The notes under the pieces: generated by a model | The model's input: only the letters and a program-made list of their open reading frames with translations | The model's database searches: none | What the model was told of the DNA's origin: nothing | Assembly: GCA_001899065.1 (NCBI GenBank) | Contig: MKUZ01000016.1 | Location: 1 to 64,000 of the forward strand | DNA length: 64,000 nucleotides | Direction: 5' to 3' | Source: Devosia sp. 66-22 | Lineage (GTDB): Bacteria > Pseudomonadota > Alphaproteobacteria > Rhizobiales > Devosiaceae | Part shown: positions 1-64,000 of the stretch, one piece after another | How positions within the stretch are numbered: position 1 is the stretch's first letter | Layout: each line of letters opens with the position of its first letter | Position numbers and translations under genes: made by a program

Positions 1-74
1 CTGAAGGCTGGTTGGCTTCGCAACCCCAGCTTCTCAGTCCCTCTCCGAATGAACAACCTTCATAGCTTCGACAT

Positions 75-443
75 CTAGCCGGCCCGCCGGCTGAGCGCCC
101 TATGGCAGGCGGCGAGCAGATCGCCGTCTGCAAAGGGCTTGGTGATCACTTCTGCCCCCGCAAGCGGCGTTCCGGCAAAATCGGTCATCGTGGCCGAGCA
201 TACGACGATCGCCGGGCCGGCACTGGCGAGAAGTGCCGCCGTCTCGATCTCCGAGACATCGCGTCCGGGCGGATTGACGATCGCCAGGTCGAAGTCGGCA
301 AAGCGCTCGGCGTGCTTGCGCGCGTCGCCGAAATCGCGAGCAAACACAGCCTGTTCGGCGTTCGCATCCTCCAGAACCCGCTGGATATCCAGGGCGATCA
401 GGGAGACGTCTTCGATTATCAGCAGTCGTTGCCGCGACAGCAT
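75..443 (-). CDS. Single-domain response-regulator receiver protein, degenerate
   Basis: A 122-residue stand-alone CheY-like receiver domain with no output domain. The acidic pair E11-D12 in the first strand and the conserved lysine K102 in a TKPF motif are present. At the phosphoacceptor position there is an asparagine (N57, in IVNPPG) instead of aspartate, so ordinary phosphorylation is unlikely. It may act as a pseudo-receiver that binds a partner. The start is an ATG at 443. It is divergent from the Crp/Fnr gene across 141 bp. The fold call is firm; partner and pathway are unknown. Confidence 0.8.
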   Translation of the reverse strand: MLSRQRLLIIEDVSLIALDIQRVLEDANAEQAVFARDFGDARKHAERFADFDLAIVNPPGRDVSEIETAALLASAGPAIVVCSATMTDFAGTPLAGAEVITKPFADGDLLAACHRALSRRAG

Positions 444-584
444 GGCAGGCCCTCTGTTGGCAGAGCAGGTGCAGCGCTGGGGGCTGAATCGTCATTTAAC
501 AAAGACATGTGCGACGATGCGCAACCCGCATCTGGCGCCTCGCGTTTCAGTTCCATGCAGGTCATGGTGGAGCACCTCTAGATT

Positions 585-1340
585 GTGAGCGTTGTCCTGC
601 CCGTCTCAACCCGTCGTGTTCCCTGTGAGCATTGCCCGCTCCGCGCGATGACCCAGTTCCGGGCCTTCACGCCGGACGAGCTGAAATTCGTCTCTGGGTT
701 CAAGCGCGGTGAGCTCGTGGCCGAGACCGGCGCGACAATTCTTGCCGAAGGCGCGCACAGCGCACAGCTCTTCACGCTGCTGTCGGGTTGGGCCTTCCGC
801 TTCAAGACGCTCGAGGACGGGCGGCGGCAGATTCTGAACTACGTCCTGCCGGGCGATCTGATCGGTCTGCAGGGGTCGATCATCGGGGCCATGGAGCATT
901 CGGTCGAAGCCCTGTCGCCGGTTGTGCTGTGCGTCTTCCAGCGTGACGGGCTGGGCGATCTCTACAAGAAGCAGCCCGGCCTCAGTTTCGACGTCACCTG
1001 GATCGCGGCGCGCGAGGAGCGGATGCTCGACGAGCATCTGCTCAGCGTCGGCCGGCGCACCGCCACCGAGCGCGCGGCCTACCTCGTCGCCTTCCTGCAT
1101 CAGCGGGCTTCCGCCGTCGGGCTCACCGAGAACAAGCAGCTCCTCATTCCCATCACCCAGCAGCATGTCGCCGACACGCTGGGCCTGTCGATCGTCCACA
1201 CCAACAAGACCCTGCGCAAGCTGGTCGAGCGCAAGCTCATTCGCTGGCACGACCGTGCCTGCGAAGTGATGGATGTCGAAGGTCTGATGGAGGTAGCGGG
1301 CTGGGAAGGTCTGCCCGAGCGACGGCGACCTCTCATCTAG
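585..1340 (+). CDS. Crp/Fnr family transcriptional regulator
   Basis: A 251-residue regulator with an N-terminal cyclic-nucleotide-binding-type beta barrel (about residues 30-150) and a C-terminal winged helix (about 165-235, with the QQHVADTLGLS helix). Near the N-terminus is a C14-x2-C17 pair in a PCEHCPLR context, as seen in FNR/FixK-like proteins, but not the four-cysteine iron-sulfur arrangement of FNR. The start is GTG at 585, with a weak GGAG about 14 bases upstream, so the exact start is uncertain. It is a lone gene divergent from the receiver protein. The ligand or signal cannot be read from the sequence. Confidence 0.88.
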   Translation: MSVVLPVSTRRVPCEHCPLRAMTQFRAFTPDELKFVSGFKRGELVAETGATILAEGAHSAQLFTLLSGWAFRFKTLEDGRRQILNYVLPGDLIGLQGSIIGAMEHSVEALSPVVLCVFQRDGLGDLYKKQPGLSFDVTWIAAREERMLDEHLLSVGRRTATERAAYLVAFLHQRASAVGLTENKQLLIPITQQHVADTLGLSIVHTNKTLRKLVERKLIRWHDRACEVMDVEGLMEVAGWEGLPERRRPLI

Positions 1341-1392
1341 GGCGTCGTCCAGTCCGTCGTCGGTGGGCGGTGCACTGATGCGCCCATGAGAA

Positions 1393-1419
1393 AGCCCGCC
1401 CGGGATCGCCGGACGGGCT
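1393..1419 (-). terminator. Rho-independent-type terminator of the leftward stress genes
   Basis: An inverted repeat with arms AGCCCGCCCGG and CCGGACGGGCT (one mismatch) and a five-base loop. On the minus strand it is followed by TTTCTC. It lies between the convergent Crp/Fnr gene and the 77-residue stress protein gene and should end leftward transcription. Confidence 0.55.
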
Positions 1420-1447
1420 CCAATTGGTTCGCTTTGTGCTGGACGTC

Positions 1448-1681
1448 CTACAGGCTCGACGCGCCGGCTTCGACCGGCTCCTGGCCCATCTTGCGCAGGG
1501 CCTGCTCGATCGCCTTGAGATCCTCGCCGTCGTCGCCATCCACGGCGGTCATGCCCTCCGTGGCGCTGCGCTCCTTGCTGAGCGAGTCGGCTTCGAGCTG
1601 GCGGAGAATCTCCACCTTTTCCTCGGCGTCCAGTTCGTTGTCCTTAAGGATAGTCACGATCCGCCGTTTGATATGAGACAT
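1448..1681 (-). CDS. Small hypothetical acidic protein (EcfG regulon candidate)
   Basis: A 77-residue soluble, acidic protein that begins MSHIKRRIVTILKD and looks largely helical in the first half. No family was recognised. The start at 1681 was chosen over the longer frame because a strong GAGAGG ribosome-binding site lies just upstream, and because the EcfG-type promoter at 1730-1754 would fall inside the longer version. The promoter placement suggests it is made on entry into general stress. The function is unknown. Confidence 0.75.
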   Translation of the reverse strand: MSHIKRRIVTILKDNELDAEEKVEILRQLEADSLSKERSATEGMTAVDGDDGEDLKAIEQALRKMGQEPVEAGASSL

Positions 1682-1729
1682 GGCAAATCCTCTCGGGTTT
1701 CCACCCTCGGTTTCTGAGGGCCTGCTATC

Positions 1730-1754
1730 AACGGGCAAGCCTGTGCCGGGTTCC
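1730..1754 (-). promoter_or_regulatory. EcfG-type general stress promoter
   Basis: On the minus strand: GGAAC (1754-1750), 16 bases, then CGTT (1733-1730). This is a perfect match to the alphaproteobacterial EcfG consensus GGAAC-N16/17-CGTT. The -10 element lies about 48 bases upstream of the 77-residue protein start, and the site overlaps only the gap after the YqjE-like gene. Confidence 0.8.
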
Positions 1755-1757
1755 GCC

Positions 1758-2198
1758 TCAGTGCCTGTCGCGGAGGGCCTTCGATTGCAGCAGGGAGTAG
1801 ATCGCGGCGGCCGCGCCGCCGGCGGGAACGCCCACGCGCTTGAGCATGGGCAGGATCAACGGCACGGCCGTAATGGCCGCCGTTGTGATCAGCGCCGTCA
1901 TTTCGGCGCGGTGCTTCTTTTCCGCGTCATTGTGGGCTTCCACCGTCGCGCGGAAGTGAAACACCGCATAGACGACGAGTCCGACCAGCAACGCCGCGCC
2001 GGCAATGACCAGCGGCGCCACGATCGGTCCAAGCGCCAGCGTCAGCGCGTTGTTGATGGCGACCAGGATGAAGCTGATCGCGATCAACCCCAGTACGCCC
2101 AGCGTGCCCCACAGCGCCGCCTGCCGCTTCAGCCGCTCCTTGAGCGACGCTGCCTCGAGGCCCAGCAGGGCTCCGAGTGGCCCCAATAGAGCGAGCAT
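1758..2198 (-). CDS. YqjE-like / holin superfamily III-type membrane protein
   Basis: A 146-residue membrane protein with two adjacent hydrophobic segments (about residues 28-50 and 54-80), a charged middle (HNDAEKKHRAE) and a weakly hydrophobic C-terminal helix. This layout fits the DUF1469/YqjE group, whose genes sit next to DUF883/YqjD genes in E. coli. Here too it follows the DUF883-like gene by one base and is probably translationally coupled to it. Despite the holin family name I see no phage context. It is likely a stress-induced inner-membrane protein of unknown function. Confidence 0.7.
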   Translation of the reverse strand: MLALLGPLGALLGLEAASLKERLKRQAALWGTLGVLGLIAISFILVAINNALTLALGPIVAPLVIAGAALLVGLVVYAVFHFRATVEAHNDAEKKHRAEMTALITTAAITAVPLILPMLKRVGVPAGGAAAAIYSLLQSKALRDRH

Positions 2199-2199
2199 C

Positions 2200-2598
2200 T
2201 CAGCGCGTCACGACGGCGAGGATGAAGCCCAGCGCCAGCGCGCCGGCGACGGCCGTCAGCGGCTTTTCGCGGATGGTATCCTTGATCTGCTTTTCGAAGG
2301 CGTTGAACTCGTCCTGGGCGGACTCGATCATCTCCTCGCCCTTGTCCTTGAGGGCGGCGGCACGGCGCTTGGCGAGCCCCTGCACTTCGCCGACCTTGTC
2401 CTCGCCCATGCGCTGCAGGGTCTGGGTGATCGACTTGAGGTCGTTCTGCAGCTGGGCGACCTGCGCCTCGAGGTCATCGGGCGCGCTCCGGCGCGGGCGG
2501 CGGGCGCGCGACGCGGTGCCTGCCCCATTGGCCGCGGCGCGGCGCGGCGACGCGTTGGAGGGCGACCGGGCGGGGGCCATGTCTTCGGTATCAGCCAT
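2200..2598 (-). CDS. DUF883 (YqjD/ElaB-like) membrane-anchored protein
   Basis: A 132-residue protein with a basic, disordered N-terminus (residues 1-40, rich in Arg, Ala and Ser), a long amphipathic helix or coiled coil in the middle (LEAQVAQLQNDLKSITQTL region) and a C-terminal glycine-containing hydrophobic anchor (about 112-131). This is the DUF883/YqjD architecture; E. coli YqjD and ElaB bind ribosomes at the inner membrane in stationary phase. The ATG at 2598 follows an AGGAG site and replaces a longer frame. A perfect EcfG promoter lies 33 bases upstream. It is the first gene of a pair with the YqjE-like gene. Confidence 0.82.
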   Translation of the reverse strand: MADTEDMAPARSPSNASPRRAAANGAGTASRARRPRRSAPDDLEAQVAQLQNDLKSITQTLQRMGEDKVGEVQGLAKRRAAALKDKGEEMIESAQDEFNAFEKQIKDTIREKPLTAVAGALALGFILAVVTR

Positions 2599-2630
2599 GA
2601 TGAATGCTCCTGGAAACTGGTTGCCGGAAC

Positions 2631-2655
2631 AACGCTCCAACCGGTGCCCGGTTCC
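2631..2655 (-). promoter_or_regulatory. EcfG-type general stress promoter
   Basis: Minus strand GGAAC (2655-2651), 16 bases, CGTT (2634-2631), a perfect consensus match. It lies 33 bases upstream of the DUF883-like start and should drive that gene plus the YqjE-like gene. Confidence 0.85.
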
Positions 2656-2665
2656 GGCAAAGAAA

Positions 2666-2698
2666 CGCCCCGGTTCGCGGGGGGAGCGAACCGGGGCG
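2666..2698 (-). terminator. Terminator after the DUF3309 gene
   Basis: A perfect 13-bp inverted repeat (CGCCCCGGTTCGC / GCGAACCGGGGCG) with a seven-base loop, followed on the minus strand by a T-rich TTTCTTT. It separates the DUF3309 unit from the next EcfG promoter. Confidence 0.8.
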
Positions 2699-2739
2699 GT
2701 TGAGCGGATCGAAAGGGGGGCGACCTTGGACCCGCTGGC

Positions 2740-2895
2740 TCAGATGCGTCCCATCAAGACAAGGATGATGACGATCACGAGCACGACGCCCAGAATACCG
2801 GAGGGGAAGTAGCCCCAGGAGCGGGAGTACCCCCAGCTCGGTACGGCGCCGATCAGCAGAAGTATCAGAACGATAATGAGAATTGTGCTGAGCAT
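2740..2895 (-). CDS. DUF3309 family small membrane protein
   Basis: A 51-residue, almost entirely hydrophobic protein: one segment at residues 3-18, a WGYSRSWGYFPSG turn, then a second segment to the C-terminus ending LMGRI. The paired WGYS/WGYFPSG turn is characteristic of the DUF3309 family. Start at 2895, preceded by CCAGGAGTACACC. The upstream in-frame extension is discarded because it covers the 55-residue gene. It probably shares a transcript with that gene from the EcfG promoter at 3167-3191. Function unknown. Confidence 0.85.
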   Translation of the reverse strand: MLSTILIIVLILLLIGAVPSWGYSRSWGYFPSGILGVVLVIVIILVLMGRI

Positions 2896-2911
2896 CTTGG
2901 TGTACTCCTGG

Positions 2912-3079
2912 CTAGAAGGCGACGAACAGGAACGCCGCCGCTGCCGCGAGGATGCCGATGGCGGGCACCAGCGCCGCCAGCACAGCGCCAAGATGGACGC
3001 GTCCGTCATAGCCTTCGGGCGACCACGCCATCGCGGCCCGTCCGGCATCTTCCAGAACGTTGATTTCCATCCGTGTCAT
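2912..3079 (-). CDS. 55-residue single-pass membrane protein
   Basis: A short gene reading MTRMEINVLEDAGRAAM, then a small polar region and a C-terminal hydrophobic segment (about residues 31-55, Ala/Leu/Val/Phe-rich) that ends at TAG. An AAGGAT site precedes the ATG. It ends 16 bases before the DUF3309 start on the same strand, so the two likely form one operon behind the EcfG promoter. No family was recognised. Its position and coding-like composition support it. Confidence 0.65.
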   Translation of the reverse strand: MTRMEINVLEDAGRAAMAWSPEGYDGRVHLGAVLAALVPAIGILAAAAAFLFVAF

Positions 3080-3166
3080 TGGCTCGATCCTTGTGTCTTT
3101 TGACCGGCAGGGAGGACGACCGGTCTCCGCTTGGGATGTTGGCGCGCTGACTTGCGCTGGCCCAAC

Positions 3167-3191
3167 AACGGGCCGCGCAGCGGTTGGTTCC
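3167..3191 (-). promoter_or_regulatory. EcfG-type general stress promoter
   Basis: Minus strand GGAAC (3191-3187), 16 bases, CGTT (3170-3167), a perfect consensus match. It sits in the gap between the transglutaminase stop (3221) and the 55-residue gene (3079), with the -10 about 88 bases from that start. Confidence 0.82.
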
Positions 3192-3220
3192 TCTACGTCA
3201 AAAGCAAAGTTGCGGGCCGG

Positions 3221-4099
3221 TCACTCGACCCGGATTACGTCCACCGACTGCTTGGTCTCGTGCCGGCCGGAGGTGCGCAGCACACCCACGATGGGGGAGA
3301 TGTCGGCATAGTCGCGGCCATGTCCGATGGTGATGTGGTCGGCGCCCGCCAGCATGGCGTTGGTGGGGTCGAATTCGAGCCAGCCATCGTGCAACCCGCA
3401 CCACACGCGTACCCAGGCATGCATCGCGTCGGCGCCCTCGAGCCGTGGCTTTCCCTTGGGTGGAATGGTGCGGAGGAACCCCGACACATAGGCCGCCGGA
3501 ATACCGACGCCGCGCAGCCCCGCCACCATCACATGCACGAAGTCCTGGCACACGCCCTTGCGCAGCGTGAAAGCATCGAGCGGCGCGGTGTTCACGTCGG
3601 TCGAGTCCTTGTCGTAGACGAAGTCGCGGTGGATCGAGAGGCACAGATCCATCGCCGCCGCCCGCACCGACGCCGTGCGCTCGACGCTCTTTCGCGCGTA
3701 GTCGGTGATGGCTCGGCTGAAGGCGACGCGCGGGGAGGGGGCGAGGAAGTGGTGCGGCGAGTCCGCGTCGAGCGTCCACAGCGTCGCGAGCTCGCGCTGT
3801 AGGCCCATCAGGTCGGGCGAAAGATCGGCCGGCGGATGCTCGTCCTCCACCGCCACGCGGGCGCTCAGCCGCACGTCGAGGCTGTCATGGTAGCCCGCAT
3901 AGGAAATCGTCGTCACCAGGTTGCCGAAGAAATCGACGAACGACGTTTCACTGTCGGGTCGCGGATCGAACGACACGGCCGACGCCACCACCCGCTGCAC
4001 GCCGGGGATCGATTGCGGCGCCACGCGGATCAGGTGCCGGTCGCCGTGGACGAACCCCTCGTAGTCATAGTGCAGCTCGAGGCGGACGTCGTAGAGCAT
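3221..4099 (-). CDS. Transglutaminase-like cysteine peptidase family protein
   Basis: A 292-residue protein of the COG1305 type: an N-terminal beta domain (bacterial transglutaminase-like N-terminal region, about 1-85) and a papain-fold transglutaminase core. The catalytic triad is visible as C184 (GVCQDF), H227 (MHAWVR) and D244 (EFDPTN). No signal peptide is seen. The start at 4099 lies 5 bases after the stop of the ATP-grasp/alpha-E gene, and the two are surely co-transcribed. In this gene set such proteins are thought to cleave or ligate peptide or isopeptide bonds with the ATP-grasp partner; the substrate is unknown. Confidence 0.9.
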   Translation of the reverse strand: MLYDVRLELHYDYEGFVHGDRHLIRVAPQSIPGVQRVVASAVSFDPRPDSETSFVDFFGNLVTTISYAGYHDSLDVRLSARVAVEDEHPPADLSPDLMGLQRELATLWTLDADSPHHFLAPSPRVAFSRAITDYARKSVERTASVRAAAMDLCLSIHRDFVYDKDSTDVNTAPLDAFTLRKGVCQDFVHVMVAGLRGVGIPAAYVSGFLRTIPPKGKPRLEGADAMHAWVRVWCGLHDGWLEFDPTNAMLAGADHITIGHGRDYADISPIVGVLRTSGRHETKQSVDVIRVE

Positions 4100-4104
4100 G
4101 GCGG

Positions 4105-6513
4105 CTACACGAAGTAGGCGTCGGCAATGAGGCCGGCGAGCCGCGCGATCTCCGCGCCCAGTTCCGCCAGTCGCTCCGGCGTCATGTCCTCGGGCTCGGC
4201 GACGCGCAGCTGCGTGTGCAGTTCGAGCACCGCCCTGGCGGTCACCGACAACTGCCCGTGCTCGATGCCGCCGGGCAGCCGCTCGATCTGTTCGCGCAGC
4301 TCGGCCACCTGGAACAGCACCGAGCGCGGATTGAGTGGGTCGAGCACCAGCAGGTCGAGATAGGAGTTGGCGCCCGCCGCGACATTGTAGCGGCGCCGAT
4401 GCGTCATCACGCTGTCGGCGATCTCGAGCAGCATGTCGAGCGCGCCCTCGGGCGCCTCCCGCCGCGTCAGCCAACCGGTGATCCCGGCGATCTGGATGCC
4501 GCGCTCGAGCCGCCGGCCGATCTCGAGGAAGCGCCACCCGGCGAAGCGGTACATGTTCTCGTGCACGAGGCCGGAGAAGCCGGCGAGCTTGCGCAGCAGC
4601 ACGGTCATGGCGCGCGTCGCGTCGTCGCCCGGCTGGACGCGCGCCGCGAAGTTGCGCGTGGTCTTGCGCAGGTCCGCCAGCGCCAGCCAGCCATCGGGCG
4701 AGAAGCGGTCGCGGATCTGCCCCGCCGAATGCACGGCACTGTCGATGGCGCGCAGCAATCCCTGCGGGATCGGCTCGGCGGCATCGACATCGATGGTGTC
4801 GAGATAGGCGCGCGTGTCCTTGAGGATGGGCAGGTCAGGATTTGACATCTCGGCCAGCCGCACATTGTAGGCGCGCAGGATGCGCACCGTCGCCTCGCAG
4901 CGCTCGGCATAACGGCCGAGCCAGATCAAATTGTCGGCGGCGCGGCTGGGCAGCGAGCCGGCCGAATTGCGCTGCAGCTTCTCGCCCTCCTGCGGCAGCA
5001 GGCTGACCCGCTCTACCGGCCTGCTCGACACCACCCACACATCCGCCGCCTGGCCGCCGCGCTGCATGGCGATCGCTGCCGTATCGAGCGTCGAGCCGAC
5101 GCGTGCGAAGCCCCCCGGCATGATGGTCCAGCCGCGCGCTGTGCGCGCCGCATAGACACGCAGCGTGATCGGCCGCGGCTCGAGCCTGCCGTCGGCATAG
5201 ACCGGCGCCGTCGACAGCGTCACCGGCTCCTGGCCGACGAACATGCCGCCGTCGCTGGCGAGCTTGCGCTTGAGCGCGGCGCGCGGATTGGCCTCGAGGG
5301 TCGCGCCCAGCACTGTGTGCTCGCGATCCTCGATGGCGAGCGTGGTCGAGAAGGCCGGTCCCACCATCATGCGGTCGAGATTGTCGATGACGTGCTGGCG
5401 TTCCTTGTCCTGACCGCACCACCAGGTGGCGATGGTCGGCAACTCGAGCGGCTGGCCGAGCAGCACGTCGCTGAGCCGCGGCATGAAGGCGGCGAGAGCA
5501 CGGGTTTCGAGGATGCCCGAGCCGATGGCATTGACCATCGAGATCGAGCCCTGGCGCAGCGCCTCCACCAGTCCGGGCGTGCCGATGCGGCTGTCGTAGC
5601 GCAGCTCCAGTGGATCGGTGAAGCTCGCATCCATGCGGCGCCACAGCACGCTGACGGGCTTGAGGCCGGCAACCGTGCGCACCATCACCTCGCCGTCCTC
5701 GACCACGAGGTCCTCGCCCTCGAGCAGCATGAAGCCGAGGTAGCGCGCGATATAGGCGTGCTCGAAATAGGTCTCGTTGTGCTGGCCCGGCGTCAGGATG
5801 CCGACGCGGCCATCGTGCCGCCGCGCATCGCCATTGAGCGCATCGCGGAAGTCGCGGAAGAAGCCCGCGAGCCGGTGCACATTCATCTTGGAGTAGATGT
5901 CCGAGAGCGCCCGCGTCGTCGCCACCCGGTTCTCGAGCGCGAAACCGGCGCCGGAGGGGGCTTGCGTGCGGTCGCCCAGCACCCACCAGCCGCCATCGGG
6001 CCCGCGCCCCAGCTCGAAGGCACAAAAATGCAGCCAGTGCCCGCTCGCCGGCTTGATCCCGACTACCGGCCGCAGGAATTCGGGGTTCTGCGCGATCAGT
6101 TCGGGCGGCAGCACGCCTCGGGCCACGAGCAGGTTGTCGCCATAGATGTCGGCCACGAGCCGTTCGAGCACGTCGGCCCGCTGCACCAGCCCGCGCGTGA
6201 TCTGCGCCCATTCGGCCTCGTCGATGATCAGCGGCACATGCGCCAGCGGCCAGGCGCGGTCCTTGCCCGCGGCGCCGTCATATTTGCGGTAGAACACGCC
6301 GGCGTCGCGCAGATATTGGTCGGCGCGGTCGAAGCGATCGCTGAGGCCCTCGGGTCCGAGCTCGTCGAACCCCGCCAGCAGTTCCGCCCAGCCGGGCCGG
6401 ATCGCGCCGGCCGCGTCCTTCATCTCGTCTGGAATTCCGGGAAGCAGGGAATAGTCCGCCGCGATACTCCCTCGCACCGGCTTGGCGGGCTGACGCTGAT
6501 TCCGCTTGTCCAT
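4105..6513 (-). CDS. Circularly permuted ATP-grasp / alpha-E domain fusion protein
   Basis: An 802-residue protein that joins two usually separate families: a circularly permuted ATP-grasp domain (COG2308; about residues 60-490, with TPGQHNETYFEHAY and the conserved NAIGSGILET region) and the helical alpha-E domain (COG2307; about 505-800, starting SRAADNLIWLGRYAERCE). Family knowledge suggests ATP-dependent peptide-bond formation linked to a transglutaminase-type protease. The downstream transglutaminase is coupled (5-base gap). The start is ATG at 6513. The substrate of this system has not been established to my knowledge. Confidence 0.9.
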   Translation of the reverse strand: MDKRNQRQPAKPVRGSIAADYSLLPGIPDEMKDAAGAIRPGWAELLAGFDELGPEGLSDRFDRADQYLRDAGVFYRKYDGAAGKDRAWPLAHVPLIIDEAEWAQITRGLVQRADVLERLVADIYGDNLLVARGVLPPELIAQNPEFLRPVVGIKPASGHWLHFCAFELGRGPDGGWWVLGDRTQAPSGAGFALENRVATTRALSDIYSKMNVHRLAGFFRDFRDALNGDARRHDGRVGILTPGQHNETYFEHAYIARYLGFMLLEGEDLVVEDGEVMVRTVAGLKPVSVLWRRMDASFTDPLELRYDSRIGTPGLVEALRQGSISMVNAIGSGILETRALAAFMPRLSDVLLGQPLELPTIATWWCGQDKERQHVIDNLDRMMVGPAFSTTLAIEDREHTVLGATLEANPRAALKRKLASDGGMFVGQEPVTLSTAPVYADGRLEPRPITLRVYAARTARGWTIMPGGFARVGSTLDTAAIAMQRGGQAADVWVVSSRPVERVSLLPQEGEKLQRNSAGSLPSRAADNLIWLGRYAERCEATVRILRAYNVRLAEMSNPDLPILKDTRAYLDTIDVDAAEPIPQGLLRAIDSAVHSAGQIRDRFSPDGWLALADLRKTTRNFAARVQPGDDATRAMTVLLRKLAGFSGLVHENMYRFAGWRFLEIGRRLERGIQIAGITGWLTRREAPEGALDMLLEIADSVMTHRRRYNVAAGANSYLDLLVLDPLNPRSVLFQVAELREQIERLPGGIEHGQLSVTARAVLELHTQLRVAEPEDMTPERLAELGAEIARLAGLIADAYFV

Positions 6514-6583
6514 CAGCGCATCGCTATCGGAAGTGTGAGGGAGAGCAAGGGGGATTCACGTGCATGGCTGTAGCGGCAGCGAT

Positions 6584-6910
6584 CTAGAGTTCGAGAGACA
6601 GAAAAGAGAGCAGTTGACGATCAATCTCCGTCATCACCTGTTCGCCTGCTGTCCCGACGACTGGTCCAATGCGTTCACGTCGCGTGGTCATCAGCCGATC
6701 GATCTGTACCTGCGAAGGCTTGCGGAGTCCGTTTGCGGCGGATGGCGCCATGTCGACCCGAAGCAGTGAAGCACGTTCCAATGTGCTTGTTATCAGCAGG
6801 AGCATGACCGAATCCGTCTCGCCGAACGTGTCAGACTGGACAATGAGCGCGGGTCTCGGCTTGCCGTAATCGCCCTGCATTGCCGTCGTCACGATATCGC
6901 CGCGCTTCAT
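6584..6910 (-). CDS. MazF/PemK-type endoribonuclease toxin
   Basis: A 108-residue protein beginning MKRGDIVTTAMQGDYGKPRP, the classic MazF/PemK N-terminus with the GDIV strand and KPRPALIVQSD loop. The length is typical for the family. MazF toxins cleave mRNA at short sequences. It overlaps the upstream antitoxin gene by 4 bases (ATGA), as usual for toxin-antitoxin pairs. The pair lies between two parts of the transglutaminase system. Confidence 0.9.
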   Translation of the reverse strand: MKRGDIVTTAMQGDYGKPRPALIVQSDTFGETDSVMLLLITSTLERASLLRVDMAPSAANGLRKPSQVQIDRLMTTRRERIGPVVGTAGEQVMTEIDRQLLSFLSLEL

Positions 6911-7170
6911 TTGCCCTCGTCGGCCGGCCGGCCGATCAGATTTTCATCGCCCTCCAGCTCGGCTAGGGCTTCATCAAGCGCTGCGTCCAGCAAGTCGAGT
7001 TCTTCTCGATTCTTGCGATTGGCCTCGGCGATAATCAGCGACTGGCGGCGCGCTTCTGCTTTGAACTCGGGAGTTTGCGTGTCGATCACCCACTTTTGCA
7101 CGAGCCGCATTCCCTTCGCTCGCATCGTCTCACGATACTTCTGCGCCCTTTGACTCCCTGGCGTTCCCAT
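6907..7170 (-). CDS. Antitoxin of the MazF pair (DUF3018/MazE-like)
   Basis: An 87-residue protein beginning MGTPGSQRAQKYRETMRAKG, rich in Arg and Lys at the N-terminus (probable DNA-binding half) and acidic at the C-terminus (LDAALDEALAELEGDE), which would bind the toxin. This fits the DUF3018 antitoxins that accompany MazF-like toxins. It precedes and overlaps the toxin gene. A perfect palindrome 12 bases upstream is a candidate self-regulatory operator. Confidence 0.82.
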   Translation of the reverse strand: MGTPGSQRAQKYRETMRAKGMRLVQKWVIDTQTPEFKAEARRQSLIIAEANRKNREELDLLDAALDEALAELEGDENLIGRPADEGK

Positions 7171-7181
7171 GACCGTCTCCC

Positions 7182-7193
7182 GTTACATGTAAC
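7182..7193. promoter_or_regulatory. Palindromic operator candidate for the toxin-antitoxin pair
   Basis: A perfect 12-bp palindrome GTTACATGTAAC lies 12 bases upstream of the antitoxin start. Toxin-antitoxin operons usually repress themselves through such sites. Binding is inferred. Confidence 0.55.
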
Positions 7194-7216
7194 AGTAGGC
7201 CCGACGCCGGCGCCGT

Positions 7217-10200
7217 TCAACCCCCGGGCGTCCGCAAATCCAGCGTCAACGGGAACTCCCCCGCTACGTCCTCGGGCGGCGGCACAAACCCGCCCGGCGT
7301 GTGCCCGTCCCCGACGAACCGCGCGAGCCGCCGCGCTTCGGCCTCGTTGCCGTTCACCGGGAACGTCTCGTAGTTGCGGCCGCCGGGATGCGCCGTGTGA
7401 TAGACGCAGCCGCCGATCGAGCGTTTCGTCCAGGTGTCGTAGACGTCGAAGGTCAGCGGCGAGTTGGCCGGCAGCATGGGGTGCAGGCCGCTTGCGGGCT
7501 GCCACGCCTTGAAGCGGACACCGGCCACCGACACGGCGGCCATTCCGGTGCGCGTCAGCGGCACCCGGCGCCGGTTGGCGGTCACGATGTAGCGCTCGGG
7601 GTCGGGGCCCTCGAGCTTCACCTGCAGCCGCTCGACCGAGCTGTCGACGAAGCGCACAGTGCCGCCCAGCGCACCCGTCTCGCCCATCACGTGCCACGGC
7701 TCGAGCGCCTGGTTGAGCGTCAGCCGCATGCCCTCATATTCGGCCTCGCCGCAGAACGGGAAGCGGAACTCGAGCTGCGCCGCGAACCACTCGGGTTCGA
7801 GATTGAAGCCATGTGCCTTGAGGTCGGCAAGCACCTCGAGGAAGTCCGCCCACACGAAATGGGGCAACATGAAGCGGTCGTGCAGCGTCGTGCCCCAGCG
7901 CACGAACTTGCCGTCGAGCGGCGACGTCCAGAAGCGGGCGATCAGGGCCCGCACCAGGACCTGCTGTGCGAGGTTCATGGGTGCGTTGGGCGGCATCTCG
8001 AAGCCGCGGAATTCGACCAGACCCAGCCGTCCCGTCGGGCCGTCCGGCGAATAGAGCTTGTCGATGCAGATCTCGCTGCGATGCGTGTTGCCGGTGACGT
8101 CGACCAGCAGGTTGCGGAACAGCCGGTCCACCAGCCAGGGCAGGGGCGCGTTGCCCATCCCAGGTGCCGGCACCTGGCGCAGCGCGATCTCGAGTTCATA
8201 GAGCGCATCGTGCCGTGCTTCATCGATGCGCGGCGCCTGCGAGGTCGGACCGATGAACAGACCTGAGAACAGGTAGCTCAGCGACGGGTGATGCTGCCAG
8301 TGCAGCACCAGCGACTTCAGCAGATCGGGGCGCCTGAGGAACGGCGAGTCCGACGGCGTCGCGCCGCCGATCACCACATGGTTGCCGCCGCCGGTGCCGA
8401 CATGCCGGCCGTCGATCATGAACTTGTCGGCGCCAAGACGGCTCTGCCGCGCCTCCTCGTAGATGATCTCCGTTGTTGCCACGGCCTCGTCCCAGCTTGC
8501 GGCGGGGTGGATGTTGACCTCGATCACGCCGGGGTCCGGCGCCACGCGGATCACGTTGAGCCGCGGGTCGAAGGGCGGTGGATAGCCCTCGATCTGCACC
8601 GGCAGCCCGACGTCCTTGGCTGCGGCTTCGGCGGCCGCCACCAGTTCAAGGTAGTCCTCGAGCGTCGAAACCGGCGGCAGGAACACGCTCAAGTGCCCCT
8701 CGCGCTCCTCCACCGTGATCGCGGTGCGCACCGTGGAGTCGATCTCGTCGAGCACCTGCTCGTTGATCTGCTGCGTCTCGGCGGCATCGGCCTTGAAGCC
8801 CGTCGTCTGCTGGATGCGGTCGGGCAGGGTGCCGGCAGGCAGCAACTCGCCAACCGGCTGCAGGGGATCCGCGGGCACGACGTGCGGATAGCTCGTCGCA
8901 TTGACGAAGCGCAGCGAATTGAGCGGCAGGCGGTAGCCCATGGCGCTGTCGCCGGCCGTGAGGAACAGCTTGCCGCGCCGCGTCCGCCACTTCTCGGTGA
9001 TCCAGCGGCGGCCGGAGGCGAGGGCGTTCCAGCGCTGCACCGGCAGCACATAGCCCGTCGGCGTCGTCAGGCCGCGCTCGAATACCTTGGCCATGCGCGC
9101 CCGCGCTTCGGCGTCGCGCAGCTCGTTGTTGGTCGGGTCGACATTGTCGGGTAGCCGCGCTTCCTTCAGCACCCAGTCGCCGGGGTCTTCGTAGGCCGGC
9201 GCCATCGTGTCGCCAGCGAGCCCCAGATTGCCGGCGATGGCGGTCAGCAGTCTCTCGGCGTCGCCGGGCCGGATCGCCGAGCGCTCGCCTTCCTGTGCCA
9301 CCAGCGACTGGTCCTGCCACACCGGCTGGCCGTCGCGCCGCCAGTAGAGCGAAAACGTCCAGCGCGGCAGCGTCTCGCCCGGATACCACTTGCCCTGTCC
9401 GTAATGAATGAAGCCGCCGGGCGCGAATCTGTCGCGCAGTCGGCGGATCAGCGCATCCGCCTTGTGCCGCTTGGTCGGGCCGACGGCGTCGGTGTTCCAC
9501 TCGCCGCTCTCGAAATCGTCGATCGACACGAAGGTTGGCTCGCCGCCCATTGTCAATCGAACGTCGTTTTGCTTCAGCACGGCGTCGACCTGGTGACCGA
9601 AGTCATTGAGCCGCGCCCAGCTCTCGTCCGAGAACGGCTTGGTGATACGCGGATGCTCCGCCATGCGCGTCACCTTCATGTCGAAGGCGAAGTCGGTATG
9701 GACCTGGCCGGTCGCCGAGAAGGCGCCCGAGATCGGCGCGGCATTGCGGTAGTGCGGTGTCGCCGCCAGCGGGATGTGGCTTTCCCCTGTCAGCAGGCCC
9801 GATGTCGGATCGAGCCCGATCCAGCCGGCACCGGGGATATAGACCTCGCACCAGGCATGCAGGTCGGTGAAGTCATGGTCGGTGCCGGGCGGCCCGTCGA
9901 GCGACACCAGGTCGGGTTTGAGCTGGATCAGGTAGCCGGACACAAAGCGCGCCGCGAGGCCGAAATGTCGCAAACTCTCGACCAGAAGCCAGCCGGAATC
10001 CCTGCAACTTCCTACCGACTTTTCGAGGATCTCTTCGGGCTCGTACACACCCGACTCCAGCCGGACGATGTAGCCGACACGGTTTTGCAGATAGCTATTG
10101 AGTTCGGTGACGAACGTCACCGTGTTGCGCGGTGTCTTGTCGAAGCCCGCGAGGAACTGGGTGAGAAGCGGCCCGGCCGGCTGGGGTTTCATGTAGATCG

Positions 10201-10543
10201 ACAGGTCATCCCGCAGCGTCTCGGGATAGCTGAACGGCCAGGTCTCGGCCTCTTCCTCCACGAAGAAGTCGAACGGGTTGTAGACCGTCATGTCGGCGAC
10301 GAGGTCGACCTCGATCTTGAGCTCGCGCACCGGCTCCGGAAACACGTGCCGGCTCAGCCAGTTACCGTAGGGATCCTGCTGCAGATTGACGAAATGGGGC
10401 GTCGGCGAGACCTTGAGCGAGTGGCTCAACACTTTGGTCTTGGAGTGCGGCGCCGGCTTCAGCCGGATGATCTGCGGGGCCAGGAGCACGGGCCGGTCAT
10501 AGGTGTAGTGGGTGAGGTGATAGATCGCGGCTTTGATGGACAA
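7217..10543 (-). CDS. Large transglutaminase / DUF2126 protein
   Basis: An 1108-residue two-part protein: an N-terminal transglutaminase module (about 1-290; C180 in SVGSCRDS, H229 in DLHAWCE, D245 in GLDPTSG) followed by the long DUF2126 region (COG4196, about 300-1108), which resembles a peptide-ligase-like domain. It starts with TTG at 10543 (AGGG upstream); no ATG precedes the conserved N-terminus. It belongs functionally with the ATP-grasp/alpha-E and small transglutaminase genes that follow, although the MazEF pair is inserted between them. Probable cytoplasmic peptide-modifying enzyme; substrate unknown. Confidence 0.9.
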
Positions 10544-10653
10544 AGTCGTCGTTACCCTGAGTTCGCCAAGCCGCTTCCCGGACCGGAGCTTAGCCGAGCC
10601 AGGCGCCGCCCGTCGAGGCTTCCAAATGTGTGCCGCCAGTGCATTATCTGCGC

Positions 10654-11565
10654 ATGGCCTTCACCCTCCGGCAGCTCCAGTACTTCATCGCGGTCGCCGA
10701 GGAGGGAACCGTTTCAGGCGCTGCGCAGAGCCTGTCGATCAGCCAGTCCGCCGTCACCGAGGCCATCAAGGAGCTCGAATCCGACCTTGGCGTGGCGCTG
10801 TTCGAGCGCCATCGGCGCGGCCTCACCATCACCCACAAGGGCCACCAGTTCTACCGCCACGCCAACCGCATCCTCGCCGACGTGCAGGATGCCCGGCGTT
10901 CGTTTCTGGGCGAGGACGCGGCCGCCCCGCCCAGTCATCTGTCGCTCGGCGTCACCTCGCTGGTGGCGGGCTATGTCTTGTCCGACCTGCTCGCGCGCTT
11001 CCGGCGCGCCTACCCGGGGGTCGACGTGTCGGCGATCGAGGACAATGGCGACTATCTCGAGCATCTGCTGATCGGCGGAGAGCTCGACGTGGCGGTGATG
11101 GTCATCTCCAATCTCCGCGACCGCAATGCGCTGCAGGCCGAGATCTTCGAGACATCGCCCTATCGCTTGTGGCTGCCGCTCGGGCACAAGCTCGCCGCCG
11201 CCGACAGCATCGCGCTCGAGGACATCGCCAGCGAGCCGCTCATCATGCTGACGGTCGACGAGACCGAGGAGAATACCGGCAAGCTGCTGTCGGCCCTCGG
11301 CGCCAAGCCGCATGTCGCCTTCCGCACGCGGTCGGTCGAGGCGGTGCGCAGCCTCGTGGCCACGGGCGCCGGGATCGCGTTGCTGCCTGACCTCGTCTAC
11401 CGCCCGTGGTCGCTCGAAGGCGACCGCATCGAGAGCCGCGACATTTCGGGGGCGCTGCCGGTGGTGCAGGTGGGCATGGTCTGGCGCCGCGGCTCGTCCC
11501 TGCCGCAGTCGGCCCGCGACTTCATCGGCATCGCACAGGCACAACTCGCGGCGCGGCAGCGCTAG
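10654..11565 (+). CDS. LysR family transcriptional regulator
   Basis: A 303-residue LysR protein: helix-turn-helix at residues 1-60 ([21 protein letters not shown]) and a periplasmic-binding-protein-like effector domain from about 90. The ATG at 10654 was preferred to a GTG eight codons upstream because LysR proteins start close to the RQLQYF motif. It lies 128 bases upstream of the putrescine-type ABC operon on the same strand and is a good candidate to control it, though LysR regulators more often face their target. Confidence 0.9.
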
Positions 11566-11693
11566 AGCTATCGGTTTTCCCGATATTTTCCATCGCCCGA
11601 ATGAATTTGCGAATGTTAACCAGCGGGATACCGTCCCCATCCGAGGGAGTGCCGCGGCGCGACAGCCCGGCTCCCGGGCAGGGAGAAATCACC

Positions 11694-12851
11694 ATGAAAT
11701 CTTTTCTGAGGACATGCACCGCCCTCGCGCTGGTCGCCAGTTTCGGCGGTCAGGTGACGGCGCAGGAGATGCTGCAATCGCTGGGGGCGGGCGAAGGCGA
11801 AGTGTCGATCATCGCCTGGGCCGGCTATATCGAGCGCGGTGAAACCGACCCCAAGTTTGACTGGGTGACGAAGTTCGAAGCCGACACGGGCTGCAAGGTG
11901 TCGGTCAAGACGGCGGCCACTTCCGATGAAATGGTCGCGCTCATGAACGAGGGCGGCTTCGACCTCGTCACGGCGTCGGGCGACGCGTCGCTGCGGCTCG
12001 TTGCCGGCAAACGCGTGCAGCCGATCAACATCTCGCTGATCCCGAACTGGTCGACTATCGACGAGCGCATGCAGAACTCGCCCTGGCATACGGTGGACGG
12101 GGTGCACTATGGGACGCCTTTCGTGTGGGGCGCCAACGTCCTCATGTACAACACCGACGCTTTCGGCGGCACCGCGCCGGATAGCTGGAACGTCGTTTTC
12201 GAAGAGATGACGCTGGCCGACGGCCAGTCCAACAAAGGGCGCGTGCAAGCCTATGATGGTCCGATCTACGTCGCGGACGCTGCCCTCTACCTGATGTATC
12301 ACAACCCCGAGCTGGGCATCAAAGACCCCTATGCCCTGAACGAGGATCAGTACAAGGCGGCCCTCGATCTGCTGCGCGTGCAGCGCACGCTTATCGGTCG
12401 CTACTGGCATGACGCGTTCGTACAGATCGACGACTTCAAGAACGAAGGCATGGTCGCCTCCGGTTCGTGGCCGATCATGGTCAATCTCCTCAAGGCCGAC
12501 AGCGCACCGATTGCGTCTGTCTTCCCCAAGGAGGGCGTCACCGGCTGGGCTGACACCACGATGCTTCATGCCGACAGCGAGCACCCCAACTGCGCCTACA
12601 TGTGGATGAACCACTCGCTTGAAAACTACGTCCAGGCCGGCGTGTCGGCATGGTTCGGTACCGTTCCGTCGGTCCCCGCGGCGTGCGAGGGCAGCGATCT
12701 GCTCGGCGCCGATGGCTGCAAGGTCAATGGCAGCGAGGACTTCGACAAGATTCGGTTCTGGCGCACGCCAACCGCCAAGTGTGAGCAGGGCGAATGCGTG
12801 CCCTACTATCGCTGGGTTTCCGACTATGTCGGCGTGATCGGCGGACGCTGA
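11694..12851 (+). CDS. Putrescine/spermidine-type ABC substrate-binding protein
   Basis: A 385-residue periplasmic solute-binding protein with a cleavable signal peptide (MKSFLRTCTALALVASFGG, cut near VTAQ). The mature start, with IIAWAGYIERGETDP, is like PotD/PotF-family proteins. GGGAGAAATC precedes the ATG. It is followed by ATPase and two permease genes and then an aminobutyraldehyde dehydrogenase, which points to putrescine or a related polyamine as substrate. Substrate assignment is inference from context. Confidence 0.85.
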   Translation: MKSFLRTCTALALVASFGGQVTAQEMLQSLGAGEGEVSIIAWAGYIERGETDPKFDWVTKFEADTGCKVSVKTAATSDEMVALMNEGGFDLVTASGDASLRLVAGKRVQPINISLIPNWSTIDERMQNSPWHTVDGVHYGTPFVWGANVLMYNTDAFGGTAPDSWNVVFEEMTLADGQSNKGRVQAYDGPIYVADAALYLMYHNPELGIKDPYALNEDQYKAALDLLRVQRTLIGRYWHDAFVQIDDFKNEGMVASGSWPIMVNLLKADSAPIASVFPKEGVTGWADTTMLHADSEHPNCAYMWMNHSLENYVQAGVSAWFGTVPSVPAACEGSDLLGADGCKVNGSEDFDKIRFWRTPTAKCEQGECVPYYRWVSDYVGVIGGR

Positions 12852-12865
12852 TCGCCCTGATTGCC

Positions 12866-12893
12866 GGAGGCGCGGGCTTGCGCTCGCGCCTCC
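12866..12893 (+). other. Intercistronic hairpin after the binding-protein gene
   Basis: A perfect 9-bp inverted repeat (GGAGGCGCG / CGCGCCTCC) with a ten-base loop and no T-run. It lies between the substrate-binding-protein gene and the transporter genes. Such hairpins often protect the upstream mRNA or attenuate read-through so that binding protein is made in excess. Confidence 0.55.
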
Positions 12894-12940
12894 TATCTCG
12901 TCCACTGCGTCGCTGCAGGGTAATGTGAGGGCAGCAACTC

Positions 12941-13942
12941 GTGACGTCGGCGGTTAGCCTCCAGAAAGTCTCGCGCCACTTTGGACTTGTCCGTGCCATG
13001 GACGAGGTCGATCTCGATGTCGCGCCGGGCGAGTTCTTCGCCATGCTCGGGCCCTCGGGCTCGGGCAAGACGACATGCCTGCGGCTCATCGCCGGCTTCG
13101 AGCAGCCGACCTCGGGGCGCATCCAGATCTTCGGCGACGCCGTCGAGGGCATCCCGCCCTACCGGCGCAACGTCAACACGGTGTTCCAGGACTACGCGCT
13201 CTTCCCGCACATGAATGTGCGGGACAATGTCGCCTTCTCGCTGATGCTCAAGAAGTTGCCCAAAGTCCTCCGCATCAAGGCGGCCGAGGAAGCGCTTGAG
13301 CTGGTGCGACTTGGCGGTTATGGCGACCGCCGACCGGGCCAGCTTTCGGGCGGCCAGCGCCAGCGCGTCGCGCTCGCCCGCGCCATCGTCAACAAGCCCA
13401 AGGTGCTGCTGCTCGATGAGCCGCTGGGGGCGCTCGACCTCAAGCTGCGCGAGTCGATGCAGGAAGAGCTGAAGGCCCTGCAGAAGACTCTCGGCATCAC
13501 TTTCATCTTCGTCACGCACGACCAGGGCGAGGCGCTGTCGATGGCCGACCGGGTCGCCGTGTTCAACGAGGGCCGGGTGCAGCAGATCGGCACGCCCGAG
13601 GAAATCTACAAGCGCCCGCAGTCGCGCTTCGTGGCCGACTTCGTCGGCTCCTCCAACGTGCTCGATCCCGAGTTCGTCTACTGGATCGTGGGTGAAAAGC
13701 GCTGGGCGAGCCTGCGGCCCGAAGCGATCCACGTGATGGCCGCCGGGCAGTCGGCATCGCGTATGACGGGCACGATCATCTCCAAGAGCTATCTCGGCCC
13801 GGTCATCCGCCTGATGATCGACCTCAACGGCACAAAGCTGCACGCGTCGGTACCCTCTAACGACGCGGTGCCTGCCGAGGGCGAGAAGGTCACGCTCGGC
13901 TTCGCCAAGGACGCGCTGCATCTGATGGAGGCGACGTCGTGA
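12941..13942 (+). CDS. Polyamine-type ABC transporter ATP-binding protein
   Basis: A 333-residue PotA-like ATPase: Walker A GPSGSGKTT (37-45), signature LSGGQ (135-139), Walker B LLLDEP (156-161), then a C-terminal TOBE-type regulatory domain. The start is GTG at 12941 with GAGG upstream. Its last four bases overlap the next permease gene (GTGA), so translation is coupled. It energises uptake of the ligand carried by the protein encoded just upstream. Confidence 0.93.
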   Translation: MTSAVSLQKVSRHFGLVRAMDEVDLDVAPGEFFAMLGPSGSGKTTCLRLIAGFEQPTSGRIQIFGDAVEGIPPYRRNVNTVFQDYALFPHMNVRDNVAFSLMLKKLPKVLRIKAAEEALELVRLGGYGDRRPGQLSGGQRQRVALARAIVNKPKVLLLDEPLGALDLKLRESMQEELKALQKTLGITFIFVTHDQGEALSMADRVAVFNEGRVQQIGTPEEIYKRPQSRFVADFVGSSNVLDPEFVYWIVGEKRWASLRPEAIHVMAAGQSASRMTGTIISKSYLGPVIRLMIDLNGTKLHASVPSNDAVPAEGEKVTLGFAKDALHLMEATS

Positions 13943-14892
13943 CGGCGCTCGCCGAAGCTGGTGCGATCCTGCCCAGCCGAGGCGGGATCGTCGGCGCGCT
14001 GTCCGATCTGTTCTGGCGGCGCCCGAAGCTCCTCGTCTTCCTCATGGTGCTGCCGGCGCTGTTGTGGCTCGGCATCGTGTATGTCGGCTCGCTCTTTGCG
14101 CTGCTGCTGCAAAGCTTCTTCTACATCGACGATTTCTCGGGCCTCATCGTCCACGAGTTTTCGCTACGCACCTATGCCGAACTGTTTCGCGCGCAGAACC
14201 TCGACATCATCATCCGGACCGTCAGCATGGCGGCGGTGGTCACCGTCGCCTCGGCCATCGTTGCCTTTCCCGTCGCCTACTGGGCGGCACGTTACGCCCG
14301 GGGGCCGTGGAAGGCGGTGTTCTACCTCGGCATCATGCTGCCGCTGTGGGCCAGCTATCTCGTCAAGGTCTATGCGTGGAAGCTGATCCTCGCCAAGGAG
14401 GGCATCCTCAACTGGCTGTTCGAGCAGCTCCACATCACCTTCCTTCTCGACTGGTGGCTCAGCCTCCCGCTCATCGGCGGCAACTCGCTCTCGATCAGCT
14501 ACACCGGGACGTTCCTCGTCTTCCTCTATGTGTGGATGCCCTACATGATCCTGCCTATCCAGGCGGCGATCGAACGTGTGCCGACCAACCTGCTCGATGC
14601 GTCCGCCGATCTGGGCGCGACGCCGCGGCAGACCTTCTGGAAGGTGATCTTTCCGCTGGCGCTGCCGGGCATCATCGCCGGCTCGATCTTCACGTTCTCG
14701 CTGACGCTGGGCGACTACATCATCCCGCAGATCGTGGGGAACTCGCAGTTCTTCATTGGCCAGGCCGTGTACTCGCATCAGGGAACTGCGGGCAACATCC
14801 CGCTGGCGGCGGCCTTCACCGTCGTCCCCATTGTCATCATGGTGCTGTATCTGTGGGGCGCCAAACGGGCGGGAGCGTTCGATGCGCTCTAG
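13939..14892 (+). CDS. Polyamine-type ABC permease (PotB-like)
   Basis: A 317-residue inner-membrane permease with about six transmembrane segments. The cytoplasmic coupling loop near residue 215 reads LLDASADLGATPRQTFWKV, the EAA-type motif that docks on the ATPase. GTG start at 13939 overlaps the ATPase stop. It overlaps the next permease gene by 11 bases. Confidence 0.92.
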   Translation: MTALAEAGAILPSRGGIVGALSDLFWRRPKLLVFLMVLPALLWLGIVYVGSLFALLLQSFFYIDDFSGLIVHEFSLRTYAELFRAQNLDIIIRTVSMAAVVTVASAIVAFPVAYWAARYARGPWKAVFYLGIMLPLWASYLVKVYAWKLILAKEGILNWLFEQLHITFLLDWWLSLPLIGGNSLSISYTGTFLVFLYVWMPYMILPIQAAIERVPTNLLDASADLGATPRQTFWKVIFPLALPGIIAGSIFTFSLTLGDYIIPQIVGNSQFFIGQAVYSHQGTAGNIPLAAAFTVVPIVIMVLYLWGAKRAGAFDAL

Positions 14893-15697
14893 CGAACCGC
14901 GCGCACCGCTGGGCCTTGCCTTCGCCGCGACGGCGGGGCTGCTGTTCATGCTGCTGCCGCTGGCGCTGATCTTTCTCTACGCCTTCTCCACCGAGGAGCG
15001 CACTTATCAGTGGCCACCGCCGGGGCTGACGCTCAAGTGGTTCGCGGTCACCTGGGGTCGGGTCGACGTCTGGCAGGCACTGACACTGTCGGTGCAGGTC
15101 GCGAGCATCTCCACGTTGCTCGCGCTGATCCTTGGAACACTCTGCGCCGCCGCGGTGTCGGGCACGAAGTTCTTCGGCCGGGAGACGATCTCGCTTCTCG
15201 TCATCCTGCCCATCGCGCTGCCGGGCATTATCACCGGCATCTCTCTGCGTTCGGCCTTCAACCTGATGGAAATCCCGTTCAGCTTCTGGACCATCATCCT
15301 GGGCCACGCGACGTTCTGCATCGTTGTCGTCTACAACAACGCCGTCGCGCGCTTCCGCCGCCTCCACGGCTCGATGGTCGAGGCGGCGATGGATCTCGGG
15401 GCCAACAGCTTCCAGACCTTCCGCCACGTCATTCTGCCCAATCTGGGCACGGCGCTGCTCGCCGGCGGCATGCTCGCCTTCGCGCTCAGCTTCGACGAAG
15501 TCATCGTCACCACCTTCACCGCCGGCCAGCAGCAGACGCTGCCGATCTGGATGCTCGAGGAACTCGTGCGCCCGCGCCAGCGTCCTGTCACCAATGTCGT
15601 CGCCATGGTTGTGGTCGTCGTCACTTTCCTTCCCATCCTCGCCGCGTTCTACCTGTCGCGTGGCGGCGAGCAGACCGTCAGCGGGATGGGGAAATGA
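14882..15697 (+). CDS. Polyamine-type ABC permease (PotC-like)
   Basis: A 271-residue second permease with about six transmembrane segments and an EAA loop (MVEAAMDLGANSFQTFRHV). The ATG at 14882 was taken because it begins just inside the end of the previous permease gene and precedes the first membrane segment; a longer frame upstream is not coding. It completes a standard four-part PotABCD-type importer. Confidence 0.92.
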   Translation: MRSSEPRAPLGLAFAATAGLLFMLLPLALIFLYAFSTEERTYQWPPPGLTLKWFAVTWGRVDVWQALTLSVQVASISTLLALILGTLCAAAVSGTKFFGRETISLLVILPIALPGIITGISLRSAFNLMEIPFSFWTIILGHATFCIVVVYNNAVARFRRLHGSMVEAAMDLGANSFQTFRHVILPNLGTALLAGGMLAFALSFDEVIVTTFTAGQQQTLPIWMLEELVRPRQRPVTNVVAMVVVVVTFLPILAAFYLSRGGEQTVSGMGK

Positions 15698-15719
15698 GAA
15701 CAGCAGTTAGGAGGACCTG

Positions 15720-17147
15720 ATGGATACTGAGATGCTGATCGGCTCGCGCTTCGAGGCGGGCACCGAAACGCCCGAGCAGGTTCTCAATCCGCGGACGGGC
15801 AAGCTCATCGAGGCTATCCTCGAGGCCTCCGCCGGCCAGATCGATGCCGCCGTCGCCGCCGCGGAGAAGGCATTCTCCACCTGGTCGCGGACCACGCCCG
15901 GCCAGCGCTCGGGCTATCTGTTGAGGATCGCCGCCGCCATCGAGGCGGATGCGCAGGGCTTTGCGACGCTCGAGGCGCTCAACTGCGGCAAGCCGATCAA
16001 CGCCGTGCTCAATGACGAGATTCCTGCCATCGTCGATTGCTGGCGCTTCTTTGCCGGCGCCGTCCGCAACATGTCGGCGACGGTGGCGGGCGAATACCTG
16101 CCGGGCCACACCTCGATGATCCGGCGCGATCCCATCGGTATCGTCGGTTCCATCGCGCCGTGGAACTATCCGCTGATGATGATGGCCTGGAAGCTCGCCC
16201 CGGCCATCGCCGGCGGCAACACCGTCGTCTTCAAGCCCTCCGAGCAGACGCCGCTCACCGCGCTCAAACTCGCGAAGGTCATGGCCGATATCCTGCCCGA
16301 GGGCGTTGTCAACGTCATCCTCGGGCGGGGTGGTTCGGTGGGCAATACGCTCATCAATCATCCCAGGATCAACATGATCTCGATCACCGGCGACGTGTCG
16401 ACCGGCAAGAAGGTGCTCGAGGCGGCGGCGAAGTCGGTCAAGCGGACCCACCTCGAACTCGGCGGCAAGGCACCGGTGATCGTCTATGACGACGCCGACC
16501 TCGATGCAGTGGTCAACGGCCTCAAGGCGTTCGGCTACTACAATGCCGGGCAGGACTGCACCGCCGCATGCCGCATCTATGCGGGCCCGAAAATCCACGA
16601 CAATCTCGTCGCCGACCTCAGTGCTGCCGTCTCGTCCATCAAGTACAACCAGCAGGACGACACCCAGAACGAGATCGGTCCGCTGATCAGCAAGCGGCAG
16701 CGCGATCGCGTCGCGAGCTTTGTCGAGCGCGCCGCCGAGTTGCCGCACATCAAGATTACGACGGGCGGCCACAATGCCGGGGCCGACGGCTTCTACTACG
16801 AGCCGACGGTCGTCGCGGGCGCGCTGCAATCGGACGAGATCGTGCGCCGCGAGGTGTTCGGTCCCGTCGTGTCCGTCACGCGTTTCACCGAGCCGGAAGA
16901 CGCCATCGCCTGGGCCAACGATTCCGATTACGGTCTCGCTTCATCGGTGTGGACGAAGGACGTCAGCAGGGCCATGCAGACCGCCGCGCGCCTCCAGTAT
17001 GGCTGTACCTGGATCAACACGCATTTCATGCTGGTCAACGAGATGCCGCATGGCGGCCTCAAGCAGTCGGGCTATGGCAAGGACATGTCGGTTTATGCGT
17101 TGGAGGATTACACCGCCGTCCGGCACGTGATGATCAATCACGGCTAG
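15720..17147 (+). CDS. patD: Gamma-aminobutyraldehyde dehydrogenase
   Basis: A 475-residue NAD(P)-dependent aldehyde dehydrogenase. Visible: the PWNYPLMM cofactor region (148-155), catalytic E246 (LELGGKAP) and nucleophile C280 (GQDCTAAC). Length and details match the 4-aminobutyraldehyde dehydrogenases (YdcW/PatD) that oxidise the aldehyde made from putrescine to GABA. It lies 22 bases after the polyamine permease with an AGGAGG site, so the operon imports and oxidises the same compound family. The transaminase for the first step is not in the window. Confidence 0.85.
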
Positions 17148-17192
17148 CCCGCGACCATCCGCTCCAGCACCTGCCGCGTTTCGCTGTCCGCT

Positions 17193-18671
17193 TTACAGCC
17201 GCCCGGCCAGATATGCCTCGAGAGTGGCCTTCGTCCCGGTCGCCCAGATCGTTCGCAGGGCGTGGCTGAACGCTGCTACATAGGCAGGCTCGAGGGCCAG
17301 TCGGCCGAAGATGTCGGTCATTCCGAGCCATGCCGCCGGGTCGTCCTTGGCGCGCTTTGCCGTCTCGGACAGTCGTGTCCAGTTGGGATCGTTGGGCGCG
17401 ATCGTCCGGCCGCTATCCGATGTGCCGTAGCAGTAGCGCGCCCAGAAGGCGGAAACGAGCGCCAGCCCTGCCACCCCCTTGCCCTGCGCGATCCGGTCCG
17501 CGGCGGAGGGGAGGATGAACTTGGGTTGGCGGTTCGAACCGTCGAGGCAGAGCCGGCTGATCGTATCGCCGATCTTTGGGTTCGAGAAACGCCGGTCGAT
17601 CAGCGCGTAGTAGTCGTCGAGATCGGTGTCGGGCACGGGCGGCACGATGGGGATGATCTCCTCGCGTTCCACCGTCTCGAGGAAACCGCGCACCAGTGCG
17701 TTCTCCATCGCCTCGTGCACGAACTGAATGTCCAGCAGCGCGGCGGGATAGGCGATTGTCGCGTGGCCGCCATTGAGGATGCGGATCTTCATATGCTCGA
17801 AGGGGGCAACGTCGGGCACGAACTGCACGCCGACCTTTTCGAGCGCCGGCCGCCCCAGGGGGAAGTTGTCCTCGAGGACCCACTGCTTGAAGGTCTCGCA
17901 GAAGACGGGCCAGCGATCGTCGATGCCGAACGTCTCGCGCAGCAGCGCGCGCTCGCGATCGGTCGTCGCGGGCGTGATCCGGTCCACCATGCCATTGGGG
18001 AACGCCACGCTGGAGCGCACCCAGCGCGCGAGTTCGGGGTTGACGAGCTCGGCCAGTCCCGCCACGGCGTTCTGTGTCACGTGCCCATTGCCCGGAATGT
18101 TGTCGCAGCTCATCACGGTGAACGGCGCGATGCCGGCGTCACGCCGCGCCCGCAGGCCGGCGAGGATCAGCCCGAACACCGTCCTCGGCGCGGCGATGTT
18201 CTGCGCATCCCACGCGATCTCCGGATGGGCGGGATCGAACGCCTGCGTCGCGGGGTCGATATAGTAGCCGCCTTCGGTGATGGTCAGCGACACGATGCGG
18301 ATGGCAGGTTCGGCCAGTTGCGCGATGATGGCGGCGCTGTCGCCGACCGGGAGGTGGCCGATCATCGGAGCGGTCACGCGCGCGGTCGAGGCATCCGCTT
18401 CCTGCTCCACTACCGTCGTCAGCCAGTTCTGCGCCTCCAGCTTGAGCCGCATCGCGTCGTCGCCCGGCCGCACGCCGGCGCCGATGAGGTCCCAGTCGTG
18501 GTCGAGTCCGAGGTTGAACAGATCGTCGAGGTAGACCGCCTGGTGCGCGCGATGGAAATTGCCCACGCCGAAATGCACGATGCCCGCTTTCAGTGCGGCC
18601 GGGTCATAGTGGGGTACGGCGGCGGTCGCCGCCAGCTCGTCAAAGGCATCGCGCGATAGGTCGATAGGCAT
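17193..18671 (-). CDS. Mannitol dehydrogenase family polyol dehydrogenase
   Basis: A 492-residue long-chain polyol dehydrogenase: Rossmann region near GVGNFHRAH (35-43), the CDNIPGNG segment (189-196) and the catalytic KIRILNGGH stretch (K295, H303). The size fits mannitol or arabinitol 2-dehydrogenases and fructuronate reductases. It uses NAD(H) to interconvert a polyol and a ketose; which sugar is not settled by sequence reading alone. The ATG at 18671 follows GGAAGACC. It lies 98 bases downstream of a GntR regulator on the same strand. No sugar transporter is adjacent. Confidence 0.88.
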   Translation of the reverse strand: MPIDLSRDAFDELAATAAVPHYDPAALKAGIVHFGVGNFHRAHQAVYLDDLFNLGLDHDWDLIGAGVRPGDDAMRLKLEAQNWLTTVVEQEADASTARVTAPMIGHLPVGDSAAIIAQLAEPAIRIVSLTITEGGYYIDPATQAFDPAHPEIAWDAQNIAAPRTVFGLILAGLRARRDAGIAPFTVMSCDNIPGNGHVTQNAVAGLAELVNPELARWVRSSVAFPNGMVDRITPATTDRERALLRETFGIDDRWPVFCETFKQWVLEDNFPLGRPALEKVGVQFVPDVAPFEHMKIRILNGGHATIAYPAALLDIQFVHEAMENALVRGFLETVEREEIIPIVPPVPDTDLDDYYALIDRRFSNPKIGDTISRLCLDGSNRQPKFILPSAADRIAQGKGVAGLALVSAFWARYCYGTSDSGRTIAPNDPNWTRLSETAKRAKDDPAAWLGMTDIFGRLALEPAYVAAFSHALRTIWATGTKATLEAYLAGRL

Positions 18672-18769
18672 GTTCGTAGGTCTTCCTGGCCGGCCCGCGG
18701 TATCGGGGGCGTTGTCATTGACGTGGAACAATGAGCATCGGGCCGCAAGTGCTTTCGCGCCGGCCGGCG

Positions 18770-19555
18770 TCAGCTTTCGAACGCCCCCCACGACACCGGG
18801 TCGGTGGGGCGGGCGTTGAGGGCGGAGCGGATGTCGCGCTCGGTGTCCTCCAGATGGGCGCGCATCGCGACGCCCGCGGCTTTGGGGTTGCCCTCGCGGA
18901 TCGCGTCGAGCACCGCCACATGCGCCGCAATCGTGTCGTCGATCGTGTGGCCGCGTGCATCGCGGCCGCGCCGGCTCAGGTAGAAGCTGCGCTGCAACGG
19001 CGCGGCCATTGCCTCGAACAGATAGGATACCAGCCGGTTGCCGCTCGAGAGCGCCACCGCCTCGTGGAAGCCGACATCGTTCTGGTGGAAGCGCTGTTCC
19101 GATCCCTCCGGATCGATACCCTTCCGGCCATCCTCGGCTGCGTCCCGCATGCCCTGGATGGCCCGCTCGAGCGAGACGAGCCCGGCGCGCGTGACACGCC
19201 GCGCCGCCAGCGTGGCCGCCTGCACTTCGAGCACGATGCGCAGTTCGATCAGGTCGAACAGGCCCTTGGGATCATTCTGGATCACGGTCGAGAGGAAGTC
19301 GGAGAAGGCGACGCCGCTCGGTTCGATCACGATCGCGCGGCGGCCGCGGCCGACATCGAGCAGGCCGCGTCCAGCGAGCATCTTCACTGCTTCGCGCACG
19401 GTGAGCCGGCTCACCCCGAACCGCTCGGCGAGGTCGCCCTCGCTGGGCAGGCTCTGGCCCGGGGCCATCTCGCCCAGAATCACCTGCGCCAGCGCTTCGG
19501 CCACTGTGGCGGTGGCTGTGGGGGCCGTCGCGGGCAGTTTCGGGGTCCTCGCCAT
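18770..19555 (-). CDS. GntR family regulator, FadR/FCD subgroup
   Basis: A 261-residue regulator with an N-terminal winged helix (about residues 15-85; LPSEGDLAERFGVSRLTVREA) and a C-terminal FCD ligand domain with metal-binding-type histidines. Start at 19555, where the conserved N-terminus begins; the longer frame upstream is rejected. It precedes the polyol dehydrogenase gene and probably controls it together with itself. A 10-bp perfect palindrome lies 6 bases upstream of its start. Confidence 0.9.
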   Translation of the reverse strand: MARTPKLPATAPTATATVAEALAQVILGEMAPGQSLPSEGDLAERFGVSRLTVREAVKMLAGRGLLDVGRGRRAIVIEPSGVAFSDFLSTVIQNDPKGLFDLIELRIVLEVQAATLAARRVTRAGLVSLERAIQGMRDAAEDGRKGIDPEGSEQRFHQNDVGFHEAVALSSGNRLVSYLFEAMAAPLQRSFYLSRRGRDARGHTIDDTIAAHVAVLDAIREGNPKAAGVAMRAHLEDTERDIRSALNARPTDPVSWGAFES

Positions 19556-19561
19556 GATCTC

Positions 19562-19571
19562 CAGATATCTG
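19562..19571. promoter_or_regulatory. Palindrome upstream of the GntR gene
   Basis: CAGATATCTG, a perfect 10-bp palindrome immediately 5' of the regulator start. It could be a self-repression site, but it is short and may be chance. Confidence 0.3.
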
Positions 19572-19705
19572 ATAACTCGGGCAGCATATCGAGTTTCGGC
19601 GCGACTTGGAAGGGACCCGGGATCGCTGGTCTTGTGATGTCGCTTCTGGGGCAAGCAGCGCCGGAGCGGATCGGTGCTGTGGTCTCCACGTTTGCGGCAA
19701 GGGCA

Positions 19706-19727
19706 AGGGCCGCCCGTGGGCGGCCCT
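19706..19727 (-). terminator. Terminator-like hairpin after the Ser-rich protein gene
   Basis: A perfect 10-bp inverted repeat AGGGCCGCCC / GGGCGGCCCT with a two-base spacer, just past the stop of the leftward gene. The following minus-strand bases are only modestly T-rich. Confidence 0.55.
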
Positions 19728-19736
19728 GCCGTAGAC

Positions 19737-20264
19737 TTACTCGCGATCGCGTACGTAGACCGTGAGCGACGTGCCCTCGAGCTTGTAGGCGATGATCTCG
19801 GCGCCGCTTTCGCCCTGCGCGGCAAGGGCGTCGAGCACCATCGGGTTCGTGTCGAGGGCGGTCAGGGCGCCGGCATCCAGCGCCGCCAGATCCGCAAGTC
19901 CGCTGCACTCTTCCACCGAGAAGACGGTGATCGTGGTCACGGCCGCCAGCGCGGTGGCGTCGATCGGGATCAGGGCCATGGTGCTGGCATCGAGCGTGTC
20001 GCAACTGGGCTCCATGCCCGAGCTCGACATCGAGGCGGACGACGACATTTCCGAGGATGGCTCGGAAAGTGCCGAGGACAGTTCCGACGAGGCGGACGAC
20101 AGCGCCGACGACAGCTCGGAGGACAGCGACGAGATCGCGCTCGAGGGATCGACGCTGACGCTGACGCTGACTTCGCCGCTCGCACTCACGCTCACATCCT
20201 GGGCGGACACGATCGTGGGCGCGGCCAGGGCGGCGACAAGGGCGATGATGGACAGGTGTTTCAT
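19737..20264 (-). CDS. Exported protein with a long serine-rich linker
   Basis: A 175-residue protein with a clear signal peptide (MKHLSIIALVAALAAPTIVSA, cut before QDVSV). Residues 23-85 are a low-complexity tract of Ser, Ala, Leu and Glu built on repeats such as SSELSSAL; then a small folded C-terminal domain with two cysteines (in EPSCDTL and VEECSGL) that could form a disulfide. No family was recognised. It is monocistronic, bounded by a terminator-like hairpin. It may be a surface or periplasmic spacer protein; function unknown. Confidence 0.72.
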   Translation of the reverse strand: MKHLSIIALVAALAAPTIVSAQDVSVSASGEVSVSVSVDPSSAISSLSSELSSALSSASSELSSALSEPSSEMSSSASMSSSGMEPSCDTLDASTMALIPIDATALAAVTTITVFSVEECSGLADLAALDAGALTALDTNPMVLDALAAQGESGAEIIAYKLEGTSLTVYVRDRE

Positions 20265-20390
20265 TGTTCTTCTCCCGGTTGAGGGGCCAACCGGCGGAAG
20301 AACTTGGGTGGAAGCGGTCCGTTGCCTCGAACCGGAAAGTTAATTCGGATCGCCGCGGAGCGATCATCCGGCAAATGACATGTGCTTGAC

Positions 20391-21227
20391 CTATTGGTCA
20401 GCCACGACATCGGCATCGGCGCGCGCGCCCCACTCGGCCCACGAGCCGTCATAGAGCGCGACGTCCTTCGCTCCGGCCAGGCTGAGCGCCAGCAGCAGCG
20501 TCGCCGCGGTCGCGCCCGAGCCGCAGCTCGTGATGATGGGCTTGTCGTAGTCGATGCCGGCCGCCTCGAACATCGCCTTCAGCTCGTTCATCGGCCTCAG
20601 TCCGCCATTGGCGACGAGGTTCATCGCCGGCAGGCTGACGGCGCCCGGCATATGGCCCGATTTCAGCCCGGCGCGTGGTTCCGGGTCGCGGCCCGCGAAG
20701 CGCCCGGGTGGGCGGGCGTCGGCGATCTGGCCCGCGCTTGCGATGGCGGACTTCACGTCGGCGAAATCGCGCACCAGTTCGGGATGGAAGCGGGCGGTGA
20801 AGGTGGCAGCCGGCCGGACGACGGGACCGGACTCGATGGGGCGGCCCTCGGCGCGCCACTTGGCGCCGCCGCCGTCGAGGATGCGCACGTCCGGGGCGCC
20901 CATCGCCTTGAATTCCCACCAGACCCGGGGAGCGGAGAAGAGGCCGGATTCGTCGTAGACGACGATGGTCATGCCGTCGCCGACGCCGAGCCTGCCGACC
21001 TCGCGCGCGAAGACTTCCGGGGCGGGCAGCATGTGCGGCAAGCCGGTCGACTTGTCAGCGATCTCGTCCATATCGAAATAGACAGCTCCCGGAAGGTGTC
21101 CGACAAGATACTCGTCCAGGGGCTTACGGTTGGCGGTCGGCAGGTACCAGCTTCCGTCGAGGATGACGATGGCAGGAGCATGGAGGCGGTCGGCGAGCCA
21201 CTCGGTCGAAACGAAGGGATTGTCCAT
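20391..21227 (-). CDS. sseA: 3-mercaptopyruvate sulfurtransferase
   Basis: A 278-residue protein with two tandem rhodanese domains (about 1-130 and 150-278). The active-site cysteine is C235 in CGSGATA, the mercaptopyruvate-type loop (CG[ST]G[VA]TA), rather than the CRKGVT loop of thiosulfate sulfurtransferases. It transfers sulfur from mercaptopyruvate to a thiophilic acceptor in the cytoplasm. The start is ATG at 21227, 9 bases after the sulfatase stop, so it is the last gene of the ABC/sulfatase operon. Confidence 0.9.
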   Translation of the reverse strand: MDNPFVSTEWLADRLHAPAIVILDGSWYLPTANRKPLDEYLVGHLPGAVYFDMDEIADKSTGLPHMLPAPEVFAREVGRLGVGDGMTIVVYDESGLFSAPRVWWEFKAMGAPDVRILDGGGAKWRAEGRPIESGPVVRPAATFTARFHPELVRDFADVKSAIASAGQIADARPPGRFAGRDPEPRAGLKSGHMPGAVSLPAMNLVANGGLRPMNELKAMFEAAGIDYDKPIITSCGSGATAATLLLALSLAGAKDVALYDGSWAEWGARADADVVADQ

Positions 21228-21236
21228 GCGGCGATG

Positions 21237-22745
21237 TTAGCGTGGCGCCGCGCGCCTGACCACGCCCATGGGCGTCAGTTCCACCAGCGACAGCGTCTGG
21301 TCGAGGTGGCGCGCGCGCCAGCTCAGGAGCCTTTCGGCCATTTCGAGCTGCACGGCCAGATAGTCCGGCCGGCCGGCCAGGTTCACCAGGTTGTCGGGAT
21401 CGGACTCGAGGTCGAACAGCAACGGGGGCAGGGCGGCGAAATGGACGTATTTCCACCTGCTCGTCCGGATCGCGACCATGCTGAGCCCGGTCGAATCGAT
21501 GCCGAGCGCTGTCTCGGCGGTCTGCAGCGAGACCTCGCGGAAGTCGAACTCCCAATGCGCCGCGTCGCGCCAGTGTTCGGGCGTACCCGCCAGCCAGGGC
21601 AGCAGCGACGAGCCGTCGGCGACATGCGCCGGTGCGACGTCCATCGCTTCGAGCAGGGTTGGGTAGATGTCGACTGCCTCGGTGAAGGCATCGACGGTTT
21701 TGCCGCGCGCGCCGCCGCGCGGATCGTAGATTACCAGCGGCGTGTGCTGGCTCTGGTCGTGATAGCCGCCCTTGCCGAGCAGGTAGTGGTCGCCCATCAG
21801 CTCGGCATGGTCGGAGGTGAAGACGACAAGAGTGTCGTTCCACGCGTTGGCCGCCTTGAGCGCGTCGAACACCCGGCCGAGCTGCGCGTCGACTTCGCTG
21901 ATCATGCCGAAATAGGTCGCCTTGAGCTGGCGGAACTCGGCATCGCTCAAGCCCGCGACCGGGCCGCTGCCGTCGATCAGGAAGCTGCCCAGGCCCGTCG
22001 CCTGGTGCGCCAGCGCGATCAGCGGATGGACCGCGGCATCGTCTTGCGGTGTTGCGGCGCGGCGGAAGCGGCCGACATCGTCGGGCGAATACATCGTGTT
22101 GTAGGGCGCCGGCACGATGAAGGGCGGGTGCGGCCGGAGGAAGCTCAGATGCGCGAACCACTTGCCGTCCTGCTCGCCGAGCCAGCGGATGAACTCGTCG
22201 GCGAGAAACGCCGTCTGCGTCTGGCCGGCGGCGTAGCCGGGGGGCGCGTCGGACACCCGCGCGTCCGAGCCGACCGGCCGATGCGCGACCTCGCGGCTCG
22301 GGGCATCGACGCCCTGCGCTCTGAGCCAGCTCAGCCATGGCTTTTCGTCCTCGGGCAGCTTCACCCGGACATCGAAGCCGGGCAGCACACCCTCATAGGT
22401 GAGGAGGCGTGGATCGCCGGCGGGGACGATGGTGGGGTCGGCGGCCTGGTCCGAATAGCCGAACTGCGTCGGGGTGTAGCCGGCGCGGCGCGCCGCCAGC
22501 GCGACATTGTCGAAGCGGTGGGCGTGCGGCGTGCCGTTACGCACCACCCGATTGGTCTGCTGGTAGAGGCCGGTATAGAGGCAGGCGCGCGCCGGCGAGC
22601 AGGGCGCGGCATTGGCGTAGTGGTTGAGGAAGGTGACGCCCTGCGCCGCCAGCGCGTCGACATTGGGTGTCCTGACCAGCGGGTGGCCGGCGACGCCGAT
22701 GCACTCGCCGCGCCACTGGTCGGCGGTGATGAAGAGGATGTTCAG
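21237..22745 (-). CDS. Sulfatase / phosphonate monoester hydrolase-like enzyme
   Basis: A 502-residue member of the alkaline-phosphatase/sulfatase superfamily without a signal peptide. It begins (M)NILFITADQWRGE with metal ligand D9, followed by C49-S-P-A-R53, the site converted to formylglycine. The sequence around it (PCSPARACLYTGLY) resembles phosphonate monoester hydrolases as much as arylsulfatases. The reading frame is closed by an in-frame TGA upstream and contains no ATG, GTG or TTG before the conserved N-terminus. The only fitting start is CTG at 22745, with GGAG six bases before it and one base after the ATPase stop. Confidence 0.87.
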   Translation of the reverse strand: MNILFITADQWRGECIGVAGHPLVRTPNVDALAAQGVTFLNHYANAAPCSPARACLYTGLYQQTNRVVRNGTPHAHRFDNVALAARRAGYTPTQFGYSDQAADPTIVPAGDPRLLTYEGVLPGFDVRVKLPEDEKPWLSWLRAQGVDAPSREVAHRPVGSDARVSDAPPGYAAGQTQTAFLADEFIRWLGEQDGKWFAHLSFLRPHPPFIVPAPYNTMYSPDDVGRFRRAATPQDDAAVHPLIALAHQATGLGSFLIDGSGPVAGLSDAEFRQLKATYFGMISEVDAQLGRVFDALKAANAWNDTLVVFTSDHAELMGDHYLLGKGGYHDQSQHTPLVIYDPRGGARGKTVDAFTEAVDIYPTLLEAMDVAPAHVADGSSLLPWLAGTPEHWRDAAHWEFDFREVSLQTAETALGIDSTGLSMVAIRTSRWKYVHFAALPPLLFDLESDPDNLVNLAGRPDYLAVQLEMAERLLSWRARHLDQTLSLVELTPMGVVRRAAPR

Positions 22746-22746
22746 T

Positions 22747-23814
22747 TCAGTCTCCGAGCGCGAGGATATCGCTCGAGGCGATCGTCACCCTGACGCGCTC
22801 GTCGTATCGGGGTGGCGGCACGTTCTGGTCGTTGAACGTATCGAGCGCCACGACGTTGTCGCCCAGCTTCACCTTGAGCCGTATCACGGCCCCGAGGAAC
22901 GCCACCTCGCTCACCGTGCCGTCGAGCACGATGTCACGGGCGTGCCCGTTGGCGAGCGATACGGCTTCGGGCCGCATGGTGAGCGATACGGTGTCTCCGG
23001 CCCGGGCCGATGCCGGCAGCGCCGGGATCGTCGCTGTCTGGCCGTCGATGCTCACCGACTTGGCGCCCGCATCGACAACTTTGGCGTGGATGGTGTTGAG
23101 CGTGCCGACGAACGTCGCGGCGAAGCGGGTCTGCGGCTTGTTGTACACCTCGAATGGCGTGCCGAACTGCTCGACGCGTCCGGCATTCATCACCACGATG
23201 CGGTCGGAGATCGAGAGCGCTTCTTCCTGGTCGTGGGTCACGAACACGGTGGTGATGCCGAGCTCGCGCTGGATGGCGCGGATTTCCTCGCGCAGGCTGA
23301 CGCGGATCTTGGCGTCGAGGGCCGACAGCGGCTCGTCGAGCAGCAGCATGCGCGGCCGTGGGGCGAGGGCGCGGGCGAGTGCCACGCGCTGCTGCTGGCC
23401 ACCGCTCAGCTCGAACGGATAGCGCTTGCCATAGCCGGGAAGGCCGATCAGCTTGAGCATCTCCTCGACCCGCGCGTCGCGCTCGGGCCGCGGCGCACCG
23501 GCGATCTTGAGGCCGAAGCCGATGTTGTCGGCGACGTTCATGTTGGGGAACAGCGCGTAGGCCTGGAACACCATTCCGATCTTGCGCTGGTTGGGCGGCA
23601 GGGCGGTGATGTCCTTGCCATCGACGAGGATGGCGCCGGTGGTGGGCGCCTCGAAGCCCGCGATCATGCGCAGGATCGTCGTCTTGCCGCAGCCGGAGGG
23701 TCCGAGCAGCGAAACGAACTCGCCCTTGTCGAAGCTCAGATCGATCCCCTTGACCACCTGGTTGTCCTTGAAGGTCTTGGTGATCTTGTCGATCTGGAGG
23801 AAGGGCTCGGCCAT
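22747..23814 (-). CDS. ABC transporter ATP-binding protein (iron/polyamine/phosphonate type)
   Basis: A 355-residue ATPase of the PotA/FbpC group: Walker A GPSGCGKTT (about residue 38), signature LSGGQQQRVALARAL, Walker B MLLLDEPLSALD, and a C-terminal TOBE domain. Start at 23814, two bases after the preceding permease stop; the longer frame upstream is that permease's shadow. Its TGA stop lies one base from the sulfatase CTG start, suggesting termination-reinitiation. Confidence 0.92.
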   Translation of the reverse strand: MAEPFLQIDKITKTFKDNQVVKGIDLSFDKGEFVSLLGPSGCGKTTILRMIAGFEAPTTGAILVDGKDITALPPNQRKIGMVFQAYALFPNMNVADNIGFGLKIAGAPRPERDARVEEMLKLIGLPGYGKRYPFELSGGQQQRVALARALAPRPRMLLLDEPLSALDAKIRVSLREEIRAIQRELGITTVFVTHDQEEALSISDRIVVMNAGRVEQFGTPFEVYNKPQTRFAATFVGTLNTIHAKVVDAGAKSVSIDGQTATIPALPASARAGDTVSLTMRPEAVSLANGHARDIVLDGTVSEVAFLGAVIRLKVKLGDNVVALDTFNDQNVPPPRYDERVRVTIASSDILALGD

Positions 23815-23816
23815 GG

Positions 23817-24605
23817 TCAGGTCCGTGGGGCTGTCTTGGGGGCGAAGCGGCCGAGGAAGGCGATCATGCCCATCGCGCCCCAGGTGAGGACGAAGGAGAT
23901 GATCGAGAGCGCCGCCGGCTCGAACGCCCGGTTGGCGCCGATGTTCTCCATATAGACGCCGAACACCTGGACGCCGAGCAGGCTCGCAATGGTGAACTCG
24001 CCGATGACGATGGCCAGCGTCAGGAACGCACCCGACAGCACCGCGACGATGATGTTGGGGAAGATCACCTGGGTAATCACCTGGAACTGGTTGGCGCCCA
24101 TGATGGTCGCCGCCTCGGTCAGCGTCTGCACGTCGATGGTGCGCAGCCCGGTGTCCACCGCGCGGTACATGTAGGGGAGGCCGAGCGCCACGTAGGCGAG
24201 GGTGAGCAGCGTCGCGGTGCCGAAGTTCGAGTTGGTCAGCGGCAGCCACGAGCTCGAATTGTAGAAGCGGACATAGCCGAACACGAGCACGATCGCCGGA
24301 ATGATCAGCGGCAGCAGCGTCACGAACTCGATGACCGGCCGCAGATGCGGCGCGCGCAGGCGCACATAGTAGGCGGCAGGCACGACGATGGAGAGCCCGA
24401 CCACGATTGTGCACAGGCCGATCCACAGCGAGAAGCCGAAGGTCGACTGGAAGCGTGGGTCGGAGAACACATTGGCGTAGGCGTCGAGGGTGTAGCCCGA
24501 TTTGCGGATGCTGAGCGAGAACAGCACCGTCGCCAGCAGCGGCAGCACGAAATAGGCGGCGCCGATCCCGAACACGATCCAGGCGAGGGTGCGGTTCTGC
24601 TTCAT
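23817..24605 (-). CDS. ABC transporter permease
   Basis: A 262-residue permease with six predicted membrane segments and the EAA docking loop LTEAATIMGANQFQVITQV. The ATG at 24605 overlaps the stop of the upstream permease by 4 bases (ATGA). It is part of the six-gene leftward operon. Confidence 0.92.
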   Translation of the reverse strand: MKQNRTLAWIVFGIGAAYFVLPLLATVLFSLSIRKSGYTLDAYANVFSDPRFQSTFGFSLWIGLCTIVVGLSIVVPAAYYVRLRAPHLRPVIEFVTLLPLIIPAIVLVFGYVRFYNSSSWLPLTNSNFGTATLLTLAYVALGLPYMYRAVDTGLRTIDVQTLTEAATIMGANQFQVITQVIFPNIIVAVLSGAFLTLAIVIGEFTIASLLGVQVFGVYMENIGANRAFEPAALSIISFVLTWGAMGMIAFLGRFAPKTAPRT

Positions 24606-25543
24606 TTGAGCCAGCGCTCCGAGCGCACCCGCACGATCAGGTAGATGACGTTGGCGAGGGCGGTGATGACCACCATGCCGAGCGCCAGCGCCGCGCCCAA
24701 CCCGCGGTCGCCGAGCACGTCGCCGCGGATTTGCGCGAACAGCAGGATAGGGACGATGTTGAACGCCGAGGTCGAGAGCGCGTAGGCGGTGGCGACGGCG
24801 CCGAACGCATTGGCGAACAGCAGCGAGAGCGTGCCCAGGAGGTTGGGCCAGAGCACCGGCAACCCCACATAGCGCCAGAACTGCCATTTGGTTGCGCCCA
24901 GCGTCGCCGCCGCCTCGTTCCACTCTTTCTTCATGCCGTGGATGGCGGGCGCGATGATCAGGATCATCAGCGGAATCTGGAAATAGAGATAGGTGAGCGT
25001 CAGGCCCCAGAAGCTCAGCAGGTTGAAGCCGCTGCGGTAGAGGTCGATGCCGAAGAGCTGGCGGGCCAGCACGGTGATGAGGCCGACGCGGCCGAGCGTG
25101 GCCAGGAACGCGAAAGCCAGCGGAATGCCGGCGAAATTGCTGGCGACGCCCGAGAAGGTCATCACGATGTTGCCGATCCAGCCGGGCAGTCCGCCGCGGA
25201 TGATGGCGAGCGCCATGAGCAGGCCGACGACTGCGCCGAGCACGGCCGATGCGGCGCTGATGCGGATCGAATACCAGAACGCGCTCGCGATGCGCGGCGT
25301 GGCCAGCCCGGCGATGTTGTTGAGCGTGAAGCTGCCGTCCTGCGCCTGGAAGGCCTGGATCAGCAGATAGGACATGGGCAGCAGCAGGAACAGCACGGCG
25401 AACACCGCGAAGGGTGCGATCGCCAGGACGTCGCCGATGCGTACGCCACGCAGGAACGGGAGGGGCGAGGGCTGTGTGGCAACAGCCGGCCCGGTATCAA
25501 CCGGGCCGGCCGCTTTTTCGGCGATGCTGCCGACACTCGTCAT
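24602..25543 (-). CDS. ABC transporter permease
   Basis: A 313-residue permease with a polar N-terminus of about 35 residues, then six to seven membrane segments and the EAA loop EWNEAAATLGATKWQFWRYV. The ATG at 25543 lies one base after the binding-protein stop. It pairs with the following permease to form the membrane channel of the importer. Confidence 0.92.
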   Translation of the reverse strand: MTSVGSIAEKAAGPVDTGPAVATQPSPLPFLRGVRIGDVLAIAPFAVFAVLFLLLPMSYLLIQAFQAQDGSFTLNNIAGLATPRIASAFWYSIRISAASAVLGAVVGLLMALAIIRGGLPGWIGNIVMTFSGVASNFAGIPLAFAFLATLGRVGLITVLARQLFGIDLYRSGFNLLSFWGLTLTYLYFQIPLMILIIAPAIHGMKKEWNEAAATLGATKWQFWRYVGLPVLWPNLLGTLSLLFANAFGAVATAYALSTSAFNIVPILLFAQIRGDVLGDRGLGAALALGMVVITALANVIYLIVRVRSERWLK

Positions 25544-25544
25544 G

Positions 25545-26654
25545 TTACTGGACCGTGGCGCCCACGACGGTGTCCCACTGCTCGGCAATGCGGGCCTTGG
25601 CCGCATTCTGTTCCTCGAGGCTGGGGAAGATCGCCTTGGCGTAGCCTTCCGGCGGCGGCAGGGCGTCGAGCAGCTCCTGGGGGATACCGCCCTTGGCCGC
25701 GATGTCGTTGAAGCGGATCGGGTGGCAGTAGCCCTTGAGCCAGCCGAGCTGGCCTTCGTCCGAGTAGAGGTATTCCATCCACAGCTTGGCCGCATTCGGA
25801 TGCGGCGCGAAGGCACTGATCGCCTGGATGTAGACGCCGGCCACGACCGTGTCGGTCGGCACGATCACTTCAAACTCGGGGTTGCCCTCGAAGCCGTCGC
25901 GGGCGGCCAGCAGATTGTAGTCCCAGTTGATGACGATGGGCGTCGTGCCCTGGGCGATCGGCGAGGCCTCGCCATCGACCGGCACGAAGTTGCCCGAGTC
26001 GTTGAGCTGCTTGAAGAACTGCAGGCCCGCATCGGCGGCGCCGGCCGCGTCGGCACCGGTCGACAGACCGGCGGCATAGACCGACATGATGGCGTTGTTG
26101 CCGGTGCGCGGATCGCCGGCGAGGGCGACCGAGTTCGCATATTCGGGCTTGAGCAGGTCGGCATAGGAGGTCGGCGACGGGCCGGTGATCACCGACTTGT
26201 TCACGCCGATGGCGAGCACGCCGTAATAGTCGCCGTACCAGTAGCCGTCGGCGTCCTTGGCATCGTCGGGGATCGAGTCCCAGGTCGAGACCTTGTAGGG
26301 CTGGATCAGACCTTCGTCCTTGGCGGCCGGGCCGAAGCTCAGGCCAACGTCGATCACGTCGGGTGCCTGCGGGCCGGTGTTGCCCTTGTTGGCGCGGATC
26401 GCCTCGAGTTCTTCGGCCGAGCCGGCATCGGGGTTCAGTTCGTTGATGGTGATGCCGGGATATTTCGCCTTGAAGTTGGCGATCACTTCGCCGTAGCCGC
26501 ACCAGGTGTGGGGCAGGGCGATGGTGGTGAGCTGGCCCTCGGCCTTGGCCGCTTCGTAGAGGGCGTTGAGGTCGGTCTGCGCCGATGCAGCGAAGGTGGT
26601 GCTCAGCAGAGCAGCAACCGACACAGAGGCGGCAAGCGCTGTTCTCAGATGCAT
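25545..26654 (-). CDS. ABC transporter substrate-binding protein
   Basis: A 369-residue periplasmic binding protein with a signal peptide (MHLRTALAASVSVAALLS, cut after ASA). The mature sequence belongs to the iron(III)/polyamine/2-aminoethylphosphonate-type binding family (YPGITINELNPDAGSAEELE). The start at 26654 follows AGGGAGAC; a longer frame lacks a signal peptide. It heads an operon of two permeases, an ATPase, a sulfatase-like hydrolase and a sulfurtransferase, so the ligand is likely an organic sulfate or phosphonate ester. That ligand assignment is inference. Confidence 0.88.
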   Translation of the reverse strand: MHLRTALAASVSVAALLSTTFAASAQTDLNALYEAAKAEGQLTTIALPHTWCGYGEVIANFKAKYPGITINELNPDAGSAEELEAIRANKGNTGPQAPDVIDVGLSFGPAAKDEGLIQPYKVSTWDSIPDDAKDADGYWYGDYYGVLAIGVNKSVITGPSPTSYADLLKPEYANSVALAGDPRTGNNAIMSVYAAGLSTGADAAGAADAGLQFFKQLNDSGNFVPVDGEASPIAQGTTPIVINWDYNLLAARDGFEGNPEFEVIVPTDTVVAGVYIQAISAFAPHPNAAKLWMEYLYSDEGQLGWLKGYCHPIRFNDIAAKGGIPQELLDALPPPEGYAKAIFPSLEEQNAAKARIAEQWDTVVGATVQ

Positions 26655-27095
26655 GGATGTCTCCCTAGGATTATTGGCTCTTCTTGGATCGAGGAGGAGA
26701 TCGGAAAGCCGCGGGCTCACTAGGAGGACGGCATGACAGCCACATGACAGGCCGGCGCCATCCCCTGCGATATCGCGGTTTCACAGCATTCAGCCGGTGT
26801 CACACGCGACCGGCGCCCCGGTGCCTCCCTGTCCTATTGTGACAATTGTGACAGTGGCAGATTTCGTATGTGGGAGTCGATGGGGGAGGAGAGCGTCGCG
26901 AGCCCATCGTCCCCATCGGCGGGCGCGGGCGAGGGACAGGCTCGCTCAAGCGGAGCCACCGGCCGGCGATACGCCGCGGTGGAGGTTGGCATTTGCGCCG
27001 GCCTCTTTAGAGCCGTTCCAATCTCCGTCGATATTTCTTGATCGCATCACTCCCCTTTGTTACGGCGCGGCCACACCACGATGGAGACGAGGGCG
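26655..27095. other. Divergent intergenic region (about 440 bp)
   Basis: This is the gap between the leftward ABC/sulfatase operon and the rightward imelysin cluster. No credible gene is seen. It must hold two promoters. On the imelysin side it carries the ICE-like box at 27006-27022. Nothing else stands out. Confidence 0.6.
27006..27022. promoter_or_regulatory. Iron-control-element-like (Irr box) site
   Basis: TTTAGAG-CCG-TTCCAAT matches the rhizobial ICE motif (TTTAGAA-N3-TTCTAAA) at 11 of 14 fixed positions, keeping the 7-3-7 layout. It lies 74 bases before the imelysin start. Irr or another Fur-family protein is the expected binder; binding is inferred. Confidence 0.5.
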
Positions 27096-28340
27096 ATGAG
27101 ACTGCTGCGACTGAGCCTGATGCTGGGCACCTGCGCGCTGGCGCTGCCGGCGCTTGCCGCCGAGCCGACGGATGCCGACATCCTCACCAATTATGCCAAC
27201 ATCGCGCTCGCCGGCTACGAGGACTCGCTCGCCACGGCCAGGGCGCTCGACGCCGCCATCGAGGCGCTGATCGCGACGCCGAGCGATGCGACGCTGACCG
27301 CGGCGCGCGATGCGTGGCGTGCGGCGCGTCCGTGGTACCAGGAGACGGAGGCCTTCCGCTTCGGCAACCCCATCGTCGACGACTGGGAGGGCCGGGTGAA
27401 TGCCTGGCCGCTCGATGAGGGCCTGATCGACTATGTCGATGCGTCCTACGGCACCGAGTCCGACGAAAACGGTCTCTACACCGCCAATGTCATCGCCAAC
27501 CCCGCCATCACCATCGACGGCGAGACGGTCGACGCGTCGGCCATCACGCCCGAATTCCTCAGCGGCACGCTGCAGGAAGCCGGAGGCGTCGAGGCCAATG
27601 TGGCGACGGGCTACCACGCGATCGAGTTCCTGCTGTGGGGCCAGGACCTCAACGGCACCGGAGCGGGCGCCGGCAATCGTCCCGCCACCGACTATTCCAC
27701 CGAGCCCAATGCGGCCCGCCGCGCGCAGTATCTGGGGGCCGCGAGCGACCTGCTCGTCTCCGATCTCGAGGAGATGGTCGCCAACTGGCAGGACGGCGGA
27801 GCGGCGCGCGCCGCGCTGGCCGAGCAGGGCATCGCGACGATCCTCACCGGCATGGGCTCGCTCAGCTATGGCGAGCTTGCCGGCGAGCGCATGAAGCTCG
27901 GTCTCCTCCTGCACGATCCGGAGGAGGAGCACGACTGCTTCTCGGACAACACCTATGTTTCGCATCTCCACGACGCGATCGGTGTGCGCAATGTCTATCT
28001 GGGCAAGTACACCCGCCTCGACGGCAGCGTGATCGAGGGCGCGTCGCTGAGCCAGCTGGTCGCCGGCAAGGACGCCGCGCTCGACAGCGAGCTGCGCGGC
28101 CTGCTCGACGACACCGTCGGCAAGATGCAGGCCATGGCCACGCGCGGCGAGACGGTCGAGAAGTACGACCAGATGATCGGCGAGGGCAATGACGAGGGCA
28201 ATGCCGTGGTGCAGGCCGCCATCGACGGCCTCGTCGCGCAGACGCGTGGCATCGAGCGCGTCGTGGCGCTGCTCGCGCTCGACGACGTGACGGTCGAGGG
28301 CAGCGACAGCCTCGACAACCCCGATGTGGTTTTCCAGTAG
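27096..28340 (+). CDS. Imelysin family periplasmic protein (peptidase M75 type)
   Basis: A 414-residue exported protein with a signal peptide (cut near ALAAEP). The imelysin signature GYHAIEF, a GxHxxE metal-site motif, is at 172-178 (H174, E177). Paired helical repeats follow. The family includes iron-regulated IrpA-like proteins, some proposed to bind iron. It starts a four-gene cluster with a di-heme protein, a second imelysin and a DUF1513 protein, and lies downstream of an ICE-like box. This suggests a role in periplasmic iron handling. Confidence 0.9.
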   Translation: MRLLRLSLMLGTCALALPALAAEPTDADILTNYANIALAGYEDSLATARALDAAIEALIATPSDATLTAARDAWRAARPWYQETEAFRFGNPIVDDWEGRVNAWPLDEGLIDYVDASYGTESDENGLYTANVIANPAITIDGETVDASAITPEFLSGTLQEAGGVEANVATGYHAIEFLLWGQDLNGTGAGAGNRPATDYSTEPNAARRAQYLGAASDLLVSDLEEMVANWQDGGAARAALAEQGIATILTGMGSLSYGELAGERMKLGLLLHDPEEEHDCFSDNTYVSHLHDAIGVRNVYLGKYTRLDGSVIEGASLSQLVAGKDAALDSELRGLLDDTVGKMQAMATRGETVEKYDQMIGEGNDEGNAVVQAAIDGLVAQTRGIERVVALLALDDVTVEGSDSLDNPDVVFQ

Positions 28341-28362
28341 TATTTTGTCCGGAATTGCTTCG

Positions 28363-28392
28363 GAGGGTTGCGGAATCCGCTCTGCAGCCCTC
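28363..28392 (+). other. Intercistronic hairpin in the imelysin cluster
   Basis: An inverted repeat GAGGGTTGC / GCAGCCCTC (nine pairs with one G-T wobble) between the first imelysin gene and the di-heme gene. It could be a partial terminator or mRNA-stabilising element. Confidence 0.35.
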
Positions 28393-28430
28393 ATCTACCG
28401 GCAGACCGGGACGTGCTAGAAGTGCGGGAC

Positions 28431-29942
28431 ATGCACAAGTACTTCACCGCACTCCTGGTCGTCACCCTCCTTGCCGGATTTGGGTTCGCCGACGACACGC
28501 CGGTCCGAACCGATCTGACGCCCGAGGATCTCGCGCGCGTCCGCGCCATTACCGCGCCGACCGACGATTTCAACAGGCCCGAGCCGTTCGAGGCACTGCC
28601 CGCGGGGGCATCGACCACCAAGAAGCTCGTCAACCGCGATTCCTTCTCGCACAGCTCGGCCAACCTCACCTTCGAACAGGAAGGCGATTTCAAGCTGGGC
28701 AATGCGCTGTTCCGCAAAGTGTGGGTCAGCTCGCCCTCCTCGACGCTCGCCTCCGATGGCCTCGGGCCGCTGTTCAATGCGCGCGGCTGCCAGAACTGCC
28801 ACCTCAAGGACGGGCGCGGCCGGCCGCCCGAGGGCAGCGAGGAGAACGCCGTTTCGATGTTCCTGCGCCTGTCGGTGCCGCCGCAGGACGCCGCGCAGCA
28901 GACGCTGCTCGACAGCCGCGGCGTGCTGCTGTTTCCCGAGCCGAGCTATGGCGAGCAGCTGCAGGTGTTCGCCGTGCCGGGCCTGCCCGCCGAGGGCAGG
29001 ATGGTCATCGACTACACCGAGGTACCGGTGACGCTCGGCGACGGCACGGTGGTCAGCCTGCGCCAGCCGGCCTATTCGATCGCCGACCTGGCCTACGGCC
29101 CGCTCAGCGAGCATGTGATGCTCTCGCCGCGCGTCGCGCCGCCGATGATCGGCCTCGGACTGCTCGAGGCGGTGCCGCAGGAAGATATCCTGGCGCAGTC
29201 CGATCCCGACGATCGCGATGGCGACGGCATTTCGGGCAAGCCCAATTTCGTCACCGACATCGCGGACGGGCAGGTCAAGCTCGGGCGCTTTGGCTGGAAG
29301 GCGGGCGCGCCGAGCATCCGCGTGCAGTCGGCCAGCGCCTTTTCGGGCGACATCGGCATCTCGACGCCGCTGGTCAACCGGCCGTATGGCGACTGCACGC
29401 CGGCCCAGCCGGCCTGCCTCGCAATGCCCAATGGCGAGCAATCCGAGCGCGGCGTCTCGGAGGGTCCCGATCCGGTGCTCGATCTCGTCACCTTCTACTC
29501 GCAGAATCTCGGCGTGCCGCGTCGCCGCGACATCGACGATCCGGCGGTGCTGCGCGGCAAGCAGCAGTTCTATGCACTCGGCTGCATCTCCTGCCACACG
29601 CCCAAATATGTGACCTCGCGAGAGGCGATCACCGACGCGCACAAATTCCAGCTCATCTGGCCCTATACCGACCTGCTGCTGCACGACATGGGCGAGGGGC
29701 TTGCCGACCACCGACCCGAGGGCGCAGCCGATGGCTATGAGTGGCGCACGCCGCCGCTATGGGGCATCGGTCTCACGCAGACGGTGTCGGGCCACACGCT
29801 GTTCCTGCACGATGGCCGGGCGCGCAATCTCACCGAGGCCATCCTGTGGCATGGCGGCGAGGCGGAAGCGGCGAAGGCCGGCTTCGCAAATCTGCCCGAG
29901 TCGGCGCGCAACGATCTCATCGCCTTCCTGGAGTCTCTCTAG
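28431..29942 (+). CDS. Di-heme c-type oxidoreductase-like protein (COG3488)
   Basis: A 503-residue exported protein with a signal peptide (residues 1-20) and two covalent heme c motifs: C120-x2-C123-H124 and C385-x2-C388-H389. The layout is that of the di-heme thiol-oxidoreductase-like family (COG3488, DUF1111). A DPDDRDGDGISG stretch at about 258-269 resembles a calcium-binding loop. Its stop directly abuts the second imelysin start. It probably moves electrons in the periplasm, perhaps changing the redox state of iron for the imelysins; that role is inferred. Confidence 0.87.
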   Translation: MHKYFTALLVVTLLAGFGFADDTPVRTDLTPEDLARVRAITAPTDDFNRPEPFEALPAGASTTKKLVNRDSFSHSSANLTFEQEGDFKLGNALFRKVWVSSPSSTLASDGLGPLFNARGCQNCHLKDGRGRPPEGSEENAVSMFLRLSVPPQDAAQQTLLDSRGVLLFPEPSYGEQLQVFAVPGLPAEGRMVIDYTEVPVTLGDGTVVSLRQPAYSIADLAYGPLSEHVMLSPRVAPPMIGLGLLEAVPQEDILAQSDPDDRDGDGISGKPNFVTDIADGQVKLGRFGWKAGAPSIRVQSASAFSGDIGISTPLVNRPYGDCTPAQPACLAMPNGEQSERGVSEGPDPVLDLVTFYSQNLGVPRRRDIDDPAVLRGKQQFYALGCISCHTPKYVTSREAITDAHKFQLIWPYTDLLLHDMGEGLADHRPEGAADGYEWRTPPLWGIGLTQTVSGHTLFLHDGRARNLTEAILWHGGEAEAAKAGFANLPESARNDLIAFLESL

Positions 29943-31019
29943 ATGCGTCTCCTCATTGCCGCGGCGCTCGCGATCGCCGCCGTCCCGGCGCTGGCCCAGT
30001 CGGCCATCCCGAATCGGACGATCATCGAAGGCGCCATCGACGGCTACATTCGGCCGGCGTTTGCACAGTTCGCCGAAGAAACCGGCGCGCTCGACCTGAA
30101 CGTCGCCGCCCTGTGTGCGACCCCTTCGGCCGACGCGCTGACGCTGGCGCAGAACCAGTTCCGCTCTGCCGTCACCGCGTTCTCGCGCGTCGAGTTCATC
30201 CGGATCGGGCCGCTCGGCGTCGGCGACAGGCTCGAACGCCTGCTGTTCTGGCCCGATCGCAAGGGCATCGCGCTCAAGCAGGTGCAGGGTGCGCTGGCCG
30301 AACAGGATGCGACGACGACCTCGCCCGAAACGCTGCAGAAGAAATCCGTCGCCATGCAGGGCCTCGTCGCGCTCGAATATCTGCTGTTCGGTACCGCCAG
30401 CGACGACCTCGCCTCGGCCGCCGGGTCCTACCGCTGCAGCTATGCGCGGGCCTCCACCGCGCTGATCCACGGGCTCGCCGAAACCATCACCGGCGAGTGG
30501 CACGACGACACCACCGTGGGCGTCGCCGCGGCCCTGCTCAATCCCAGGCCCGATGCCGCCGACTACCGCACCGAGACCGAGGTGCTGGAAAAACTCGCGG
30601 CCACCATGATCCACGGCACCGAGGCCATCCGCGACCAGCGCATCGCGCCCATCGTCAGCGACTCCACCGGGACGCCGAAGCCGCGTTCGGCGCTGTTCTG
30701 GCGCTCGAACATGACGGCGCCGGCGCTCGCCGCCAACTTTGCGGGTCTCCACGATTTCTTCGTCGCCGCGAAGTATCCGGAGGCCATCGGCACCGAGAAT
30801 GCGTGGGTCGCCGAAGGCGCTATCTTCGAGTTCGGCAATGCGGCCCGCGCCACCTCGGCCATCACCGCTCCGATGGAGCAGGCCGTCGCCGATCCGCGCC
30901 AGCTCCAGGCGCTCAAATATCTCGTCGTCGTCACGAAGTCGCTCGACACGCTGCTCGGCCAGAACCTTGCCGCGGCGCTCGGCCTGTCGGTCGGCTTCTC
31001 CACACTGGACGGCGACTGA
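29943..31019 (+). CDS. Second imelysin family protein
   Basis: A 358-residue exported protein with a signal peptide (cut after ALAQ). It is a member of the imelysin superfamily, with the helical core and a GLVALEYLLFG stretch at about residue 140, where the first imelysin has GYHAIEFLLWG. The metal-site histidine is therefore not conserved here. The ATG follows the di-heme stop without a gap. The cluster thus encodes one canonical and one altered imelysin. Confidence 0.87.
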   Translation: MRLLIAAALAIAAVPALAQSAIPNRTIIEGAIDGYIRPAFAQFAEETGALDLNVAALCATPSADALTLAQNQFRSAVTAFSRVEFIRIGPLGVGDRLERLLFWPDRKGIALKQVQGALAEQDATTTSPETLQKKSVAMQGLVALEYLLFGTASDDLASAAGSYRCSYARASTALIHGLAETITGEWHDDTTVGVAAALLNPRPDAADYRTETEVLEKLAATMIHGTEAIRDQRIAPIVSDSTGTPKPRSALFWRSNMTAPALAANFAGLHDFFVAAKYPEAIGTENAWVAEGAIFEFGNAARATSAITAPMEQAVADPRQLQALKYLVVVTKSLDTLLGQNLAAALGLSVGFSTLDGD

Positions 31020-31020
31020 C

Positions 31021-32112
31021 ATGTGGGAGCGGCGCGCTTTCCTCAAGGCGGCGGGGACGGGCTTCCTTGCTTCGCTGCTGCCGCAACGCGCCGCCGCGCT
31101 CGCGACCTCCGAGCTGGTGTTCGCCTCCTCGACCCTGTTGCCCTCGGGCAGTTTTGGCGCGGCACTCATCACCGAGACCGGCACGCTCATCGCCAATGTC
31201 GCGCTGCCCGACCGTGGCCATGATGTGACCTATTCGCCCGTCAGCGGCCGCGCCGTCGTCTTCGCCCGCCAGCCCGGCACCTTCGCCGTTGTCTTCGACC
31301 CGCAGGGCAGGGAAGCGCCGCTGACCATCCCCAGCGTCGCGGGCCGGCACTTCTTCGGCCATGGCGCATTCTCGCCCGATGGAACGCTGCTCTATGCGAC
31401 CGAGAACGACTTCGACAATGCGCGCGGCGTCATCGGCATCTACGACGTGTCCGGCGGCTACACCCGCATCGGCGAGCTCGACACCTATGGCACCGGCCCG
31501 CACGAGCTTCTGCTAATGCCCGACGGCGTCACCTTCGCGGTCGCCAATGGCGGCATCGAGACCCATCCCGACTATGGCCGCACCGAGCTCAACCTGGACA
31601 CGATGGAGCCTTCGCTGTGCTTTGTCGACCGGCGCGACGGCGGCCTCGTCGGCAAGCTCGCGCTCGCTGCCGATCTGCACCAGCTCTCGATCCGCCACAT
31701 GGCCGTCGATGTCAGCAACCGCGTCTGGTTCGGCTGCCAGTTTCGTGGCGCCGAGGGCGCGCCGCAGCTCGTCGGCTACGCCACCCTCGATGGCGATATC
31801 CGCCTCATCGAGCTGCCCGACGACGCGCTGCGCAATCTGCGCAATTACGTGGGTTCCGTCGCCCGCTCCGCCGGTGGCGACCTCATCGCCGTGTCCTCGC
31901 CCGAGGGCGACACCATCCTTGCCATCGACGCCGCCACGGCCCGCCCGGTCTTCACCGCGCCGCTCAAGGACGGCTGCGGCATTGCTCCCGACGGCGGCGG
32001 CTTCCTCGCCTCGAGCGGCCTCGGCGACATTGCTGGCCTTGGCGGCTCGACTGCCGCGCCGCACAGATTCGATTTCGGCTTCGACAACCACCTGCGCCGG
32101 CTGGAGCTTTAG
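31021..32112 (+). CDS. DUF1513 family exported beta-propeller-like protein
   Basis: A 363-residue protein with a possible twin-arginine-type signal (MWERRAFLKAAGTG, then hydrophobic). Repeated blade-like stretches (SPDGTLLYATENDF, LMPDGVTFAVANGG, MAVDVSNRVWFG) suggest a beta-propeller. This matches DUF1513, commonly found beside imelysin genes. The ATG lies one base after the second imelysin stop. It is likely a periplasmic partner of the iron cluster; biochemical role unknown. Confidence 0.87.
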   Translation: MWERRAFLKAAGTGFLASLLPQRAAALATSELVFASSTLLPSGSFGAALITETGTLIANVALPDRGHDVTYSPVSGRAVVFARQPGTFAVVFDPQGREAPLTIPSVAGRHFFGHGAFSPDGTLLYATENDFDNARGVIGIYDVSGGYTRIGELDTYGTGPHELLLMPDGVTFAVANGGIETHPDYGRTELNLDTMEPSLCFVDRRDGGLVGKLALAADLHQLSIRHMAVDVSNRVWFGCQFRGAEGAPQLVGYATLDGDIRLIELPDDALRNLRNYVGSVARSAGGDLIAVSSPEGDTILAIDAATARPVFTAPLKDGCGIAPDGGGFLASSGLGDIAGLGGSTAAPHRFDFGFDNHLRRLEL

Positions 32113-32150
32113 GTACTGTGCTGGACCACCGTACAGGCCCGCCGACTTAG

Positions 32151-33167
32151 CTAGTGCGGCCCCGGACCCGTCGATTCGCGCAGCACCATCTCGACCGGCC
32201 ACAATTCGTGGATGTCGTCGGCCGGCTTGCCCGCCAGCACCTGGCTCAGGAGTTCGGCCACGCGCCCGCCCGCGGCGCGGATGGAGGAGCGGGTCGTCGA
32301 CATCGAGGGCACCATGGTGTCGGCGTTGAGATAGGGGAACACGTCGTCATGGGCGATCATCGACACGTCCTTGCCCAGCGTGAGCCCCGCCGAGCGGATG
32401 GCCCGGAACACGCCGAGCGCGGTCATCATCGAGCCGGCGAGGAAGGCGGTCGGCCGTGGCCGGCGCTCCAGCATCGCCTGCGCCAGCCGGAAGCCGGTCT
32501 CGTCGCTGAACATGCCGTTGGCCATCAGCGCCGGGTTGAGGGCGAGGCCGTGCTTGCCCAGCGCCTGCCGGAAGCCCGCCTCGCGGTGGAGCGTGAAGGT
32601 CAGTCCGCGTGGACCGTTGAGCAGCGCGATGTCGCGGTGGCCGGTCTGGATCAGGTGCTCGGTCGCCCGCGCCGTCGCGGCTTCGTTGTCGATGTCGAGC
32701 CAGGCGAGGGAGCGCGTGGTGTTGGTGCGGCCATGCAGCACGAAGGGAAAGCCCAGGTCCTGCAGCAGCGCCACCCGCGTATCGTCCGGCCGCGGCGCGT
32801 GCAACACGATCGCGTCCACCTTCTTGCTGACGATGGCGCGACGGTAGGTGGCAAGCTCCTCGGCCGGGTCGTCCACGGTCGAGATCAGGATGTCGATTTC
32901 GTCCGCGCCCAGCCGCGAGCCCAGTCCGCCCAGGAATTCGCTGGTGTGCGGCCCGTAGCCGTCGCTGGCCGAATAGACAATGCCCACCGCGCCCACCCGG
33001 CCGGTCGCCAGCCGGCGGGCGCTGGCATTGGGGCGGTAGCCGAGGCGCGACGCCGCTTCGGCCACCCGGGTGCGGGTCGCCTCGTTGACCTCCGGATAGC
33101 CGTTGAGCGCCCGGCTGACGGTCGTCTGCGACAATCCCAGATTGGCCGCCAATTCCTTGAGGTTCAT
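32151..33167 (-). CDS. LacI family transcriptional repressor
   Basis: A 338-residue LacI-type protein: N-terminal helix-turn-helix ([21 protein letters not shown]) with hinge (SARRLATG near 50-57) and a sugar-binding-protein-like core. It is divergent from the thuA/thuB-like genes, with a perfect LacI-type operator between them. It probably represses those genes until a sugar, perhaps trehalose or a related disaccharide, appears. Confidence 0.92.
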
Positions 33168-33379
33168 GCCGCCTTTGCCCCGATCCCCCGAAAACCCTGC
33201 TTACGCTAAGGCCGCGGCCTTTCCCAGCCGCTGCGGGCAGCTTTCCAAAGCGATTGCGATTTTCTGCTTCCGGGCGATCGCCGCCGGCCGCCGGTTCTCC
33301 CCAAGTCGCTCGAACAGTGCGAAAATCGCCCGCTCTCTTGCGTTTCGGCGCTGTCCGGTGCAGGAAGCGCCGCCCGTAT

Positions 33380-33391
33380 CAAAACGTTTTG
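33380..33391. promoter_or_regulatory. LacI-family operator
   Basis: CAAAACGTTTTG, a perfect 12-bp palindrome with the central CG typical of LacI-family operators. It lies in the 274-bp divergent gap, 51 bases upstream of the thuA-like start and 213 bases from the regulator start. Confidence 0.75.
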
Positions 33392-33441
33392 GGAGCCGGA
33401 GCCACAGCGCTTTGGCTGCCGCAAGTCCAGAGGAGACCAGC

Positions 33442-34251
33442 ATGCCGATCCGAGCCACAGTTTGGGGCGAGAACGTCCACGAGCAGAAGAACGAGTTCGT
33501 GGCCCAGAACTATCCCAAGGGCATGCATGGCCAGATCGCGGCGCTCTTGGGCGAGGACAAGAACATCGTCGCCTCCACCGTGACGCTGCAGGATCCCGAG
33601 CACGGCATGACCGAAAAGAAGCTCGACGAGACCGACGTCCTCCTCTGGTGGGGGCATGCCGCGCACAATCTCGTCGACGACAAGATCGTCGAGCGCGTGG
33701 TCGAGCGGGTCTGGCAGGGCATGGGGCTCATCGTCCTCCATTCGGGCCACCACTCCAAGATCTTCAAGCGCCTGATGGGCGCGCCGGCGAACCTGCACTG
33801 GCGCGAGGCGGGCGAGCGCGAGCGGCTGTGGGTGGTTAATCCCGGCCATCCCATCGCCAAGGGCCTGCCGGCCTATTTCGAGCTCGAGACCGAAGAGATG
33901 TATGGCGAGCCGTTCACCGTGCCCGAGCCGCTCGAGACGGTGTTCGTCTCGTGGTTCCAGGGCGGCGAAGTGTTTCGCTCGGGCCTCACCTATCGTCGCG
34001 GTGCTGGAAACATCTTCTACTTCCGCCCCGGGCACGAGACCTACCCGACCTATCACGACAAGACCGTCGGCCTCGTGCTGCGCAATGCGGTCAACTGGAC
34101 CTTCAATGCCGAGCGCCATGCCGAGCTGATGGCGGCGCCGAACACGCCGGTGGACAAGGCGATCGAAAAGATCGTCGAGCGCGGCGCCAAGCTCGCGAGC
34201 CACGAGCAGCAGAAGGCCATCGACTGGGCCGAAGACGCCAAGACCCGCTAA
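33442..34251 (+). CDS. thuA: ThuA-like trehalose utilisation protein
   Basis: A 269-residue ThuA-family protein (glutamine-amidotransferase-like fold) starting [15 protein letters not shown], very close to the rhizobial ThuA N-terminus as I remember it. The WWGHAAH segment (about 70-76) is typical. In rhizobia ThuA acts with the oxidoreductase ThuB on trehalose, giving the 3-keto sugar. AGAGGAGACC precedes the ATG. The next gene, 25 bases on, encodes a ThuB-type oxidoreductase. Substrate is inferred from the family. Confidence 0.85.
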
Positions 34252-34276
34252 GCGCACGAACCAAGGCAATCCTCAC

Positions 34277-35323
34277 ATGCGTCTCCTCATCCTGGGCACC
34301 GGCGGCATGGCCGCGCAGCATGCCAAGCATTTCGCCGCCATCGACGGCGTCACCCTTGTGGGTGGCGTCGACGTCGATCCGGCACGGCTCGAAAAGTTCA
34401 ACACCACGCACAACATTCCCAATGGCTTTGCCTCGCTCGACGCGGCCATCGCCTGGGGACAGTTCGATGCGGTGGCCAATGTCACACCGGATTCGATCCA
34501 TCATCCGACCTCGATCGCCGCGCTCCAGGCCGGCAAGCACGTGTTCTGCGAGAAGCCGCTCGCCACCGATGCCACCAAGGCGTTCGAGATGGTCGACGTC
34601 GCCGAGCAGTCGGGCCTTATCAACATGGTCAACCTCACCTATCGCAATGTCGCGCAGCTCCAGAAGGCACGCGAGATCGTGACCTCGGGGCAGATCGGCG
34701 CGGTCAAGCATGTCGAGGCGAGCTATCTGCAGAGCTGGCTCGTCTCCAAGGCCTGGGGCGACTGGCGCACCGAGAGCCAGTGGCTGTGGCGGCTGTCCAA
34801 GAAGCACGGCTCGAACGGTGTTCTGGGCGACATCGGCGTCCACATTCTCGATTTCGCGTCCTACGGTTCGGGCCTCGACATCGACCATGTGTTCGCCCGC
34901 CTCAAGACCTTCGACAAGGCGCCCGGCAACAAGATCGGCGAGTACGAGCTCGACGCCAATGACAGCTTCACCATGGCGGTGGATTTCAACAATGGCGCGC
35001 TCGGCGTGATCCACGCCACGCGCTGGGCGACGGGCCACTTCAACGAGCTGCGCCTGCGCGTCTATGGCGAGCGCGGCGGCGTCGAGGTGCAGCACCGTCA
35101 CGACGGCAGCAAGCTCCTCGTCTGTCTCGGCGAAAACGCCGACAAGGGCCTGTGGGAGGAGATGGCGGTCGAGCCCGTGCTGACCAACTACCAGCGTTTC
35201 GCGGGCGCCGTCCGCGCCGGCAAGAACCAGGAGCCGACCTTCCGCCACGCCGCCAATTTGCAGAAGGTCCTCGATCTCGCAATGGTGTCGGACAGCGAGA
35301 AGAAGGAACTGCCCACGCACTGA
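34277..35323 (+). CDS. Gfo/Idh/MocA family oxidoreductase (ThuB-like)
   Basis: A 348-residue NAD(P)-dependent sugar oxidoreductase: N-terminal Rossmann fold (LILGTGGMAAQHAKHF, residues 3-18), the EKPLATD motif (about 95-101) with the catalytic-type lysine, and a C-terminal alpha/beta substrate domain. It follows thuA in the same operon and is a candidate ThuB. Many related enzymes act on other sugars, so the substrate remains open. Confidence 0.87.
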   Translation: MRLLILGTGGMAAQHAKHFAAIDGVTLVGGVDVDPARLEKFNTTHNIPNGFASLDAAIAWGQFDAVANVTPDSIHHPTSIAALQAGKHVFCEKPLATDATKAFEMVDVAEQSGLINMVNLTYRNVAQLQKAREIVTSGQIGAVKHVEASYLQSWLVSKAWGDWRTESQWLWRLSKKHGSNGVLGDIGVHILDFASYGSGLDIDHVFARLKTFDKAPGNKIGEYELDANDSFTMAVDFNNGALGVIHATRWATGHFNELRLRVYGERGGVEVQHRHDGSKLLVCLGENADKGLWEEMAVEPVLTNYQRFAGAVRAGKNQEPTFRHAANLQKVLDLAMVSDSEKKELPTH

Positions 35324-35382
35324 TCTTGCGCCGGACCGGCGATGTGCCCATCTATCGGGCGCATCCTCGGAGGGTTCGGGTC

Positions 35383-35634
35383 ATGGATTGGCTGTGGGCC
35401 ATTCTCGTCGGCTTCCTCGCCGGCATCATCGCAAAGCTCATCACGCCGGGCGGACCCAATCCGCGCGGCTTCATCCTGACCACGGTGCTGGGCATTGTGG
35501 GCGCACTTCTGGCCACCTGGCTGGGGCAGGCGATCAACCTCTATCAGCCCGGCGAAACGGCCAATTTCCTCGGCCAGATCATTGGCGCCATCATTATCCT
35601 GCTGGTCTGGCGGCAGGTCGTGCGGCCGCGCTGA
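35383..35634 (+). CDS. GlsB/YeaQ/YmgE family stress membrane protein
   Basis: An 83-residue protein with three hydrophobic segments and the family pattern WAILVGFLAGIIAKLITPGG near the N-terminus, then GLVGALLATWLG-like and IGAIIILLVW segments. It belongs to the transglycosylase-associated (YeaQ/YmgE) family of small stress proteins. ATG at 35383; a longer overlapping frame is rejected. No EcfG consensus was found upstream. A terminator-like hairpin follows. Confidence 0.88.
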   Translation: MDWLWAILVGFLAGIIAKLITPGGPNPRGFILTTVLGIVGALLATWLGQAINLYQPGETANFLGQIIGAIIILLVWRQVVRPR

Positions 35635-35647
35635 TGCCGTTGCCGGC

Positions 35648-35664
35648 CGGGCGATCCGCCCGGT
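35648..35664 (+). terminator. Terminator-like hairpin after the YeaQ-type gene
   Basis: A perfect 7-bp GC-rich inverted repeat CCGGGCG / CGCCCGG with a three-base loop, followed by a weakly T-containing TCGCTTTC. Confidence 0.5.
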
Positions 35665-35706
35665 CGCTTTCACACAATCTCAATCCCGCGGGCGCTTAGT
35701 GCCGGC

Positions 35707-36150
35707 ATGAGTGCTTCGCTGCAGAGCCTGATGCGGGACCAGATGGCGCCCACCGATACCGGCACGACGCTGCTGGTGCAGCTCGTCGCCTTCATCGTCA
35801 TCGGCGGCGCGGCGGCGCTGAGCTTTGTGGGCGTCTCGTCGGCGGCGGTCGCGCTGTTCCGCTCGGTGCCGGCCTGGCTCGTGTCGTCGCTGTGCTATGC
35901 CGCCTTCATCGTGCCGGTCTATCTCATGCACCGGCGCTATTCGTTCCAGTCCGCTACCGCGCATGGCCGCGCGCTGCCGCGCTACGTGCTGGTGCAGTTG
36001 TGCGGCCTCGCCCTCGCGACGGCCTTCTCCTATCTCGCCTACGGCATCGTCGGGCTGCCCACGCTGGTGGCGGCGCTGGTGGTCATCGTCCTCACCTCGG
36101 GCGTCAATTTCCTCGTGCTGCGGCGCTGGGCCTTCGCGGACGGAGCCTGA
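35707..36150 (+). CDS. GtrA family membrane protein
   Basis: A 147-residue protein with four transmembrane segments and the typical GtrA ending (SGVNFLVLRRWAF). GtrA proteins are proposed flippases for lipid-linked sugars or act in cell-surface polysaccharide synthesis. Its stop overlaps the methyltransferase start by one base (TGATG), so the two are translationally coupled and may modify the same lipid or sugar. Confidence 0.87.
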   Translation: MSASLQSLMRDQMAPTDTGTTLLVQLVAFIVIGGAAALSFVGVSSAAVALFRSVPAWLVSSLCYAAFIVPVYLMHRRYSFQSATAHGRALPRYVLVQLCGLALATAFSYLAYGIVGLPTLVAALVVIVLTSGVNFLVLRRWAFADGA

Positions 36151-36788
36151 TGGGCAACTGGCTCGCCAAGTTCGACCGGCGCTCGCGCCTGCTGTCGGAA
36201 GTCAATTCGCCCTATTACAACCGCCGCGTCTTCGTGCTGTCGCGCGAGCTCGCCAAGGCCATTCCCGGCCGGGGTACGGTGCTCGACCTGGGCGCCGGCG
36301 ACGGGCAGATCGCCATGGCGCTGATGCGCCTCCGCCCCGACCTCAGGATCGAGGGTGTCGATATCGTGCCGCGTCCGCGCACGCTCATTCCGGTGACCCA
36401 GTATGACGGCCGGACGCTGCCCTATGCCGACAAGTCGGTCGACTACGTCACCATCGTCGATGTGCTGCACCACACCACCGATCCCGCCGCCGTGCTGTCG
36501 GAGGCGGCGCGCGTCGCGCGCCAGGGCGTCGTCATCAAGGATCATCTGCGCGAGGGCGTCCTCGCCCGGCAGACCCTCGTGTTCATGGACTGGTTCGGCA
36601 ATCTGGGCGATGGTGTCCCCATGCCCTACAATTTCCTCAGCCGTCGCGAATGGCAGGGCGAGTTCTTCAAGTCGCATCTGGAGCTCGCCACCAGCAACGA
36701 AAAGCTCGGCCTCTACCTTCCCCCCGCCCGCTGGCTCTTCGACCGCACCCTCCACTTCGTCGCCTACCTGACGCCGAAGCCGGCGTGA
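36150..36788 (+). CDS. Class I SAM-dependent methyltransferase
   Basis: A 212-residue methyltransferase with the SAM motif VLDLGAGDGQIA (about residues 44-55), an acidic residue after the second strand (GVDIVP) and the DVLHHTTDP motif of the ubiquinone/menaquinone-type subgroup. It is coupled to the GtrA-family gene upstream. Substrate unknown, possibly a membrane-linked molecule. Confidence 0.88.
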   Translation: MGNWLAKFDRRSRLLSEVNSPYYNRRVFVLSRELAKAIPGRGTVLDLGAGDGQIAMALMRLRPDLRIEGVDIVPRPRTLIPVTQYDGRTLPYADKSVDYVTIVDVLHHTTDPAAVLSEAARVARQGVVIKDHLREGVLARQTLVFMDWFGNLGDGVPMPYNFLSRREWQGEFFKSHLELATSNEKLGLYLPPARWLFDRTLHFVAYLTPKPA

Positions 36789-36879
36789 GCGAGCCCACCG
36801 CTGCGCCCGCGAATGGAGCCTCTCCCGGAAGGGGGATGGCCCGTGGCTCCGCATCGCTCGATGGCGCCCCAAGAGTGGA

Positions 36880-36930
36880 GCCCCTCCCTCCCATCGGGGA
36901 GGGGGGACCGGCGAAGCCGGTGGGTGGGGG
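36880..36930. repeat. Palindromic dispersed-repeat-like element
   Basis: Two adjacent hairpins: CCCCTCCC...GGGGAGGGG followed by ACCGGC-GAA-GCCGGT, then a G-rich TGGGTGGGGG. This composition is typical of interspersed intergenic palindromes in alphaproteobacterial genomes. Only one copy is in the window, so repetition is inferred. Confidence 0.5.
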
Positions 36931-37008
36931 CTTGGGGCTGGCGCTGAGACCGTTGCCGCCCACCGCAAGTGTTCGTAGCCGGAGGCCCCGATCGCGCCCA
37001 CCCCCCGG

Positions 37009-37110
37009 CTGTCATCCCCGCGAAGGCGGGGACCCAGCTCTCATCACCCACCAACCTCTGAGCGCTGGCGCAAGCGAACACTTGGGTCCCAGCCTTCGCT
37101 GAGATGACAG
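37009..37110. repeat. Inverted pair of REP-like palindromic units
   Basis: The left unit (37009-37036) carries TCATCCCCGCGAAGGCGGGGACCCA. An inverted, diverged copy (37083-37110) reads TGGGTCCCAGCCTTCGCTGAGATGACAG, with 46 bases between. The left unit is itself a hairpin (CCCCGC...GCGGGG). The CCCGCGAAGGCGGG core is a widely dispersed intergenic sequence in alphaproteobacteria. Confidence 0.6.
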
Positions 37111-37280
37111 CGGGGGTGGGGTACATCCGTGGACGCAGCCAGCGCGCGTCGTACTGGCGCACCACCTGGGGAAAACCGCATCAGTTTGACTCGCGGAGTC
37201 ACCAGCATTCTCAGGCCTCACACCCCGATTTCGAGCCAACTTACGCACGGTCCCCGGCGCCGGGCGTATACTCCTCCTCA

Positions 37281-37608
37281 CTGCGTCCTCATCGAGCGAC
37301 TCGAGACGAACGGGCGAGGGCGCAGGGCCGGGTGGTGCGAGGGTCGCCTCGCACCCGGCGGGACAGAGCGGATCGTGCGGGCAGCTTCCTGGGCCCGGGG
37401 TCCGGCGCAGATGATGGTCATGATCGGCCATCATCGCGGAGCGGATGGGCGGATCGTCGCCCCATCATCCGCTCCAGAGTGGCGCCGCGCCAGCACTCAA
37501 GGCAGCCACCTCTCCCCTCTGACCGTCCGAGCTCCCGGATCGCAGCGGCGAGGCGACGTGCCTCAATGTTTGCGGACTACCCGCGTCGAGGCCTCGCCTC
37601 GCCGCTGC
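37281..37608. other. Run of five strong hairpins, possible structured RNA
   Basis: Within a gene-free stretch (36789-37769) five stem-loops follow one another: 37281-37325 (CTGCG-T-CCTC / GAGG-G-CGCAG), 37327-37359 (GTGCGAGG / CCTCGCAC, extended by GCCGG/CCGGC), 37410-37435 (GATGATGG / CCATCATC), 37438-37475 (GGAGCGGATG / CATCCGCTCC with an inner GGGCG/CGCCC stem) and 37542-37608 (perfect 15-bp arms starting GCAGCGGCG). No open frame with recognisable content covers it. I could not match it to RNase P, tmRNA, 6S or SRP RNA. Strand unknown. Confidence 0.4.
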
Positions 37609-37769
37609 AGCTCCCTTGCCCACCGGGCTAGGAGCACCCACCGAGCGACCGGTCGAGCCCGGTCAGCGCGTCCGCTCGTGCGCTTTTTGCCTTTTGAGGA
37701 ACGTGCCCGAAAGGGCTGGCGCGTTCACGTCAAATCAGTAAGCTCCGCCCGCTTTCGAGGAGTTGCAGC

Positions 37770-38417
37770 ATGCGCAGTGCACTGATTGTCTGGGGTGGTT
37801 GGAGCGGGCATGACCCCGAGGAGTGCGCGGCGATCTACCGCCGCTGGCTGCACGAGGACGGCTTCTCGGTCCGGGTCGAGACCGACATCTCGGTATTTGG
37901 CGATCCCTCGATCCACGATTTGTCGCTGATCGTGCCGATCTTCACCATGAGCAAGCTCGAGCGCGAGCACGCGCAGAACTTCGCCAAGGCGGTCGAGGGC
38001 GGCGTGGGGGTGGGCGGGCATCATGGCGGCATGAGCGACGCGTTCCGCGAGTCCGTCGACTACCAGTTCGTGATCGGCGGCCAGTGGGTGGCGCACCCCG
38101 GCAACATCATCGACTACACGGTCGAGGTGGCCAAGCCCGACGATCCCATCATGGCGGGCCTGCCGGCCTCGTTCCCCTATCATTCCGAGCAGTATTACAT
38201 GCACATGGACCCGGCGGTCGACGTGCTGGCGACCACCACATTCTCGGGCGAACACGCGCCCTGGACCAAGGGCGTCGTGATGCCGGTGGCCTGGAAGCAC
38301 CGCTACGGCGCGGGCAGGGTGTTCCATTGCACGCTCGGCCACCGCGCCGCCGAGTTCCAGGTGCCCGAAATGGCGACGATGATCCGCCGCGGCATCAACT
38401 GGGCGGCGCGTGAGTGA
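37770..38417 (+). CDS. ThuA-fold domain protein
   Basis: A 215-residue protein of the ThuA-like (glutamine-amidotransferase-like) superfamily, starting MRSALIVWGGWSGHDP and carrying a GGHHGG turn (about residues 82-87). It is distant from the thuA gene at 33442. It stands alone after the hairpin-rich gap; the next gene starts 97 bases later. Such proteins are usually linked to sugar metabolism; its substrate is unknown. Confidence 0.82.
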   Translation: MRSALIVWGGWSGHDPEECAAIYRRWLHEDGFSVRVETDISVFGDPSIHDLSLIVPIFTMSKLEREHAQNFAKAVEGGVGVGGHHGGMSDAFRESVDYQFVIGGQWVAHPGNIIDYTVEVAKPDDPIMAGLPASFPYHSEQYYMHMDPAVDVLATTTFSGEHAPWTKGVVMPVAWKHRYGAGRVFHCTLGHRAAEFQVPEMATMIRRGINWAARE

Positions 38418-38514
38418 CAGCGTCGATCACGCAGCTGTGCCGCCGCGTGACTTGAAACTTGGCCCGAATGGGTGCCGTTTCTCCGCTGTCGCGAGCAGCG
38501 CGAGGAGGGGATGC

Positions 38515-39729
38515 ATGGCCATTGCTGAGGGGACATTGCCGGCGGACATGCCGCCCCGCGCCGCTCCGGCCGCGCGGGCCACTGCCGCTGGCCTCAGCCT
38601 CGTGGGCGCCGTCACCGGCGGCGCCTTCACGCTGTTCCTGTTCACGGCACCGGATCTGCTGGTGCCGCTCGGCATCGTCAGGCCGGCCGACGCCGTGATC
38701 GTCTCGCTGTTCGCCGCGGCCGCGGTGTTCATGGCGCTGGGTGGCGTCGTCGCGTTGGCCCGTCTGGGGCTCGGCGGCGCCATCGCCCTCATCGGTGTGC
38801 TGTTCTGGCTGGCGGCCTGCATCGCGTTCAAGAGCTTCGGCTGGCTGCTCGCTGTGCCGCTGGGCTTCGCCGTCCTCGGCGCGCTGACCGGCATGATCGG
38901 CAACGATCGGGTCGCGAGCCAGGCCGATCCGCGCCTCATCTACCGGCAGGACGTGATGACACGCCTCACGCACTGGGTGTGGGCGGTGGCGATGTTCTTC
39001 CTGCTGCTCTCGGGCCTCCAGATCTTCAACGCCCGGCCCAATCTCTACATCGGCCAGGAATCCGGTTTCGCCTACCAGAACTCGATTCTGGACATCTACG
39101 CGCTCAACCGTGAAGGCGGACCGATCGGGCAGACAAAGCTCTTCGGCACGACCTTCGACACCACGGGCGTCCTCGGGGTCAGCGACAATAATGGCCGTGT
39201 GTCGTTCACCGCCTTCCCCGGCTGGGCGACGATCCCCTCCTATCGTGACCTGGGGACCGGCCGCGTCGTCCACTTCTTCTTCGCCTGGATCCTCGTGGGC
39301 ACGCTGCTGATGTGGCTGGTCAACGCCATATCGAGCGGGCATCTGTGGCGCGACATCGTCCTCAAGCCGCGTGACATCCGGGGGCTGCCCCGCGACATCT
39401 GGGATCACGTCCGGCTGCGCTTCACGCATGGGCGCTCCTACACGCCGCTGCAGAAAGTCGCCTATTTCGGCGTGTTCGCTGTTGCCTTTCCGCTGATCAT
39501 CCTCACGGGCCTCAGCATGTCGCCGGGGATGAACGCCGCGTGGCCGTGGCTCACCGAGATTTTCGGCGGCCGGCAGACGGCGCGGACGATCCATTTCTTC
39601 ACGATGCTCGCCTTCGTGCTGTTCTTCATCGTCCATATCGCGATGGTCGTCCTCGCGGGTCCCTTCAACGAGTTGCGCTCGATGATCACCGGCTACTACC
39701 GCACCAGTACCCATGGCGAGGAGAAGTGA
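38515..39729 (+). CDS. Cytochrome b561-type membrane subunit with extra N-terminal membrane domain
   Basis: A 404-residue membrane protein. The C-terminal two-thirds is a di-heme cytochrome b (b561/thiosulfate-reductase type) with candidate heme histidines in MTRLTHWVWA, RVVHFFFA, SSGHLWRD, ARTIHFF and FFIVHIAM. A large periplasmic loop follows its first helix. The first about 120 residues add four more membrane segments. ATG at 38515 has a strong GAGGAGGGG site, better than an upstream GTG. It pairs with the molybdopterin subunit that starts one base after its stop and likely passes electrons between quinones and that subunit. Confidence 0.85.
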   Translation: MAIAEGTLPADMPPRAAPAARATAAGLSLVGAVTGGAFTLFLFTAPDLLVPLGIVRPADAVIVSLFAAAAVFMALGGVVALARLGLGGAIALIGVLFWLAACIAFKSFGWLLAVPLGFAVLGALTGMIGNDRVASQADPRLIYRQDVMTRLTHWVWAVAMFFLLLSGLQIFNARPNLYIGQESGFAYQNSILDIYALNREGGPIGQTKLFGTTFDTTGVLGVSDNNGRVSFTAFPGWATIPSYRDLGTGRVVHFFFAWILVGTLLMWLVNAISSGHLWRDIVLKPRDIRGLPRDIWDHVRLRFTHGRSYTPLQKVAYFGVFAVAFPLIILTGLSMSPGMNAAWPWLTEIFGGRQTARTIHFFTMLAFVLFFIVHIAMVVLAGPFNELRSMITGYYRTSTHGEEK

Positions 39730-39730
39730 C

Positions 39731-40522
39731 ATGAGCCGGCTCATCGTTTCCCGCCGCAAGTTCCTCACCGCGTCGGCTGCCGGCGCATCCGGCCTCATCC
39801 TGGCGGGCTGCGACCAGTTCGATTTCCTCGGCCAGCGCGATCACCCGGCGCGCGATTTTCTCGAGCGCGCCAACACGCTGACCTATCAGGTGCAGCGCCT
39901 GATGGCCGGCGAGCAGGCGCTGGCGCGGACCTATGCGGAGTCCGAAATCCGCCAGCCGCAGCGGCCCAACGGATCGGTCGATCCGACGACGCCCGACTAT
40001 GTCGCGCTGCGCGATGGCGGCTTTGCCGATTATCGGCTCCGCATTACCGGCCTCGTCGAGCGCGAGCTCAGCTTTTCGCTCGACGAGCTGCGCAACATGC
40101 CGGGCCAGAGCCAGATCACCCGCCACGACTGCGTCGAGGGCTGGAGCTGCATTGCCAAATGGAGCGGCACGCGGCTCGGCCCGCTGCTCGACCAGGCCGG
40201 CGTCAAGCCGGCGGCGCGCTTCTGTGTCTACCATTGCTACGATGTGATGGGTGGCGGCCTCGCCGGCACCGAGCCCTATTACGAGAGCTCCGACCTGATC
40301 GACGCCTACCATCCGCAGACGATCCTCGCCTACGGCCTCAACAACGAGGTGCTGCCGGTGAGCAATGGCGCGCCGGTGCGGCTCAGGATCGAGCGGGCGC
40401 TTGGCTACAAGCAGCCCAAATACCTCCACACGGTCGAGCTGGTCGACAGTTTCGCCGGTTTCGGCCAGGGGCAGGGCGGCTACTGGCCCGACCATGGCTA
40501 TGACTGGTATGGCGGAATCTAG
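39731..40522 (+). CDS. Molybdopterin-dependent sulfite-oxidase-fold subunit
   Basis: A 263-residue periplasmic protein with a twin-arginine signal (SRRKFLTASAAGAS, with a lipobox-like LAGC at about residue 26). It carries the sulfite-oxidase-type molybdenum cofactor fold: HDCVEGWSC (about 137-145) holds the cysteine that ligates molybdenum. It resembles the catalytic subunits paired with membrane cytochrome b (MsrP/YedY-like and related). The adjacent cytochrome b is its electron partner. Substrate unknown; an oxidised sulfur compound is a fair guess. Confidence 0.85.
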   Translation: MSRLIVSRRKFLTASAAGASGLILAGCDQFDFLGQRDHPARDFLERANTLTYQVQRLMAGEQALARTYAESEIRQPQRPNGSVDPTTPDYVALRDGGFADYRLRITGLVERELSFSLDELRNMPGQSQITRHDCVEGWSCIAKWSGTRLGPLLDQAGVKPAARFCVYHCYDVMGGGLAGTEPYYESSDLIDAYHPQTILAYGLNNEVLPVSNGAPVRLRIERALGYKQPKYLHTVELVDSFAGFGQGQGGYWPDHGYDWYGGI

Positions 40523-40526
40523 ATCG

Positions 40527-40541
40527 TTAACCTTTGATTAA
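40527..40541. promoter_or_regulatory. CtrA-type binding site
   Basis: TTAA-CCTTTGA-TTAA, an exact TTAA-N7-TTAA match to the CtrA cell-cycle regulator box, 65 bases upstream of the 169-residue exported protein gene and just after the molybdopterin gene stop. Confidence 0.6.
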
Positions 40542-40606
40542 CTTTGTAGCGATCGGCTGCCACCGATCTGCTAGTCTCCCGCAATCCGACTGGGACGGGG
40601 GTCACC

Positions 40607-41116
40607 ATGCTGGGGTCTTGGACGATTGGGCGCGCCGCGGCGTGGATTGCCCTGTTCTTCGCACTCGCTCTGCCGTTGAGCGTTCTCGCGCAGGACATGA
40701 CGCTGACGCTCAATGCGCAGCCGGGCACCTTCACGGGCAAATGGGTCTATCGCAGCTTCTCGGTGAGCTCGAAGCCTGGAGATACCCTCGCCAAGCTCGC
40801 CCTCGGCCTCAATGAGCTCGAACTGACCGAGCAAAACGGCCGCATTGTCGGCAAGCGCATCGGGCAGGGGGTCAATTACGACCTGAGCGGCATTGCGCGC
40901 TACATCGCCAAGCAGGGCGCCACGATCCGGCTCACGGGGCAGGCGACGATCAGTGGTAAGACCTACAATTACGACTATTTCGGCTACCTCATCCCGGCCT
41001 GGAGCGTGAACGGCGCGGCGCAGCCCGACACCATCATGGGCACGGTGCTGCGCAGCGATCCGGCCAATCCGTCCGACGCGCCGCTGATCGCGTCCTTCGC
41101 CGCCACACGCGAGTAG
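40607..41116 (+). CDS. Exported hypothetical protein
   Basis: A 169-residue protein with a signal peptide (cut after VLAQ, about residue 29) and a beta-rich mature domain (GKWVYRSFSVSS..., TIRLTGQATISGKTYNYDYFGY). No family was recognised. It is monocistronic, with a CtrA-type box 65 bases upstream, so its expression may follow the cell cycle. Confidence 0.78.
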   Translation: MLGSWTIGRAAAWIALFFALALPLSVLAQDMTLTLNAQPGTFTGKWVYRSFSVSSKPGDTLAKLALGLNELELTEQNGRIVGKRIGQGVNYDLSGIARYIAKQGATIRLTGQATISGKTYNYDYFGYLIPAWSVNGAAQPDTIMGTVLRSDPANPSDAPLIASFAATRE

Positions 41117-41208
41117 AATATCGTTTAAGTTTTAGGAACCACGCCGAGAGCCTCCTCAAGCGCCGCCGGCCCGCCTCTGCTATGAGTAAGGCTACCGGAA
41201 GGTGGCCC

Positions 41209-41427
41209 ATGTACGAGCTGCAGATATTCCTTCAGCGCAGGCGGAAGATGCTGACCCGCGTCGCGGCGCTGCTGATCCTGGGGATTGGCGGGATGCTCGC
41301 GGTGCTCCCGCGCGCCGACGCGCATGGGACGCTCGCCACCACCCCCGACCCCAAGAGTTTCCTGCTGTCGCCCGAGTCCCTGGCGAGCGCGCGTTTCGCC
41401 ACGTTCTACCCGCTCACGCATCGCTGA
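41209..41427 (+). CDS. Small exported or membrane hypothetical protein
   Basis: A 72-residue protein with a basic N-terminus (LQRRRKM), one hydrophobic segment (about residues 16-33) and a short tail after an ADAHG cleavage-like site. The ATG at 41209 is preceded by GGAAGGTGG. No family recognised. Confidence 0.5.
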   Translation: MYELQIFLQRRRKMLTRVAALLILGIGGMLAVLPRADAHGTLATTPDPKSFLLSPESLASARFATFYPLTHR

Positions 41428-41650
41428 TCTGCACGGCAAGCCTTGCTTTCCGGCGCGGCTTGCCCCATATGGCGCCGTATCGACCGGCATCGACCGGCGA
41501 ACAGCTTCTCTTCTTTCCGATTGTTAGCGGTGAGCGGCGAAGTGGCCTGGAGACCATCCCAGGTTTCAAACGCACCCGCGCGATCCTATCCCATCGCCCG
41601 ATTGCATAACCCTGTTCCGCCCCGCAGATCCGCGCGGCGGCGCGTGCCGC

Positions 41651-43009
41651 ATGGTCCGGCGCGCCAATGAAAGCTATCCGTTGAACCACTCAACATTCAC
41701 CAGTCTGGGCCTGCCGGCGAATATTCTGGGCGCCCTCGACAAGGCCGGGTTCAAGACCCCGACCGCCATCCAGGCCAAGGCGATCCCGCCGCAACTGCAG
41801 CGCCGCGACATCCTCGGCATCGCGCAGACGGGCTCGGGCAAGACCGCCGCGTTCGGCCTGCCGATCCTTGCCGGCATCGCCGAGCTCACCGGCCGTCCGA
41901 ACCCGATGACGACCCGCGCGCTGATCCTCGCGCCGACGCGCGAGCTCGCCGTGCAGATCGACGAAGTGCTGCACAAGCTGGGCGGCACGCGCCTGTCGAC
42001 CGTGCTCGTCCTCGGCGGCACTTCGCGCAATGCACAGATCCAGAAGATCGCTAAGGGCGTCGACGTCGTCATCGCGACGCCGGGCCGGCTGGTCGACCTG
42101 CTCGACGACAAGAAACTGCGCCTCAACGAGACGCGCTGGCTCGTGCTCGACGAAGCCGACCGCATGCTCGACATGGGCTTCATCCACCCCGTGCGGAAGA
42201 TCGCGGCCGCCATCGGTCCGCGCCGCCAGACGGCGCTGTTTTCGGCCACCATGGCCAAGGAAGTCGCCGAGCTCGCCGCGGGCCTGCTCAACGACCCGGT
42301 GCGCGTCGAGGCGCAGCCGCCGGCAACCACCGTGGGCACCATCGAACAGCGGGTGATCCTGTCGGGCTCCAAGCAGAAGCGCGAAGAGCTCAACAAGCTG
42401 CTCGCCGATCCGGCGCTGCAGCGCGTGATCATTTTCTCGCGCACCAAGCACGGTGCCGACCGCGTCGCCAAGAACCTCGCGGTCGATGGCCATGAGGCAG
42501 CGGCGATCCACGGCAACAAGAGCCAGAATGCGCGCCAGGCCGCGCTCAAGGGTTTTGCTTCGGGCGCCGTACGCATCCTCGTCGCCACCGACATCGCGGC
42601 GCGCGGCATCGATGTGCCCAACATCACCCATGTGATCAATTACGAGCTGCCCGACGATGCCGAGAACTACGTGCACCGCATCGGTCGCACCGGGCGCAAC
42701 GGCGCCTCGGGCGTGGCGATTACGCTGTGCGACGGCACCGAGCGCGCCAAGCTGCGCGACGTCGAGCGCCTGATCCGCCGCACCTTGCCGGTGTCCGGCG
42801 AGATCAAGGAGCCGGTCGCAACGCAACCCAAGGCCAAGGTCCCGCATCGCGGGCAGGGGCCCAAGCCCGAGGGCGGCCGTCCCAACGCACAGCGGCCGCA
42901 GCGCAATGCGGGCCGGCACTTCTCCGGTGCCAAGAAGGCCGCGATCGCGGGCCAGCGCCAGGGCGGCAAGCCCCAGCGCTCCCGGCAGAAGCAGCGCGTA
43001 ACCGCCTGA
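41651..43009 (+). CDS. DEAD-box ATP-dependent RNA helicase (RhlE-like)
   Basis: A 452-residue helicase: Q motif (FKTPTAIQ, about 34-41), Walker A AQTGSGKT (58-65), PTREL, DEAD within VLDEADRML (about 168), SAT in ALFSAT and HRIGRTGR (about 345), then a basic Gly/Arg/Gln-rich tail of about 70 residues for RNA contact. The true start may be TTG at 41681 (GAAAG upstream), just before the conserved FTSLGLP. Likely a role in ribosome assembly or RNA decay. It ends in a clear intrinsic terminator. Confidence 0.93.
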
Positions 43010-43015
43010 CATCAA

Positions 43016-43043
43016 GAGGCCGCCCACCGGGCGGCCTCTTTTT
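43016..43043 (+). terminator. Rho-independent terminator of the helicase gene
   Basis: A perfect 10-bp stem GAGGCCGCCC / GGGCGGCCTC with a three-base loop, followed directly by TTTTT, 7 bases after the helicase stop. Confidence 0.92.
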
Positions 43044-43128
43044 CTGAACGCCGGCTAAACGCGCGATTGGAGGAACATTCAACGCCGCTAACGCATTGTG
43101 CCCACAACGAAGGTTTGGGTGCCCGAAA

Positions 43129-43215
43129 ATGCTGAAATTCTCGCTCGTTGCGATGTTCGTTCTCTCGCTGGCCACGCTCAGCGTCGCCGCGTCGGCGCTG
43201 CCGATACCGGTCTGA
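43129..43215 (+). CDS. Possible 28-residue hydrophobic peptide
   Basis: An ATG-initiated frame encoding MLKFSLVAMFVLSLATLSVA followed by eight residues, signal-peptide-like. The ribosome-binding site is weak. It is followed 15 bases later by a second tiny hydrophobic frame. It could be a real small membrane peptide or chance. Confidence 0.3.
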   Translation: MLKFSLVAMFVLSLATLSVAASALPIPV

Positions 43216-43229
43216 CGGCGGTCCCGGCC

Positions 43230-43310
43230 ATGACGTCGATGCAGCTTCTCGTCCTGTTCGCCGCGGTCATGCTGGTCCTCGCCATCGGCGCGGCGAGCGT
43301 GTTCATCTAG
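43230..43310 (+). CDS. Possible 26-residue hydrophobic peptide
   Basis: A frame encoding MTSMQLLVLFAAVMLVLAIG plus six residues, a single membrane helix. It ends overlapping the 3' end of the convergent condensation-domain gene by 8 bases. Low confidence as for its neighbour. Confidence 0.28.
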   Translation: MTSMQLLVLFAAVMLVLAIGAASVFI

Positions 43311-44580
43311 CGCCGTCGAGCAGGCCTACCGCCTGTGCCGCGAGGGCAGTGACTTCCTCTTCCGAAATCGCCGAGGCCGAATAGCCGATCGACAGATCGA
43401 TCCCGCCGTCGCGCTCACTGGCGATGACAAAGAGCGAGGGGCCGAACATGTCGAGCGACACCGCCATGCTCACGTCCTCCAGTTCGTAGGCGCCGTAGAC
43501 GCGGCGCAGTCCCGACTCGCCCGCCGTCGTCACGGCGAGGCCGTCGATACGGCGGTATTGAGTGGCCATGCCGCGGATCTCCTTGCGGTAGACCTCCCAG
43601 TCGAACAGTTTGAGGATACTCGCCGGCCCCTGGTCCTTGGCGAGCGTCGTGATGAGGCGGAACGACACCTCGCGTGCCGTCTTCCACAGATCGTCGCCGA
43701 TCGGGTTGGTGGTGCGCATGATGTCGATGTAGCAGCCATAGGTCTCGGCATGGAGGGCCGGCTTCATCAGGCGCCGCAGGTCGATCGTGGTCAGCACCGA
43801 CATCGCGTCGAGCCCGTAGCGTTGCCGCATAGCCAGCAGGAACGAGGCGGTGATCAGGCCGTGCAGGGTCGTGCGGTTGGCCTTGATCGCGGCCCGCAGC
43901 GTCTCCGCCTCGTTGGCGCCGATGCGACGGCTGAGGATGTGCGTTTCCATCCTGGGCGCCGGCAGCGGCAGCTTGGGCAGCCGGATGGCAGGCTCGTAGC
44001 CGCGGGTGCCGCTGTCGGGCTTGACGGGCAGGCCCGTTTCGAGCGGCGGCGGCAGGCTGGTGTGCACCGGGCGGCGCTGCCGCGCTTCCGACGGGTCGGC
44101 GAGATATTCGAGCAACTGGCGGCTCAGCATGTTGCCGGACTGGGCGTCGAGGGTGGCGTGGTCGGCGCACACGACAATGTGGCTGAGCTCGGCGTCGGCG
44201 TTCTGCCGTACGAGCGTGATGCGGAGGCGCGGATGCCGGCCGCGCTTGATCGGCGTGCGCAGTTCCTTTGCCAGCACCTGCCGCCACGCCTCCGGATCGG
44301 GGTCGTCGACGATGTGCAGCGGAATGGCCGACGTGCCTTCGGTGACGAAGCTCGGCTGCCGGTAGACGAAGGGCGGCAGGCTTCGAAAGACGAGGCGGCC
44401 ATAAGTGATGTGGGTGCGCAGGATGGGGTGCAGCGTCTGCAGCCAGTCGAGCGCCTCCTGCAGCAGGCCCGGGTCGAGCCGGCCGCGCAGGTGCAGCACG
44501 CTGGTGGCGATGAGCCCGCCATAACCGTGGAGGTAGTGAAGCAGGCGCTCCTGCTCGCCCAGCTCGCGCGAACCGTTCAC
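43303..44580 (-). CDS. Condensation-domain / acyltransferase-like protein
   Basis: A 425-residue stand-alone member of the chloramphenicol-acetyltransferase-like condensation family (non-ribosomal peptide C domains, PapA-type and alcohol acyltransferases). The active-site motif is ADHATLDAQ: H141 and D145 are kept, while the first His and the final Gly of HHxxxDG are replaced by Asp and Ala. The GTG at 44580 is preceded by GGAGG. It is divergent, by 65 bases, from a carrier protein gene and near an AMP-forming ligase gene. It probably transfers the carrier-bound acyl or aminoacyl group to an unknown acceptor. Confidence 0.8.
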   Translation of the reverse strand: MNGSRELGEQERLLHYLHGYGGLIATSVLHLRGRLDPGLLQEALDWLQTLHPILRTHITYGRLVFRSLPPFVYRQPSFVTEGTSAIPLHIVDDPDPEAWRQVLAKELRTPIKRGRHPRLRITLVRQNADAELSHIVVCADHATLDAQSGNMLSRQLLEYLADPSEARQRRPVHTSLPPPLETGLPVKPDSGTRGYEPAIRLPKLPLPAPRMETHILSRRIGANEAETLRAAIKANRTTLHGLITASFLLAMRQRYGLDAMSVLTTIDLRRLMKPALHAETYGCYIDIMRTTNPIGDDLWKTAREVSFRLITTLAKDQGPASILKLFDWEVYRKEIRGMATQYRRIDGLAVTTAGESGLRRVYGAYELEDVSMAVSLDMFGPSLFVIASERDGGIDLSIGYSASAISEEEVTALAAQAVGLLDGAR

Positions 44581-44645
44581 GATCGTCCTCCGCGCAGTTT
44601 CCAGCCGCGTTTCGATCTGGCTATATCGCCTGCGTGAGGGATTCG

Positions 44646-44897
44646 ATGAACAGCTACGAACAGCCGATCCTGGATTTTGTCGCCGGCGCCGCCGCCGAAG
44701 CGGGCGGCGGCGCGATGGTTGCACGCGATACGCCGCTGCTCGAAACGGGCATGCTGGATTCGATCAACCTTGTCCGACTGATCCAGTTCATCGAGGAGCG
44801 CTTCGGTATTTCGGTGCCCGACAGCGATTTCGGCCCGGACCTGTTCGAGTCGCCGGCGTCGCTGGCGGCTTATGTCGAGCGGCGCAAGCAAGGTTAG
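44646..44897 (+). CDS. Stand-alone acyl/peptidyl carrier protein
   Basis: An 83-residue carrier protein with the phosphopantetheine site LDSINL (S39) and the four-helix pattern of ACP, PCP and DltC proteins (FIEERFGISVPDSDF). ATG at 44646 follows GAGGG. It is divergent from the condensation gene and converges with the AMP-ligase gene, the two stops overlapping by 4 bases. It is the likely shuttle between the ligase and the acyltransferase. Confidence 0.88.
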   Translation: MNSYEQPILDFVAGAAAEAGGGAMVARDTPLLETGMLDSINLVRLIQFIEERFGISVPDSDFGPDLFESPASLAAYVERRKQG

Positions 44898-46357
44898 AGC
44901 TCCAGCAGCTTGGCGCGCAGCAGCTTACCCGTCGAGCTGCGCGGCAGGGCGTCGAGGAAAGCGACCTCGGTCGGCACCTTCTGCGACGACAGCCGCGCCC
45001 GGGCAAAGCGGACGATCTCGTCCTCCGACACTTCGTCCCGGCGCACGACATAGGCACGCAGCTTGTTGCCATTGCGTGCGTCCGGAACGCCGGCCACCGC
45101 CAGCTCGGCGACAGCGGGATGAGCGGCGAGGGTGTCCTCGACCTCGATCGGGTCGATCTTGTAGCCCGACACTTCGATCAGCAGCTTGCTGCGGCCCTTG
45201 ATGTAGATGCGCCCCGCTTCATCGAGGCTGGCGAGATCGCCGCTGCGGAACCAGCCGTCGTCGAAGGCAAGGGCGTTGGCCGCGGCGTCGCCGAGATAGC
45301 CGCGCATCAGCGACGAGGAGCGGATGAGCAGTTCGCCCACGTCGTCGCCGAGTCCGGTGTCGGCAGCCGCGATGCGGACCTGGGCGTCGCCCGCCGGCTT
45401 GCCCACCGAGGCCCAGGTCGCATCGGGATCGGCGGCGTCGTTATGCGACACCATGATCGCCTCGGTGGAACCATAGGCCTGGCGCAGCGCGATGCCGAAG
45501 CGCGCCTGCACGGCGTCGAAGGTCGAGCGCTTGAGTGCCGCGCCGCCGGAGAAGGCGATGCGCAGGCTGAGATCGAAATCGCCCGCTTGTGCGGCGATGA
45601 TGTCGTACATGGCCGGCACTGCCCCCATCAGCGTCACGCGCTGGCGGACCATCGCCTCGAGCAGCTTGCGCCGCGACAGAGCGAGCGGCAGCGGATCGCT
45701 CCAGTAGAACGTCGTCGCACCGCCGCTGAGGGTGTCGATCACGCCCATCAGGAAGCCCATGGCGAAGTTGGGCGGCAGGATGTTGACCACGACGTCGTCG
45801 GGCTGCAGCTTCCAGGCGCCGCTGGTCCGCGCGCCGTCCGCCAGGATCTCGGCATGGGTGTGCGGCACCACCTTGGGCAGGCCCGTCGAGCCCGAGGAGA
45901 ACAGGTACAGCGCCGGCGTGTCGGCCGCGAGCGCCGGCAGGGGCATCGGAGCGGTCTCGATCGCGGCGAGATCGGTGGTGACGAACAGCACCGCTCCAGG
46001 CGCAACGTCAGCGATGAGCACTTCCGCTGCGGCTTTGCTCGCAGGCGTGGCGACCACAGCCGACGGCGTCGCCTTCCCAGCTAGAGCCGCGAGTTCGGCG
46101 CGGGTCGCAGTCGGGCCGAGCGGCATGGCGATGGCCCCGATGGCGAACAGTGCGTGGGCGACAGCGAAGATGTCGGGCGAGTTGGGAATGAGGAGGGCGA
46201 CGACGTCACCCCGGCCGATGCCGCGATTGGCGAAGCCGGAGGCGAGGCGCTCGATGCGCCGGGCCAGAGACGGGTACGGGAAGACGTCCTCGCCCTTGCG
46301 CAGCCCGCTCGTTTCGGGGGCCGTCGCGGCGACCTGAAGCAGCCGGTCGAAGATCAC
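44894..46357 (-). CDS. AMP-forming acyl/aryl/aminoacyl ligase
   Basis: A 487-residue ANL-family adenylating enzyme: P-loop-like FSSGSTGLPK (153-162), the YGSTEA motif (about 300), GWFRSGDLA (about 375) and catalytic-type lysine K478 near the C-terminus (STGKLLR). The family includes acyl-CoA and benzoate ligases and amino-acid adenylation enzymes. With a free carrier protein beside it, loading of the carrier is the most likely job. The substrate cannot be read without a specificity comparison. Confidence 0.88.
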   Translation of the reverse strand: MIFDRLLQVAATAPETSGLRKGEDVFPYPSLARRIERLASGFANRGIGRGDVVALLIPNSPDIFAVAHALFAIGAIAMPLGPTATRAELAALAGKATPSAVVATPASKAAAEVLIADVAPGAVLFVTTDLAAIETAPMPLPALAADTPALYLFSSGSTGLPKVVPHTHAEILADGARTSGAWKLQPDDVVVNILPPNFAMGFLMGVIDTLSGGATTFYWSDPLPLALSRRKLLEAMVRQRVTLMGAVPAMYDIIAAQAGDFDLSLRIAFSGGAALKRSTFDAVQARFGIALRQAYGSTEAIMVSHNDAADPDATWASVGKPAGDAQVRIAAADTGLGDDVGELLIRSSSLMRGYLGDAAANALAFDDGWFRSGDLASLDEAGRIYIKGRSKLLIEVSGYKIDPIEVEDTLAAHPAVAELAVAGVPDARNGNKLRAYVVRRDEVSEDEIVRFARARLSSQKVPTEVAFLDALPRSSTGKLLRAKLLEL

Positions 46358-46417
46358 TGTTCACTCCGCCTTGCACGCCCCTGCCTTGTATAAGGGCTCG
46401 CCGCGGCGTCGACAATG

Positions 46418-47035
46418 CTAGCTGAGAGGAATGCCCTTCCGGCCCTTGTCGCGCTGGTAGATGGCGCTGAGATCGGCGTAGAGCGCCGTGAGGTCGTCGA
46501 CGCGCGCCGTCAACTTCTCCTTGTTGCCGCGGTCGAGGCCGGCGATCATCCGCGACATGTCGTGGCTGGCAAAATAGGCGTTCGTCCGGTTGTAGAGGTC
46601 GCGCCCTGGGGCCGCGGCCGCACGATCCGGATCGGGCACGGCATAGACCGCCTTGAGGATCTGGATGTCGTAAGGAATGGCGAAGCTGTCCGCCGAGTCC
46701 TGATGCGAGAACAGGTAGTAGAAATTGTCGAAGCCCGACCACGTTATGCCGCTCAGGCACAGCGAACAGGGTTCGTGTGTGGCCAGGAACAGGCAGTCCT
46801 TGGGCGCGGGGTGGCCGGCCATCTCGTAGAAGCGCTTGATGGCATGCATCTCGCCGTGCCAGAGCGGATTCTCGATTTCGTTGTTGGTCTCGGCAACCAC
46901 CAGCGACAGGTCCTGCTTGCGCAGGATCGCGGCGCCGAACAGCTTGTTGCCGGCTTCCACGCCCGATCGCGTGCGGGGAGCGATGTCGTTCTCAATGACG
47001 TCAAGCAGGCGGCTCAGAAGGGCAGGAGTATCCAT
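46418..47035 (-). CDS. Nucleoside/cytidine-deaminase-fold protein
   Basis: A 205-residue zinc deaminase: H60-x-E62 (WHGEMHA) and C90-x2-C93 (PCSLC), the CMP/dCMP-deaminase zinc site. An extended C-terminal region (about 130-205) is unusual for tRNA deaminases, and the protein may act on a free base or nucleoside. The ATG at 47035 shares one base with the stop of the upstream gene. It lies close to the purine genes, which may be its context, but this is not proven. Confidence 0.8.
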   Translation of the reverse strand: MDTPALLSRLLDVIENDIAPRTRSGVEAGNKLFGAAILRKQDLSLVVAETNNEIENPLWHGEMHAIKRFYEMAGHPAPKDCLFLATHEPCSLCLSGITWSGFDNFYYLFSHQDSADSFAIPYDIQILKAVYAVPDPDRAAAAPGRDLYNRTNAYFASHDMSRMIAGLDRGNKEKLTARVDDLTALYADLSAIYQRDKGRKGIPLS

Positions 47036-47784
47036 CAACGCTCGAAGGTGACTGTTGGCTTTCCGTTGCTATCAAGCAGGGTCAGCACGTCGTTGTCGAG
47101 CACCCATGCGACGGAAGCCTTGAGGGCCTCGAAATAGCTCTGCTCGAGCATGTTTCGCTCGTAGAAGCAGGAGCGCTGTGTCCGCGACAGGTCGCCAAGG
47201 GCGAAGCCGGTTTCGGTGAGGGTGGCGGGCGCGAAGTAGGAGTTGCAGCCGCCCACGCCGCCGGCGCGCATGTCGCTCTCGATCTGCAGCGTCACCTCAA
47301 TCCCCGGTGGAACCGGCGTGTCCCCGATCGCTGTCGCCTGCCAGGTGACGTTGAGCAGCGGCAGATCCTGCGGCGCTGCCGCCGGCTCGCTCGACGGCTC
47401 CGCGATCTGCGCCACGAGGCCGGTGACGATCACCACCGGCTCGACCTGCGCCAACGGTGTCACCGGGAACGGTTGGGCGTTGCGAAAGCGCAGGTCGCCG
47501 GCCCGTATCTCGGCGTTGAGCGCGTAGTCGTGCTGCGGCAGGATCAGGCTGTCCTCGAACGTCAGGGTGAAGGCGAGCGGCACCTGGCCCGGCCCGGTGG
47601 GCGCCGACACGCTGAGGCGCGGGCGATCAGGCAGCGCCAGATCCACCAGCTCGATGCTGAGGATTGCCGTCTCCGGCAGCGCGACGCGCTCGTGATAGGT
47701 AACTTCGCCGGCGAGCTGCACCGGTGCTGCGAGGGCCGGCGCCGCGAGCAGCAGCAAGGCAGTCGGCAGGGCGGCTCTGAGCAT
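47035..47784 (-). CDS. Exported YbaY/META-domain protein
   Basis: A 249-residue exported protein: signal peptide (cut after ALAA), an N-terminal beta domain like the YbaY family (VQLAGEVTYHERVALPETA, about 22-110) and a C-terminal META-type domain (about 150-249; GGCNSYFA, TQRSCFYERNMLEQ). Both domains are found in envelope or stress proteins. ATG at 47784 with GGAGG upstream. It is translationally coupled to the deaminase gene, for no obvious reason. Confidence 0.8.
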   Translation of the reverse strand: MLRAALPTALLLLAAPALAAPVQLAGEVTYHERVALPETAILSIELVDLALPDRPRLSVSAPTGPGQVPLAFTLTFEDSLILPQHDYALNAEIRAGDLRFRNAQPFPVTPLAQVEPVVIVTGLVAQIAEPSSEPAAAPQDLPLLNVTWQATAIGDTPVPPGIEVTLQIESDMRAGGVGGCNSYFAPATLTETGFALGDLSRTQRSCFYERNMLEQSYFEALKASVAWVLDNDVLTLLDSNGKPTVTFER

Positions 47785-47849
47785 CGCAACCTCCACAGTA
47801 TCGACGGCGGACACTCGTCGGACAATGTGGAGGAATTAATACGCCGCGT

Positions 47850-48341
47850 TCAGGTTGCCTCGACCACCCACGGCTCGGCGAAGAAATGCTCTTCGAGATT
47901 GTTGCCCTCGCCGCCGCGGTCGACGCACAGGAAATCGGCGTCGGCTCCGAGCGGCGTCAGCACGCCATGCCACGTGTTCATGGCAATGTTCACGCCCTGA
48001 CCCGGCCCGGTGAGGAAGGCGCGCGGCGTGCCCGGGGTGCCCGATTCGTCGGGCGCGACGACGACGAGGAAGGGATGTGAGGACAGCGGGTAGAAGGCCT
48101 GGCTGCCGAGCGGGTGCCGCTCGAGCATCTTGAGGGGCAGTGGCAGGGTGAAATGCCGCGAATGCATCAGCGAGATCAGCGGGCGAGCGTGGACGCCGCC
48201 GAGCTCAACCCGCGCCAGGTCGTGGTAGCGTTGGCAGTTGCCGGAGTTGATGGGGTAGTTGTGTGCGCCCTCCTGCTCGATGACCTGGCCGAAGGGCGCG
48301 AAAGCGTCGCGGGTGAGCGGTTCGGTGCGAAGCGTGCGCAT
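47850..48341 (-). CDS. allA: Ureidoglycolate lyase
   Basis: A 163-residue ureidoglycolate lyase, beta-barrel family: FAPFGQVIE near the N-terminus, HSRHFTLPLPLKMLERHPLGSQAF (about 60-84) and NTWHGVLTPL (about 122-131) are typical. It splits ureidoglycolate into glyoxylate and urea at the end of purine degradation. It starts 4 bases after the ureidoglycine aminohydrolase stop, in one operon. Confidence 0.9.
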   Translation of the reverse strand: MRTLRTEPLTRDAFAPFGQVIEQEGAHNYPINSGNCQRYHDLARVELGGVHARPLISLMHSRHFTLPLPLKMLERHPLGSQAFYPLSSHPFLVVVAPDESGTPGTPRAFLTGPGQGVNIAMNTWHGVLTPLGADADFLCVDRGGEGNNLEEHFFAEPWVVEAT

Positions 48342-48345
48342 GCCG

Positions 48346-49167
48346 CTAATACCGCAGCTTGGCGTGGCGGTTGACGTCCTTGTAGAGCAGGTAGCGGAAC
48401 CTGTCGGGGCCGGCGTAGCAGGCCTGCGGGCAGAAGGCGCGCAGCCACATGAAGTCGCCCGCCTCGACCTCGACCCAGTCGCGGTTGAGGCGGTAGACGG
48501 CCTTGCCCTCGAGCACGTAGAGGCCGTGTTCCATCACATGGGTCTCCTCGAACGGGATGACGGCGCCCGGCTCGAGGGTGACGATGTTGACATGCATGTC
48601 GTGCGACACGTCGGCGGGGTCGACGAAGCGTGTCGTCCCCCAGCGGTTCTTGGTGTCGGGCATCCAGCGGATGGGCTCATCCTGCTCGTTGGCGACGAAC
48701 GCATTGGGAACGGCGATCCCCTCGACGACGTCGTAGGCCTTGCGGACCCAGTGGAAGCGCACCGGCGCCTTGGACTTGTTAATGAGCTTCCACCTGCAGC
48801 CCGGCGGCAGATAGGCATAGGCGCCCGGCTTCAGGGCATGGTTCTTGCCCTCGATCGTAAGCGTCGCCTGGCCCGAAACGACGAACAGCACGCCCTCGGC
48901 GGCAGGGTCGGGCTCGGGCTGCGTACTGCCGCCACCGGGAAGGACCTCCATCACATATTGCGAGAAGGTCTCGGCAAATCCGCTCAGCGGCCGCGCGATG
49001 ATCCAGGCGCGGGTGCCGCTCCAATGCGGCAAGGCGCTCGTCACGATGTCGCGCATCACGCCGCGCGGGATCAGGGCGTAGGCTTCGGTGAACACGGCGC
49101 GCTGGGTGTGGAGCGCGGCCTGCGGCGGCAGGCCGGCGGCGGGAGTGGCGTAAGGGGTTGGGGCCAT
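48346..49167 (-). CDS. allE: (S)-Ureidoglycine aminohydrolase
   Basis: A 273-residue bicupin: N-terminal cupin (LFVVSGQATLTIEGK, GAYAYLPPG) and C-terminal cupin (EETHVMEHGLYVLEGKAVYRL) with the manganese-site histidines. It removes ammonia from ureidoglycine to give ureidoglycolate, which AllA then cleaves. The ATG at 49167 was chosen over a longer cysteine-rich N-terminus that looks non-coding. Neighbouring genes belong to the same pathway. Confidence 0.9.
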   Translation of the reverse strand: MAPTPYATPAAGLPPQAALHTQRAVFTEAYALIPRGVMRDIVTSALPHWSGTRAWIIARPLSGFAETFSQYVMEVLPGGGSTQPEPDPAAEGVLFVVSGQATLTIEGKNHALKPGAYAYLPPGCRWKLINKSKAPVRFHWVRKAYDVVEGIAVPNAFVANEQDEPIRWMPDTKNRWGTTRFVDPADVSHDMHVNIVTLEPGAVIPFEETHVMEHGLYVLEGKAVYRLNRDWVEVEAGDFMWLRAFCPQACYAGPDRFRYLLYKDVNRHAKLRY

Positions 49168-49295
49168 TTGTCGTGACAGGTGAGTGGTGACTGCTTCGTG
49201 TTTAGAGCAGAACCAGCCCGCCACAAAGGGGTGACGCCCTGGGCATCCGTGCCGCCTTCGCAATCCGGTAAGAAATCGGGCGCAATCTGGGCAGC

Positions 49296-49481
49296 ATGAG
49301 CATGCCCGCGCCACACCATCCCGCTGGCCCCATGGCCGAGTTCATCGAGCGCCACGAAACGTTGCGCACGATCATGGAGTGGATTGCCGACCGCTTCGCC
49401 GACGCGCCTCAGACCGACGACACGATCGACTGGGAAGACGGCGAGGATCACGACGAGCCGCACGGGCCCGCGACGCTCTAG
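49296..49481 (+). CDS. Small acidic hypothetical protein
   Basis: A 61-residue acidic protein (DDTIDWEDGEDHDEPHG) with a short helix (MAEFIERHETLRTIMEWIADRF). No family recognised. It overlaps the 3' end of the next leftward gene by 4 bases. The start (49296 or an internal ATG at 49332) is uncertain. Confidence 0.45.
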   Translation: MSMPAPHHPAGPMAEFIERHETLRTIMEWIADRFADAPQTDDTIDWEDGEDHDEPHGPATL

Positions 49482-49696
49482 CGCCGGACAAGGCGCATCA
49501 CAAATCGCACTAGGTGCATCGCCAGCCACAGCGCGAGCGCCAGCGCGCCAACCCCCAGCAGCAGGCCGACCCCCGGAACCAGCGCTCCGGCAAGCTGCCA
49601 GGGCGCAAGTTCGCCGGGCGTCGGTGCGACATAGACGGCCCAGCCGGCGACCAGCACGAGGACGATTGCCGCAAAGAGGTACAGAACGAGGCCCAT
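49478..49696 (-). CDS. Two-helix membrane hypothetical protein
   Basis: A 72-residue protein with two hydrophobic segments (about residues 3-22 and 32-58) and a basic C-terminus (HLVRFVMRLVRR). It lies 9 bases after the glutathione-S-transferase-like gene on the same strand, likely in one transcript. Function unknown. Confidence 0.65.
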   Translation of the reverse strand: MGLVLYLFAAIVLVLVAGWAVYVAPTPGELAPWQLAGALVPGVGLLLGVGALALALWLAMHLVRFVMRLVRR

Positions 49697-49705
49697 GGGC
49701 CTGGC

Positions 49706-50398
49706 CTACACCTTCTCGGGCGCGCGCATGTCCTCGATGATCGTGCCGACGACGCGCGATTCTTCGTCGTGCGGGTGGTCGCGGAAGTCCTCGGCGAGGG
49801 CAGCCCTGGTCCAGTCCTGCATGGCGGGGAGGGCGAGCAGCCGCTGGGCGTAGGCCCGCGCCTCGTCGCCCACCGGCGGGTTGTAGGTTTGGAGGCGGTA
49901 AGCGACTGGCGCGAAGAAGGCGTCGACGGCGGTGAAGGTGCTCCCGGCGAGCCAGGGACCGCCGAAGCGGGTGAAGCCGTCGTGCCAGAGGGCGTCCAGG
50001 CGCGCGAGGTCGCCCTTCAGGCCTTCGGTCACCTCGTGCAGCTTCACGCGGATGCCGACATTCATGTTGCAGATGTTGCGCAGGTGCTGGAAGCCGCTGT
50101 GCATCTCGGCCGCCGCGGAGCGGGCCCAGGCGCGGGCCCTGCCGTCCTTCGGCCAGACGATGTCGTGGCGCTCGGCGAGATACTCGACGATGGCGAGGGA
50201 GTCCCACACGGCCGTGTCGCCGTCGACCAGCAGCGGCACCTTGCCAGTGGGCGAGAACCCGGTGAAGCTCTTGCCGCCGACATTGGGCACGAAGCGATGA
50301 ACCTGTTCCTCGAATGGGATTCCAGTTGCCTTCATCAGCACCCAGGGGCGCAACGACCAACTCGAATAGTTCTTGTTGGCAATATGCAGCGTGTACAT
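49706..50398 (-). CDS. Glutathione S-transferase family protein
   Basis: A 230-residue GST: thioredoxin-like N-terminal domain (MYTLHIANKNYSSWSLRPW, the SWSLR motif; VPLLVDGD, AIVEYLAE) and an all-helical C-terminal domain (from about 88). It may act in detoxification or, as in some purine loci, in maleylacetoacetate-like isomerisation; the substrate is unknown. AGGAGTCACG precedes the ATG at 50398. Confidence 0.87.
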   Translation of the reverse strand: MYTLHIANKNYSSWSLRPWVLMKATGIPFEEQVHRFVPNVGGKSFTGFSPTGKVPLLVDGDTAVWDSLAIVEYLAERHDIVWPKDGRARAWARSAAAEMHSGFQHLRNICNMNVGIRVKLHEVTEGLKGDLARLDALWHDGFTRFGGPWLAGSTFTAVDAFFAPVAYRLQTYNPPVGDEARAYAQRLLALPAMQDWTRAALAEDFRDHPHDEESRVVGTIIEDMRAPEKV

Positions 50399-50456
50399 CG
50401 TGACTCCTCGTGTTGCCTTGGCCGGGCGACCCTGAACGGGACCACCTGCCGATCGG

Positions 50457-51878
50457 CTAAAGCTCTGGAAGGATGGCGCGGAGGCGGAGCAGGGCAATGC
50501 GCTCCACCTGGCCGCAGGCGGTCTTGAACTCGGTGTGACGGTCATTGCCCACGCGCGTGTGCATGGCCGACAGGATCATGTCCTTGGTGTTGTCGCGCAC
50601 GGCGATGATGAAGGGGAAACCGAACTTGGCGACATAGGCCGCGTTCAGCTCCTCGAACTGCCCGCGCTCGCCGTCGGTGAGGGCATCGAGCCCGGCGCTG
50701 GCCTGCTCGGAGGTCGAAGCCTCGGTGAGGCGGCGCGCCTGCGCCAGTTTGCCGGCGAGGTCGGGGTGGGCGCGGAGAACGCCGAGACGCTCTTCGTCGC
50801 TCGCCATGCGGAACTGGCTGCGCAGGGCGAAATGCAGCCCCGTCGCGGTGTCGCTGGCCGGGCCGAGTTCGCCGTCGAAGGCACGTTCGGCGATCCAGGG
50901 CGAATGCTCGAAGATCGAACCGAAATGCCCGACGAACTGCGTGCGGTCCATCTCTGAGGGGACGTAGTCCGGCGCCTCGTAGGGATGATGCCGCGCCCAG
51001 TGATGGGCAATATCGATCCGGCGGGCGATCCAGACCTTGTCCTTCGAACGCACGTAGTCGAGGAACTTCCGGAGGCCGGCGAAGCGGCCGGGCATGCCGA
51101 CGAGACGGCAGTGGAGGCCCAGCGACATCATCTTGGGCGAGCCGAGGCGGCCCTCCTCATAGAGGACGTCGAAGCTGTCCTTGAGGAAGGTGTGGTATTC
51201 CTCGCCATTGTCGAAGCCCGGCGCGGTGACGAAGCGCATGTCGTTGTTGGCGAGGCTGTAGGGAATGACGAGCTGGGGCCGGCCACGGTGGGGGCGCCAA
51301 TAGGGCAGGTCGTCGTCATAGGTGTCGGAGACGTAGTCGAAGCCGCCTTCCTCGGAGACGAGGTCGACGGTCGCGAGCGAGGAACGCCCGGTGTACCAGC
51401 CATAGGGGCGCTCGCCGGTGGCGACGGCATGGAGCCGGATCGCTTCGACGATCGCCGCGCGTTCTTCGGCTTCAGGCATGTCCTTGTGCTGAATCCATTT
51501 GAGGCCGTGCGAGGCGATCTCCCAGTCGGCCTCCAGCATAGCGGCGACCTGCTGCGGCGCGCGCATCAGGGCGGTGGCAACGCCGTAGACGGTGACCGGA
51601 AGCCTGTTGGCGGTGAAGTACTTCCAGAGCCGCCAGAAGCCGGCCCGCGCGCCATATTCATACATCGACTCGACGTTGGCGTGCCGCTGGCCCGGCCAGG
51701 GCGCCGCGCCGATCACATCGGAGAGGAAGGCTTCCGATGCCGCGTCGCCATGGAGGACGTTGTTCTCGCCGCCCTCCTCGTAGTTGAGCACGATCTGCAC
51801 CGCCACATAGGCGCCGCCGGGCCATTTGGGGTCGGGCGGCGTGCGGCCATAGCCGAGCAGGTTGCGGGGGTATCTCAT
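50457..51878 (-). CDS. puuE: Fused PuuE allantoinase / UraD OHCU decarboxylase
   Basis: A 473-residue fusion. Residues about 1-305 form the polysaccharide-deacetylase-like allantoinase PuuE (GYGRTPPDPKWPGGA start, HGLKWIQHKDM, YNYEEGG-type). Residues about 310-473 form 2-oxo-4-hydroxy-4-carboxy-5-ureidoimidazoline decarboxylase (LRAHPDLAGKLA with the catalytic histidine). The decarboxylase makes S-allantoin, which the other half hydrolyses to allantoate. The order of domains is the reverse of the pathway order. ATG at 51878; divergent from uraH. Confidence 0.93.
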   Translation of the reverse strand: MRYPRNLLGYGRTPPDPKWPGGAYVAVQIVLNYEEGGENNVLHGDAASEAFLSDVIGAAPWPGQRHANVESMYEYGARAGFWRLWKYFTANRLPVTVYGVATALMRAPQQVAAMLEADWEIASHGLKWIQHKDMPEAEERAAIVEAIRLHAVATGERPYGWYTGRSSLATVDLVSEEGGFDYVSDTYDDDLPYWRPHRGRPQLVIPYSLANNDMRFVTAPGFDNGEEYHTFLKDSFDVLYEEGRLGSPKMMSLGLHCRLVGMPGRFAGLRKFLDYVRSKDKVWIARRIDIAHHWARHHPYEAPDYVPSEMDRTQFVGHFGSIFEHSPWIAERAFDGELGPASDTATGLHFALRSQFRMASDEERLGVLRAHPDLAGKLAQARRLTEASTSEQASAGLDALTDGERGQFEELNAAYVAKFGFPFIIAVRDNTKDMILSAMHTRVGNDRHTEFKTACGQVERIALLRLRAILPEL

Positions 51879-51905
51879 GTTGCACCCGGACGTCGGAAGG
51901 TTCCG

Positions 51906-51917
51906 CTTGTTAACAAG
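51906..51917. promoter_or_regulatory. Palindromic operator candidate between puuE and uraH
   Basis: CTTGTTAACAAG, a perfect 12-bp palindrome in the 166-bp divergent gap, 28 bases upstream of the puuE-uraD start. It could be bound by a purine-pathway regulator that controls both directions. Confidence 0.5.
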
Positions 51918-52044
51918 GCTGGGCCGGCCCGCAAATGGGGCGTCGCCGCCGAATCTGGACCAAACGGTAAAAAATTGGCCATGGCCCCCTTGGATTGTGA
52001 CAGAATTTTCCGGATAGTCGGCTGAACAGAACAGGAATGCACCA

Positions 52045-52395
52045 ATGGCGGGGCGCCTGACGACCCACGTTCTCGACACCATGCACGGCAAACCGGCCGC
52101 CGGTTTGCGCTTCGATTTGCTGATGCTGCACGGCGACCACAGCCACTATTTGATCTCGGGGCTGACCAATGACGACGGGCGCGCGCCCGGGCCGCTGCTC
52201 GAAGGCGACCATTTCCATTTGGGCGGCTACGAGCTGATCTTCCACGTCGGCGCCTATTTCCAGAGCAAGGGCGTCGACCTCGAGACGCCGTTCCTCGACC
52301 TGGTGCCGGTGCGGTTCACGATGACGGAGATGGCGCACTACCACGTCCCGCTGCTGGTCTCGCCCTACGGCTACTCGACCTATCGGGGGAGCTGA
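52045..52395 (+). CDS. uraH: 5-Hydroxyisourate hydrolase
   Basis: A 116-residue transthyretin-like protein: THVLD (7-11) near the N-terminus and the diagnostic C-terminal YRGS (113-116). It hydrolyses 5-hydroxyisourate, the direct product of urate oxidase. It overlaps the next gene by one base (TGATG). No signal peptide, so it acts in the cytoplasm. Confidence 0.95.
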   Translation: MAGRLTTHVLDTMHGKPAAGLRFDLLMLHGDHSHYLISGLTNDDGRAPGPLLEGDHFHLGGYELIFHVGAYFQSKGVDLETPFLDLVPVRFTMTEMAHYHVPLLVSPYGYSTYRGS

Positions 52396-53849
52396 TGGGC
52401 GCCCTGCGATTCATACTCAATGATGACGACGTCGAGATCACCGAGATCGGCGCGACGACAACGCTGCTCGACTATCTGCGGCTGACCAGGCGGCTGCGCG
52501 GATCGAAGGAAGGCTGCGCCGAGGGCGATTGCGGGGCCTGCACCGTGCTGGTCGGCCGGCTGCGCGGCGGCGAGCTCGCTTACGAGACGGTCAATGCCTG
52601 CATCTGCTTTATCGGCATGCTGCACGGCACGCATGTGGTGACGATCGAGCATCTGTCGCCGGCCAACGGGCCGCTGCATCCGGTGCAGCAGGCCATGGTC
52701 GACCTGCATGGCAGCCAATGCGGCTTCTGCACGCCCGGTATCGTGATGTCGCTTTACGGCCTGTGGATGCGCAATCCCCGCCCCACGGTGCCGCAGATCG
52801 AGATCGCGCTGCAGGGCAATCTCTGCCGCTGCACGGGCTACGCGCCCATCGTCAAGGCCGGGCTCGCAATGTCGAGCTATGGCGATGTCGCGGCCGATCC
52901 GCTGGTCGCCCACCGCGAGGCGATGCTGGCGCGGATCAGGGGGCTGCAGGACGGCCAAACCGTCGATATCGGAGTAGGCAAGAACCGCATTATCGTGCCG
53001 GCAACGGTCGATGAGCTGGCGCGGATCTATGCCGAGACCCCCACGGGCACGCTGGTGAGCGGCGCCACGGATGTGGGCCTGTGGGTCACCAAATTCATGC
53101 GCGACATCGGCCCGATGATCTATATCGGGCATCTCGACGAGCTGCATGCCATCCGCGAGGCGGAAGGCGAGCTCGTGCTCGGTGCCGCCGTCACCTACAG
53201 CGAGGCGACCGGCGCCATCGAGCGGCATTTCCCGCAACTCGGCGAGTTGTGGATGCGCATCGGCGGCGGCCAGGTGCGCAACGCCGGTACGATCGGTGCC
53301 AATATCGCCAATGGCTCGCCCATCGGCGACACGCCGCCGCCGTTCATTGCGCTGGGCGCGCATATCATCCTCCGCAAGGGCAATGAGCGACGCGAGGTGC
53401 GGCTGCGCGACTTCTTCATCGCCTATGGCAAGCAGGACCGACAGCCGGGCGAGTTCGTCGAGCAGGTCAGAATCCCTTACCTGCCGGCCGGCGAGAAGCT
53501 TGCCTGCTACAAGGTGACAAAGCGCAAGGACGAGGACATCTCGGCCCTGTGCGGCGCGTTCCGCGTGTTCGTCAATGACGACGGCAATGTGGGGATGATC
53601 CGCATCGCCTTCGGCGGCATGGCGGCGACGCCCAAGCGCGCCGTGGCGGTGGAAGAGGCGCTGATCGGCAGGCCGTGGACGACGACGACGATCGAAGCGG
53701 CGATCCCGGCTTTCGCGACCGATTACCAGCCGCTCACCGACATGCGGGCGAGCGCCGAGTACCGTCTGCTTGCAGCGCAAAACCTGCTGCGGCGTTTCCA
53801 TCTCGAAACCACAGGCTCGGCGGAACGGCTGAGCAAGGCGGTGGCATGA
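52395..53849 (+). CDS. xdhA: Xanthine dehydrogenase small subunit
   Basis: A 484-residue subunit with two [2Fe-2S] centres (C41, C46 and C49 in EGCAEGDCGACT; GFCTPG and NLCRCTGY for the second) and an FAD domain (about 190-480; GATDVGLWVTK). It passes electrons from the molybdenum subunit to NAD. The following xdhB overlaps by 4 bases (ATGA). Confidence 0.95.
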   Translation: MGALRFILNDDDVEITEIGATTTLLDYLRLTRRLRGSKEGCAEGDCGACTVLVGRLRGGELAYETVNACICFIGMLHGTHVVTIEHLSPANGPLHPVQQAMVDLHGSQCGFCTPGIVMSLYGLWMRNPRPTVPQIEIALQGNLCRCTGYAPIVKAGLAMSSYGDVAADPLVAHREAMLARIRGLQDGQTVDIGVGKNRIIVPATVDELARIYAETPTGTLVSGATDVGLWVTKFMRDIGPMIYIGHLDELHAIREAEGELVLGAAVTYSEATGAIERHFPQLGELWMRIGGGQVRNAGTIGANIANGSPIGDTPPPFIALGAHIILRKGNERREVRLRDFFIAYGKQDRQPGEFVEQVRIPYLPAGEKLACYKVTKRKDEDISALCGAFRVFVNDDGNVGMIRIAFGGMAATPKRAVAVEEALIGRPWTTTTIEAAIPAFATDYQPLTDMRASAEYRLLAAQNLLRRFHLETTGSAERLSKAVA

Positions 53850-56179
53850 ACAAGATGGAAGTGAAGGTTCCGGCAACGGGCCGCCTGCATGAATCGACCC
53901 CGCACGATTCCGCGGCCAAGCAGGTTGCGGGCCGCGCCGAATATGTCGACGACATCACCGAGCCCGAGGGCACGCTGCATGCCTATCTGGGCCTGTCGAC
54001 CAAGGCGCATGCCGAGATCGCTTCGCTCGACCTCGACGCGGTGCGCGCCGCGCCGGGCGTCGTCGGCGTGCTGACCGCCGGGGACGTGCCCGGCGAGAAC
54101 GACATTTCGAGCGTCCACAAGCACGACGAGCCGGTGTTCGCCGAAACGCTGGTCAAATACTGGGGCCAGCCGATCTTCTGCGTCGTCGCCGAGACGCGCG
54201 ACGCGGCGCGGCGAGCGGCCAAGCTCGCGCGGATCGAGTATCGCGACCTGCCGCATGTGACCGACGTGGCCGCGTCGCGCAAGGACGGCGGCAAGCTTGT
54301 GACCGAGCCGCTCAAGCTCGAGCGCGGCGATGTCGAGGCCGGGCTGGCCAGGTCGAAGCATCGAGCCAAGGGCACGGTGACGATCGGCGGGCAGGAGCAC
54401 TTCTATCTCGAGAGCCAGATCGCCTTCGCTATTCCGGGCGAGGACGACGAGATCTTCCTCCACATGTCGACGCAGCACCCCACCGAGATACAGGTGATGG
54501 TGGCGCAGGTGCTGGGCGTGCCGCATGCGGCGATCACCGTGAACATGCGGCGCATGGGCGGCGGCTTCGGCGGCAAGGAAACGCAGGGCAATCTGTTCGC
54601 CGTCGTGGCGGCGCTGGCGGCGACGAAGTTCCGGCGCCCGGTGAAGATCCGGCCCGACCGCGACGACGATTTCCAGATCACCGGCAAGCGCCACGACTTC
54701 GTCGTGAGTTACGATGTCGGCTATGACGATGACGGGAAGATCGAAGCGGTTGCAGCGACGTTTGCGGCGCGCGCCGGGTTCTCGGCGGACCTCAGTGGGC
54801 CAGTCACCGACCGTGCGCTGTTCCACTGCGACAATGCCTACTACTACCCGCATGTGCGGGTGAATTCGCTGCCGCTGTTCACCAACACGGTATCGAACAC
54901 AGCGTTCCGCGGCTTTGGCGGACCGCAGGGGATCATGGCCTGCGAGCGCTGGATCGAGCAGATCGCCTACGCACTGGGCAAGGACCCGCTCGAGGTGCGC
55001 AAGGCCAATTTCTACGGTACCGACGATCGCAACGTCACGCCCTACCACCAGACGGTGGAGGACAACATCATCCACCGCGTCGTGGAGGAACTAGAACGGA
55101 GTTCCGACTACCAGAAGCGGCGAGCCGCGGTGCTCGAGTTCAACCGGACGCATGCGGTGCTCAAGAAGGGCATTGCGCTCTCCCCGGTGAAATTCGGCAT
55201 CTCGTTCACGGCGACCTGGCACAACCAGGCCGGGGCGCTGGTGCATGTCTACCGCGATGGTTCGATCCATCTCAGCCATGGCGGCACCGAGATGGGGCAG
55301 GGGCTCCATATCAAGGTGGCGCAGGTGGTGGCGGAGGCGTTCGGGGTCCCCGTCGCCAGCGTCAAGATCAACGCGACCAATACGGGCAAGGTCCCCAACA
55401 CATCGGCGACGGCAGCCTCCTCCGGCACCGATCTCAACGGCATGGCGGCGCTCGACGCGGCCAACCAGATCAAGGCGCGCATGGAGGCGCATACGGCAAG
55501 CATCTACGAGGTCGCGCCCAGCGACGTGCATTGGGAGTTCGGCGGCATCCGTGCCGGCCAGCAGTTCGTGCCGTTCATGCAGCTCGCCGAATCGTGCTGG
55601 ATGAACCGCGTGCAGCTTTCGGCCGCTGGGTTCTACGCCACGCCCAAGATCCACTGGAACCGCGCCAGCGGCACCGGTCGGCCGTTCTACTACTATGCCT
55701 ATGGCGCCTCCTGCTCGGAGGTGACCATCGACACGCTCACCGGCGAGTACCAGATCGACCGCGCCGACGTGGTCGAGGATGTGGGCCGCTCGCTCAATCC
55801 GGCCATCGACATCGGGCAGGTCGAAGGCGGCTTCATCCAGGGCGTCGGCTGGCTGACCACCGAGGAGCTCTGGTGGGACGGCAAGGGGCAACTGCGCACG
55901 CACGCGCCCTCGACCTACAAGATCCCGCTCGCTTCGGACGTGCCGCGCGAGTTCAACGTGTGGCTGGCCGACTGGTCGGTGAACAAGGAGCCGGCGATCG
56001 GCCGCAGCAAGGCCGTGGGCGAGCCGCCACTCTGCCTCGCCTATTCGGTGGTCGAGGCGCTCTCGATGGCCGTCGCATCCGTCGCCGACTACAAGGTCCA
56101 CCCCAACCTCGACATGCCCGTCACCCCGGAACGCGTGCTGCTCGGCGTCGAACGGCTCAAACGGGAGAAGGCGGCCTGA
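53846..56179 (+). CDS. xdhB: Xanthine dehydrogenase molybdopterin subunit
   Basis: A 777-residue molybdenum hydroxylase: AEYVDDI near the N-terminus, GGQEHFYLESQ, RRMGGGFGGKETQ (cofactor), FRGFGGPQG, and near the C-terminus GRSKAVGEPPLCLAYS with the catalytic glutamate. It oxidises hypoxanthine and xanthine to urate. The start at 53846 replaces a longer frame. Its stop shares one base with xdhC. Confidence 0.95.
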   Translation: MNKMEVKVPATGRLHESTPHDSAAKQVAGRAEYVDDITEPEGTLHAYLGLSTKAHAEIASLDLDAVRAAPGVVGVLTAGDVPGENDISSVHKHDEPVFAETLVKYWGQPIFCVVAETRDAARRAAKLARIEYRDLPHVTDVAASRKDGGKLVTEPLKLERGDVEAGLARSKHRAKGTVTIGGQEHFYLESQIAFAIPGEDDEIFLHMSTQHPTEIQVMVAQVLGVPHAAITVNMRRMGGGFGGKETQGNLFAVVAALAATKFRRPVKIRPDRDDDFQITGKRHDFVVSYDVGYDDDGKIEAVAATFAARAGFSADLSGPVTDRALFHCDNAYYYPHVRVNSLPLFTNTVSNTAFRGFGGPQGIMACERWIEQIAYALGKDPLEVRKANFYGTDDRNVTPYHQTVEDNIIHRVVEELERSSDYQKRRAAVLEFNRTHAVLKKGIALSPVKFGISFTATWHNQAGALVHVYRDGSIHLSHGGTEMGQGLHIKVAQVVAEAFGVPVASVKINATNTGKVPNTSATAASSGTDLNGMAALDAANQIKARMEAHTASIYEVAPSDVHWEFGGIRAGQQFVPFMQLAESCWMNRVQLSAAGFYATPKIHWNRASGTGRPFYYYAYGASCSEVTIDTLTGEYQIDRADVVEDVGRSLNPAIDIGQVEGGFIQGVGWLTTEELWWDGKGQLRTHAPSTYKIPLASDVPREFNVWLADWSVNKEPAIGRSKAVGEPPLCLAYSVVEALSMAVASVADYKVHPNLDMPVTPERVLLGVERLKREKAA

Positions 56180-57030
56180 TGCGCTCCGCTGATCTCGACG
56201 CATTCCTGTCGGATCATCCTGCGGCGATCGTTGCCGAGCTCACTTCCGTCCGTGGCTCCTCGCCGCGGGAGCAGGGGGCGTTCATGCTCATTGCGGCGGC
56301 GGCGCTGCTTGGGACGATCGGGGGCGGGGCGCTCGAATATATGGTGATCGCCCGGGCGCGGCAGGCGCTGCGCGACGGCCTGCCGCCGGGCGTCATGGAG
56401 GTGCCGCTCGGTCCCGAGATCGGGCAGTGCTGCGGCGGACGCGTGACGGTGGCGCTGCGGGTTGTGGGCGCGTCCGATGCGGCTCGGCTGGCGTCGCGCT
56501 TGCGCATCTCCGAGGGCGCGCTCCCCCATGTTTATCTGTTCGGCTCGGGCCATGTGGGCAAGGCACTGGCGCGGGCGCTGGCGGCGCTGCCGCTCCAGGT
56601 GCACGTGATCGATACGCGCCCCGACGAGCTGCACGACCTGCCAGCCGGCGTCGAGGCGCGAGCCGTGCCGATGCCGGAGGCCGTTGTGCGCACGGCGCCC
56701 GCGGGCGCTGCCTTCGTCATCCTCACGCACGATCACGCGCTGGACTTCCTTATCGCCGCCGAAGCACTGAAGCGCGCCGATGCTCCCTATGTCGGCATGG
56801 TAGGGTCCAGGACGAAGCGCGCCAGGTTCGCGAGCTGGTATCACGGCGGGGGCGGGGCCAAGCGCGACCTCGCAAGGCTGGTGCTGCCGATCGGCGATTT
56901 CGGACTCGTGGATAAGCGGCCCGAAGTCATTGCGGCACTGGCGGCAGCGGAAATTATGGTCCACATTGGCAGCGGGGAAGCATCGGGGACGCGGCCGGTA
57001 GCGACAATGTCGGGAGCCGCCATTGACTGA
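56179..57030 (+). CDS. xdhC: Xanthine dehydrogenase accessory protein
   Basis: A 283-residue XdhC-type protein: N-terminal domain with SSPREQGAFML and GQCCGGRV, and a C-terminal Rossmann domain (LFGSGHVGKALARAL, TRPDEL, MVGSRTK). XdhC proteins sulfurate the molybdenum cofactor and insert it into xanthine dehydrogenase. TGATG coupling to xdhB. Confidence 0.93.
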   Translation: MRSADLDAFLSDHPAAIVAELTSVRGSSPREQGAFMLIAAAALLGTIGGGALEYMVIARARQALRDGLPPGVMEVPLGPEIGQCCGGRVTVALRVVGASDAARLASRLRISEGALPHVYLFGSGHVGKALARALAALPLQVHVIDTRPDELHDLPAGVEARAVPMPEAVVRTAPAGAAFVILTHDHALDFLIAAEALKRADAPYVGMVGSRTKRARFASWYHGGGGAKRDLARLVLPIGDFGLVDKRPEVIAALAAAEIMVHIGSGEASGTRPVATMSGAAID

Positions 57031-58558
57031 CATGCCTGCGCGTTTGGCGCTCCGTGGCATCACGAAGCGCTTTCCTGGCGTGCTCGCCAACGACAACGTA
57101 TCGTTCGAGGTCAAGCCCGGCGAGATCCATGCCCTGCTGGGTGAGAACGGCGCCGGCAAGTCCACTTTGGTCAAGATGATTTACGGCATCATGCAGCCCG
57201 ATGCCGGTGAGATTTTCTGGAATGGCGAGCGCGTGACAGTCGCCAATCCGAAGGCGGCGCGAAAGCTCGGCGTCGGCATGGTGTTCCAGCATTTCTCGCT
57301 GTTCGAGGCGATGACCGTGCTCGAGAACATCGCGCTCGGCATGGACAGCAAGATTCCGGCGCGCGAACTCGAGAGCAAGATCCGCGACGTGATGGATCAG
57401 TACGGACTCAAGCTCGATCCGCAGCGCATTGTCGCCGACCTCAGCGTCGGCGAGCGGCAGCGCATCGAGATCGTCCGCGCGCTGCTGCTGAACCCCAGTC
57501 TGCTGATCATGGACGAGCCGACTTCGGTGCTGACGCCGCAGGAAGTGGATCAGCTCTTCGTCGTGCTGCGGCAGCTTGCCAAGGAAGGCTGCTCGATCCT
57601 CTACATTTCGCACAAGCTGCACGAGATCAAGGCGCTATGCGAGACGGCGACGATCTTGCGCGGCGGCAGGCTCGTCGATACGTGCGATCCGCGGGTCGAA
57701 ACCTCGCGCTCCATGGCCGAGAAGATGATCGGCGGGAACCTCAAGACCATCCAGAAGCCGGCGGGCCGCGCGTTCGGCGCGGAGAAGCTGGTGGTCAAGC
57801 GGCTCAGCATGGCCGGGTCGGGGCACTTCGGCATCCCGCTGCGCGACATCAGCCTCAGCGTGCGTGCCGGCGAGATTTTCGGCATTGCCGGCGTCGCAGG
57901 CAACGGCCAGAATGCACTTCTACTCGCGCTTAGCGGCGAGGAACCGGTCAGCGACGCCGCCGCCATCACCATCGATGGCCAGCCGGTGGGCGACCTCAAC
58001 GCCAAGCGGCGGCGGCTCAAGGGGCTCGCGAGCGTGCCCGAGGAGCGCAACGGTCACGCCGCCGTGCCCGATTTCACCCTGAGCGACAATGCGGTGCTCA
58101 CGGCGCGCGACCGCCTCGGCCTCGCTGTACGGGGGCTGATCCGGCCGGGCGCGGCCAAGAAATATGCCGGCGATGTGATCTCAACCTTTGCCGTAAAGGC
58201 GACAGGATCGGAGGCCGCGGCCGGCTCGCTGTCGGGCGGCAATCTGCAGAAGTATATCATGGGCCGCGAGATCCTGCAGAAGCCGACGGTCCTGGTGGTC
58301 AGCCAGCCGACCTGGGGTGTCGATGCGGGCGCGGCGGCGGCGATCCACCAGGCGATCGTCGATCTCGCCGCAACCGGTTCGGCGGTCGTGGTCATCAGCC
58401 AGGATCTCGACGAGCTGCTTGGCCTTTGCGACACCCTGGCGGTGATCAATGAGGGGCGGCTCAGCAAGTCGATGAAGGTGAGCGAAGCCGACATCGATGA
58501 AATCGGCCTCCTGATGGGCGGCATTCACGGCGAAACGGAAGCGGCCCATGCAGCTTAG
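57023..58558 (+). CDS. ABC transporter ATPase, purine/nucleoside importer (two ABC domains)
   Basis: A 511-residue tandem ATPase of the simple-sugar/nucleoside type (RbsA/YufO-like). The first domain has GENGAGKST (about 40-48) and a SVGERQRIEIVRAL signature. The second keeps LSGGNLQKY but its Walker A region reads GVAGNGQNALLL. The TTG at 57023 has a well-placed GGGAG; ATG at 57032 is the alternative. It overlaps xdhC by 8 bases and the first permease by 11, so the importer is coupled to xanthine oxidation. Confidence 0.9.
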   Translation: MTDMPARLALRGITKRFPGVLANDNVSFEVKPGEIHALLGENGAGKSTLVKMIYGIMQPDAGEIFWNGERVTVANPKAARKLGVGMVFQHFSLFEAMTVLENIALGMDSKIPARELESKIRDVMDQYGLKLDPQRIVADLSVGERQRIEIVRALLLNPSLLIMDEPTSVLTPQEVDQLFVVLRQLAKEGCSILYISHKLHEIKALCETATILRGGRLVDTCDPRVETSRSMAEKMIGGNLKTIQKPAGRAFGAEKLVVKRLSMAGSGHFGIPLRDISLSVRAGEIFGIAGVAGNGQNALLLALSGEEPVSDAAAITIDGQPVGDLNAKRRRLKGLASVPEERNGHAAVPDFTLSDNAVLTARDRLGLAVRGLIRPGAAKKYAGDVISTFAVKATGSEAAAGSLSGGNLQKYIMGREILQKPTVLVVSQPTWGVDAGAAAAIHQAIVDLAATGSAVVVISQDLDELLGLCDTLAVINEGRLSKSMKVSEADIDEIGLLMGGIHGETEAAHAA

Positions 58559-59624
58559 GCTCGAAAAGCGATCGCAGCCCAGCCAACTGCTCCGCGTGGT
58601 CACGCCGATCGCAGCCGTGCTGCTGACGATGGTGCTGGGCGCGATCGTCTTCACGCTGCTCGGCTATGACGGCGTGGGCGCGGTGCGCGAGATCTTCATC
58701 TCGCCGCTGGTCAACTCATACAAGTGGCAGGACCTCGCGGTGAAAGCCGCGCCGCTGATCATCATCGCGGTCGGTCTCGCCATCTCGTACCGCGCCAATG
58801 TGTGGAACATCGGCGCCGAGGGGCAATACATCATCGGCGCCGTGGTCGGCACCGGCGTCGGACTCGCCACCAACTCGATGACGGGCTGGTGGATCATGCC
58901 GCTGATGATGCTCGCGGGCGCCGCCGGCGGGGCGGCCTATGCCGCGGTGCCGGCGTTCCTGCGCGTGCGGTTCCGCGTCAACGAGATCCTGACCACGTTG
59001 ATGCTGACCTATGTGTCGGTCTATGTGCTCAACTATCTGGTGTTCGGGCCGTGGAAGAGCCCGACCTCGATGGGCCAGCCGCAGACGGTGATGTTCAGCG
59101 CCGACCAGTCGCTGCCTTACATCATTCCGGGCACGATCGTGCAGCTCAATGCCCCGATCGCCATCGTCGTGGCGCTGGTTGCCTGGCTGGTGTTCTCGCG
59201 CTTCGTGTTCGGCTTCCAGATCCGCGTGGTCGGCGCCGCGCCGCATGCCGCCCGCTATGGCGGTTTCTCCGCCGACCGGACGGTGTGGCTGGCGCTGCTG
59301 ATTTCGGGTGGACTGGCCGGCTTCGCCGGCGTGCTCGAGGCGATGGGGCCGTTCGGCCGCCTGGTGCCGCAGTTCCCGACCAATTACGGCTTCACGGCGA
59401 TCATCGTGGCGTTCCTCGGGCGGCTGCATCCGATCGGCGTGATCCTCGCCGGCCTTATCGTGGCGCTGAGCTTTGTCGGTGGCGAAATGGCGCAGATTTC
59501 GATCAAGCTGCCATTCGCCGCGGTGGGCATCTTCCAGGCGATGATGCTGTTCCTCCTGCTCGCGAGCGACCTGCTGGTCCGGTATCGCCTGCGGGTCGTG
59601 CGCCCCGGGGAGGTGCCGGCATGA
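58548..59624 (+). CDS. Purine/nucleoside ABC importer permease 1
   Basis: A 358-residue permease of the branched-chain/nucleoside type with about ten membrane segments and a YRANVWNIGAEGQYIIGAV stretch (about 78-96), typical for this group. It overlaps the ATPase and next permease genes. Confidence 0.9.
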   Translation: MQLRLEKRSQPSQLLRVVTPIAAVLLTMVLGAIVFTLLGYDGVGAVREIFISPLVNSYKWQDLAVKAAPLIIIAVGLAISYRANVWNIGAEGQYIIGAVVGTGVGLATNSMTGWWIMPLMMLAGAAGGAAYAAVPAFLRVRFRVNEILTTLMLTYVSVYVLNYLVFGPWKSPTSMGQPQTVMFSADQSLPYIIPGTIVQLNAPIAIVVALVAWLVFSRFVFGFQIRVVGAAPHAARYGGFSADRTVWLALLISGGLAGFAGVLEAMGPFGRLVPQFPTNYGFTAIIVAFLGRLHPIGVILAGLIVALSFVGGEMAQISIKLPFAAVGIFQAMMLFLLLASDLLVRYRLRVVRPGEVPA

Positions 59625-60547
59625 GCACCGAACTGATCATCGCGATCATCATCACCATCGCCGGCGCGGCGACGCCGATCCTGCTCGCGGCGCTGGGAGA
59701 ACTGGTGGTCGAAAAGAGCGGCGTCCTCAATCTGGGCGTCGAGGGCATGATGCTGATCGGTGCCGTGATCACCGTGGCCGTGACGCTGACGACGGGCAAC
59801 CACCTGCTCGCCGTCGTCTGCGCCGCGCTGGCGGCGTCGCTCTCCTCCCTGATCTTCGGAGTGCTCACGCTGACGCTTTCGGCCAACCAGGTCGCGACGG
59901 GGCTGGCGCTGACGATTCTGGGCACCGGCTTTTCGGCGCTGTTCGGCCAGCCCTATACGGGCAAGGACGTCCCGCTGCTGCGCTCGCCGTTCCCGCCCGA
60001 GCTGGCCACCGACCCCATCTGGCGCGTGCTATTCGGCTATTCGCCGCTGGTCTATTTCGCACTGATCATGGTGGTGGTGGTCTGGTGGTTCCTGCAGAAG
60101 ACGCGCGCCGGACTGATCCTGCGCGCCGTCGGCGAGAACGATCTCAGCGCGCATTCGATCGGCTATCCGGTGATCGGCATCCGCTACCTTGCCGTGGCTT
60201 TCGGCGGCGCGATGGCGGGCATTGCGGGGAGCTGCTTCCCGCTGTTCCTCACGCCGCAATGGGTGGAGCGTCTCACCACGGGGCGCGGCTGGATCGCGCT
60301 GGCGCTGGTGGTGTTCGCCGCATGGCGGCCGTTCCGGCTCCTGGCCGGTGCCTACTTCTTCGGTCTCATGATGATCTTTGAAATCTATGCCAAGACCAAC
60401 AGCGCGTTCCGCGTGCTGCCTTCGGAATTCTGGGCGGCGCTGCCCTATCTGGCGACCGTCCTCGTGCTCGTGCTGATCTCGCTTCGCCGCGAGGGCAGCA
60501 CCGCTGCGCCGGCATGCCTCGGCAAGCCGTTCGTCGCTACCGGCTGA
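59621..60547 (+). CDS. Purine/nucleoside ABC importer permease 2
   Basis: A 308-residue permease with about nine membrane segments. KSGVLNLGVEGMMLIGA (about 31-47) matches the pattern in its partner. The ATG at 59621 overlaps the previous stop (ATGA). Confidence 0.9.
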   Translation: MSTELIIAIIITIAGAATPILLAALGELVVEKSGVLNLGVEGMMLIGAVITVAVTLTTGNHLLAVVCAALAASLSSLIFGVLTLTLSANQVATGLALTILGTGFSALFGQPYTGKDVPLLRSPFPPELATDPIWRVLFGYSPLVYFALIMVVVVWWFLQKTRAGLILRAVGENDLSAHSIGYPVIGIRYLAVAFGGAMAGIAGSCFPLFLTPQWVERLTTGRGWIALALVVFAAWRPFRLLAGAYFFGLMMIFEIYAKTNSAFRVLPSEFWAALPYLATVLVLVLISLRREGSTAAPACLGKPFVATG

Positions 60548-60593
60548 GCGCAGCCAACCGGACTACAGGGAAAGACGTCAACAGGAGTTAGAC

Positions 60594-61676
60594 ATGACGC
60601 AATTCAACAGACGCACGATGATCAAGATCGGCGGCGCCGCAGCGACGCTGCCGCTGCTGGGTTCGCGTGCCTTCGCTCAGGAAAAGCTCAAGGTCGGCTT
60701 CGTGCTCATCGGCACGCCCGACGACAATGGCTGGAACCATGGTCATGACCGCGGCCGCCAGGAAATGGTCGACGCGATCGGCGCCGACAAGGTCGAGACC
60801 ACCGTGGTCACCAACGTGCCCGAAGGTCCCGACTCCGAGCGCGTGTTCCGCGAGCTCGCGCAGCAGGGCCACAAGCTGATCTATGCGACCAGCTTCGGCT
60901 TTGGCGACTATGTGCACAAGGTCGCCAAGATGTTCCCGGACGTGAAGTTCGAGTGGGCCACCGGCAATGCCACGGCGCCGAACGTGTCGCTGTACAACGC
61001 CAAGTTCCACGAAGGCCGTTCGGTCATCGGCACCATTTCGGGCATGATGACCAAGACCAACAAGATCGCCTATATCGGCTCGTTCCCGATCCCCGAAGTG
61101 CGCATGGGCATCAACGCCTATGCGATCGCTGCGCGCAAGGCGAACCCGAACGTCACCGTGAAGGTGGTCTATGTGGATTCCTGGTTCGATCCGGCCAAGG
61201 AAGCCGATGCGGCCCGCGCGCTGATCGACCAGGGCGTCGACATCATCACGCAGCACACCGACGGTCCGGCGGCCCTGCAGGTTGCCGAAGAGCGCGGCAT
61301 CGTGGGCGGCTTCGGCCAGGGCGCCGACATGAGCGCCTTCGCGCCCAACGCGCACCTCACCGCGATCATCGACCGCTGGGGTCCGCACTACATCAAGTCG
61401 GTGCAGTCGGTGCTCGACGGCACGTGGGCCGAAGGCAGCGTCTGGGATGGCCTCGCCTCGGGCGAAGTCGAGATCGGGCCCTATAACGCCAAGATCCCGG
61501 CCGACGTCGTGGCCGCCGCAGAGGCGACCAAGGCGGGCATCATCGATGGTTCGCTCCATCCGTTTGCCGGCCCGATCAAGGACAATGCCGGTGCCGAGCG
61601 CGTCGCCGCCGGTGACATCATCGACGACGGCGAATACTGGGCTGTCGACTGGTATGTCGAGGGCGTCGAGGCGTAA
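60594..61676 (+). CDS. BMP-family purine/nucleoside-binding protein
   Basis: A 360-residue periplasmic binding protein with a twin-arginine-like signal (NRRTMIKIGGAAATLP, cut after RAFAQ). The mature start KVGFVLIGTPDDNGWNHGHD and the HTDGPAAL segment fit the BMP/PnrA family that binds nucleosides or purines. It completes the importer located inside the purine-catabolic gene run. Confidence 0.9.
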   Translation: MTQFNRRTMIKIGGAAATLPLLGSRAFAQEKLKVGFVLIGTPDDNGWNHGHDRGRQEMVDAIGADKVETTVVTNVPEGPDSERVFRELAQQGHKLIYATSFGFGDYVHKVAKMFPDVKFEWATGNATAPNVSLYNAKFHEGRSVIGTISGMMTKTNKIAYIGSFPIPEVRMGINAYAIAARKANPNVTVKVVYVDSWFDPAKEADAARALIDQGVDIITQHTDGPAALQVAEERGIVGGFGQGADMSAFAPNAHLTAIIDRWGPHYIKSVQSVLDGTWAEGSVWDGLASGEVEIGPYNAKIPADVVAAAEATKAGIIDGSLHPFAGPIKDNAGAERVAAGDIIDDGEYWAVDWYVEGVEA

Positions 61677-61694
61677 GCTTCACCAACCGCACTC

Positions 61695-61718
61695 GAAGGC
61701 GGGCTACGGCCCGCCTTC
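61695..61718 (+). other. Hairpin after the BMP-family gene
   Basis: A perfect 10-bp stem GAAGGCGGGC / GCCCGCCTTC with a four-base loop, 18 bases after the binding-protein stop and without a T-run. Probable mRNA-stabilising or partial-termination element before puuD. Confidence 0.6.
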
Positions 61719-61736
61719 CGCTCGACTGGAGGTCCA

Positions 61737-62957
61737 ATGCCCGACTACGCGATCATGTGGGAATGGCTGTCGCTCGCCGCGCGGTGGACGCATGTGATAA
61801 CGGCCATCGCCTGGATCGGGTCGTCGTTCTATTTCATCGCGCTCGACCTCGGCCTGCGCAAGACGCCCAGCCTGCCACCGCTGGCACATGGCGAGGAGTG
61901 GCAGGTGCATGGCGGCGGCTTCTATCACATCCAGAAGTACCTGGTGGCGCCCGAGTTCCTGCCCGAGCATCTGACCTGGTTCAAATGGGAGAGCTATGCG
62001 ACGTGGCTGAGCGGCTTCTGCCTGCTCGTCATCGTCTACTATGTTGGCGCCGACCTCTATCTGATCGACCGGCACGTGCTCGATTTGCCGCAATGGGGCG
62101 CGATCGGCATTTCGGTGGGCTCGATCGTCCTGGGCTGGCTGATCTACGACACGCTCTGCAAGTCGCCGGTCGGCAATTCGACGTTCGGGCTGATGCTGGT
62201 GCTGTTCGTCATCCTGACCGCGATGGCCTACATCTACACGCTGCTGTTCACCGGGCGCGCGGCGATGCTGCACATGGGCATCTTCACCGCAACGATCATG
62301 ACGGCCAATGTCGCGGCAATCATCATCCCCAACCAGACCATCGTCGTCGCGGACCTCAAGGCGGGCCGCGTCCCCGACGCCAAATACGGCAAGATCGCCA
62401 AGCAGCGCTCGCTGCACAACAATTACCTGACGCTGCCGGTCATCTTCTTCATGCTGTCGAGCCACTATCCGCTGGCCTTCGCGACGCAGTGGAACTGGCT
62501 CATCGCCTCGCTGATCTTCCTCGAAGGGGCCATCATCCGGCACTGGTTCAATACCCGCCATGCCCGCAAGGGCAGCCCGCACTGGACGTGGCTGGCGGCG
62601 GTGGTGATCTTTATCGTCATCGCCTGGCTGTCGACCTCGCCCAAGCTGGGCGATGCGCGCGAGGAGGTGGCGTCGGCAAACGCCGAGCGGTTTCTCGCGG
62701 CCGAGCATTTCGCTGCCGCCCGCGACGTGATCCTCGGCCGCTGCTCGATGTGCCACATGGCCGAGCCGGTCTATGAGGGCGTCCTGCAGGCGCCCAAAAA
62801 CGTGCATCTCGATACCGATGCGGCGATCGCCAATCACGCCGAGCAGGTGGCGATGCAGGCGGGCTTCAGCCATGCCATGCCCCCCGGCAACGTTACCGAG
62901 ATGACGCCAGAAGAGCGGGCACTGATCGTGGCGTGGTTCCGCGAGGCGGGCGGCTGA
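61737..62957 (+). CDS. puuD: Membrane urate oxidase, cytochrome-c-linked (PuuD)
   Basis: A 406-residue membrane protein: about eight hydrophobic segments (first 300 residues) and a C-terminal cytochrome c domain with C336-x2-C339-H340. This is the urate hydroxylase PuuD, which oxidises urate to 5-hydroxyisourate and uses the heme to pass electrons on instead of making hydrogen peroxide. uraH supplies the next step. Its stop shares one base with guaD (TGATG). Confidence 0.93.
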   Translation: MPDYAIMWEWLSLAARWTHVITAIAWIGSSFYFIALDLGLRKTPSLPPLAHGEEWQVHGGGFYHIQKYLVAPEFLPEHLTWFKWESYATWLSGFCLLVIVYYVGADLYLIDRHVLDLPQWGAIGISVGSIVLGWLIYDTLCKSPVGNSTFGLMLVLFVILTAMAYIYTLLFTGRAAMLHMGIFTATIMTANVAAIIIPNQTIVVADLKAGRVPDAKYGKIAKQRSLHNNYLTLPVIFFMLSSHYPLAFATQWNWLIASLIFLEGAIIRHWFNTRHARKGSPHWTWLAAVVIFIVIAWLSTSPKLGDAREEVASANAERFLAAEHFAAARDVILGRCSMCHMAEPVYEGVLQAPKNVHLDTDAAIANHAEQVAMQAGFSHAMPPGNVTEMTPEERALIVAWFREAGG

Positions 62958-64000
62958 TGGCGCGCACCCTGCTTCGCGGCCGCGTGCTGAGCTTCCTCGA
63001 CGAGCCGCAGGCGCTCGATGATGTCGCCTCCTACCGCTACTGGGAGGATGGCGAGGTCGAGATCGAGGACGGCAAGATCGTCTCGGTCGGCCAGTTTGAC
63101 GGCGCACAACAGGCCAACACAACCATCATCGACCATTCGGGCAAGCTGATCCTGCCGGGTCTGATCGATCCGCATATCCATTTCCCGCAGATGCAGGTGA
63201 TCGGCTCTTATGCCGCGAACCTGCTCGAATGGCTCAACACCTACACGTTCGTCGAGGAGCAGCGCTTCGCCGACGAGGCGCATGCGGCGCGCATCGCCGG
63301 CAGGTTCTTCGACGAGCTGATCCGGCACGGCACCACCACCGCCGCCGCCTATTGCACGGTGCATCCGCAATCGGTCGATGCGTTCTTCGGCGCGGCCGCC
63401 GAGCGCAACATGCTGATGGTGGGCGGCAAGGTGATGATGGATCGCAACGCGCCCGAGGCGCTGCGCGACACGCCGCAGTCGGGCTATGACGACACGAAGG
63501 TCGGCATCGCGCGCTGGCACGGCCAGGGCCGCGCGCACTACGCGATCACGCCGCGCTTTGCCATCACCTCGACGCCCGAGCAGATGGAGATGGCGGAGAC
63601 GCTGGCGCGCGAGTATCCGGACCTCCACATCCAGACTCATGTCGACGAGAATCTCGAGGAGATCGCGTTCGCACGCGAGCTGTTCCCCAACCTGCCGGAC
63701 TATCTGGGCATCTATGAGCGCTATCACCTGCTCGGTCCCAAGACGCTGCTGGGCCACTGCATCCACCTGACGCATCGCGAATGCGAGGTGCTGGCGGAGA
63801 CGCGGTCGGTGGCGGTGTGGTGCCCCACCAGCAATCTGTTCATCGGCTCGGGCCTGTTCGATCACGACCGGCTGCAAGCGCATGACGTGCGTATCGGTAT
63901 CGCGACCGATGTGGGTGGCGGGACCAGCTATTCGATGCTGCACACCCTCGATGAGGGCTACAAGGTGCTGCAGCTTCGCGGCCAGCGGCTCAATCCGCTG
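62957..64000 (+). CDS. guaD: Guanine deaminase (cut by the window end)
   Basis: The first 348 residues of an amidohydrolase with PGLIDPHIHFPQ (metal ligands H73, H75), THVDEN, LLGHCIHL and the metal-type aspartate in ATDVGGG. This matches guanine deaminase, which turns guanine into xanthine for XdhAB. The ATG shares a base with the puuD stop, and the frame is open to the last base of the window. Confidence 0.93.
   Translation, partial: MARTLLRGRVLSFLDEPQALDDVASYRYWEDGEVEIEDGKIVSVGQFDGAQQANTTIIDHSGKLILPGLIDPHIHFPQMQVIGSYAANLLEWLNTYTFVEEQRFADEAHAARIAGRFFDELIRHGTTTAAAYCTVHPQSVDAFFGAAAERNMLMVGGKVMMDRNAPEALRDTPQSGYDDTKVGIARWHGQGRAHYAITPRFAITSTPEQMEMAETLAREYPDLHIQTHVDENLEEIAFARELFPNLPDYLGIYERYHLLGPKTLLGHCIHLTHRECEVLAETRSVAVWCPTSNLFIGSGLFDHDRLQAHDVRIGIATDVGGGTSYSMLHTLDEGYKVLQLRGQRLNPL

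What the first reader, a model, noticed from the sequence alone, without database searches (positions are those of the whole stretch)
43303..46357. Minimal carrier-protein pathway: condensation enzyme, free carrier, AMP ligase
An AMP ligase, a stand-alone carrier protein with its serine site and a condensation-family transferase sit in one 3-kb cluster. No other biosynthetic gene is nearby. The condensation motif is altered (DHATLDA instead of HHxxxDG) yet keeps the key histidine and aspartate. This could build a small ester or amide, such as an acylated metabolite or lipid, by a route that is not a typical peptide synthetase.
Basis: partly seen in the sequence, partly recalled or inferred. 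Interest (0 to 1): 0.7.

Follow-up and report, generated by a model that had tools for sequence, protein, structure and literature searches.

The report
Three-gene carrier-protein acylation module in Devosiaceae
Three small genes found together in some Devosia-like bacteria probably activate an acid, hang it on a carrier protein and transfer it onto a small molecule; it resembles a known gut-bacterial pathway for fatty amides, but its product is unknown.

Summary
The window encodes a stand-alone condensation-fold enzyme (43303-44580, -), a free carrier protein (44646-44897, +) and an acyl-AMP ligase (44894-46357, -). It is not a simple operon: the genes alternate strands, and the carrier and ligase stop codons overlap. 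The unit is real. The same 11 of 136 genomes of the family hold all three proteins, in the same alternating layout in 11 of 11, with condensation-protein identity to the window's down to about 35%. They occupy at least three genomic settings, and in 4 of 5 trio-less relatives examined the site is empty. The motif is (D/N/S)HxxxDA in 11 of 11, against HHxxxD(G/A) in 16 of 16 other relatives in the tree.

Best reading: the ligase adenylates a carboxylic acid, loads it on the carrier, and the condensation enzyme transfers it to a free amine or alcohol. This is the logic of the gut OaaA/OaaACP/OaaC fatty-acid-amide pathway, which shares the altered motif (PMC13142362). By sequence and fold the enzyme sits nearer AzeD/PapA-type stand-alone enzymes. 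Substrate, acceptor and product are undetermined. New variant of a known kind.

The parts
43303..44580 (-). Stand-alone condensation-fold acyltransferase (425 aa, GTG start)
   Evidence: Pfam PapA_C and Condensation over cut-off; AF2 model pLDDT 80 matches AzeD, CmnI and NRPS C domains; start from GGAGG and alignment
44143..44163 (-). Altered active-site motif DHATLDA (second His and Asp kept)
   Evidence: (D/N/S)HxxxDA in 11 of 11 trio members
44581..44645 (.). 65-bp divergent intergenic region shared by transferase and carrier genes
   Evidence: sequence; consensus promoter scan found nothing here
44646..44897 (+). Free-standing carrier protein (83 aa) with DSI phosphopantetheine site
   Evidence: PP-binding over cut-off; ATG behind GAGG; LDS invariant in 11 of 11
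44760..44762 (+). Serine codon of the predicted phosphopantetheine attachment site (Ser39)
44894..44897 (.). Overlapping stop codons (TTAG on the + strand) of carrier (+) and ligase (-)
   Evidence: sequence; stops overlap the same way in the four other genomes that have the trio at this site, from frame ends
44894..46357 (-). ANL-superfamily acyl-AMP ligase (487 aa), the presumed carrier loader
   Evidence: AMP-binding and AMP-binding_C; AF2 model pLDDT 86 matches aryl-acid AMP ligases and acyl-CoA ligases

Best explanation
A self-contained three-protein acylation pathway. The ligase converts a carboxylic acid, fatty or aromatic, to an acyl-adenylate and passes it to the phosphopantetheine arm of the dedicated carrier, which the genome's phosphopantetheinyl transferase has primed. 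The stand-alone condensation enzyme then moves the acyl group from the carrier to the amine or hydroxyl of a freely diffusing small acceptor, releasing an N-acyl amine (slightly favoured) or an ester. Shown: three intact genes, their families, kept catalytic residues, co-inheritance, conserved layout, purifying selection. Inferred: every chemical step, including carrier rather than CoA loading and the acceptor class.
For: The same 11 of 136 genomes hold all three proteins; carrier scores are 115-130 bits in them against 57.1 for the next best. Same layout in 11 of 11. The trio is found in at least three genomic settings; the flanks of the window's site share no match with those of G029 or G006. 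Distances of transferase and ligase correlate at r 0.92 over 36 pairs from 9 genomes. The carrier serine (11 of 11), the condensation His and Asp (11 of 11) and the ligase P-loop, GD and C-terminal lysine columns (9 of 9 aligned) are invariant. No gene is shared by the flanks of the three settings, so no separate releasing enzyme travels with the unit and the condensation enzyme is the likely release step. Change of the first motif histidine is a feature PMC13142362 reports for condensation enzymes that use a free amine and an acyl-ACP. One match to the phosphopantetheinyl transferase family is in the genome.
Against: No chemistry is shown. The closest solved sequence and fold is AzeD, titled a dehydratase, so a C-fold need not mean transfer; AzeD's printed alignment shows PHxxxDG, so loss of the first histidine is not confined to free-acceptor transferases. 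The ligase's top matches are CoA ligases, so CoA loading is not excluded. The alternating gene order is odd for one pathway. A releasing enzyme could be encoded elsewhere in the genome. Membership in the OaaC clade could not be tested, as no OaaC sequence was available.
Confidence: 0.66

Rival explanations
1. Ester-forming PapA-type pathway: the condensation enzyme acylates an alcohol (lipid, polyol or glycan) from the carrier, giving an acylated lipid or wall component. This is a sub-case of the best explanation's scheme with the acceptor fixed as an alcohol.
For: PapA_C is the best Pfam family; in the tree the trio clade is split from ten domains in long NRPS-like frames, together with six stand-alone relatives, by a 100/100 branch; L071, a stand-alone relative, lies near a glycosyltransferase-like gene (identity by reading).
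Against: PapA5 NCBIfam cut-off missed by far (37.3 of 396 bits); the first His is replaced in 11 of 11, unlike 16 of 16 relatives in the tree; no flanking gene is shared by the three settings.
Confidence: 0.3
2. The condensation-fold enzyme does not transfer at all but dehydrates or otherwise modifies the carrier-bound acyl group, as AzeD's structure title suggests, and another enzyme, encoded elsewhere, releases the product.
For: AzeD (8s6l) is the top match by sequence (E 1.6e-25) and fold (TM 0.74), and it too lacks the first His (PHxxxDG).
Against: AzeD is about 22% identical; no releasing gene is shared by the flanks of the three settings. AzeD's function is known to me only from the entry title; paper searches gave me nothing on it.
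Confidence: 0.14
3. The ligase is an ordinary acyl-CoA synthetase and the three genes are functionally unrelated neighbours.
For: Ligase best matches are CoA ligases; genes lie on alternating strands.
Against: Co-occurrence in the same 11 of 136 genomes, same layout in 11 of 11, at least three genomic settings, correlated divergence.
Confidence: 0.07

Closest known systems
OaaA / OaaACP / OaaC fatty acid amide pathway of gut Clostridia (PMC13142362)
   Same: Three free-standing proteins (adenylation enzyme, ACP, condensation enzyme); condensation motif (D/H)HxxxD with S, A or G next, second His and Asp kept.
   Different: Other phylum; first motif residue here is D, N or S, never H, and the last is always A (11 rows); genes alternate strands; the enzyme groups with stand-alone relatives here, whereas the preprint places FAA domains nearest CStarter domains; product unknown.
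PapA5-type acyltransferases (phthiocerol dimycocerosyl transferase)
   Same: PapA_C domain over Pfam cut-off; stand-alone; condensation fold.
   Different: 37.3 bits against the 396-bit PapA5 cut-off; motif lacks the first His; has its own small carrier and ligase.
AzeD of Pseudomonas aeruginosa (PDB 8s6l)
   Same: Best match by sequence and by fold to the condensation protein; first motif His also absent.
   Different: About 22% identity; printed alignment shows PHxxxDG in AzeD; the structure title calls it a dehydratase.
OlsH/OlsI ornithine lipid system with its ACP (PMC12493201, seen only as a search listing with the start of the abstract)
   Same: The carrier's best NCBIfam model is the ACP of this system (39.1 bits).
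   Different: Cut-off 130 bits not met; that route is titled GH3-dependent, and the ligase scores under the Pfam GH3 cut-off (10.3 of 23.6 bits).

Membership tests
FAA condensation domains (OaaC type) | Stand-alone condensation protein beside a free ACP and a stand-alone adenylation enzyme | tested here: met
   11 of 11 genomes
FAA condensation domains (OaaC type) | (D/H)HxxxD motif followed by S, A or G | tested here: inconclusive
   Second His, Asp and final Ala met in 11 of 11; first residue D in 8, N in 2, S in 1, so three rows leave the reported D/H
FAA condensation domains (OaaC type) | Falls in the monophyletic FAA clade nearest CStarter domains | not testable with these tools
FAA condensation domains (OaaC type) | Makes fatty acid amides from acyl-ACP and free amine | not testable with these tools
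   needs biochemistry
PapA5 acyltransferases | NCBIfam PapA5 subfamily cut-off (NF006787, 396 bits) | tested here: not met
   37.3 bits
PapA_C / condensation superfamily | Pfam gathering scores (30 and 30.6 bits) | tested here: met
   38.3 and 35.8 bits
Canonical NRPS condensation domains | HHxxxDG and position in an assembly line | tested here: not met
   (D/N/S)HxxxDA in 11 of 11; separate proteins
ANL acyl-AMP ligases | AMP-binding and C-terminal domains with P-loop, GD and catalytic Lys (motif roles recalled) | tested here: met
   S155, G156, T158, G159, K162, D374, R389, K478 invariant in 9 of 9 aligned
Fatty acyl-AMP ligases (FAAL) | FAAL-specific insertion and plugged CoA pocket (PMC8460268, passages) | tested here: inconclusive
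   487 aa, aligns over nearly its whole length with CoA ligases; no FAAL reference compared
OlsHI ornithine-lipid ACP | NCBIfam NF052616 cut-off 130 bits | tested here: not met
   39.1 bits

The most novel reading that the evidence does not exclude
A second, independently evolved lineage of minimal acyl-amide or acyl-ester synthases: an AzeD/PapA-type stand-alone enzyme in environmental Alphaproteobacteria that lost the first motif histidine in parallel with gut OaaC, makes a so far unknown N-acyl or O-acyl metabolite, and is encoded as a three-gene unit that moves as a whole and whose alternating strands and overlapping stops couple carrier and ligase expression through antisense transcripts.
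Probability: 0.25. Interest if true: 0.68.

Novelty: new variant of a known kind. Interest (0 to 1): 0.43.

Why it matters
Minimal adenylation-carrier-condensation trios are known to me from gut Clostridia, where they make receptor-active fatty amides. A co-inherited trio in Devosiaceae would extend this kind of pathway to Alphaproteobacteria, offer a small set of three proteins for reconstitution, and test whether losing the first HHxxxDG histidine goes with use of a free acceptor.

Tried and rejected
One search (Pfam Condensation in the own genome) returned no match although hmmscan of the protein itself gave 35.8 bits; I take as a miss of its first look and draw nothing from it. A functional link to the neighbouring purine-breakdown genes was considered and rejected: the site is empty in 4 of 5 trio-less relatives examined, of 13 trio-less genomes in the genus (the fifth, G015, is rearranged), and the trio lies elsewhere in G006 and G029. 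An earlier count said 5 of 5; 4 of 5 is right. Distant single relatives: L071, L072 and L073 were judged only from the first residues of nearby frames and three cyanobacterial plasmid stretches from incomplete gene tables; I saw no carrier-ligase pair beside them, but the Crinalium stretch (L076) has an annotated fatty acid-CoA ligase gene about 4.8 kb upstream of its condensation gene. Ligase specificity from pocket residues: alignments were ambiguous around the A4 motif, and the NRPS adenylation domain used for comparison (L008) itself lacks the expected aspartate, so I claim no specificity. Wider surveys gave only distant matches besides the own genome: 1 of 385 class genomes at E 1e-10, 4 of 397 order genomes and 8 of 398 phylum genomes at 1e-8, one genome being in both. 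The ligase survey was read only at E <= 1e-100, so the gap to the next ligases was not seen. The tree has long branches and carries its tool's warning about them. The consensus promoter and terminator scan found one promoter-like site outside the trio and no terminator. Literature: a search for Devosia with condensation domain and acyl carrier protein held no paper; some searches were broad and, apart from PMC13142362, PMC8460268 and PMC10880069 (passages), I saw only their listings. I make no claim that the trio is absent from print.

Full report
What is there. The window is on contig 16 of a 4.36-Mb genome. The nine named relatives are all MAGs: five labelled Devosia, three Hyphomicrobiales, one Alphaproteobacteria; I infer family Devosiaceae from the Devosia labels (lineage), as genomes in the survey are unnamed. 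Three intact genes lie at 43303-46357. The first encodes a 425-residue protein on the minus strand with PapA_C and Condensation domains over Pfam cut-off. The second is an 83-residue carrier protein on the plus strand. The third is a 487-residue ANL acyl-AMP ligase on the minus strand. From the sequence, the transferase starts at GTG 44580 behind GGAGG, the carrier at ATG 44646 behind GAGG, and the ligase at GTG 46357. The starts of transferase and carrier are 65 bp apart and diverge. The stops of carrier and ligase overlap in TTAG (44894-44897).

Is it a unit? The condensation profile finds 11 of 136 genomes of the family at E <= 0.001, in 2 of 16 genera. The carrier profile scores 115-130 bits in those 11, and the next best hit in the family has 57.1 bits. 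The ligase profile, read only at E <= 1e-100, again finds those 11. The layout C(-) carrier(+) ligase(-), or its mirror, is the same in all 11 (7, the other 4), with condensation identity to the window's down to about 35%. In the five genomes that have the trio at the window's site the carrier and ligase stops overlap in the same way. For nine genomes pairwise distances of transferase and ligase correlate at 0.92, transferase and carrier at 0.87, ligase and carrier at 0.83 (36 pairs each); part of this is shared ancestry. dN/dS against the three nearest relatives is 0.16-0.31. Against the more distant G008 copy (L018) it is 0.55 for the transferase, 0.71 for the ligase and 0.26 for the carrier, with dS of 0.7-1.1 that deserve little trust at that distance.

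Where it sits. Five of 19 genomes of the genus, the own one included, have the trio near a deaminase gene, four of them also near a DEAD-box helicase gene. The deaminase itself is in 18 of 19. In 4 of 5 trio-less relatives examined, helicase and deaminase matches end 0.9-1.8 kb apart with no trio match between them; the fifth, G015, is rearranged. In G006 and G029 the trio is in other surroundings: sugar-transport-like genes and an alpha/beta-hydrolase-like gene in one, a flavin-monooxygenase-like gene and others in the other (identities by reading). With the trio masked, the flanks of the window's site have no match (tblastx E 1e-6) to those of G029 or G006; G029 and G006 share only weak, short matches, and G008 and G006 share transporter-like paralogues several kb away. 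For the four remaining genomes the contigs are 3-5 kb long, so their settings are unknown. G006, of the window's own genus, carries a more divergent condensation protein (41%) than G029 of another genus (52%). The unit therefore looks gained, lost or moved as a whole.

Beyond the family. Besides the own genome, a draw of 385 class genomes gave one weak match, 397 order genomes four and 398 phylum genomes eight.

The condensation enzyme. The AF2 model (10 sequences, mean pLDDT 80) matches AzeD (PDB 8s6l, TM 0.74, 22% identity) first, then CmnI and NRPS C domains. By profile 8s6l is also the best solved sequence (E 1.6e-25), followed by PapA5 (3.4e-5), bacitracin synthase 3 (5.5e-4) and SgcC5 (7.9e-4). 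A 100/100 branch splits the trio and six stand-alone relatives (one of them a short frame) from ten domains in long NRPS-like frames; long branches limit this. The motif is DHxxxDA in 8, NHxxxDA in 2 and SHxxxDA in 1 of 11, whereas 16 of 16 others have HHxxxD followed by G or A. AzeD, not in the tree, shows PHxxxDG in its printed alignment, so the first histidine is lost there too. The second His and the Asp are kept in all 11.

The carrier and the ligase. The LDS of the carrier is invariant in 11 of 11. The genome has one match to the phosphopantetheinyl transferase family. The ligase keeps its P-loop, GD, R and C-terminal K columns in 9 of 9 aligned. Its model (pLDDT 86) is closest to the aryl-acid AMP ligase CahJ, with FscC and CoA ligases among the next (TM 0.86-0.88 for CahJ and FscC); its best sequence matches are feruloyl- and fatty-acyl-CoA synthetases. 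It aligns with CoA ligases over nearly its whole length. I could not decide between fatty and aromatic acid, nor between carrier and CoA as the acceptor, from sequence. That the acid lacks an alpha-amino group is a guess from the apparent absence of the FDxS aspartate (recalled motif; my one comparison domain lacked it too).

Mechanism. With no further gene shared by the flanks of the three settings, the simplest scheme is ligase to carrier to condensation enzyme to free acceptor. That is how OaaA, OaaACP and OaaC work. From PMC13142362 (a preprint; abstract, introduction and phylogeny section read in full, other passages by term): these are three free-standing proteins; OaaC joins an ACP-bound fatty acid to a small amine; FAA condensation domains carry (D/H)HxxxDS-type motifs, with the second His over 99% conserved and the last residue Ser 42%, Ala 36%, Gly 17%. 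The trio fits the organisation and most of the motif. It is not shown to be a member: the preprint places FAA domains nearest CStarter domains, while the trio here joins stand-alone relatives, and no OaaC sequence was available to test both together. If the two lines prove separate, loss of the first histidine happened more than once.

Verdict. The kind of pathway is known; the lineage, gene layout and enzyme ancestry are a new variant. The product is open.

Noticed in passing
47850-56179: Purine/ureide breakdown genes: ureidoglycolate lyase (Pfam), a cupin protein, and by reading an allantoinase-type/OHCU-like fusion, a HIU-hydrolase-like protein and xanthine dehydrogenase subunits.
   Followed up: partly
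46418-47038 (-): Deaminase-fold protein (dCMP_cyt_deam_1) next to the purine genes, present in 18 of 19 genomes of the genus, with no NCBIfam match over cut-off; possibly a base deaminase of the purine route.
   Followed up: partly
L078 5488-9298 (own genome, contig 13): A second AMP-ligase-like gene plus carrier (carrier match 6.7e-12) beside asparagine-synthase-like and NAD-synthase-like genes, with exopolysaccharide-like genes near; carrier, NAD-synthase-like and asparagine-synthase-like genes recur in L079 of another genus (identities by reading).
   Followed up: partly
40607-41116 (+): Protein of unknown family (no Pfam match at E 0.01) found in 5 of 19 genus genomes, the same five that have the trio at this site.
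   Followed up: partly
G066 contig 303, 956-2428: The ligase frame of this trio carries one TGA: decay or a sequencing error.
   Followed up: no
L013 6951-8465: A flavin-monooxygenase-like gene (by reading) directly follows the condensation gene in G029 on the same strand; could be a lineage-specific tailoring enzyme.
   Followed up: no
L071 1508-5660: A stand-alone condensation relative with HHAVADA near a glycosyltransferase-like and a transporter-like gene (by reading): possibly a glycolipid acyltransferase.
   Followed up: no
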